Notes: a model not told the origin generated them from the letters alone. DNA of 34,834 nt from Acidobacteriota bacterium (GCA_017883185.1 JADGOB010000030.1:1-34834), one strand, 5' to 3'; positions 1-34,834 are shown, counted from the stretch's first letter. A program made the numbers and translations.

Positions 1-358
1 GCGACAGCAGGGCGTCGATCCCGAACGGCCGCCGCAGTTCCATGTGCGTCCAGTGGTAGAGCGGGCTTCGCATCGCGTCTGGGACGGTGCGGGCCCAGGC
101 CTCGAACTTCTCCCAGTCGGACGCGTCGCCCGTGCAGAAGCGCTCCGGCACACCGTTGGACCGCATGGCCCGCCACTTGTAGTGGTCGCCGTCGAGCCAA
201 ATCTCGGTGATCGACCGGAAACGGTGGTCGTTCGCCATTTGATCGGGCGAGAGGTGGCAGTGGTAGTCGATGATCGGGAGGTCCTTGGCGAAGCGGTGGT
301 ACAGGTCGGACGCCACGTCACTCTCGAGCAGGAAGTCGTCGTCCATGAACTGTCGCAT
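1..358 (-). CDS. uxaC: Uronate isomerase UxaC, N-terminal 119 residues (cut by window edge)
   Basis: Uronate isomerase interconverts D-glucuronate and D-fructuronate (and D-galacturonate and D-tagaturonate), the first cytoplasmic step of hexuronate breakdown. The visible N-terminus matches the family closely: it opens [13 protein letters not shown], carries the metal-binding pair H33 and H35 in DYHCHLSP, and continues through the conserved stretches [24 protein letters not shown] and [14 protein letters not shown]. The ATG at 358 has GGAG about 8 bases upstream and agrees with the usual family start. About three quarters of the protein (family about 470 residues) lies beyond the window. It is the last visible gene of the gntR-exuT-GH3-uxaC series on this strand, 77 bases after the GH3 stop, so co-transcription is likely. 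Confidence 0.95.
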
Positions 359-376
359 GGAAAGATCTCCGTGACC

Positions 377-435
377 GGGCGGGTACGAGGCCCGCCCCTG
401 CGGTGTCGGCTGTTCGGGCGACCAGCCGGTCGCCC
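377..435. repeat. Two intergenic palindromes between GH3 and uxaC
   Basis: The short gap between the GH3 stop and the uxaC start holds two perfect inverted repeats. The first has 7-base arms GGGCGGG (377-383) and CCCGCCC (391-397) around a 7-base loop. The second has 8-base arms GGGCGACC (416-423) and GGTCGCCC (428-435) around a 4-base loop, ending just before the GH3 stop codon. There is no T-run, so a classical Rho-independent terminator is unlikely. They may be REP-like elements or RNA stems that protect the upstream mRNA end. The GGTCGCCCCT arm recurs in the palindrome at 24589-24616. Confidence 0.7.
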
Positions 436-2862
436 CTACTTCAGAATCTCGAATCGTTCCTTCAGCCGGAGGTCCGTCGAGGAACTGCCGAGGCGCACCT
501 CGAAGACCCCGGGCTCGACAACCCACTTCATCTGCGCGTTCAGCAGTTGCATCGCCTCGGCGTCGAGCGCGAAGGTCAGCGTCCGCGTCTCGCCCGGCGC
601 GAGCCTGATTCGCTGGAAGCCTCGCAGCACTTGTTCGTAGGTGATCACGCTGCTCAGGACATCCTGGAGGTAGAGCTGCACCACCTCGTCGCCCGCTCTC
701 GTGCCGGTGTTCGTCAGGTCCACCATCACGGTGACCGTTCCACCGGCCTTCTGCCGCGCCGGCGTCACGCGCAGGTTGCCGTAGCCGAACGTGGTGTAAC
801 TGAGGCCGTGCCCGAACGGGTACAGCGGCCCATTCGCCAGGGTGGTCTTGCCGTTGGGCCCCCCCGAGCGCTGCTCGGCCTGCGCGCCAGGCCTCGTCGG
901 GAAGTTCAGCGGGATCTGGCCGACCGTCTTTGGCACGGTGAACGACAGCCGGCCGCCCGGGTTGTAGTCGCCAAACAGCACCTCGGCAATCGCCTGGCCG
1001 CCGAACTCGCCCGGGAAGGTCGCCTCGATGACCGCGGGCACGTACTTCGCGACCCAGTTGGTCGTGAGCGCGCGGCCGTTGATGAGGACGACGACCATCG
1101 GCTTGCCCGAGGCGTACAGCGCCTTCAGCAGGTCGAGTTGCCGGCCGGGGAGGTCGAGGCTGGTGCGAGACAGGCTCTCGCCCACGATGGCATCCGACTC
1201 CCCGACCGCGGCGACGATGACGTCGGCCTCTCTCGCCAGGCCGGTGGCCTCGTCGATGAGCGATTGTTCCTTGGGCGACAGCGGCTCAGGCAGCAGTTCC
1301 GACTCGGGCCAGTTGGGATCGACCAGGTCGCACCCGAGCGCGTACTTGACCTCGGTGCCGGGCGACACCGCGCGCCTGATTCCTTCGAGGACCGAGATCG
1401 TCGGCGGGTCGTACGGGCCATAGCGGTTGTTGGCGAACGACGTCGATGTCGCGTTCGGTCCCACCACGAGGACGCGGCGCAGGTTCTTGCTGAGCGGCAG
1501 CGCCGCGCCGTCGTTCTTCAGCAGCACCAAGGACTCCCGCGACGCACGCAGCGCCAGCGCCAGGTGCGCTGGGTCGCGGAGCACCTTGTCGGCGTCAGCC
1601 GGGCGCGCCACGTACGGACGGTCGAACAGGCCGCGGACGAACTTCACCCGCAGCACGTCGCGCACGCGGCTGTTCAGCGTGTCGGTGGTGACCGCGCCTG
1701 CCTGCACCAGTTCGCGAAGCGGGAGGATGAAGTTGGCGGGCGGGTTGAACTCCGTCCGGACGTTCAGACCGCCGTTGACCGCCTGGCGCACCGCGTCCTT
1801 GTAGTCGGCCGCGACCCGGTGCTTCGTCTGCAGGAACTTCACGGCATCGCTATCCGACACCACGTAGCCCTTGAAGCCGTATTCCTGGCGCAGCTTGTCG
1901 ATCAGGAAGGCCGGGTTGGATTCGATGGGGATCCCGTCGTAGTCGTTGTACGACGCCATGACGCCCATCGCGCCGCCCTTCATAAAGGCGGCTCTGAACG
2001 GCGCCAACAGGATGCCCTCCACCTCGCGCGGGCTCTCGTGCGGGTCGGTGCGAGCTTCGCCGTCGCGCCCGCCCTTCGGCACGCTGTAGACGGCGAAGTG
2101 CTTGACGGTGGACGTGACGTCCTGCTCCTGCAGCCCCTTCACCATCTCGACGCCCAGCACCGACGCGAGGTACGGGTCCTCACCGTAGGTCTCCACCACC
2201 CGGCCCCAGCGCGGGTCGCGCGCGAGGTCGAGAATCGGCGAGTAGATGTTGGTAAACCCCACCGCGCGTGCCTCCTGGCCCTCCACGCGCCCGATCTGCC
2301 GCACCAGGTCGGGATCCCACGCGCAGCCCTGTCCGATCTGCGCCGGGAACGACGTGGCGCCCCAGTGGCAGAGGCCGCGGATGCCTTCGTTCGTGAAGTC
2401 GGCCGGGATCCCCAGCCGCGTCTCCTCGATGAAGAAACGCTGCACGCTGTTCATGACCTCGGCGTGCCGCGATGGAGGCAGGGCGCAGTCCTTGCCCGCG
2501 CCGCGAACGCCGTTGCAGTGCTCGTCGATGTTGCCGATGCCGTCCTTCCACACCTCGGTCTTCCACTCGGGCGTCGGCAGCGTGTCCTTGAGCACCCGGT
2601 TGTAGCCGTAGAGCGTGGCCAGCTGGCAGGTCTTCTCGTCGATGGTCATCTGCGACAGCAGGTTGTCAATCCGCCTCTCCGTCTCCGCCGCGGGATCCTC
2701 GAAGACATCCTTCTTCCCGTTCTTGTTGAGGTCGATCCAGCCGTCGCGGTAGATCGCCGCGCTCAACGTGGCCGGCTTCGCGGGTGTCGTCTGCTCGGTC
2801 GAGACCGTGGCCGCCGTCAACAGCGCCAGGGCCCCGAACGCCAAGTCGCGTCGTGTCGTCAT
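436..2862 (-). CDS. Exported glycoside hydrolase family 3 enzyme (beta-xylosidase/beta-glucosidase type)
   Basis: An 808-residue GH3 protein with the usual order: signal-like N-terminus ([14 protein letters not shown], with a twin arginine), a short Ca-loop-like segment [14 protein letters not shown], the (beta/alpha)8 domain starting near [20 protein letters not shown], the alpha/beta sandwich (motif [11 protein letters not shown]), and a C-terminal fibronectin-III-like domain ([24 protein letters not shown]). The nucleophile should be D337 in [10 protein letters not shown], matching the GH3 signature. An in-frame extension to 2913 exists, but the ATG at 2862 has GAGGA upstream and starts the signal peptide. 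It lies between exuT and uxaC, so removal of xylose or glucose from glucuronate-bearing plant oligosaccharides is a reasonable inference. The exact sugar cannot be read from sequence. Confidence 0.93.
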
Positions 2863-2977
2863 CGTGTCATCCTCATCGTACCGCCGGGTCATAGATGCCC
2901 TCACCAGCGCCACGCTCCTTCGCGCGTCTTGCCCGTCGCACCGCGGGGATCGGCCGGTCCGGATGGCCTCGAGGACC

Positions 2978-4327
2978 TCAGCCCCTGCCGGCCGCCCCAG
3001 TGTCGAGCGACAGCGGTTCCAGTGTCGGCGAGAGCAGGTGGTGAATCGAGAACGAGACGAGGTAGGCCGACGCGCAAATCCCGAACAGGATCGAGTAGCC
3101 GCCCGTCACGTTGCCGATCGCGTGGAAGTGATCGAGCAGCTTGCCGCTGAACCACGGGAACAGCACGCCGCCAAACGCCCCGGCCATGCCGCCGAGGCCG
3201 ACAATCGTGCCCACGTCCTTCTTCGCGAAGACGTCGGAGGCCGTCGTGAAGAGGTTGGCCGACCAGGCCTGGTGCGCCGCTCCCGCGAGGCCAATCAGCA
3301 CCACGGCGGGCCAGTCACCGACCCGGGTCACAAAGAGAATCGGCAGCACGCAAAGGGCGAACCCGAACATCCCCGTCTTCCGCGCCCGCGTCACGCTCCA
3401 TCCCCGCTTCTGCAAGTTGCCGGTCAGCCAGCCCCCGGCAATGCTCAGCACGGTGACGATCGCGTAGATCGTGACGATGTGAATCCAGCTGTGCTTGATG
3501 TCGAGGCCGCGCGAGGCCTTGAAGTAGTCGGGCAGCCACGTGAGGAAGAACCACCACACCGGGTCGGTCATGAACTTGGCGACGATGAACCCCCACGCCT
3601 GCCGGTGGGTCAACGCAAGTCTCCACCCGAGGGGCGTGCCGCCGGCGGCGTCGGTCCTCTTGTCGCTGTTGATGTAGGCGAGTTCCGCGGCGGAGAGCCG
3701 CCGCTGTTTCTCGGGCACTTCGTAGAACGGGAACCAGAGGAACAGCCACAGGAAGCCAGCGATCCCGGCGAAGACGAACGCCGCGCGCCACCCGAGGGCC
3801 AGCGCGATCGCCGGCACGAGGGCCGGGGCGATGATCGCCCCCACGTTGGTGCCCGAGTTGAAGATGGCCGTCGCGAACGCGCGCTCGCGCTTCGGGAACC
3901 AGAGCGCCACCGCCTTGATCGCCGCCGGGAAGTTGCCGCCCTCGCTCACGCCCAGGAAGATGCGGGCGCCAAAGAACCCCGCGACCGACCCGACGAGCGC
4001 GTGCGACAGCGCGGCCACGCTCCAGAGCGCGATCGAGACGGCGTAGCCGATCTTCGTGCCGTACCGGTCGATGAACCAGCCGAAGGCGAACAGGCCGACC
4101 GCGTAGGCGCCCTGGAATGCGGAGTTGACGAGCCCGAACTGCTCGTTCGTCCAACCCAGCTCCTTGTCCAGGAACTCCTTGATGAGCGCCAGGATCTGCC
4201 GATCGATATAGTTGACCGTCGTGGCAAGGAAGAGCAGCGAGCAGATGACCCACCGGTAGCGCCCAATCGGCCCGAAGCTCTCGGCGGTCCGCTCGTCAGC
4301 CGCCTGGCGGTTCGCGTTCACAGTCAC
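2978..4327 (-). CDS. exuT: MFS hexuronate transporter, ExuT/anion:cation symporter type
   Basis: A 449-residue major facilitator protein with about 12 hydrophobic segments. It closely resembles the anion:cation symporter family that imports hexuronates: the first helix leads into LATTVNYIDRQILA, the loop 2-3 motif is FGWFIDRYGTKIGY, and helix 4-5 has the typical RIFLGVSEGGNFPAAIKAVALWFPKRERA region. The start is GTG at 4327, with GAGGAG five bases upstream. The gene lies 74 bases after gntR and 115 bases before the GH3 start, and uxaC follows, so glucuronate or galacturonate is the probable substrate, with proton symport expected from the family. Substrate identity rests on family and context. 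Confidence 0.88.
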   Translation of the reverse strand: MTVNANRQAADERTAESFGPIGRYRWVICSLLFLATTVNYIDRQILALIKEFLDKELGWTNEQFGLVNSAFQGAYAVGLFAFGWFIDRYGTKIGYAVSIALWSVAALSHALVGSVAGFFGARIFLGVSEGGNFPAAIKAVALWFPKRERAFATAIFNSGTNVGAIIAPALVPAIALALGWRAAFVFAGIAGFLWLFLWFPFYEVPEKQRRLSAAELAYINSDKRTDAAGGTPLGWRLALTHRQAWGFIVAKFMTDPVWWFFLTWLPDYFKASRGLDIKHSWIHIVTIYAIVTVLSIAGGWLTGNLQKRGWSVTRARKTGMFGFALCVLPILFVTRVGDWPAVVLIGLAGAAHQAWSANLFTTASDVFAKKDVGTIVGLGGMAGAFGGVLFPWFSGKLLDHFHAIGNVTGGYSILFGICASAYLVSFSIHHLLSPTLEPLSLDTGAAGRG

Positions 4328-4338
4328 CTGGTCTCCTC

Positions 4339-4403
4339 ATCACCCGGTCGAGCCGGAACCAAAGAGGCTCGGCCGGGTGATTGGCGGCCTTCGGCCGACA
4401 ATC
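4339..4403. promoter_or_regulatory. Two adjacent hairpins in the gntR-exuT gap
   Basis: The first inverted repeat has 16-base arms, 4339-4354 and 4366-4381, with one mismatch (a G-U pair in one RNA strand) and an 11-base loop. The second, 4381-4401, has arms TTGGCGGCC and GGCCGACAA with one mismatch and a 3-base loop; it touches the gntR stop codon. In mRNA from the minus strand they sit directly after gntR and before the exuT ribosome-binding site. No T-run follows. They could attenuate read-through or set the gntR to exuT expression ratio; a DNA operator role is also possible. Confidence 0.55.
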
Positions 4404-5175
4404 ACGATCTATTCTTCCCGACGTCGAAGACTTCGCGCATAAGGGACTGACCGGCCGCCTCAGCGGACGTCCCGACGGTCCCGGCATCTTCCTGGGCCTG
4501 GGTCAGCGCGGCACGCCGCAAGTGGTCGCCCATCGCCTTTCGCGCCCGCTCGGCATCACGGGCGCGGATTGCCTGGTAGATGGCCCGGTGCTCATCGGCG
4601 GCCACCCTCAAGTCGCGCGCGACGCCGATGCGGCCGCGCCGCAGCTCGTAGAACACCTTCGCGACCATCTCGACAACCGACGCGAGAATCGGGTTGTCCG
4701 AGGCCGCCGCCACCGCCTGGTGAAAACGGATGTCGTGCTCGAGGAAGATCGCTGGCAACTCGAGCGAGGCAAACATCCCCGTCGTCTCGTCGCTGATGAC
4801 CATGACGCGACCGGGAGCGGCGCGCTCGGCGGCAAGGCCCGCCACCGCCACCTCGAGCACGAGCCGCGCCTCGAACATCTGATCGCGCGTGAACCCATGC
4901 AGCGCCGCCAGGAAGCTCAGCGGCTCGCTGCCGAGCATCGGGGGGCCGCCGGTGATGAAGGTCCCCGCGCCCTGGCGAATCTGCACGACGCCCATCGCGG
5001 CAAGGCTCTTGAATCCCGAGCGCACGCTCGGTCGGCTTACGCCCAGCTGCTGCGCCAGTTCTCGCTCGGGCGGCAGGCGGTCGCCCGATCGCACCTCACC
5101 GCTCTCGATCATCCGGCGTACCTGGCGGACGACAAGTTCCACTGCGGTCACTTTCTTTTCAGGTTTGGAAAGCAT
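4402..5175 (-). CDS. GntR-family (FadR/FCD) transcriptional regulator of the hexuronate operon
   Basis: A 257-residue FadR-subfamily regulator. Residues about 12-75 form the GntR winged helix (LPPERELAQQLGVSRPSVR, then GVVQIRQGAGTFI). The rest is an FCD effector domain with the metal/ligand-binding pattern EHDIRFHQAVAAASDNP, DEHRAIYQAI and GDHLRRA. It is first in the run before exuT, GH3 and uxaC, so it probably responds to a hexuronate or a downstream intermediate, as UxuR/ExuR-type proteins do. The start at 5175 lacks a good Shine-Dalgarno; a GTG inside the AAAGTG stretch is an alternative. A palindromic GGTAATACC directly upstream may be its own operator. A decayed echo of its 3' end lies at 5404-5455. 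Confidence 0.9.
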   Translation of the reverse strand: MLSKPEKKVTAVELVVRQVRRMIESGEVRSGDRLPPERELAQQLGVSRPSVRSGFKSLAAMGVVQIRQGAGTFITGGPPMLGSEPLSFLAALHGFTRDQMFEARLVLEVAVAGLAAERAAPGRVMVISDETTGMFASLELPAIFLEHDIRFHQAVAAASDNPILASVVEMVAKVFYELRRGRIGVARDLRVAADEHRAIYQAIRARDAERARKAMGDHLRRAALTQAQEDAGTVGTSAEAAGQSLMREVFDVGKNRS

Positions 5176-5190
5176 TGAGGTAATACCACT
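5176..5190. promoter_or_regulatory. Candidate GntR operator just upstream of gntR
   Basis: The bases directly before the gntR start hold the 9-base palindrome GGTAATACC (5179-5187), read on the gntR strand as TGGTATTACC. This resembles the TGGTAT-ACCA half-site pattern reported for UxuR/ExuR-like FCD regulators. Position next to the start codon would suit autorepression. It is one short match, so it is only a candidate. Confidence 0.35.
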
Positions 5191-5403
5191 CTGGACAACA
5201 CGAATACCCGTAGCGGATGAGAAATATCATCGCGCGACGGCGGCTGTCAACAAGGATTTTCCTAATTTCGACACCCTCCATCCGGCCGAACCGAGGGACC
5301 GCTTCTCCATTCTGTCAGACGCGCCAGGGACGCCTCAGGTCTGCTGATTGAAAAACAATGGCCTCTTCATGGTAAGACCACTCAGGCTGGGTCTGGCGAA
5401 CCA

Positions 5404-5455
5404 CCGGCAACCACGATCTCTTTTCCCGTCGTCGAACACTTCGCAACTATGGGAC
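5404..5455 (-). pseudogene. Decayed copy of the gntR 3' end
   Basis: By eye, 5404-5455 aligns with 4395-4447, the last codons and stop region of gntR, at about 43 of 53 positions with one single-base gap. On the minus strand the echo still reads EVFDDGK, against EVFDVGKN in the intact gene, and then shifts frame. No further gntR similarity was seen on either side. It lies in the otherwise non-coding stretch 5191-5536 before the S9 peptidase gene. Best reading: a leftover of a second FCD regulator or a partial duplication. A conserved regulatory repeat is the alternative. Confidence 0.4.
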
Positions 5456-5536
5456 CAAGGTGTTGCCAGTCGGGCCGAGATGGAGTACAAGCGTGCCGCG
5501 GATGTCGCGCAACCGGTGACAAGGAGACTCAGGACA

Positions 5537-7783
5537 ATGAAGAATCGACGCCACTCCCTGTGGACGCCACGCCTCGGCCTCGCGCTGCTGGCGGCTCTCG
5601 GCACCCTCGCAGCCACGATCGGCGCGCAGGACCGTCTCAAGACGATGCCCGGCTACGAGCAGTTCCAGAAGATGAGCAAGGAGGTGTCGGGCGCCGTCAA
5701 GCCGGGCACGCTCTCGGTCACCTGGAAGGACGTGGGCGCCGCGCTCGAGTATCAGAAAGGCAACACGATCTACCGGTACGACATCGCGAAGAAGGCGACG
5801 ACCGAGGTGGGACCAGCGCCGGAGAATCCGGCCGGCCAGGGACAGCGGGGCCAGGGGCAGAGGGGCCAGGGGCAGAGGCCGCCGGCCGGCCAGGGTGGAG
5901 CGCCCGAACGCGGCCGGCAGGTGGCGTCCACTACCTCGCCCGACGGGAAGCTCAAGGCCTTCCACCGAGATCGCAACCTCTGGCTCAGCGACGCCGCCGG
6001 CGGCGACGAGGTGGCGCTCACGACCGACGGGAACGAGAAGGACCGAATCAAATACGGCACGGCCAGCTGGGTGTACGGCGAGGAACTGGGCCAGACCACT
6101 GCGATGTGGTGGTCGCCCGGCAGCAACAAGGTGGCCTACTTCAGGTTCGACGAAAAGCTGGTGGACGACTACTACCTGCAGTTGGACCAGACCAAGCTGT
6201 ATGGCCGGATCGACACCGAAGCCTATCCAAAAGCAGGCCGCCCCAACCCGATCGTGGACCTGTTCGTGTACGACCCGGCGGCGAAGAAGTCGATCAAGGT
6301 TGACGTCAGGGACGGCAAGCCATTCGACAACGCGGTGGTCGGCCACTATGTCTATCGCGTCGCCTGGTCGCCTGACGGATCGGAACTCCTCTTCAACCGG
6401 ACGAACCGCCGCCAGAACATCCTGGAACTCGTCGCCGCCAATCCCTCGACGGGCGCATGCCGCGTCGTGATCCGCGAGGAATGGCCAACGGGCTGGATCG
6501 AGAACAGCCCCGGCATGGTGTTCCTGAAGGACGGCAAGCGGTTCATCTGGGAATCGGAGCGCAACGGCTGGAAGAACTTCTACGTCTACGACCTCGCGGG
6601 CAAGCTGCTCTCCCCGCTGACCGCGCACTCGACGTTCGAGGTCGGATCGCTCATCAAGGTGGATGAGGACGCGAAAGTCGTGTTCTACACGGCGCGCGAC
6701 GGCGACAACTACCTGAAGATGCAACTGCACCGCGTTGGCCTCGACGGCAAGGGGGATGTGCGCCTGACCGACCCCGCCTTCACTCACACGATCGGCAGTT
6801 GCATGCCGCGGCCGGCAGGCGGAGGCCGTGGCGGTCCTGGCGGCGCTGGCGCCGGCTCATGCGGGATTGCCCCGGACAACAAGCATTTCGTGGACGTCTC
6901 TCAGGCGCACAACATCCCGCCGGCTACGCGGTTGATGGACACGGCGGGCAAGGTCGTGGCCGACCTGGCCTCCAGCGACATGACGCGCTACGACGAGCTT
7001 GGCTTGAAGAAAGCCGAGATGTTCACCTACAAGGCGGCGGACGGCAAGACCACGTTGCGCGGGCTCATCAGCTTCCCCTCGAATTTCGACCCGGCGAAGA
7101 AGTACCCGGCGCTCGTGGCGGTCTACGGCGGACCCGCGTCGGCGAGCAACACCGCACGCGAGACGTTCGTGTCGCCCAACACCCTGACGGAGTACGGCTT
7201 CCTGGTGCTGAATTTGGACACCCGCGCGGCGCCCGGGATGGGCAAGCGGACGCTCGACTCGATCTACCTGAAGCTCGGGCAGGTCGAGATGGACGACATG
7301 GCCGAAGGAGTAAAGGCGCTGTGGAGCCGGCCCTACTTCGACAAGGAGCGGGTTGGGATCTACGGCACATCTTATGGCGGCTACTCGTCGCTGATGTGCG
7401 TCATGCGGCATCCGGGGGTTTTCCGCGCCGGCTCCGCCTCGTCGGCGCCGACGGCCTGGTACCACTACGACACCATCTACACCGAGCGGTACATGTGGAT
7501 CCCGGAGGAGAACAAGGACGGCTACGAGGCAGGCAGCGCGATGGCCTACGCCGAGAAACTGAACGGCCGGCTCCTGATCTACTACGGCACGGCGGACAAC
7601 AACGTGCACCCGACCAACTCGATGCAGCTGATCGCGGCGTTGCGCAAGGCGGGCAAGAGCTTCGAGGTGCAGGTCGGCCCCGATGCCGGACACTCCGGCG
7701 TCTCGACCGACCGGATGATGGAGTTCTTCATCGAGAACATGGTGATCAACAAACCGGCGCCGGTTGCCGAGACGAAACACTGA
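5537..7783 (+). CDS. Exported S9-family serine peptidase (dipeptidyl peptidase IV-like)
   Basis: A 748-residue protein: signal peptide (RLGLALLAALGTLAATIGAQ), a beta-propeller N-terminal domain with the DPP IV-like stretch ASWVYGEELGQ followed by WWSPGSNKVAYFRFDE, and a C-terminal alpha/beta-hydrolase domain. The catalytic triad is visible: S612 in GTSYGGYSS, D687 in GTADNNVHP and H719 in DAGHSG. The family cleaves dipeptides, often after proline, from oligopeptide N-termini in the periplasm or outside. The reading frame is open from 5348, but ATG 5537 has AAGGAG upstream and begins the signal peptide. A Gly-Gln-Arg-rich insert, coded by a 15-base tandem repeat, lies near residues 100-120. 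It is first of three close plus-strand genes (S9, GGT, amidase) with gaps of 23 and 34 bases. Confidence 0.93.
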   Translation: MKNRRHSLWTPRLGLALLAALGTLAATIGAQDRLKTMPGYEQFQKMSKEVSGAVKPGTLSVTWKDVGAALEYQKGNTIYRYDIAKKATTEVGPAPENPAGQGQRGQGQRGQGQRPPAGQGGAPERGRQVASTTSPDGKLKAFHRDRNLWLSDAAGGDEVALTTDGNEKDRIKYGTASWVYGEELGQTTAMWWSPGSNKVAYFRFDEKLVDDYYLQLDQTKLYGRIDTEAYPKAGRPNPIVDLFVYDPAAKKSIKVDVRDGKPFDNAVVGHYVYRVAWSPDGSELLFNRTNRRQNILELVAANPSTGACRVVIREEWPTGWIENSPGMVFLKDGKRFIWESERNGWKNFYVYDLAGKLLSPLTAHSTFEVGSLIKVDEDAKVVFYTARDGDNYLKMQLHRVGLDGKGDVRLTDPAFTHTIGSCMPRPAGGGRGGPGGAGAGSCGIAPDNKHFVDVSQAHNIPPATRLMDTAGKVVADLASSDMTRYDELGLKKAEMFTYKAADGKTTLRGLISFPSNFDPAKKYPALVAVYGGPASASNTARETFVSPNTLTEYGFLVLNLDTRAAPGMGKRTLDSIYLKLGQVEMDDMAEGVKALWSRPYFDKERVGIYGTSYGGYSSLMCVMRHPGVFRAGSASSAPTAWYHYDTIYTERYMWIPEENKDGYEAGSAMAYAEKLNGRLLIYYGTADNNVHPTNSMQLIAALRKAGKSFEVQVGPDAGHSGVSTDRMMEFFIENMVINKPAPVAETKH
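5836..5880 (+). repeat. 15-base tandem repeat, three units, inside the S9 gene
   Basis: Three consecutive 15-base units (5836-5850, 5851-5865, 5866-5880) begin CCAGGG and differ by a few bases. They encode GQGQR-type pentapeptides in a loop between early propeller strands. The length keeps the frame, so unit number could vary between strains without breaking the gene. Confidence 0.85.
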
Positions 7784-7806
7784 CCCCACCTGATCGGAGA
7801 CGCGTG

Positions 7807-9573
7807 ATGCACAGTTCAGTGACCGGACTTATTCGCCCCGCTCTTCTTCTCGCACTGCTGACGGCTGGCGCAGGGCTGTATTCCGGCGCCGTGCAGGCGC
7901 CCACCCAGGCGCCAGCCCGGCCCGCCAATGCCGAACTGGCCACGTTCCCATCCGAGTGGACATATCAGCCAGGCGCCAAGGCGCCGACGGCCGACAACGG
8001 GATGGTGGTGTCGAACTGCGCACTCGCCACCGAGGCCGGCGTCGAGATTCTAAAGGCAGGCGGCAACGCGGTGGACGCGGCCGTGGCAGTCGGCTTCGCG
8101 CTTGCCGTCGCCTATCCTGAGGCTGGTAACATCGGCGGCGGCGGGTATGCCGTCGTCCGGCTGGTCAACAAACAGACGACCGCGATCGATTTCCGCGAGA
8201 TGGCCCCGGCCAGCGCGTCGCGCAACATGTTCGTGAACGCGAACGGCAAGGTGACCGACCAGAGCCTGATCGGCCACCGGGCGTCGGGGGTGCCGGGCAG
8301 CGTGGCCGGGCTGCTCGCGCTTCTCGACAAGCATGGCACGCTGCCCCGCGCGAAGGTGATGGCGCCTGCCATCCGGCTGGCCCGCGACGGCTTCCCAGTC
8401 GATGCCATCTTCCGCGCCTCGATCGCGCAGAACGCCGAGCTCATCAAGAAGTTTGCCGGGCGCACGCTGTTCCTGCCCGACGGCCGGCCGCCGGCCATCG
8501 GCAGCCCGTTCGTCCAGGCCGACCTCGCCCGTACCCTTCAGCGGATCGCGGACCAGGGGCCAGACGGCTTCTACCGTGGACCGGTGGCCGACGCCGTTGT
8601 GGCCGAGATGCAACGGGGCGGCGGTACGATCGCAGCGGCGGACCTGGCGTCGTACGCGCCAGCGTGGCGCACGCCGCTGGTCGGCAGCTACCGCGGCCAC
8701 CAGTTGGTCGCGATGCCCCCCTCCTCGTCGGGCGGCATCACCGTGCTCGAGACGCTCAACATCCTCGAGGCCTGGCACGACCTGCCACCGTGGAACAGCC
8801 CCCGCGCGCTGCACCGGCTCGCCAGCGCGTTCCAGCGCGCCTTCGTCGATCGGAATGGCACGCTCGGCGACCCGGCCTTCGTCCAGATGCCGCTCGATCG
8901 GTTGATGAGCAAGGAATACGCACGGTCACTGCAGGCACAGATCGTGGACGGAAAGGCGGCGCCCACCTCGACTCTGCGGCCGGCGGCCCGCGAAGGCACC
9001 GACACCACTCACTACTGTGTCGTCGATCGCGCGGGGAACGCGGTCGCGATCACGACGACGGACAACAGCCTCTACGGCTCCGGCGTCTGGGTGCCGGGCG
9101 CGGGATTCTTCCTCAACAACGAGATGGACGATTTCGCGGTGCAGCCGGGCACGCCAAACCAGTTCGGCCTCGTCCAGGGAGAAGCCAACGCGGTGGCGGC
9201 CGGCAAGCGGATGCTGTCGGCCATGGCGCCGACCATCGTGCTCGACCCGGGAGGCAAGGTCCTGATGGTGATCGGGGGCCGCGGCGGGCCACGGATCATC
9301 ACGGCCGTCGTCCAGGCCATCGTGAACGTCATCGACTACCGCATGCCGCTGGCCGACGCGGTTGGTGCGCCCCGCATCCACGAGCAGGCGATTCCTGATC
9401 TGCTCGAGTACGAAAAGGGCGGCGTGCCAGCCGACGTCGTCGCAGCTCTCGGCGCGATGGGATACAAGATGCAGCCCGGGGCAACCGGTTCGCTCACCGC
9501 GCTCAAACGCACCGCGACCGGCTGGGAAGGACTGTTCGACCCGCGCAAGCACGGGCTGGCCGCAGGCTACTGA
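7807..9573 (+). CDS. ggt: Gamma-glutamyltransferase (Ntn-hydrolase proenzyme)
   Basis: A 588-residue exported GGT. After a signal peptide (LIRPALLLALLTAGAGLYSG) come the large-subunit hallmarks NGMVVSNCALATEAGVEILKAGGNAVDAAVA and GNIGGGGYAVVR. The autoprocessing and catalytic residue is T400 in DTTHYCVVD, followed by the small subunit with NNEMDDF, MLSAMAPTIV and GGRGGPRII. The family hydrolyses or transfers gamma-glutamyl groups from glutathione and gamma-glutamyl peptides outside the cytoplasm. The ATG at 7807 has GGAG seven bases upstream and lies 23 bases after the S9 gene, so the two are very likely co-transcribed. Length and motifs are normal and no damage is seen. Confidence 0.95.
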   Translation: MHSSVTGLIRPALLLALLTAGAGLYSGAVQAPTQAPARPANAELATFPSEWTYQPGAKAPTADNGMVVSNCALATEAGVEILKAGGNAVDAAVAVGFALAVAYPEAGNIGGGGYAVVRLVNKQTTAIDFREMAPASASRNMFVNANGKVTDQSLIGHRASGVPGSVAGLLALLDKHGTLPRAKVMAPAIRLARDGFPVDAIFRASIAQNAELIKKFAGRTLFLPDGRPPAIGSPFVQADLARTLQRIADQGPDGFYRGPVADAVVAEMQRGGGTIAAADLASYAPAWRTPLVGSYRGHQLVAMPPSSSGGITVLETLNILEAWHDLPPWNSPRALHRLASAFQRAFVDRNGTLGDPAFVQMPLDRLMSKEYARSLQAQIVDGKAAPTSTLRPAAREGTDTTHYCVVDRAGNAVAITTTDNSLYGSGVWVPGAGFFLNNEMDDFAVQPGTPNQFGLVQGEANAVAAGKRMLSAMAPTIVLDPGGKVLMVIGGRGGPRIITAVVQAIVNVIDYRMPLADAVGAPRIHEQAIPDLLEYEKGGVPADVVAALGAMGYKMQPGATGSLTALKRTATGWEGLFDPRKHGLAAGY

Positions 9574-9607
9574 CCGCGAACACGCTGCTGATCCGAAGGA
9601 CTGCCGC

Positions 9608-11353
9608 ATGCCCCGAACCCCATCGTCGCGCGACCAGTGCCCCACGACCGGACGCCGCTCGTTCCTGAAGACGATTCCAACCGCGCTGGCGGCCGGCCTG
9701 GCCGGCTCGCGGCTCGACGCGCAGGCGCCGTCGCCTCCCATCGCCGCGATCGACATCGCTGCCCTCAAGGGCGCCGAGCAGGTCGTGGGCGTACAGTTTC
9801 CTGACGCCGAAGAGGCGCAGGCCCTGCCCAACGTCCGCACTAACCGCGGCCACATCGAGGCACTTCGCAACGTCCCCATCGGGACCGATGTCGAGCCTGC
9901 CTTCAGCTTCCGCCCGACGCGGCCGAAGCTGGACGAGAGAACGACCACGCGCGCCTCGCGCAGCGTCCCGCGCACCCCTCGGGGAGCGCTGCCCACCTCG
10001 CCCGACGAACTGGCATTCCTCCCCGCTGTCGAACTCGCGGCGTTCATCCGAACCGGGAAACTCACCTCGGTGGATCTGACCCGGGTCTACCTCGATCGTC
10101 TGAGGCGGTTCGGACCGAAGCTGGAGTGCGTCATCACGCTCACCGAGGACCTGGCGCTGAAGCAGGCAGACGAGGCCGACCGAGAGATCAAGGCTGGCCG
10201 ATATCGCGGGCCGCTCCACGGGATGCCGTGGGGCGTCAAAGATCTGTTTGCCACCAGGGGCATCCGAACCACGTGGGGCGCCAAGCCATACGCACAACAG
10301 GTATTCGATTTCGACGCGACCGCGGTAGAGCGGATGCACGCGGCGGGTGCGGTGCTCGTGGCCAAGCTGACCACCGGCGAGTTGGCGATTGACGACGTGT
10401 GGTTCGGAGGCCAGACGCGAAACCCCTGGAATCTCGCGCGCGGCTCCGGTGGTTCGTCTGCGGGCCCGGCATCGGCAGCAGCGGCCGGTCTGGTGGGCGT
10501 CGCGGTTGGCACTGAAACGGGTGGGTCGATCATGGACCCGGCCAGCAAGTGCGGCGTCGTCGGACTTCGGCCTACCTACGGGCGCATCAGCCGCCACGGG
10601 GCGATGACGCTGCGCTGGACGATGGACAAGGTGGGCGCGATCTGCCGGACGGTTGAGGACTGCGCGGTCGTGTTCGACGCGCTGCGCGGCCCGGATGGCA
10701 AGGACGACACCGTGGTGGACGCACCCCACGTGCTCGACGAGCACGCGGGACTCGCCGGCATGCGCGTCGGCTATATCGAGCGCGAGTTCCGCCAGACGTC
10801 CGAAGACGCGAGCGCGGACGAGAAGAAGCAGTGGCCGGCGTATCAGCGCCTGCTGGACGATGCGCTGGATCTCTTTCGCAAGGCCGGCGTGGTCCTCCAG
10901 CCGATCGCCCTGCCGGACCTGCCGGCCCGGTCCATCTACGCCCTGCTCAACGCCGAAGCCGGCGCGGCATTCGACGACCTCCTGCGCGCGGGCGGCCACA
11001 ACGACCTGGCCGGGAAGCACCCGGGCGGGCGCGCCAACCAGTTGCGGGCGACCCGGTTCATTCCCGCCGTCGACTACATCCGCGCGCAACGAGTCCGGAC
11101 GCTCCTCGCGCAACAGATGAACGCGCTGATGGCGACCTGCGACGTGTTTCTCGCGCCATCCGACAGCGCGAGTGTCGCGGTGACCAACCTCACCGGCCAC
11201 CCGGCGCTCACGCTGAATGCCGGGTTCGTCGAGGGGATGCCGCGCGGGCTGATGATCACCGGGCGCCTCTACGATGAGGCCACGGTGTTGCGCGTGGGGA
11301 TGGCCTTCCAGCGCGCGACAACCTGGCACGCGATCCACCCGCCGCTGGCCTGA
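9608..11353 (+). CDS. Amidase-signature family hydrolase with Tat signal
   Basis: A 581-residue amidase. The N-terminus has a twin-arginine signal (GRRSFLKTIPTALAAGLAG), so it should be exported folded. About 110 residues of unassigned linker precede the amidase-signature domain. The Ser-cisSer-Lys triad is visible: K211 in MPWGVKDLF, the serine pair in RGSGGSSAGPAS (residues 283-284), and nucleophile S307 in ETGGSIMDPASKCGVVGLRPTYG. Substrates in this family are carboxamides, peptide amides or aryl amides; the real one cannot be read here. ATG 9608 has GAAGGA upstream, 34 bases after ggt, which suggests joint action on peptide-like compounds. A 12-base palindrome CGTGCCGGCACG (11409-11420) lies in the convergent gap to mazF, but without a T-run. 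Confidence 0.92.
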   Translation: MPRTPSSRDQCPTTGRRSFLKTIPTALAAGLAGSRLDAQAPSPPIAAIDIAALKGAEQVVGVQFPDAEEAQALPNVRTNRGHIEALRNVPIGTDVEPAFSFRPTRPKLDERTTTRASRSVPRTPRGALPTSPDELAFLPAVELAAFIRTGKLTSVDLTRVYLDRLRRFGPKLECVITLTEDLALKQADEADREIKAGRYRGPLHGMPWGVKDLFATRGIRTTWGAKPYAQQVFDFDATAVERMHAAGAVLVAKLTTGELAIDDVWFGGQTRNPWNLARGSGGSSAGPASAAAAGLVGVAVGTETGGSIMDPASKCGVVGLRPTYGRISRHGAMTLRWTMDKVGAICRTVEDCAVVFDALRGPDGKDDTVVDAPHVLDEHAGLAGMRVGYIEREFRQTSEDASADEKKQWPAYQRLLDDALDLFRKAGVVLQPIALPDLPARSIYALLNAEAGAAFDDLLRAGGHNDLAGKHPGGRANQLRATRFIPAVDYIRAQRVRTLLAQQMNALMATCDVFLAPSDSASVAVTNLTGHPALTLNAGFVEGMPRGLMITGRLYDEATVLRVGMAFQRATTWHAIHPPLA

Positions 11354-11458
11354 CCAGGCACCCACCGACGTGTCGCACCGTGATCTGGCCGAGCCGGGCG
11401 GCGGACGGCGTGCCGGCACGGCTGACGCCCGTCCCCTGCCAACCTCCGCCGACCGTTG

Positions 11459-11788
11459 TCAGGCGTCACATCCGAGGGCGAACGCAAGAGCCTGACACAC
11501 CTCCCGCATCCGATGCGAGTCGAGGCGTGCGACGCGGCGACCGAGGGCGTCGAGGGATACGGTCACGACATTGTGCAGATTCACCGCGCACGGCTGCTTC
11601 ATGCCCGCCTCGACACCCAGCACCACTTCAGACGGCACGCCCCGGATGGTCGAGGTGAGCGGCGCCACCGTCACCCGCGAGAGGTAGCCCAGCGCGGAGG
11701 AGCGCGTCAGCACGAGAACCGGGCGCTGCTTGTCGGGCGCAGGAAACCGGTGGAGCCTGACGTCTCCACGTTCTACTCTTCCGGCCAC
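11459..11788 (-). CDS. MazF/PemK-like endoribonuclease toxin
   Basis: About 109 residues with the MazF fold pattern: ERGDVRLHRFP at the start, QRPVLVLTR, VTVAPLTSTIRG, SEVVLG, then AVNLHNVVTV and a closing helix (RMREVCQAL). MazF-type toxins cut single-stranded mRNA at short motifs. The frame stays open to a GTG at 11806; the GTG at 11788 is preferred because it follows a G-rich ribosome-binding stretch and leaves the standard N-terminus. It overlaps the antitoxin stop by 16 bases, the usual coupled arrangement with the antitoxin first. The key Arg and Thr/Ser positions (QRP, PLTS) are present, so the toxin looks intact. Confidence 0.87.
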   Translation of the reverse strand: MAGRVERGDVRLHRFPAPDKQRPVLVLTRSSALGYLSRVTVAPLTSTIRGVPSEVVLGVEAGMKQPCAVNLHNVVTVSLDALGRRVARLDSHRMREVCQALAFALGCDA

Positions 11789-12006
11789 GCGGCCACCCCC
11801 TCCCACGGGGCGACATCGTCGCGGCCGTCCGGGCGGCGTCGATAGCCGTCGCGATCACGCGCCTCCCTCTCGAGCAGGTCGAGCCGCTTCAGGTGCTGCT
11901 CGAGTGCGGCACGCACGAGCGCTGAACGGTTGATCTCGAGACGCCGGGCGGCACGGTCGGCGGCCCGCAGCAGCGGCGCGCCGAGCACGACCTGGATGGT
12001 TTCCAT
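11773..12006 (-). CDS. Ribbon-helix-helix antitoxin, MazE/CopG-like
   Basis: A 77-residue protein with an N-terminal ribbon-helix-helix: strand METIQVVLGAPLLR, then helices RAADRAARRLEIN and SALVRAALEQHLKRL. The charged C-terminal tail (LEREARDRDGYRRRPDGRDDVAPWEG) is the expected toxin-binding segment. It precedes and overlaps the MazF-like toxin, so it should neutralise the toxin and bind the shared promoter. A good promoter lies immediately upstream, and the start codon is so close to the -10 box that the mRNA may have almost no leader. Confidence 0.87.
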   Translation of the reverse strand: METIQVVLGAPLLRAADRAARRLEINRSALVRAALEQHLKRLDLLEREARDRDGYRRRPDGRDDVAPWEGVAAWPEE

Positions 12007-12013
12007 GGTGTTG

Positions 12014-12043
12014 AATTTAGTCCACAGTCTGTTCGACAGTCAA
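12014..12043 (-). promoter_or_regulatory. Promoter and candidate operator of the mazEF-like pair
   Basis: On the minus strand TTGACT (12043-12038) is followed after 18 bases by TAAATT (12019-12014), a good sigma-70-type pair. The antitoxin ATG at 12006 begins only 7 bases after the -10 box, so transcription should start at or next to the start codon. Between the boxes a direct repeat, TCCACAGTC (12021-12029) and TCGACAGTC (12033-12041) with a 12-base period, is a likely binding site for the ribbon-helix-helix antitoxin. Confidence 0.65.
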
Positions 12044-12069
12044 GGTGATCCCCGTGGCATCGTCCGGCA

Positions 12070-12155
12070 GGCGGTTTCAACCGCCGGAGACCGTCCCGCC
12101 ACCCGAACTCCGGGGGTCGCTCCGTGGGCTTTGTGTCCTCCGTGGTGATCTGTCG
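12070..12155. repeat. Intergenic palindrome and short direct repeats before the VPS10-like gene
   Basis: A hairpin with perfect 7-base arms, GGCGGTT (12070-12076) and AACCGCC (12079-12085), with a 2-base loop, is followed by two nearby copies of TCCGTGG (in 12120-12145). The stretch 12044-12196 has no convincing gene. It looks like the repetitive intergenic DNA common in such genomes; no terminator T-run is present. Confidence 0.5.
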
Positions 12156-12196
12156 TGGACAGGACCGGCGGCACGGAGGTGAGATACACTGCGGGC

Positions 12197-15157
12197 ATGA
12201 GTTCATCACGCCGCCTCCTCGCCCTCACAGCCGCCATCCTCCTGTTCGCCGGGTTCACCCCGCTCGCGCAACGGGCACCGGTTCCCTCCGCGGCTCCGAA
12301 GGACCTGATGTCGGCCTGCTGCGGCGAACTGCACTACCGGATGATCGGACCGTTCCGGGGCGGGCGCACCAAGGCGGCATCAGGCGTGCCCGACCAGCCG
12401 AACGTGTTCTACGTGGGCGTCTGCAACGGCGGCGTGTGGAAGACGACGGACTACGGTCGCGTCTGGACGCCAGTCTTCGACGACCAGCCGACCGGCTCGA
12501 TTGGCGCGATCGCCGTCGCGCCGTCCGACGCGAATATCATCTACGTCGGCAGTGGCGAAGGGCTGCAGCGCCCGGACCTCTCCACCGGCGACGGCATCTA
12601 CAAATCGACCGATGCCGGCACGACATGGACCCATCTCGGCCTTCGGGACGGCCAGCAGATCCCGCAGATTGCCATCGATCCGAAAAACCCGAACCGCCTG
12701 TGGGTTGCCGTGCTCGGACACCCGTACGGTCCGAATGACGAGCGCGGCATCTTCCGGTCCCTCGATGGCGGCGTCACGTTCCAGAAGGTCCTCTTCAAGG
12801 ACGAGAACACGGGCGGCATCGACGTCGTCGTGGATCCGACGAATGCCGATATCGTCTATGCCGTGCTCTGGGAGGCCAGGCAGGCGCCGTGGGAGAACGG
12901 TGAGTTCAGCGGCCCGGGCAGCGGCCTCTACAAGTCCACCGACGGCGGCAGCACCTGGCGCGGCATCACGGCAGGCCTTCCGACGTTCGAGAAGGACAAC
13001 CTCGGGCGCATCGGCCTGGCCGTCGCCCCAAGCAACCCCCGGCGGGTGTTCGCCACGGTCCAGGCGGACCGCAACGGCGGCCTCTATCGGTCGGACGATG
13101 CCGGAGAGACGTGGACGCGGGTGAACGATGACCCGTTCGTCACCGAGCGCGGTGACGACTTCGCCGAGGTCAAGGTCGATCCGAAGAACCCGGACATCGT
13201 CTACACCGCGAGCATCGTGACTTGGAAGTCGGTGGACGGCGGGAAGACATTCTTGGCGCTGCGAGGCGCTCCGGGCGGCGACGACTATCACCGGCTCTGG
13301 ATCAACCCGAACCACCCCGACGTCATCCTGCTCGCGTCCGATCAGGGCGTGGTCATCACGGTCAACGGCGGCACAACCTGGAGTTCCTGGTACAACCAGC
13401 CGACCGCGCAGTTCTACCACGTCAGCACCGACAATGCGTTTCCGTATCGGGTCTGCGGCGGGCAGCAAGAGAGCGGATCGGCGTGCGTGTCGAGCCGTGG
13501 AGACGACGGGCGGATCACGTTCCGCGACTGGCACCCGGTAGGTGTCGAAGAGTACGGATACGTGGCGCCTGACCCGCTGGACCCGGACATCGTCTACGGC
13601 GGGAAGATCACCCGCTACGATCGCCGCAACGGCATGGTGCAGAACGTCTCGCCGGTGATCCTGCGCGGCGAGGGCAACGACGACCGCGTCATCCGCACCG
13701 AGCCGGTGCTCTTCTCACCGATCGATCCGAAGACATTGTACTTCGCGTCGAACGTCGTGTGGAAGACGACCGACGGCGGCCAGAACTGGACTGCGATCAG
13801 CACCGACCTGACGCGGCCGGACTGGGAGGCGCCGGCAAACGTCGGCAAGTACCGGGGCACGCCGGCCGCGAAGGCGACCAAACGCGGCGTCGTCTATACG
13901 CTGGCGCCGTCGCCGCTCGACATCAACCGGATCTGGGCCGGCACCGATGACGGCCTCATTCACCTGACCACGGACGGTGGGAAGACCTGGGCCAACGTGA
14001 CGCCGCCGGCGGTGACACCGTGGGCCAAGGTCTCGCTGATCGACGCGTCGCATTTCGACGCGAATACCGCCTACGCCGCGGTCAACGCGATCCGCCTCGA
14101 CGACCTGCGGCCCCACATCTACCGCACGCGCGACAGCGGACGGACCTGGACACATGTCACATCGGGCATCCCGGACGGGGGACCCGTCAACGCGGTACGC
14201 GAGGATCCGAAGCGGCGCGGCTTGTTGTTCGCGGGCACCGAGCAGGCGGTCTACGTGTCGTTCGATGATGGCGACCACTGGCAGTCGCTTCGGCTGAACA
14301 TGCCGGCATCGTCCATTCGTGATCTCATGGTGAAGGATGACGACCTGGTGGTCGCCACGCATGGCCGTTCGTTCTGGATCCTGGACGACATCACGCCGCT
14401 GCGCCAGGTGGAGGCCGCGGTGGTTGCAGCCGACGTCCACCTGTACAAGCCGCAGGAGACCTGGCGAGTGCAGTGGAGCAAGTACACGGACACTCCGCTG
14501 CCACCCGACGAACCGGCCGGCCAGAATCCGCCGGACGGCGCGGTCATCAACTACTGGCTCGAGACGGCCGCGTCGGGGCCGGTGGTCATCGAGATCCTGG
14601 ACGGACCCGGCCACGTGGTCCGCCGGTACTCGAGCGCCGACCCCGCGCCCCCGGTGAAGGACGTCGGCAACTGGCCGGCGTACTGGCAGCGTCCGGTCCG
14701 CGTGCCGTCCACCGCCGCGGGGATGCATCGGTTCGTGTGGGACCTGCACGACCCGCCGCCAAAGGCGTTCGACTTCTCCTACCCGATTTCGGCCACGCCG
14801 CGCGACACGGCGGTCGAGCCCAAGGGTCCGTGGGTGATGCCGGGCACGTACTCGGTCCGTCTCACCGTTGGCCGCGTCACTCAGACGCAGAGGTTGGTCG
14901 TGAAGATGGATCCACGGGTGAAGACGCCGCCAGACGACCTCGTCCGGCAGTACATCCTGTCGTCGCAGTTGTATGACGCGATTGGGCGGGTGCACGATGA
15001 GATTCAGCGGGCCGGCGCGCAAACGGCCGCCGCCGAGCCCCTGCGCCGCCTGCACGACCAACTGCTCAGAGTGTACGGCACGGTGCAGGAGGCCGACGTC
15101 GCGCCAACCGTTGCCGTGGTGTCGGCCGCGGAGACGTTGCTGAGACGGGTGAAGTAG
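12197..15157 (+). CDS. Exported VPS10/sortilin-like Asp-box beta-propeller protein
   Basis: A 986-residue protein with a signal peptide (SSSRRLLALTAAILLFAGF) and about eleven Asp-box-like repeats of the form S-x-D-x-G-x-T-W, for example KTTDYGRVW, KSTDAGTTW, KSTDGGSTW, RSDDAGETW, KTTDGGQNW and LTTDGGKTW. This is the layout of the ten-bladed VPS10/sortilin propeller. The C-terminal third has a beta-rich domain ending TYSVRLTVGRVTQTQRLVVKMDPR. Such proteins are abundant in Acidobacteriota and often labelled glycosyl hydrolase, but no sialidase active site is evident; binding of peptides or proteins outside the cell is the safer guess. ATG 12197 is chosen for its signal peptide; an in-frame GTG at 12179 lies inside the GGAGGTG stretch. 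Confidence 0.85.
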   Translation: MSSSRRLLALTAAILLFAGFTPLAQRAPVPSAAPKDLMSACCGELHYRMIGPFRGGRTKAASGVPDQPNVFYVGVCNGGVWKTTDYGRVWTPVFDDQPTGSIGAIAVAPSDANIIYVGSGEGLQRPDLSTGDGIYKSTDAGTTWTHLGLRDGQQIPQIAIDPKNPNRLWVAVLGHPYGPNDERGIFRSLDGGVTFQKVLFKDENTGGIDVVVDPTNADIVYAVLWEARQAPWENGEFSGPGSGLYKSTDGGSTWRGITAGLPTFEKDNLGRIGLAVAPSNPRRVFATVQADRNGGLYRSDDAGETWTRVNDDPFVTERGDDFAEVKVDPKNPDIVYTASIVTWKSVDGGKTFLALRGAPGGDDYHRLWINPNHPDVILLASDQGVVITVNGGTTWSSWYNQPTAQFYHVSTDNAFPYRVCGGQQESGSACVSSRGDDGRITFRDWHPVGVEEYGYVAPDPLDPDIVYGGKITRYDRRNGMVQNVSPVILRGEGNDDRVIRTEPVLFSPIDPKTLYFASNVVWKTTDGGQNWTAISTDLTRPDWEAPANVGKYRGTPAAKATKRGVVYTLAPSPLDINRIWAGTDDGLIHLTTDGGKTWANVTPPAVTPWAKVSLIDASHFDANTAYAAVNAIRLDDLRPHIYRTRDSGRTWTHVTSGIPDGGPVNAVREDPKRRGLLFAGTEQAVYVSFDDGDHWQSLRLNMPASSIRDLMVKDDDLVVATHGRSFWILDDITPLRQVEAAVVAADVHLYKPQETWRVQWSKYTDTPLPPDEPAGQNPPDGAVINYWLETAASGPVVIEILDGPGHVVRRYSSADPAPPVKDVGNWPAYWQRPVRVPSTAAGMHRFVWDLHDPPPKAFDFSYPISATPRDTAVEPKGPWVMPGTYSVRLTVGRVTQTQRLVVKMDPRVKTPPDDLVRQYILSSQLYDAIGRVHDEIQRAGAQTAAAEPLRRLHDQLLRVYGTVQEADVAPTVAVVSAAETLLRRVK

Positions 15158-15198
15158 AACCGGGGCCGCGTCCGGCGGGCCGCGGGCCGAATGTCCCG

Positions 15199-17243
15199 CT
15201 ACTCCGCCCTCAACGCCAGGATTGGATCGACCCTGGTCGCCCGCCGTGCAGGCGCATAGCTGGCGATCACCGCGACGGCAATGAAGGTGATGGAGACAAC
15301 GCCATAGGTCAGCGGGTCCGCTGGCCCCGTATCGAACAGCAAGCTTCGGAGTACTCGCGACACGCCGACGGCTGTCGGAATGCCGACCGCCAGCCCCATC
15401 AGCGTCAGCGAGAGGCCTTGTCGAATCACCATCGCGCGCACGCTGTCGGCGGACGCGCCAAGCGCCATGCGAACACCGAACTCGCGCCGACGCTGCGCCA
15501 CCCCATAGGCCAGCACTCCGTGGATCCCGATCGCCGCGAGCAGGATCCCAAGCACGGCGAACAACCCGAGCAGCACCACAGTGAAGCGGGGCCGGGACAC
15601 CGAGCGCGAGAGTGTCTGACTGAGTGGTTCGACACCAAACACCGCAAGGCCGGGATCCTGATCGTGGATCGCACGACGGACAGCGGCGGACAGCGCCGTC
15701 GGGTCGCCGGTCGACCGCACGAGGAGCACACCGGCGCCGGTCACCGAGGGCGCCTGGGCGAGCGGAACGTACACCGCCAGCGGCGCCGCCGCCGACAGGC
15801 CGCGGAACTTCTCGTTGGCGACAACGCCAACCACGGTCCGCGCGGCCCCCCAGAACCGGATCTGCGATCCGACAGGATCGCGTCCCGGGAAGAATCGTCT
15901 GGCCGCGGTCTCGTTGACGAGCAGAACGGGCGCGGCGCGCGTGCCGTCGCGCTCTTCGAGCAGGCGCCCCCGCACCAGGGCGAGCCCGACGGTCCCGAAG
16001 TACCCTGCGCTCACGCGTCGAACGGCGATCTCTGGCCAGGTCTTCGCCTCGGCCTCGCGGCCGACCACCACGAAAGAATTCGTGAAGCCAGGGTCGAGCG
16101 GGTGTTCGCCGGCCACCGCCGCAGACTCCACACCTGGGAGCCCCCTCGTCCGGCGCAGCACGCCCTGGGTAAAGGCGTGCATCTCGTGAAAGTCCGGCCA
16201 TTTCTTGAAATCAACGGGATACCTCGACGCCGGCAGTTGGTATTCCGCCTTGAGGAGGAAGCCCGCGCGGAAGCCGGGATCCACACCCTGCAGCCGCAAG
16301 TAGCTCCTGAGCAGCAACCCACCAGCCACGAGAAGGACCACTGCGAGCGCGACCTCAGCCACCACGAGCGCGCCGCGTGCGCGCACGTGCGCCCGCCCGG
16401 AGGACGCCCACGCGTCGCCGACGCCTTTGAGGGCGCCCTGCACATCGAGACGCCACGCTTGAAGCGTCGGCACCATTCCGAACACGATGCCGACGATCAG
16501 GGAGATGGCGAGCGTGGCCCCAAGGACACGCACATCGAGCGTGACCGCAGCCACACGAGGAATGTCGGCCGGCGCCATGGCGACGAGGACACGCAAACCC
16601 GCGAATGCCATCAACACGCCAGCCGCCGCGGCCACGAGTGCGAGCACGAGGTTCTCAATCAGGAACTGGCGCGCCACTCGCCACCGGCTTGCACCGAGCG
16701 CGGCCCGCACGCCGACCTCGCGCAACCGGGCAGCACCGCGCGCCAGCAACAGGCTGGCGATGTTCACGCAGGCGACCAGGAGCACGAGCCCGACGGCGCC
16801 GAGGAGCGTGTACAACGCGGGCCTGACCGGACCGAACACCACCTCATCGAGGGGCTCGACAAACACACCCCGATCGGTATTGGACCTTGGGTAGGTCCAT
16901 TCCAGGTCGGCCGCCACCTGTGACAACTCCTGCTGCGCCAGGGCCAGGCCGTCCTTGACGCGTCCCACCTGGAACACCGGGTGGGTGTCTCGGGAAAACG
17001 CCGCCGGGTCAGCCTGCAGGGGTCGTCTGACGCGTGTTCGCGCGGCGCCGTGATGGCAATGTCCCTGGCGAGCCCGAGCCAGAGGCCGAAGACGCCCACC
17101 CTGCCGCGCTCGCGGGCCGCATCGAGCCTCTGCTCCCGGAACACCTGCTCCATTTCGCCGCCGTAGTCGAAGCGGAAGTCGAACGGCAGGAGGCGCACGA
17201 GGGCGCGAAAGAGCCGTGAATGCCGCGTCGGCCTGACCGTCAT
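15199..17243 (-). pseudogene. ADOP-type FtsX/MacB permease, broken by internal deletion and frame change
   Basis: Intact ADOP permeases are about 800-870 residues: a short N-terminal cytoplasmic region and two MacB-like halves. Here ATG 17243 opens the typical N-terminus (RLFRALVRLLPFDFRFDYGGEMEQVFREQR, in part) through ITAPREHASDD. At about 17013-17030 the sequence jumps to PLQADPAAFSRDTHPVFQVG in another frame, a segment normally some 200 residues further on, and continues as family-like sequence to 15199 (GAVGLVLLVACVNIASLLLARGA, SLLFDTGPADPLTYG). The first transmembrane helix and most of the first periplasmic domain are missing. The 592-residue remainder from 16977 could be translated, but has only three helices of the first half and no normal start. 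It follows padR by 16 bases. Confidence 0.8.
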
Positions 17244-17259
17244 CTCACTCTCTCCCGGT

Positions 17260-17619
17260 TCAGGCGCCCGGCACCAGCTGCTTGGCGCGCGCCATGGCGA
17301 TGAGCGTCTCGAAGCGGCGCGCTTCAGCCTGCGCGACGTCCCGACCAAAAGCCGTCAGCCGGTAGTAACGGCGCCGCTCGTCGTCCAGGGCCGGATCCGG
17401 TCGCTCGGCCGATTCCTCGATCACGCCCTCGGTCACGAACCGGCGAACGAGCGCGTAGAGCGTGCCGGCGCTCAACCGCAAGTCCCCGGCGGTCCGGCGC
17501 TCGATCTCCTTGATGATCGCGTAGCCGTGGCGTTCGCCGTCGGCCAGCGCGATGAGCACGTGGAACATCGCCGGCGTGAGCGGCAGCAGCGTCTCGGGAT
17601 CGCGTCGTTTCGGTCGCAT
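17260..17619 (-). CDS. PadR-family transcriptional regulator
   Basis: A 119-residue PadR protein: an N-terminal winged helix beginning PLTPAMFHVLIALADGERHGYAIIKEIE (in part), with LRLSAGTLYALVRRFVTEGVIEE as recognition helix and wing, then ERRRYYRLTAFGRDVAQAE and a short dimerisation helix. PadR proteins of this size normally regulate the ADOP permease gene next door, which here starts 16 bases downstream but is broken. The promoter region holds a perfect palindrome overlapping the -10 box, so autorepression is likely. The gene itself looks intact. Confidence 0.92.
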   Translation of the reverse strand: MRPKRRDPETLLPLTPAMFHVLIALADGERHGYAIIKEIERRTAGDLRLSAGTLYALVRRFVTEGVIEESAERPDPALDDERRRYYRLTAFGRDVAQAEARRFETLIAMARAKQLVPGA

Positions 17620-17625
17620 GACGCC

Positions 17626-17656
17626 ATACTATATCGTCCGACGATACTATACAACG
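17626..17656 (-). promoter_or_regulatory. PadR promoter with palindromic operator
   Basis: The palindrome TATCGTC-C-GACGATA (17632-17646, perfect 7-base arms) sits between a -35-like TTGTAT (17654-17649) and the -10 box TATAGT (17633-17628) of padR, with a short spacer of 15 bases. It is flanked by two direct copies of ATACTATA (17626-17633 and 17644-17651). The start codon at 17619 is 8 bases after the -10 box. The arrangement strongly suggests PadR blocks its own promoter; the divergent M14 gene, starting at 17744, could share the control. Confidence 0.65.
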
Positions 17657-17743
17657 TCTATCGCATGAGATGCCCTGGGCGTTCTGTGATAGCCTCTCCA
17701 CGCACCCGCCCCCGCCATTCCCGCTGACATTGAGGAGAACGCT

Positions 17744-19780
17744 GTGTCGATCCCCACGAAAAGGCCTGTCGGGTGGCTTCGCGCCATCGCGGTCGCTGCC
17801 CTCGGCGGGTGGCTCTGGCCGTCGACAGCTGCCGCTGTCGACTTCTCGAAGTACCACACATACCAGGAACTCTCTGCCGAGCTGAAAGCGCTTGTCGCGG
17901 CGAACCCGACCATCGCGAAGATCGCGTCGATTGGCAAGACGCGCGAGGGACGCGACATCTGGGCCATCGAGATCGCGAATCCCGCGGGCACTCCGGTCGA
18001 GCAGCGCCCGGCCCTCCTCGTGGCCGCCAACTTCGAGGGCGACCACGTGATCGGCAGCGAGCTGGCGCTATATCTCGTCGATTTCCTCGTCAAAGGTTAC
18101 GCGACAGACCCCGCCGTGAAGCAGCGGCTCGACAACCACGTGGTCTACGTGGTGCCGCGCGTGAACGCCGACGGCGCGGAACTGATGTTCGCGTCCGTGA
18201 AGAGCGGCCGGCGAACCAACGCGACGCCGTACGACGCCGACAACGACGGTCGGATGGACGAAGACGGCCCGGAAGACCTGAACAAGGACGGATTCATCAC
18301 GGTGATGCGCGTCAAGGACCCGAAGGGCCCGTTCATGATCAGCCCCGAGGATCCGCGGCTGATGAAGCGCGCCGACCCGGCCAAGGGCGAACCTGGAGGC
18401 TGGGCGCTCTACTGGGAGGGCCTCGACAAGGACAATGACGGGTTCATTGCCGAGGACGGGCCTGGCGGGGTCGATATCAACCGGAACTTCATGCACCAGT
18501 ATCCGTACTTCGAGCCCGACGCCGGCCGCTACATGGTGAGCGAGGCCGAAACGCGGGCGATGCTCGAGTTCGTGCTGAAGCACCGGAACATCGCGGCCAT
18601 CCTCACGTTCGGTGAGAGCGACAACCTGATCGTGACGCCGACGCGCCGCGGCGACCGCGCGGCCGCGAACCCGATCAATCTTCTCGAGTTCGCCAACCGC
18701 AGCCTTGCAGACGCACGGCGCGTGGGCCTCTTCCAGGACACGGGCGGCTTCGGCGGACGCGGCGGACGCGGCGGGCGGGGGGGTGGCGGCGGGATGGTCA
18801 TCATGGACGAGGGCGCGTTTCCCGGCGGCCGCGGCGGCGCGGCGGCGCAGCCCACGGGCCGCGCTGCGATGCCCGCGCAGCGCCCGAACACGACGATTGC
18901 GACGCTCGACTACGAATACTTCCGCGCCATCAGCGAGAAGTATCGCGAACTGACGGGCCTGCGCGCGACCGGGATCACGCGGACGCCTGCCGGCGCCTTC
19001 TTCGAATACGGCTACTACCAATTCGGCGTGCCATCGTTCTCGACGCCTGGCTGGGGCCTGCCCGGCGGCGGACGCCCGGCGGGGATGGGGATGGGCGCCG
19101 GAGCGCCGGCCGGCCCAGGCGGAGCAGCGGCCGGGGCAGCCTTGGCTGGTGCGCCAGCCGGCGTTGGTCAGCGTGGCGGCGGTGGCGCCCGCGGCGCGAT
19201 GGGCGGAGCGGCCGCCGATGCGGCATCAGCCGATGCCCCCGAAGGGATCGACCTGCGGCTCATTCAGTGGATGGACGCGGAAAAGATTGACGGCTTCGTC
19301 AAGTGGACGCCGTTCAAGCACCCGACACTCGGCGAGGTCGAGATCGGCGGCTTCAAGCCCTACCTCACCACCAACCCGCCGGCGGCGAAGATCGCCGAGC
19401 TCGGCGCATCGCACGCGAAGTTCGCGCTGTATCTCTCGTCGCTCTTCTCGAAGGTGAAGATCGCGAAAGCCGAAGTGACGGCTCTTGGCGCCGGCCTCTT
19501 CCGGATCAAGGCCGACATCGAGAACGCCGGCTTCCTGCCGACGGCCCTCTCCCAGGGCGCCCAGGCCCGCGCGGTGAAACCAGTCATGGTGCAACTCGGC
19601 GTCCCTCCCGACAGCATCGTGACGGGCAATGAGAAGACGAACCACATCCCCGCGCTCGCCGGGTCCGGATCCAGACAGTCGTTCGAGTGGGTGATCAAGG
19701 GCACGCCAGGATCGACCGTCACGTTGAAGGCCGTCTCGCAGAAGAGCGGCACCGACACCGCCACGCTGACACTGCGGTAG
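17744..19780 (+). CDS. M14-family peptidase-like protein lacking the zinc and catalytic residues
   Basis: A 678-residue exported relative of the M14 peptidase encoded just downstream. Both share the same fold markers: VPRVNADG, a Ca-loop-like insert (DADNDGRMDEDGPEDLNKDG), EGLDKDNDGFIAEDGPGG and DINRNF. The active site has changed. The HxxE zinc motif (HGNE in the neighbour) is E98-G-D-H101, so His and Glu are exchanged; the third zinc His is G290 in TFGES against TYHNN; the general-base Glu is P435 in SFSTPGW against SFSNELW. It also has two long Gly/Ala/Arg-rich inserts near residues 335-375 and 440-500. A non-catalytic binding or partner role is inferred. The start is GTG 17744 with GAGGAG six bases upstream. 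Confidence 0.85.
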   Translation: MSIPTKRPVGWLRAIAVAALGGWLWPSTAAAVDFSKYHTYQELSAELKALVAANPTIAKIASIGKTREGRDIWAIEIANPAGTPVEQRPALLVAANFEGDHVIGSELALYLVDFLVKGYATDPAVKQRLDNHVVYVVPRVNADGAELMFASVKSGRRTNATPYDADNDGRMDEDGPEDLNKDGFITVMRVKDPKGPFMISPEDPRLMKRADPAKGEPGGWALYWEGLDKDNDGFIAEDGPGGVDINRNFMHQYPYFEPDAGRYMVSEAETRAMLEFVLKHRNIAAILTFGESDNLIVTPTRRGDRAAANPINLLEFANRSLADARRVGLFQDTGGFGGRGGRGGRGGGGGMVIMDEGAFPGGRGGAAAQPTGRAAMPAQRPNTTIATLDYEYFRAISEKYRELTGLRATGITRTPAGAFFEYGYYQFGVPSFSTPGWGLPGGGRPAGMGMGAGAPAGPGGAAAGAALAGAPAGVGQRGGGGARGAMGGAAADAASADAPEGIDLRLIQWMDAEKIDGFVKWTPFKHPTLGEVEIGGFKPYLTTNPPAAKIAELGASHAKFALYLSSLFSKVKIAKAEVTALGAGLFRIKADIENAGFLPTALSQGAQARAVKPVMVQLGVPPDSIVTGNEKTNHIPALAGSGSRQSFEWVIKGTPGSTVTLKAVSQKSGTDTATLTLR

Positions 19781-19804
19781 GAGCCGCGTCACTAACGGAG
19801 AACG

Positions 19805-21667
19805 ATGATGAACAACCTCTGCAGGCTTACGACGGCCGCGGCCCTGCTGATGGCGGTCGCCGTCTTCACATCCCCGGGCGTGTCGGGCCAGGCGAAGCCA
19901 TCGCCGCAGGCCCACGCCGCGGGCAAGCCGGCCCAGACGCCGGCCAAGGCTGCGCCGAAAGACTGGACGCAGGCACCAAGCTCGGAGCGCCCCTTCAGGG
20001 TGCGTCTCGACTTCAACCGCTGGCACGACGTCGCCGAACTCCAGGCGGACATGAAAACGCTGGAGAAGGCGTATCCGAAGTTCCTCAAGTACATCGTGCT
20101 GGGCAAGAGCTACGCCGGACGGGACATCGCCGGGATCATCGTCAACAACCCGGACACAGGTCCCGATACCGCCAAGGCCGCGATGTACATCGAGGCCAAC
20201 ATTCACGGGAACGAGATCCAGGGCGGCGAGATCTGCATCTACACGATCTGGTACCTGATGGAGAACTACGGCAAGATCGATCGGATCACGAAGCTCGTAG
20301 ACGAGCGCGCCTTCTACATCGTCCCGACCGTGAACCCGGACGGCCGCGACTACTTCATGCACGGGCCGGGCGGCAACGCGCGCAGCGGCCACATGCCGGT
20401 GGATGACGACAACGACTACCAGTTCGACGAGGACGGTCCGGAAGATCTGAACGGCAACGGGATCATCGAGCAGATCCGGAAGTACGTGCCCGGCCAGGGG
20501 AACTACAAGAAGAGCACCGTGGACCCGCGGGTCATGGAGCCGGTCAAGCCGGGCGAAGTGGGCGACTACATCGTGCTCGGTCAGGAAGGGATCGATCACG
20601 ACGGCGATGGCCGCGTCGCCGAAGACGGCCCGGGCAGCTACGACCCGAATCGCAACTTCGCATCCGACTGGCAGCCGAACTACATCCAGAGCGGCGCCAT
20701 GGACTATCCGTTCCAGTTGCCGGAAGCCAAGGCGGTCAACGATTTCTGGATGTCGCACCCGAACATCGCTGGCCTCCAGACGTATCACAACAACGGCGGG
20801 ATGATCCTGCGCAGCCCGGGCGCGGAAACGGCCGGCGAGTATCCGGCGTCAGACGTGCGCGCCTACGACGAACTGGGCCGGAATGCCGTGCGGATGCTCC
20901 CGTTCTATCGCTACCTGGTGATCTGGAGCGGCCTCTACACGGTGCACGGCGGCGTGACCGATTGGGCCAACGACGGCCTCGGGATCCTGTCGTTCTCCAA
21001 CGAGCTCTGGAACAACGGCCAGTACTTCACCAGCCCGGAGCTGAAGGAGCAGCAGAAGGATCCGAACAGCCCGATCTCGCCGCGCGTGGCGAACTACTTC
21101 TTCAACGACTTCCTCGAGTTTGGCGACGAGCTGACCGAGTGGAAGGAGTTCGACCACCCGCAGTTCGGCAAGGTCGAGATTGGCGGCGCGTTCAAGAAAA
21201 CGTTCGGGCGGGTACCGCCGCGCTTCATGAACGAAGAACTGTGCCACCGCAACATGGCGTGGACGCTGTATCAGGCCGACGAAATGCCGAAGGTGACCCT
21301 CGGCGAGTCGAAGGTCGAAAAGCTCGGCGACGGCATCTTCAAGGTCTGGCTGGACCTGAGCAACCCGAAGGTCGCCCCGACGATCCTCGCCAAGGCCGCG
21401 ATGAACAACGTCGTTCCGCCCGACCTGCTGACGGTTGATGGCAAGGGCGTCGAGGTCATCTCGGCAAGTTGGGTGGCTGACAAGTGGCGCCCTGCCGTCG
21501 CCCAGTCGATCGACCAGAAGGATCTGAAGCGCATCATGCTGCGCAACGGCCTGGCCGGCCGCACCACCCGGACGATCCAGTATCTGGTCAAGGGCACCGG
21601 CCCCCTCACCGTGAAGTACGCCAGCCTTAAGGGCGGCACCGCCGAAAAGACCATCCCGCTGCAGTAG
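19805..21667 (+). CDS. Exported M14-family zinc carboxypeptidase
   Basis: A 620-residue peptidase with signal peptide (LCRLTTAAALLMAVAVFTS) and a complete M14 site: zinc ligands H134 and E137 in ANIHGNEIQGGE, H328 in QTYHNNGG, and general base E400 in SFSNELW. PTVNPDGRD and DPNRNF are also conserved. A Ca-loop-like insert (DDDNDYQFDEDGPEDLNGNG) and GIDHDGDGRVAEDGPG are shared with the upstream paralogue. The C-terminal part is a beta-rich domain of unknown role. The family removes C-terminal amino acids or acts on peptidoglycan-type peptides; the substrate is not clear here. ATG 19805 follows the paralogue's stop by 24 bases with GGAG upstream, so the two are probably made together. Confidence 0.9.
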   Translation: MMNNLCRLTTAAALLMAVAVFTSPGVSGQAKPSPQAHAAGKPAQTPAKAAPKDWTQAPSSERPFRVRLDFNRWHDVAELQADMKTLEKAYPKFLKYIVLGKSYAGRDIAGIIVNNPDTGPDTAKAAMYIEANIHGNEIQGGEICIYTIWYLMENYGKIDRITKLVDERAFYIVPTVNPDGRDYFMHGPGGNARSGHMPVDDDNDYQFDEDGPEDLNGNGIIEQIRKYVPGQGNYKKSTVDPRVMEPVKPGEVGDYIVLGQEGIDHDGDGRVAEDGPGSYDPNRNFASDWQPNYIQSGAMDYPFQLPEAKAVNDFWMSHPNIAGLQTYHNNGGMILRSPGAETAGEYPASDVRAYDELGRNAVRMLPFYRYLVIWSGLYTVHGGVTDWANDGLGILSFSNELWNNGQYFTSPELKEQQKDPNSPISPRVANYFFNDFLEFGDELTEWKEFDHPQFGKVEIGGAFKKTFGRVPPRFMNEELCHRNMAWTLYQADEMPKVTLGESKVEKLGDGIFKVWLDLSNPKVAPTILAKAAMNNVVPPDLLTVDGKGVEVISASWVADKWRPAVAQSIDQKDLKRIMLRNGLAGRTTRTIQYLVKGTGPLTVKYASLKGGTAEKTIPLQ

Positions 21668-21688
21668 TTTGTGGGGGCGGTCCTCCCG

Positions 21689-22960
21689 CTACTTGACGAT
21701 GGTCTGATACACCAGGTAGCGGAACTTATCCTGAAGATCGAGGCCCGAAGCGGGGAGGAGCTGCGTCAGGAAGACGGCGACCAGCTTCTCCTTCGGGTCC
21801 ACCCAGAACTTCGAGTAGTAGGCGCTCCCCCACCCGAATGAGCCAGGCGAGTCGGGTCGGCCAGCCGCTCCCACGTCCTCCGTCGTCTCGAATCCGAGGC
21901 CGAAGCCGAGGCTGCCATCCTCACGGTAGAGTTTGCCCACCTGGTTCGACGTCATCATCTCGATCGACTTCGGCCCGAGGATGCGCACGCCATCGAGTTC
22001 GCCGCCGTTGAGCAGCATCTGCAGGAAGCGCAGGTAGTCGTTCGCGGAGGACAAGAGTCCCGCCCCACCGCTAAAGCACGCGCGCGGCCCCTCGACGTAA
22101 TCACCCTGCCCCGTCTTTGGCTCGAGCGCCCGCACCATCTTCCCGTCGGCGCCCAGGGAATAGACGGTCGCCAGGCGGTCACGCTTCTCCCTTGGCAGGA
22201 AGAAGCCGGTGTCGATCATCTCGAGGGGCTCGAAGATCCGGGCCCGGAAGAACTCGTCGAGCGGCACGCCAGAGGCCTTCTCGATGACCGCGCCCAGGAT
22301 ATCCGTGTTGTAGCCGTAGACGAACTTCTCGCCGGGCTGCTCGGCGAACGGCAGCGCGGCCAGCCGTTCCATCAGCGTGCCGATCGGCTCGTGTTTGTCG
22401 GCGAGGTACCAGCCGAAGGTGCCCGCCGCCTTGTACTCCTCCGCGGCCACGCCGTCGCCGTACGAGATGCCGGCCGTGTGGGTCAGCAGGTCCCGGATGG
22501 TGATTTCACGCTTGGCAGGGACCGCGCCATAGCGAGTGCCGCCCGCCGGCCCCGGCATCACGACCGTCGTTCGCTTGAACGCCGGCAGGTACTTCGAGAC
22601 CGGCTCGGCCAGGCGCAGCTTGCCCTCCTCCATCAGGATGACGGCAGCCACGGATGTCACGGCCTTGCTCATCGACGCCATCCGGAAGATCGTGTCCTTC
22701 CTCATGGGCAGGTTCTTCTCGACGTCCATCCGCCCGATCGGCTCCATCACGGCCAGTTTGCCGCCGCGCGCGATCACGACGGTGACACCCGCGATCTGGT
22801 TCCGGTTCACGTAGTCCTGGACGACCGCCTTCAGGCGTTCGACGCGGGCGGTGGACAGGCCGACCGCCTCCGGCGTTGCGATGGGGAGCCCTTGCGCCGA
22901 CACCAGAGAGGCGACCAAGGCGAGCAGGAGTACGACCATCGATGTGCGCCGCTGTCTCAT
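21689..22960 (-). CDS. Exported serine hydrolase, class C beta-lactamase/esterase family
   Basis: A 423-residue protein with signal peptide ([18 protein letters not shown]). The catalytic S96 and K99 are in MASMSKAV, the Tyr motif is YGYN, and a third-motif equivalent lies in [10 protein letters not shown]. These define the serine beta-lactamase/penicillin-recognising fold. The overall pattern ([44 protein letters not shown]) is that of EstB-like esterases or D-amino-peptidases rather than a true resistance enzyme. ATG 22960 has AAGGGGA upstream. It is convergent with the M14 pair, with only 21 bases between stop codons. Confidence 0.9.
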
Positions 22961-22991
22961 AGTCCCCTTTCGTTCAGACGACCGGCCAATT

Positions 22992-24566
22992 CTACTGCCG
23001 GGCCGGCGGCGCGGGCGATCGCCGGTGCATTTTCAACGCGCTCGGCGTAACCGCCAGCCCGCCGCGCGAGGTGCAGCGCAACTCGGCTGGCATCATCCGC
23101 CCCACGTCGTAGACGGCGTCTACCGTCTCGTCGAGAGCGATCGGGTTCTGGTAGCCGCCCATCACGAGGTCGGCGCAGACGAATGCGGACGACGCACCGA
23201 CGGCGTTCCTCGTGTGGCAGGGAATCTCGACCATGCCCTGCACGAGGTCGCACACCGAGCCCATCGTGTTCTGGAAGGCGATGGCGGCCGCGTCCGCCGC
23301 CTGCCGCGCGCTTCCGTCCGCCGCCTCCACGACGGCCGCCGCCGCCATGGCGCTGGCCGCGCCTATCTCCACCTGGCACCCCGCCACCTCCGCTGCAAAA
23401 GTCGCACGGAACGAGACGACGAGGCCGACAGCGGAGGCGGCAAACAGCGCGAGCGCCGCCGCCTCGAGTTCGAGGCCCCGCTCTTCGACGAGCGACACGA
23501 TGACGCCCGGGATCACGCCGGCGGACCCGCCGGTTGGCGCCGCGCAGACGACGCCCATCGCGCCGTTGACGTGCATCACGGCCATCGCGCGCGCCGCCGC
23601 GCGGGTGTGCAACCCGCCGATCGCCACGCGTCCGGCTGCCTCGGCCTCCATCACGTTCCGCGCGGTGGGCGCGAGCAACTGCATGGGTGGCGCGGACGCG
23701 CTCAAGCCCGCGTGCACGGCCGCCTGCATGATCTCGAACCGCCGCACCATCTCCTCGATCAGCGCGCCCTCCTCGAGGCCGAGCAGGCTGGCCTCGTAGG
23801 CGACCGCCACTCGCCCGAGCGACCATCCCCGCTCCTCCGCCAGCGCCACCATCTCCTGGCCCGACGTGAACAGCGGACGCCCGCGCTTGGCGAAGGCAAT
23901 CGGCGGAGTCTCGCGCAGCGAGACCACGTCCGGCCGGGCACACAGGCGCGCGCGTGCATCGGCGGAGAGCGGGGCGACGCGCGGCACGACCAGCAGCCGG
24001 CTCCCGCCGCGCGGCACGCGGGTGACGCCTTCCGCAGCCGCCCCATCGTCTTCCAGCACCTCCTGCACGACGGCTTCCGCCCCCTCCCGAACCTCAGCCA
24101 GCACGCAGTAGGTTTCACCGGTCAACAGCACCGGCCAGTCGTCGGTCCTCGTCACTTCGACTGCGCCGCCGCCGACGGATTTCGCCCGAAGCCGGGTTCG
24201 GGCACCGTCTGCCGCAGCCAGTTCGATATCCACCGTGTTCGGATGATCGGCGCCTGCGAGGGGTTCAACGTGGAAGGTCAGCGCCAGTCCGGCAGCGACG
24301 GCCTCCTCGAGCGCCTCGAAGAACCGCGTGTCGGTCAGCGACCATCCGAGCAACCCCGCCGCAAAGGCCCGGTCCACGCCTTGCTGACGGTAGACCTGCG
24401 CGTAGGAACCCCTCGGGTCGAACGCGCAGCAGGCCCGCACGGGCGCGGCGCCAAGCAGCGCTCGCGCGAGAACGGCGATGTGATACGAGCCCGCCGTGTG
24501 AGAACTCGACGGCCCCCGCATCACGGGGCCGAGAATGTCGTTGAAAACCCCGGGAGCTTTTGTCAT
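22992..24566 (-). CDS. sdaA: Iron-sulphur L-serine dehydratase, single chain
   Basis: A 524-residue L-serine ammonia-lyase, turning serine into pyruvate and ammonia in the cytoplasm. The N-terminal beta domain opens [23 protein letters not shown] and the C-terminal alpha domain holds [15 protein letters not shown]. The [4Fe-4S] ligands are expected at C397 (AGCQVE), C439 (SVCDLVQG) and C450 (VEIPCHTRN); the spacing of 42 and 11 equals that of the E. coli enzyme. The C-terminus retains the family pattern [13 protein letters not shown], followed by a short extra tail. ATG 24566 is preferred; an in-frame TTG at 24578 is possible, and no good ribosome-binding site is visible for either. It starts 31 bases after the end of the beta-lactamase-like gene's promoter side and diverges from the symporter. 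Confidence 0.92.
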
Positions 24567-24588
24567 CACGTTTGCCAATGTAGCACGG

Positions 24589-24616
24589 GCAGGGGCGATC
24601 GGTCGGTCGCCCCTGC
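24589..24616. repeat. Palindrome in the divergent sdaA-symporter gap
   Basis: Perfect 10-base arms GCAGGGGCGA (24589-24598) and TCGCCCCTGC (24607-24616) enclose an 8-base loop. The GGTCGCCCCT arm is the same as in the palindrome at 416-436. It lies between the two divergent start codons, so it could be a regulator site or a member of a dispersed REP-like family. Confidence 0.65.
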
Positions 24617-24677
24617 GACAACGGTCGCCGGTCGCGCCCCGCCTGTGTTATCGTGACCCGGCCCGGAGAATCGACAC

Positions 24678-26498
24678 ATGCACCTTCAACTCATCGACTG
24701 GGTCATCGTCGTGGTTTCGCTGCTGGTGTGCTTCGTGCCGGCGCTCTTCTTCGGCAAGCGGGCTGGCAAGAGCACGTCCGAGTTCTTCGTGTCCGGGCGG
24801 GCGGTCCCGTGGTGGCTCGCCGGCCTGTCGATGGTCGCCACCACGTTCAGCAGCGACACGCCGAACCTGGTCACCGACATCGTCCGCCGCAACGGCGTGG
24901 CGGGCAACTGGGTGTGGTGGGCGTTCGTGCTGACCGGCGTGTCCACGGTCTTCTTCTACGCGCGACTCTGGCGCCGCTCGGGGGTGATGACCGATCTGGA
25001 GTTCTACGAGATCCGGTACTCGGGCAAGGCGGCGGGCCTGGTGCGCGGCTTCCGGGCCGTGTACCTGGGGCTCCTCTTCAACTGCATGATCATGGCGACG
25101 GTCAACCTGGCCGCCTGCAAGATCGCCGGCGTGCTCTTCGGCTTCGAGCGCTGGCAGACGCTCGCCTTCGTCGGCGCCTTGAACGTGGTCTTCGCGACGC
25201 ACTCCGGGCTGTGGGGGGTGCTGGTCATCGACATGGTGCAGTTCTTCATCAAGATGACCGCCGTCATCGCGGCGGCCTACTTCGCCTTGCAGGCGCCTGC
25301 GGTGGGCGGCCTCAGCGGGCTGATGACAAAGCTGGCCACGGCGAAAGGGCCTGGCGGCTTGAACTACCTGAACATCCTGCCGGACTTCACGAACAACTGG
25401 GACATGGCGGTGGCCGTGTTCGTCATGCCCATCGCGGTGCAGTGGTGGGCGGTCTGGTATCCCGGCGCGGAACCTGGCGGCGGCAGCTACATCGCGCAGC
25501 GCATGCTCGCCTCGAAGTCGGAAAAGGACGCGCTCGGCGCGGTCCTGTTCTTCAACATCGCGCACTACGTGCTGCGACCCTGGCCCTGGATCATCGTCGC
25601 CCTTTGCTCGATCATCGTCTACCCGCAGCTCTCCGACATCAAGACGGCCTTCCCGCACCTCGACCCGAGCCTGATCGGCCACGACATCGCCTACCCGGCG
25701 ATGCTGAAGTTCCTGCCGGTCGGCTTCATCGGCCTGATGGTCGGGGGGCTGATTGCCGCCAACTCGTCGACCATCCTCACGCACCTCAACTGGGGCGCCT
25801 CGTACCTCGTACACGACTTCTACCGCCGCTTCATTCGCAAGGATGCCAGCGAGAAGCACTACGTGGCGGCCGGCCGCGTTGTCACCGTCATCCTGTTCTT
25901 CTGCTCGTCGGGTCTCGTGTTCGTGCTCGACAGCGCGAAGGACGCATTCGACGTGATCCTGCAGATCGGGGCCGGCACCGGGTTGCTCTACCTGGTGCGC
26001 TGGTTCTGGTGGCGCGTCAACGCGTGGTGCGAAGTGGTCGCGATGCTCAGCTCGTTCGCTGTATCGATGACGATCCTCGTGATGGCGAAGAACGGCCTCC
26101 ACATGAGCACGCACGTGGCGCTCCTCGTCACGATTGCCGTCACGACCCTGTGCTGGGTGGTCACGGCGTACATCGGCCCAGAGACCGACCGCGAGACGCT
26201 GGTGTCCTTCTACGCCAAGGTCCGGCCGTTCGGTCCCGGGTGGGAACGCATCCGGCGCGAGGCAGGGCTCGGCAAGGACGCCCTGCGCACGACGGGTGAC
26301 AACATCCCGCTCGCCCTCCTGGGCTGGGTCTCGGGCTGCACGGTCATCTGGGCGGCGTTGTTCACCGTCGGCAACTTCCTGTACGGCCGCACGAGCACCG
26401 CGCTGGGCCTGCTCGGCGTCTTCGCAGTGTCCGGGCTCGCGTTGCTCTACGTGGTCCAGAAGCTGTGGTCGGATCGGGGTGTCGCGGAAGCGCAGTAA
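24678..26498 (+). CDS. Sodium:solute symporter (SSS family)
   Basis: A 606-residue membrane protein with about 13-14 hydrophobic helices in the inner membrane. Family marks include the N-terminal GKRAGKSTSEFFVSGRAVPWWLAGLSMV (in part), the early TFSSDTPNLVTD segment that forms part of the sodium/substrate site, YEIRYSGKAAGLVRGFRA, and GLMVGGLIAANSSTILTHLNWG. The substrate class (sugar, amino acid, organic acid) cannot be settled by eye. It is divergent from sdaA with 111 bases between them, which allows but does not show joint control. ATG 24678 has GGAGA upstream, with an in-frame open stretch before it. Confidence 0.9.
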   Translation: MHLQLIDWVIVVVSLLVCFVPALFFGKRAGKSTSEFFVSGRAVPWWLAGLSMVATTFSSDTPNLVTDIVRRNGVAGNWVWWAFVLTGVSTVFFYARLWRRSGVMTDLEFYEIRYSGKAAGLVRGFRAVYLGLLFNCMIMATVNLAACKIAGVLFGFERWQTLAFVGALNVVFATHSGLWGVLVIDMVQFFIKMTAVIAAAYFALQAPAVGGLSGLMTKLATAKGPGGLNYLNILPDFTNNWDMAVAVFVMPIAVQWWAVWYPGAEPGGGSYIAQRMLASKSEKDALGAVLFFNIAHYVLRPWPWIIVALCSIIVYPQLSDIKTAFPHLDPSLIGHDIAYPAMLKFLPVGFIGLMVGGLIAANSSTILTHLNWGASYLVHDFYRRFIRKDASEKHYVAAGRVVTVILFFCSSGLVFVLDSAKDAFDVILQIGAGTGLLYLVRWFWWRVNAWCEVVAMLSSFAVSMTILVMAKNGLHMSTHVALLVTIAVTTLCWVVTAYIGPETDRETLVSFYAKVRPFGPGWERIRREAGLGKDALRTTGDNIPLALLGWVSGCTVIWAALFTVGNFLYGRTSTALGLLGVFAVSGLALLYVVQKLWSDRGVAEAQ

Positions 26499-26551
26499 CT
26501 CGCGGATCGGGCTCGCGGCGCTCCGGTGTCGCAGGGCAGGCCCCATAGGCG

Positions 26552-26857
26552 TTAACCGTAGGCAACTTTCGAGGTACGACCAACGACGACCCGAACACGG
26601 ACCCCAGCGTGCCCGAGCATGGCTACCAACGTATCGATGCTGAATCGGTCGATTTTGCCTCGCACCAGGTCACTGACTCTCGGTTGGGTGACTCCGAACA
26701 CGGTCGCAGCCTGCGCCTGGGTGAGGCCGCGAGCGTCGATAAGCTTGCTGAGCCGAATCATGAGGTCGGTGCGGATCTTGAGGTTCTCTGCTTCCTCGTA
26801 CGAGAATCCGAGATCGCTGAACACGTTGCCGCTCGAACGTCGCACTTTCGTCGTCAT
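26552..26857 (-). CDS. XRE-type antitoxin (HigA-like), toxin partner broken
   Basis: A 101-residue protein with a helix-turn-helix in its second half: LTQAQAATVFGVTQPRVSDLVRG, followed by FSIDTLVAMLGHAG. This pattern is typical of the XRE antitoxins that follow a Gp49/HigB-like toxin gene. Upstream on the same strand only the first 41 codons of such a toxin remain (26871-26993), and the antitoxin ribosome-binding site GGAAG follows directly after the break. The antitoxin itself appears complete and may still repress the shared promoter. Confidence 0.85.
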   Translation of the reverse strand: MTTKVRRSSGNVFSDLGFSYEEAENLKIRTDLMIRLSKLIDARGLTQAQAATVFGVTQPRVSDLVRGKIDRFSIDTLVAMLGHAGVRVRVVVGRTSKVAYG

Positions 26858-26870
26858 GGGCTTCCAATCG

Positions 26871-26993
26871 GGTGGGCATCATGCCCTGCTGTACCCGCCC
26901 AGGCTCGTAGCCGGCGGCCCGACGGGCGTCCGCAGGAAACGTGCGAACATCGTCGAGCGACGACCCCAACCAGTACAGGGGCTTCTCGAGCAC
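26871..26993 (-). pseudogene. Remnant of a HigB/Gp49-like toxin gene
   Basis: From a GTG at 26993 the frame reads EKPLYWLGSSLDDVRTFP then ADARRAAGYEPGRVQQGMMPT. This is the characteristic N-terminus of phage-derived Gp49-like/HigB toxins (family pattern KPLVWLGDSLDDLREFPEE then RRVQQG). Intact members continue for about 70 residues with the core strands and catalytic basic residues. Here the family-like part ends at MPT and the sequence runs straight into the antitoxin ribosome-binding site. The frame happens to stay open to 26670, but this is the antitoxin gene read in another frame. A single deletion of roughly 200 bases explains it. Confidence 0.75.
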
Positions 26994-26998
26994 GGTGC

Positions 26999-27027
26999 AG
27001 TATATAACTAGTTGTATGACGCAACAA
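26999..27027 (-). promoter_or_regulatory. Promoter and palindromic operator of the HigBA-like module
   Basis: On the minus strand TTGTTG (27027-27022), a 17-base spacer and TATACT (27004-26999) form a near-consensus sigma-70 promoter. The spacer and -10 box carry a 16-base palindrome with one mismatch (27002-27017, core AACTAGTT), a likely antitoxin operator. The GTG start of the toxin remnant lies 5 bases after the -10 box, at the expected transcription start, so the original message would have been leaderless. Confidence 0.65.
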
Positions 27028-27114
27028 GTTGCCAACCACGCGCTGCACCCGACAGCCGCGGCGCTGGCGGTGAGCGGCTGCGGATGAGCGCGCACTTAGG
27101 TCAACGCCTATGAG

Positions 27115-27163
27115 GGCAGGCCCCCGGGCCCTGCCAGCGAGCGGACCCCGCCCCGCGCGGGGC
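27115..27163. repeat. Two GC-rich palindromes after the kinase-like gene
   Basis: Inverted repeats: GGCAGG (27115-27120) with CCTGCC (27130-27135), and the perfect 14-base palindrome GCCCCGCGCGGGGC (27150-27163), which touches the stop codon of the kinase-like gene on the minus strand. No T-run follows, so transcription termination is uncertain. Apart from these, 27028-27162 holds no recognised gene. Confidence 0.55.
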
Positions 27164-27711
27164 TACAACAGCCGGGAGTTGATCTCGGGGTGTTTGAGGA
27201 CGACGTCCTTGACGATGTCGATCCAGGTGTCGCGGCTGCCGTCCGGCAACCGCTCGAACGCGAGTTTCTTCTCGACGAGCAGCGTGTCCACCAGGTGGTC
27301 GATCTGCCGCATGAAGAACTCGTCGGTGTCGCGGACCCCATCGGCGGCGGCCTGCCCCGAGATCGGCACCTTGAACAGCAGCGTGTAGCTTTTCATCCAG
27401 TAATCCACGAACCGCTCGATCGCCTTCTGCCGCCCGCATGCGAAGGCCAGATACGCGTAGTTGTCGAGCACGCTGCGGTCGCAGACCACCACTTCATGGT
27501 GGGCAGACGATCGGATTTCCTCCGCCACCTGGGTGCTGAGGATCCACGTTTGCGCGTCGAGCGACGTCTTGCGGTTGATAGGCAGTGGAGAGAGGCGCGC
27601 GACCTCCTTGACCATGTCCACGTTGATGCCCTGCCGCTTCAACGCCGCCGCCAAGTCGTAGCAAAGCGTGGTCTTGCCGACGCCGTGGGTCCCGATGAAG
27701 GCGAGTTTCAT
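27163..27711 (-). CDS. P-loop ATPase/kinase-like protein, AAA_28 (NadR-kinase-like) type
   Basis: A 182-residue cytoplasmic P-loop protein. Walker A is G7-THGVGK-T14 at the very N-terminus, then DMVKEVARL, and the Walker B-like DRSVLDNYAYLAFA with a likely catalytic Asp. The layout resembles the AAA_28/NadR nucleoside-kinase group, a small-molecule kinase-like fold. No NadR adenylyltransferase domain is attached, so ribosylnicotinamide kinase activity is not claimed. It starts 12 bases after the RluA-type gene's stop on the same strand, so the two are probably co-transcribed. The substrate is unknown. Confidence 0.8.
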   Translation of the reverse strand: MKLAFIGTHGVGKTTLCYDLAAALKRQGINVDMVKEVARLSPLPINRKTSLDAQTWILSTQVAEEIRSSAHHEVVVCDRSVLDNYAYLAFACGRQKAIERFVDYWMKSYTLLFKVPISGQAAADGVRDTDEFFMRQIDHLVDTLLVEKKLAFERLPDGSRDTWIDIVKDVVLKHPEINSRLL

Positions 27712-27723
27712 TGCGCGGGCAGA

Positions 27724-28731
27724 CTACCGGCTCGCCTGCGGGCTGTCAAGCGACGCGCCCAACCGCGACACGCCGAGCCGCTCGAGGAGCGTTTGGAAAT
27801 CGTCGGGATACGGGCAGTCGATCTCGAGGCGCTTCCCAGTGACCGGGTGTGACAGCCGCAGGGCGGACGCGTGGAGCATGACGCGCGCGACGGGCTCCCC
27901 CGCGATCGTCGCCGCTCCCCCGTATCGGACGTCGCCGAGGATTGGAAGACCGCTGGCGGCCAGGTGGGCGCGAATCTGATGCTTGCGGCCGCTGACGGGC
28001 CGCGCCTCGACGAGAAGCGCCGCCCGCGTCGATTGCAGGACCGCGAACGAGGTCTCCGCCGTCAACCCTCCCTCCGCTACGACAACCATCCGCGCGTTCC
28101 GTCCCTTGCCTGACAATGCCAGCGGCGCCGACTGATGCCAGGTCCGCCGCGGCATGACACCGGGTCGGGCCACCACCGCGTGGTAGATCTTCTCGACCTC
28201 GTGCTCGCTGAATGCGCGCGCGAGGCCGGCATTCGCGGCCGGATCGGTGGCCAGGAGCACCACGCCCGACGTCTCGACGTCGAGGCGATGGTGCAGGCCC
28301 AGGTAGGGTGTCGATGCCGACCCGGCCCTCGACCGCGCGGCCAGCATGCGCCGCACCTCGGTGAACAAGTCCGGGCGCCTGGCGTCGGCGCTGACGTGCG
28401 CCAGCAGACCGGAGGGCTTGGCCACCGCCACCAGCCAGGGATCTTCGTACAGGATTCCGACGGCCGGACGTGCGAAACCACCGATCGCCCCGGCCAAGTC
28501 GCGCATCAAGCCCAGATCCACCATGGCTTCGAGCCGCTGACCGGCGGCGATCAGCATGCCGGGACGCCGAACCGGACGGCCATCGAGCCAGATCGTGCCG
28601 GCCATGACGAGGCGGCGGATCGCGGATTTCGAGAGATCGCGGCCGAGCGCCTCGGGGAGCCAGCCGCCCAGCACGGAATCAAGGCGCAACCCCGCATGCG
28701 CAGGAGAGAGCGGGAGGCGAAGCCGCGACAT
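27724..28731 (-). CDS. RluA-family pseudouridine synthase
   Basis: A 335-residue protein: an N-terminal S4 RNA-binding domain (residues about 14-75, AIRRLVMAGTIWLDGRPVRR) and a pseudouridine synthase domain with the catalytic D151 in LHHRLDVETSGVVLLA. Other family motifs are ILYEDPWLVAVAKPSGLLAH, EKIYHAVV, RKHQIRAHLAASGLPILGD and RVMLHASAL. It converts uridine to pseudouridine in structured RNA; which rRNA position (RluC/RluD-like) cannot be read. ATG 28731 is chosen for the normal N-terminus; the frame is open further upstream. The kinase-like gene follows 12 bases downstream. Confidence 0.92.
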   Translation of the reverse strand: MSRLRLPLSPAHAGLRLDSVLGGWLPEALGRDLSKSAIRRLVMAGTIWLDGRPVRRPGMLIAAGQRLEAMVDLGLMRDLAGAIGGFARPAVGILYEDPWLVAVAKPSGLLAHVSADARRPDLFTEVRRMLAARSRAGSASTPYLGLHHRLDVETSGVVLLATDPAANAGLARAFSEHEVEKIYHAVVARPGVMPRRTWHQSAPLALSGKGRNARMVVVAEGGLTAETSFAVLQSTRAALLVEARPVSGRKHQIRAHLAASGLPILGDVRYGGAATIAGEPVARVMLHASALRLSHPVTGKRLEIDCPYPDDFQTLLERLGVSRLGASLDSPQASR

Positions 28732-28835
28732 GCTCACCGGGAGATTATGGCCCAGGTCACCCAGCGTACGGTTTCCTGCTGACGCTGACAGCCCGACTTG
28801 GTAGCATAGAGTCTGCCGTCCCTGAGAGGTCCATC

Positions 28836-30026
28836 TTGAAGCCTGTGTCACACCTCCTCTGGTTTGGGCTCCTTCTTTGCTCCCTGGCCGTCGGGGTCGG
28901 ATGTCAGTCGTCCGCCGCGAAAGCACCGGAGGCCCCCCCGGCTGTTGGCGCGTCCGCGGCCTTGGCGCCGGCGGCGAACCACAAACTGACCGACACCGCC
29001 CGCGTTCTGGCCGGGCTGCGGCCCGCGCCGACGAGCCCTCTCGCTGGCGTGGCGGCGCGGCCCGAGTGGCAGGCGTGGCAGAAGGAATTCGACAACCAGT
29101 GGACCCAGGCCACCCGCGATCGCTTCGTCCACATGATGGCCTGGCGGGACCAGGAGTTGACCCCGGTCACCGGGACATGCACTACGCTGATGTACCCGTT
29201 CAGCGGCCCTGACATCCTGAACGCGTGGCTCCTGTTCCCCAACTGCAAGCGTTACATCCTGTTCGGTCTCGAGCAGCCCGGCTCGCTGCCGGCTCTCGAT
29301 CAACTGTCGGCCGACCGGTTGACGGCGCTGCTCGAGGAAACCCGCCACGCGCTCAACGACCTGCTCGCGAGGAACTACTTCATCACCCGGCACATGCTGG
29401 TGGATACGGCGGCGCAGGAACTCCACGGCACGCTGCCGCTCATGGCTGTCTTCCTCGTGCGAATAAACGCGGAGCTTGTCAGCGTCCGCGACGTCGAGGT
29501 CGGAGAGAACGGTCAACTGCGCGGCCGCACGTCGGCGGTCAAGGATCGGCGCGCCGCGCCCGCACTCGAACTCGTCTTCGCGAGGCCGGGCCACGAACCC
29601 CAGACCGTCATCTACTTCCGGGCCCGGGCCGAAGACCGGGTCGTCAACGAGCGCCCGGGCATACTTCTGTTCCTCGAGCAGGAAGCGCCGTTCGCCACGT
29701 TCCTCAAGTCGGCCTCCTACCTGCTGCACGGCAACCAGTTCACCTTGGTCCGCAGCCTCCTGCTCCGCAAGTCGCGGCTCGTCCTCGAAGACGATTCGGG
29801 CATCCCGCTGCGATTCCTGAAGACGCCTGACTGGAACGTCACGCTCTACGGCAAGTACGAGAAGCCGGTCAAGGACTTCAACTACGGCTACCAGGTGGAC
29901 ATGGCCAAGGCCTACGCGGATGAGCGCGCCGTGAAGCCGCTGACCTTCTCCTTCGGCTACCACTGGGAAGCCGACTCTGCCGCCGTGATCCTTGCCGTTC
30001 GCCACCCCTCCCCGCCTGTCCAGTAG
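28836..30026 (+). CDS. Lipoprotein of unrecognised family
   Basis: A 396-residue predicted lipoprotein: the signal is LLWFGLLLCSLAVGVGC, with the lipobox Cys at residue 23, then an Ala/Pro-rich linker to about residue 50. The mature domain begins around WQAWQKEFDNQWTQATRDRF and has no motif I recognise. It is rich in aromatic beta-strand segments (CKRYILFGLEQPGSLPALD, WNVTLYGKYEKPVKDFNYGY, LTFSFGYHWEAD). Four Cys occur in all, two of them at TGTC and FPNC. The start is TTG at 28836 with GAGAGG six bases upstream; a GTG at 28845 is possible. It sits on its own, divergent from rluA and 228 bases before cdiI. Membrane attachment is the only functional inference. Confidence 0.8.
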   Translation: MKPVSHLLWFGLLLCSLAVGVGCQSSAAKAPEAPPAVGASAALAPAANHKLTDTARVLAGLRPAPTSPLAGVAARPEWQAWQKEFDNQWTQATRDRFVHMMAWRDQELTPVTGTCTTLMYPFSGPDILNAWLLFPNCKRYILFGLEQPGSLPALDQLSADRLTALLEETRHALNDLLARNYFITRHMLVDTAAQELHGTLPLMAVFLVRINAELVSVRDVEVGENGQLRGRTSAVKDRRAAPALELVFARPGHEPQTVIYFRARAEDRVVNERPGILLFLEQEAPFATFLKSASYLLHGNQFTLVRSLLLRKSRLVLEDDSGIPLRFLKTPDWNVTLYGKYEKPVKDFNYGYQVDMAKAYADERAVKPLTFSFGYHWEADSAAVILAVRHPSPPVQ

Positions 30027-30135
30027 CCGTCCCACCGCCCCGGCCAGCAGGCGATCGCCAACAGGCTGCACCGTAGTGGTCCGAATGGCGCTCAGCGGAT
30101 ACAATACCCGCGACCCGTCGTGTCGGACCACCTTC

Positions 30136-30258
30136 ATGTGAAGAGCCCTGGTCTTCGTTTTGGCCGTATCGTTCGGCCTCGTCCTGTTCGCCGCAGCGCG
30201 GGACTCGAGCCGCGACGACTACGACGTACTCACCTCGTACCCGGAGGCTCGCCGATGA
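30136..30258 (+). pseudogene. Possible small exported ORF with a stop at codon 2, abutting cdiI
   Basis: From ATG 30136 the frame is M, TGA, then RALVFVLAVSFGLVLFAAAR and DSSRDDYDVLTSYPEARR, ending in a TGA (30256-30258) that overlaps the cdiI ATG as ATGA. A hydrophobic signal-like start and a coupled stop suggest a former or real small gene. The TGA at codon 2 would kill it unless translation begins at TTG 30160 (33 codons). Little supports translation beyond this layout, and the region 30027-30254 is otherwise empty apart from a TACAAT at 30100-30105 that could be a -10 box. Confidence 0.3.
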
Positions 30259-30596
30259 CGATGCGCAAGGCGCCGCCGAGCGCCGGCGGCCCGGCCCTCT
30301 CGCCGGCCGCGTTCCCGCAGCTCGAATCGTTCTTCACAGGGTACTTGCACGAGGACTTCCTTGTGGAGTACGGCTCCCCGGAAGGCGCGCTGCGCGCGTG
30401 GCGCATGGACGCGAGTGCGAAGGAAAGCCGCCAGCTCGATCGCGAGGCCGCGCGCCTGGTGGCCTCGGCCGCCAGGATGCCGTTCGACGCCATCGCGGCG
30501 TTCGTCCGCCGCGACCTGGGCAGCACCTGGAGGCCATCCGACGTCGCACGCCTCCAGAAGCTCTTCGCCGCGACTCCGAAACGAGCGCCCCGATGA
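30255..30596 (+). CDS. CdiI-like immunity protein (CdiI_2 type)
   Basis: A 113-residue acidic-helical protein matching the CdiI_2 immunity pattern: FPQLESFFTGYLHEDFLVEYGS, then EGALRAW, a central charged helix (KESRQLDREAARLVASA), and the closing RRDLGSTWRPSDVARLQKLF. In contact-dependent inhibition such proteins block the toxic tip of a CdiA-type effector. No CdiA, CdiB or polymorphic-toxin gene is visible here, so it is either an orphan immunity gene or has another role. ATG 30255 has GGAGG seven bases upstream. Its stop overlaps the next gene's start (ATGA, 30593-30596), so translation of the metallopeptidase is coupled to it. Confidence 0.72.
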   Translation: MTMRKAPPSAGGPALSPAAFPQLESFFTGYLHEDFLVEYGSPEGALRAWRMDASAKESRQLDREAARLVASAARMPFDAIAAFVRRDLGSTWRPSDVARLQKLFAATPKRAPR

Positions 30597-31966
30597 TGCG
30601 CCAGGCCGGTTGGGGCCGCGGGCTGGTACTCCTGCTGTCGGTCTGCTGCCTCTCGGCCTGGCCGGCCGGCCAGGCCACGACGGCCGCTCCGCCCTCGGCG
30701 TCCACGCAGGGCGAGCTGCTATTGCGTCTGGCTGATGACGTGGCGCGAGAGGTCGAGCAGCTGCGCGGGTGGAAGTTCAAGCGGCCGGTCAGGAAGGAAC
30801 GGATCCCGGTGGCACGCGCTCGCCAGGATATCTATCGCATGCTCCTCGCGGCGGACAAGCCCGCCCACCGGGCGCGCGTGCAGGCGTTCCTTCGGGTCGC
30901 CGGCCTGATTCCGCCGGATGGCGACCTCCTCTCGACCAGCCTCACCGTGCTCGACCAGCAAGTGGCCGGTTATTACGAGCCCGCCACGCGGACGCTGCGG
31001 CTCATCGACCGTCCGAACCCAATGCCCGCGTTCGTCGAGCGGATGATCCTCTCGCACGAGCTCACCCACGCGCTCGACGATCAGTACATCGACCTCGACG
31101 GGCTGATGAAATCAGGGAACGGCACCGAGGATACCGAGTTCGTCGCCACCGCGATTGCCGAAGGCTCGGCCACATCGCTGATGCTCCAGCACATGTTCGC
31201 GGCACAGAAATCGGGCCACTTCAGCCTGAGCGATCTGTCGCAGTACGTCACGGAGGAACTGGAGCGGGCGCGCACCCTCGAGCAACTGCCCCGTTACTTC
31301 TCCGCCATGTTCAGTTCCTACGTGGTCGGCGCCGCGTTCCTGGCCAAGGGCGAGCTGGCGACGTTGCTGACGCAGGCCGACAATCGGGCGGTGGGTGAGG
31401 CGTTGCTCATCGCCCGTCGGGCCCTCCCGCGCTCGAGCGAGCAGGTGCTCCACGCCGAGAAGTACTGGGACGCGACGCGGCGCGACGAACCGGTGATCAT
31501 CAACGACAAGGCGATGGATCTCTGGCTCGACCTGCCGGGCCGCCACATCGTCCACCGCGACACGCTGGGCGAGCTGCTCACCGCCATTCTGACCGAACCG
31601 CGCGACACGCCCCGCGACCTGGCGAAGCTGCAGTCGGTCGGCGCGTGGACGAATGAGGGCGCGGCAGGCTGGGGCGGAGACCGGTTCTACCTGATGGCCA
31701 ACCGTACAGGACCCGATGTGCTTCGCACGACGAAAGGGCTGCAGGGCGTGTGGGTCACCGCGTGGGACACGCCGAAGGACCGCGACGAATTTCTCGCCGC
31801 GCTGGAGAAGGGATCGGCAGCGCCCAACTCCGTATCCGTGCCGGTCGGCCGCCAGCTCGCCGTTGTTTTCATGGCGATCGATCCCCGCGAGCGCGAGTCG
31901 CTGCTGCGCCGCCTCGCCCTGTTGCCGTTTCCGATGACGCGGGCCGGCCAGGCGTGGAAGCAATAG
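30593..31966 (+). CDS. Exported HExxH metallopeptidase-like protein
   Basis: A 457-residue protein with signal peptide (GRGLVLLLSVCCLSAWPAGQA). The zinc site is H155-E156-LTH159 in ILSHELTHALDDQYIDLDG, and E190 in ATAIAEGSATSL is a good third ligand, which would make it a gluzincin. The preceding VAGYYEPATRTLRLID is typical of a family of uncharacterised secreted zinc peptidases. Substrate is unknown. It begins at an ATG inside the cdiI stop (4-base overlap) with a second ATG directly after, so the two genes form one translation unit. The C-terminal 200 residues have no recognised motif. It ends 255 bases before the receptor gene. Confidence 0.85.
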   Translation: MMRQAGWGRGLVLLLSVCCLSAWPAGQATTAAPPSASTQGELLLRLADDVAREVEQLRGWKFKRPVRKERIPVARARQDIYRMLLAADKPAHRARVQAFLRVAGLIPPDGDLLSTSLTVLDQQVAGYYEPATRTLRLIDRPNPMPAFVERMILSHELTHALDDQYIDLDGLMKSGNGTEDTEFVATAIAEGSATSLMLQHMFAAQKSGHFSLSDLSQYVTEELERARTLEQLPRYFSAMFSSYVVGAAFLAKGELATLLTQADNRAVGEALLIARRALPRSSEQVLHAEKYWDATRRDEPVIINDKAMDLWLDLPGRHIVHRDTLGELLTAILTEPRDTPRDLAKLQSVGAWTNEGAAGWGGDRFYLMANRTGPDVLRTTKGLQGVWVTAWDTPKDRDEFLAALEKGSAAPNSVSVPVGRQLAVVFMAIDPRERESLLRRLALLPFPMTRAGQAWKQ

Positions 31967-32129
31967 ACAGCTTCCAGGGCTGAGATCGCTGCCACACGAC
32001 CAACGGGCACTGGGATTCGGAGTAGGGGAACGCGTGGCTGTACGACCTCCGCAACATAAAATGCGGCAATCCCGCACGCCCGGCAGAACCGTTCCATCCA
32101 GGAGTTGGTGACAGGGGCTACGCCGACCT

Positions 32130-32158
32130 TGACATGTGGGCTCGGCAGAGCCAAAGTG
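32130..32158 (+). promoter_or_regulatory. Candidate promoter for the TonB-dependent receptor
   Basis: A perfect -35 TTGACA (32130-32135) is followed after 17 bases by CAAAGT (32153-32158), a poor -10 box. A small hairpin GGCTC-GGCA-GAGCC (32140-32153) fills the spacer. A TAAAAT at 32056-32061 is a second candidate -10. Apart from these, 31967-32221 holds nothing that looks coding. Confidence 0.35.
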
Positions 32159-32221
32159 TCCACGTTCTCCGTCACTCCCCGCGTCCGGTTCGTCACCTCG
32201 CAACTCTACTGGAGGTCTCAG

Positions 32222-34561
32222 ATGAATCCGCTACGCGCCTTCGCCGCTGCAGGCTCCCTCGCGCTGCTCCTCGTGGTCGTGTCGCCCTCCGATGGGTGGG
32301 CCCAGAACGCCCAGATCATCGGTAGCGTCAAGGACCAGACCGGGGGGATCGTCCCCGGCGCCACCGTCACCGCGAAGAACCAGGAGTCCGGGCTCACGCG
32401 AATCAATGTCACCAATGAGAGGGGCGAGTTCCGCCTGCCCGCCCTGCCGCCGGGGATCTACAAGCTGACCGTGGAGCTGTCGGGGTTCAACACGGAGAGC
32501 CGGCCCGACATCCTGCTGACGATCGAGCAGACAGCCGCGCTCAACTTCACGCTCAGGCCGGCTGCCGTGGCCGAGACCGTGACCGTGACCGGCGAGGCGC
32601 CGATCATCGACACGAGCCGATCCGACGTCTCCACGGCGGTGTCCAACAGGCAGATCCAGGACCTGCCGGTCGCCTCGCGCCGGTGGATCGACCTGACGAT
32701 GCTCGTTCCCGGAACGTCGCAGGACAACATCCGGGGATTCTTCTACCGCGGCAACGCGAACATCGGCGGCGGTACCCGCGAGTACTCGAACATGTCGATG
32801 GTGGACGGCGTCAACAATACCTGGGCAGAGATGGGCGAGCCGCGCCAGAACTTCGCGATGGACTCCATTCGGGAGTTCAAGGTCTCGACGTCGAACTACA
32901 AGGCGGAGTACGGGCTGGCGACCGGCGGCGTGATGACCGTCGTGTCGAAGTCCGGCACCAACACCCTGCATGGGTCGGGGCTCCTGTTCGTGCGCGACGC
33001 CTCACTGACCGCGATTGAGTACTTCCAACAACTGCAGGACAAGCCGAAACCCGACTACCGCCGTTATCAGTACGGCGCCACGCTCGGCGGCCCGGTCGTC
33101 CAGGACAAGACCCATTTCTTCTTTGCGGTCGAGGCGACCAAGGAGAAGCAGTTCTTCACGGTGTTCGCCGGCGGACTGTGGCCGAAGTACGAAGGGACCT
33201 ACCTGAGCGACCAGAACCGGTGGACCTACACTGCCAAGGTCGACCACCAACTGAACCAGGGCCAGTCCATCTTCGTGCGGCTTGCCCAGGAGAACGAGTA
33301 CCGCCCGATCATCACCAGCGGAGGGCGCACCCACCCGTCCGCATCGTTCGATTTCGCCGTGCCCCGCCAGTCGGCGGTCGTTGGACACACGTGGATCATC
33401 AACGACCGGATCCTGAATGACGCCCGCTTCCAGTATGCCTACAGCAAGTACGAGGTGTCGGCGCCGTACAGCCACGGGTCGCTCCTGCCAGGTGATTTCG
33501 GGACGAACCGGACGGGCCTGTGCTCGACGGTCTACAGCTACCCGTCGATCATCGTCGGCGGCTGTGGCAACAGCCAGATGGGGCCGGAACACCGCTGGGA
33601 GATCAAGGACGACATCTCGATCCTGAAGAGGGGCTGGGGCGGAACGCACCAGTGGAAGATGGGTGTGGACTTCAGCTACATCCCCTTCGAAGCCGACAAC
33701 CTGGGCGTTCCCCTCGGTCAGTACAACTTCCCGAAGGACACGCCCTACGACCCGAGCGACAAGAGCACGTGGCCCATCCAGTACACGGAGAGCTTGCCCC
33801 GCTACGCGAACGTGCCGACGAAGCACTTCGCGCTCTACGTGCAGGACACCTGGGAGGCCGGCCGCGGCCTGACCTTCAACCTCGGGCTGCGCTACGACCG
33901 GCAGATCGGCTCGTTCAACGAAAACCTGCCGCACCTGCAGGAGCTGGTCGCCCAGAAGATTCCGGGGGCCGGGTACCCGGCCGGGACCGACTGGTTCAAC
34001 ACGTGGTACAAGAACTCCCAGAATCGAGGCGACACGAACAACTTCGGCCCGCGGATCGGGTTCGCCTGGGATCCGACATCGAGAGGGCGCCTCAACGTTC
34101 ACGCCGGGTACGGGGTCTTCTACGACAACGTCCGGACGCTGATGAACATGGACGAGATCTGGTGGCCGCAAACCCAGCAGATCATCATCAACAATCCGAC
34201 GTTCGGCGACCCGTTCAGTGGCAAGCCCCGGTCGTCCTACCTCCAGACGCCGAATATATGGGTGATGGATGCGGACTTCAGGAATGCCTATGCGCACCAG
34301 GTCAATACGGGATTCACGTACCTGCTGACGCGCGACATGGCAATCAGCGCCGACATGTTGCTGACCTACCGCTACGGCGATCTAGTCGACCCCACACGCC
34401 CGGACCTCAACCTGCCCGATCCGGTCACCAAAGTGCGCCCGTACCCGCAGTTCGCCCGGATCTCGCTGCTGCAGTCTGGACAGAACGTTCCGCTTTGCTG
34501 GATGTTGGAATATGGTCGAGAGAAATCGTGGCCTTTGCGGCATTTCCACTTGGTTGGTTGA
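32222..34561 (+). CDS. Oar-like TonB-dependent receptor, C-terminus replaced at about 34475
   Basis: The open frame gives 779 residues. Signal peptide to GWAQ (about 27), a carboxypeptidase-regulatory-like domain (AQIIGSVKDQTGGIVPGATV, GEFRLPALPPGIYKLTVELSGF), a plug starting ETVTVTGEAPIIDTS, and beta-barrel strands (FALYVQDTWEAGRGLTFNLGLRYD, NNFGPRIGFAWDP, GRLNVHAGYGVFYDN). Such receptors import large substrates or sense them at the outer membrane. Family-like sequence reaches ARISLLQS, where receptors normally continue for 200-300 more residues. From about 34475 the frame instead reads the antisense of a zinc-ribbon gene and stops at 34561. As assembled the barrel is incomplete and probably non-functional. 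ATG 32222 has GGAGG seven bases upstream. Confidence 0.88.
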   Translation: MNPLRAFAAAGSLALLLVVVSPSDGWAQNAQIIGSVKDQTGGIVPGATVTAKNQESGLTRINVTNERGEFRLPALPPGIYKLTVELSGFNTESRPDILLTIEQTAALNFTLRPAAVAETVTVTGEAPIIDTSRSDVSTAVSNRQIQDLPVASRRWIDLTMLVPGTSQDNIRGFFYRGNANIGGGTREYSNMSMVDGVNNTWAEMGEPRQNFAMDSIREFKVSTSNYKAEYGLATGGVMTVVSKSGTNTLHGSGLLFVRDASLTAIEYFQQLQDKPKPDYRRYQYGATLGGPVVQDKTHFFFAVEATKEKQFFTVFAGGLWPKYEGTYLSDQNRWTYTAKVDHQLNQGQSIFVRLAQENEYRPIITSGGRTHPSASFDFAVPRQSAVVGHTWIINDRILNDARFQYAYSKYEVSAPYSHGSLLPGDFGTNRTGLCSTVYSYPSIIVGGCGNSQMGPEHRWEIKDDISILKRGWGGTHQWKMGVDFSYIPFEADNLGVPLGQYNFPKDTPYDPSDKSTWPIQYTESLPRYANVPTKHFALYVQDTWEAGRGLTFNLGLRYDRQIGSFNENLPHLQELVAQKIPGAGYPAGTDWFNTWYKNSQNRGDTNNFGPRIGFAWDPTSRGRLNVHAGYGVFYDNVRTLMNMDEIWWPQTQQIIINNPTFGDPFSGKPRSSYLQTPNIWVMDADFRNAYAHQVNTGFTYLLTRDMAISADMLLTYRYGDLVDPTRPDLNLPDPVTKVRPYPQFARISLLQSGQNVPLCWMLEYGREKSWPLRHFHLVG

Positions 34562-34834
34562 TTCACCGTCGCGGCTGCCGCGACAAGGCTGCCTCCATGA
34601 ATAGCCGCCAGTTGGTGATAATCCGCGAGTGTCACGCGTGCGTTTGGGGCGCACTTGGCACATCGGCGACCGGAGTGCATGGAATTAAAATCGGCATACT
34701 CCTCGCACCCGCAGGGGAAGCGAACATGAAGGGGCAACTTGCTGTCTTTGTATTCCCTTGAAAGCAATTCGATGCCTTGTTTTCTGAGGAAGCCTTGCAC
34801 GTAATCAAATGAATGGCGGCGAGCCGACGCTGTC
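34372..34834 (-). CDS. Zinc-ribbon repeat protein fragment (cut by window edge and by the junction)
   Basis: The frame is open from the window end to a stop at 34372. Real protein-like sequence runs to the CPDC at about 34471. It has two repeats of a treble-clef/zinc-ribbon unit: VQGFLRKQGIELLSREY with FPCGCEEYADFNSMHSGRRC-AKC, then DYHQLAAIHGGSL with WKCRKGHDFSRPYSNIQQSGTF and CPDC. Such units occur in phage, mobile-element and nuclease-associated proteins, often before an endonuclease-like C-terminal domain, which would follow CPDC but is missing. The last 32 residues are antisense receptor sequence. Base composition is visibly less GC-rich here than in the rest of the window. Function unknown. 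Confidence 0.55.
   Translation of the reverse strand, partial: TASARRHSFDYVQGFLRKQGIELLSREYKDSKLPLHVRFPCGCEEYADFNSMHSGRRCAKCAPNARVTLADYHQLAAIHGGSLVAAAATVNQPTKWKCRKGHDFSRPYSNIQQSGTFCPDCSSEIRANCGYGRTLVTGSGRLRSGRVGSTRSP

Follow-up and report, generated by a model that had tools for sequence, protein, structure and literature searches.

A conserved bacterial pairing of an M14 pseudo-peptidase with an intact M14 carboxypeptidase

The gene pair and its products

The DNA analysed here, referred to as the window, is a stretch of 34,834 nucleotides from an Acidobacteriota bacterium (GCA_017883185.1, JADGOB010000030.1), within which two adjoining plus-strand genes encode homologous proteins of the M14 peptidase family. 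The first, the A gene (17744..19780), starts with a GTG codon at 17744 and encodes P0001, an M14 pseudo-peptidase of 678 amino acids. It is preceded by a ribosome-binding site, GAGGAGA, that can be read directly at 17732..17738. The second, the B gene (19805..21667), encodes P0002, an M14 carboxypeptidase of 620 amino acids with an intact catalytic set, and is separated from the stop codon of A by a spacer of 24 nucleotides (19781..19804). A preliminary description of this sequence had noted the intact frame of the upstream gene, its ordinary ribosome-binding site and the 24 bases to an active partner, all of which the coordinates and the GAGGAGA element confirm. Directly upstream of the pair, and divergent from it, lies a PadR-type regulator gene on the minus strand (17260-17619), a type of gene that does not recur across the other loci, and further upstream is a large protein with sortilin/Vps10 and BNR repeats (12155-15157). 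Directly downstream is a convergent gene for a serine hydrolase of the beta-lactamase family (PF00144; 21689-22960).

Relatives of the two proteins were collected to give a set of 102 proteins of the dead A type and 95 of the live B type, the sources of which are Acidobacteriota, Bacteroidota, Gemmatimonadota, Planctomycetota and other MAGs. Both window proteins pass the cut-off of the Peptidase_M14 model (PF00246), P0001 with an E value of 9.5e-33 (114.5 bits, where the curated cut-off is 21.6) and P0002 with 6.6e-42, while the NCBIfam models gave no family match for either. An identity as M16B peptidases was rejected, as the pair is M14 by Pfam and by fold, with neither the M16 fold nor its inverted HxxEH motif. 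An AlphaFold2 model of P0001, built on the 102-sequence alignment, has a mean pLDDT of 86.5 and a pTM of 0.87, and its confidence is low only at the very N-terminal end and over two Gly-rich loops, 335-370 and 445-499. With VIA-align it superposes on carboxypeptidase T (3prt) with a Z score of 32.2 over 288 residues and an rmsd of 2.9. The model of P0002 (pLDDT 88.5) reaches a Z score of 38.9 to carboxypeptidases A and T. The retention of the fold landmarks in the upstream protein, as previously claimed, is thus borne out by both the Pfam match and the model, and A is confidently predicted to comprise a full M14 domain followed by a C-terminal beta-sandwich rather than to be a decayed fragment. 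The beta-sandwich (19256..19777) is delimited by predicted secondary structure and profile alignment, and is common to P0002. Hydrophobic N-termini resembling signal peptides are found, by a crude test, in P0001, P0002, 94 of the 102 A-types and 93 of the 95 B-types, which suggests that both proteins are exported.

Active-site positions in A and B

The difference between the two proteins lies in their catalytic residues, which are numbered here according to bovine CPA. In P0001 the place where the zinc motif HxxE is expected is taken by E98-G-D-H101 (18035..18046), such that E98 stands at the position of His69 and H101 at that of Glu72. The third zinc ligand, His196, is replaced by G290 (18611..18613) and the catalytic Glu270 by P435 (19046..19048), and Tyr248 has also gone, with R413 in its place (18980..18982). 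What P0001 does keep is the carboxylate-binding Asn144-Arg145 pair, as N246-R247 (18479..18484), and probably also Arg127. P0002, on the other hand, carries HGNE (20204..20215), which supplies His69 and Glu72, together with H328 (20786..20788) as the third zinc ligand and E400 (21002..21004) as Glu270, the last two being present in all 95 B-types. It also has Arg127, Asn144-Arg145 and Tyr248 and is, by its sequence, a predicted active enzyme.

These assignments rest on three multiple alignments, in which FEGDH of A falls on IHGNE of B, TFGESDN on TYHNNGG and SFSTPGW on SFSNELW, and the same equivalences are returned by an independent profile-profile alignment of the 102 A-types against the 95 B-types (probability 100, E 4e-103). 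The zinc triad and catalytic Glu are retained by none of the 102 A-types, whereas the complete set is present in 94 of the 95 B-types, a difference that is far beyond chance. The loss of all four catalytic positions from P0001, as first described, is therefore upheld by the alignments and extends to its relatives. The one departure among the B-types (L194:2-1771, at a contig start) has NGNE, with Asn for the first zinc His, and is otherwise intact.

Within the A-types the substituted positions follow distinct trends. The His69 position is E or D in 92 of the 102 proteins and the His196 position G or S in 100, and Glu270 is replaced by D or P in 87; the Glu72 position is H in 58 and otherwise V, Q, R and others, and E291 is variable. 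The acidic residue at the His69 position (18035-18037 in the window) persists even in A-types that have lost the Asn-Arg pair. Outside the active site, two acidic DxDxDG loops, presumed from their sequence to be Ca2+ sites, are shared by A and B and are near-invariant in both. In P0001 they span residues 164-183 (18233..18292) and 225-242 (18416..18469), and across the A-types their 12 loop residues have a mean identity of 0.99.

Three A subfamilies can be distinguished by motif. The first, A-I, is that of the window and has EGDH/NRNF/FGES/STPGW, with Pro at the Glu270 position in 41 of its 44 members, where other A-types mostly have Asp. A-II has EGxHLxG/NRNFP/FSTEN/SxDLW, and A-III has EGTVPIS/xGxxFP/FGxxNFC/SxxDFW and has lost the Asn-Arg pair. 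The genome of the window holds, in addition to the A-I pair described here, an A-III-like pair on another contig (C354). In all, this genome has 21 Peptidase_M14 matches, some of which are two pieces of one gene, and at least three tandem pairs.

Distribution, pairing and descent

How widely, and how faithfully, is the dead homologue kept beside the live one? A scan of GTDB contigs with P0001 gave 22 relatives, the MAG labels of which include Acidobacteriota, Aminicenantes, Bacteroidetes, Gemmatimonadetes, Planctomycetota, Deferribacteres and others. In a sample of 396 Acidobacteriota genomes there are 63 A matches, spread over 56 genomes, and 61 B matches. More A-types were found in the phyla of a Bacteroidales MAG and a Gemmatimonadetes MAG. 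Another 18 regions, the majority of them from these same phyla, were inspected, and every one is an A-B pair. Two A-type genes (L120 and L164, on G347 C110 and G212 C28) contain in-frame TAG stops, which are either sequencing errors or local decay.

At every locus with two nearly full-length genes (90 of 90), B follows directly after A on the same strand, so that the pairing of the variant with an HxxE copy holds in other genomes and across phyla. The gap between the two has a median of about 10 nucleotides, and about one third of the pairs were scored as 4-nucleotide overlaps, a count that is approximate since the heuristic choice of start codons favours closeness. Overlaps of this length are typical of translational coupling. 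Among the 396 Acidobacteriota genomes, five A and three B matches have no adjacent partner match, but all eight lie at contig ends and a fragment of the partner is visible in two of them. Only one A gene (L028:4956-6857) is truly solo, and the MAG in which this additional paralog lies carries an ordinary pair as well. The collected loci contain no solo B, the apparent cases being either contig ends or members of other M14 groups with HAGE or HSGE (L189-L191, L195). Clustering of the flanking frames revealed no third gene common to the neighbourhoods beyond close relatives; the clusters that did appear consisted in the main of genes of close relatives and of artefactual frames lying antisense to, or out of frame with, the pair itself, and were rejected as shared neighbours. 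With no further gene shared, the unit is A plus B.

In a FastTree phylogeny of 214 M14 proteins, which includes no metazoan sequences, all 102 A-types fall into one clade (support 1.0) and all 95 B-types into another (0.998), and this arrangement suggests that the active site was lost only once, in the ancestor of A. A would accordingly descend from an M14 enzyme that lost its zinc ligands, its base and its substrate tyrosine once, long ago. Patristic distances in A and B, compared over 90 pairs, correlate with an r of 0.91, where the best of 2000 permutations gave 0.16; this correlation, computed without a control gene, shows joint inheritance and does not by itself show interaction. The evolutionary rate of A is about 1.34 times that of B, and the dN/dS of A (Nei-Gojobori) is 0.08-0.29, mostly only slightly higher than that of the partner B. 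A is under purifying selection and is no pseudogene. The suggestion in the preliminary description that the upstream gene has been selected for a non-catalytic role gains support from these dN/dS values, from the age and monophyly of the family and from its constant HxxE partner across phyla, and neither of the outcomes named there as counting against it, metal ligands elsewhere in the upstream protein or an unconserved pairing, was found.

The role of the pseudo-peptidase

The best explanation for these observations is that A and B together probably make up one unit, an exported carboxypeptidase of two proteins, in which A is a dedicated pseudo-peptidase partner and most likely the subunit of a complex. 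B would be the zinc carboxypeptidase of the unit, and A, as a subunit of an A-B complex that probably takes the form of a heterodimer, would serve the folding, stability or substrate access of B. A structural or regulatory partnership with B is favoured over catalysis, a rearranged metal site or general capture because what all A-types have in common is their fold, their acidic loops and their partner. The M16B pairs, in which an adjacent homologue that lacks the zinc motif completes the active enzyme (PMC11266112, PMC12731061), are the model from which we infer the heterodimeric exported enzyme, the physical association of A with B and the contribution of A to B. Against the reading as a unit stand the solo A paralog, the faster evolution of A than of B and the absence of any natural A-B fusion among the collected frames. 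The broader proposal would make this a widespread, obligately two-gene M14 carboxypeptidase, the counterpart within M14 of the M16B alpha/beta enzymes, in which the zinc-less homologue is a required subunit and which occurs in several phyla, in at least three subfamilies and sometimes as two copies per genome; we give it about an even chance.

An alternative is that the secreted A captures substrate, holding peptide C-termini by means of its Asn-Arg pair and passing them to B with no stable complex being formed. The A-I subfamily looks suited to such a task, with Asn144 in 41 and Arg145 in 42 of its 44 members, R or K at the Arg127 position in 36 and, where Tyr248 would be expected, a new Arg in 34, and with conservation of the Asn144, Arg145 and Tyr248 columns above the A-I median. 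However, the other 58 A-types keep Asn144 in only 26 cases and Arg145 in 27, and have mostly lost Arg127, yet are paired just as strictly. Since the Asn-Arg pair is missing from many equally paired A-types, capture is not the general function of A, and as an explanation of the pair it is unlikely. The substrate capture put forward in the preliminary description thus remains plausible for the subfamily of the window, members of which may bind peptide C-termini, but does not carry over to the many A-types without Asn144-Arg145.

It is rather improbable that A is an inhibitor or a zymogen-like keeper that blocks the active site of B until release. An inhibitor or a secretion chaperone could well be encoded in this way, as the leading gene of an invariable 1:1 pair, but the retention of a whole M14 catalytic-domain fold, of the C-terminal domain and of the acidic loops is more than such a task needs, and no prodomain-like element was recognised in A. 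Slighter still is the chance that A has an independent extracellular role in binding or structure and is merely co-inherited with B, a reading in line with the existence of the solo paralog at L028, although simple co-inheritance does not explain the strict adjacency and order over several phyla or the lack of solo B genes. The suggestion that the exchanged Glu and His bind a different metal, making A a metalloenzyme with a rearranged site (E98/H101 and others), has next to no probability: the acid at the His69 position (92 of 102) fits it, but only 58 A-types have H as the second ligand, 100 have G or S as the third, G290 is unable to bind metal, E291 varies and P or D stands in for the base, so that alternative metal ligands in A are rejected on conservation.

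The nearest precedents for the preferred reading, a complex of A with B, are the M16B alpha/beta peptidases, represented by the mitochondrial processing peptidase and, in bacteria, by SPH2681/SPH2682, TTHA1264/TTHA1265 and AlbE/AlbF; TTHA1264 shows no activity by itself and pairs with the product of its neighbouring gene in a stable heterodimer (PMC11266112, PMC12731061). The likeness lies in two homologous subunits of which only one has the zinc motif and, in bacterial M16B, in neighbouring genes. The M16B enzymes, however, are clamshell endopeptidases of an unrelated fold, whereas the pair described here has M14 carboxypeptidase folds and would form a putative complex.

Within M14 itself, CPD domain III, CPXM1, CPXM2 and AEBP1/ACLP also have the fold without the catalytic residues and act non-catalytically, and CPD combines active and inactive M14 domains within one chain (PMC11266112). 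These proteins are metazoan and differ from A in their substitutions, His69 being present in all four and Glu72 in most of them; A is a separate bacterial gene. The fungal Ecm14 is likewise a secreted M14 protein, judged inactive (PMC7706225; residue table in PMC11266112). It differs from A in that it keeps the zinc ligands, with K in place of Glu270 and H in place of Arg145, and in that yeast, where it is the only M14 member, offers it no active M14 partner. Both A (Z 32.2) and B (Z 38.9) have their best or joint-best match, in structure and in sequence, in carboxypeptidase T of Thermoactinomyces vulgaris, but that protein is a single active enzyme with a shorter chain and no paired pseudo-copy.

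A review of metallopeptidase pseudoenzymes lists M14 cases only from vertebrates, fly and fungi (PMC11266112). In the open-access literature neither a bacterial M14 pseudo/active pair nor an annotated family for one was found, and an earlier description may exist elsewhere. The design of an active/pseudo pair is already known from another family, M16B, and its bacterial M14 version appears to be new. M14 carboxypeptidases are textbook single-chain enzymes. The pairing, which descent or joint transfer has maintained in several phyla, would show active/pseudo pairs to exist among M14 enzymes too, and it offers a clean natural system in which to study the contribution of a dead paralogue to its live counterpart. 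Because Pfam labels both halves as zinc carboxypeptidase, the dead half is likely to be counted as an enzyme in surveys of soil proteolysis.

A different M14 tandem is present in the same genome on a further contig (C138; L009:3792-7626). Its downstream copy is intact. In the upstream copy HGNE has become HGAT and the catalytic Glu is replaced by Q, but the third His is retained. An upstream copy of this type occurs in one other genome among 193 in the class (G090 C5), there too beside an M14 match, and the tandem has the appearance of another, less common dead/live pairing within M14.
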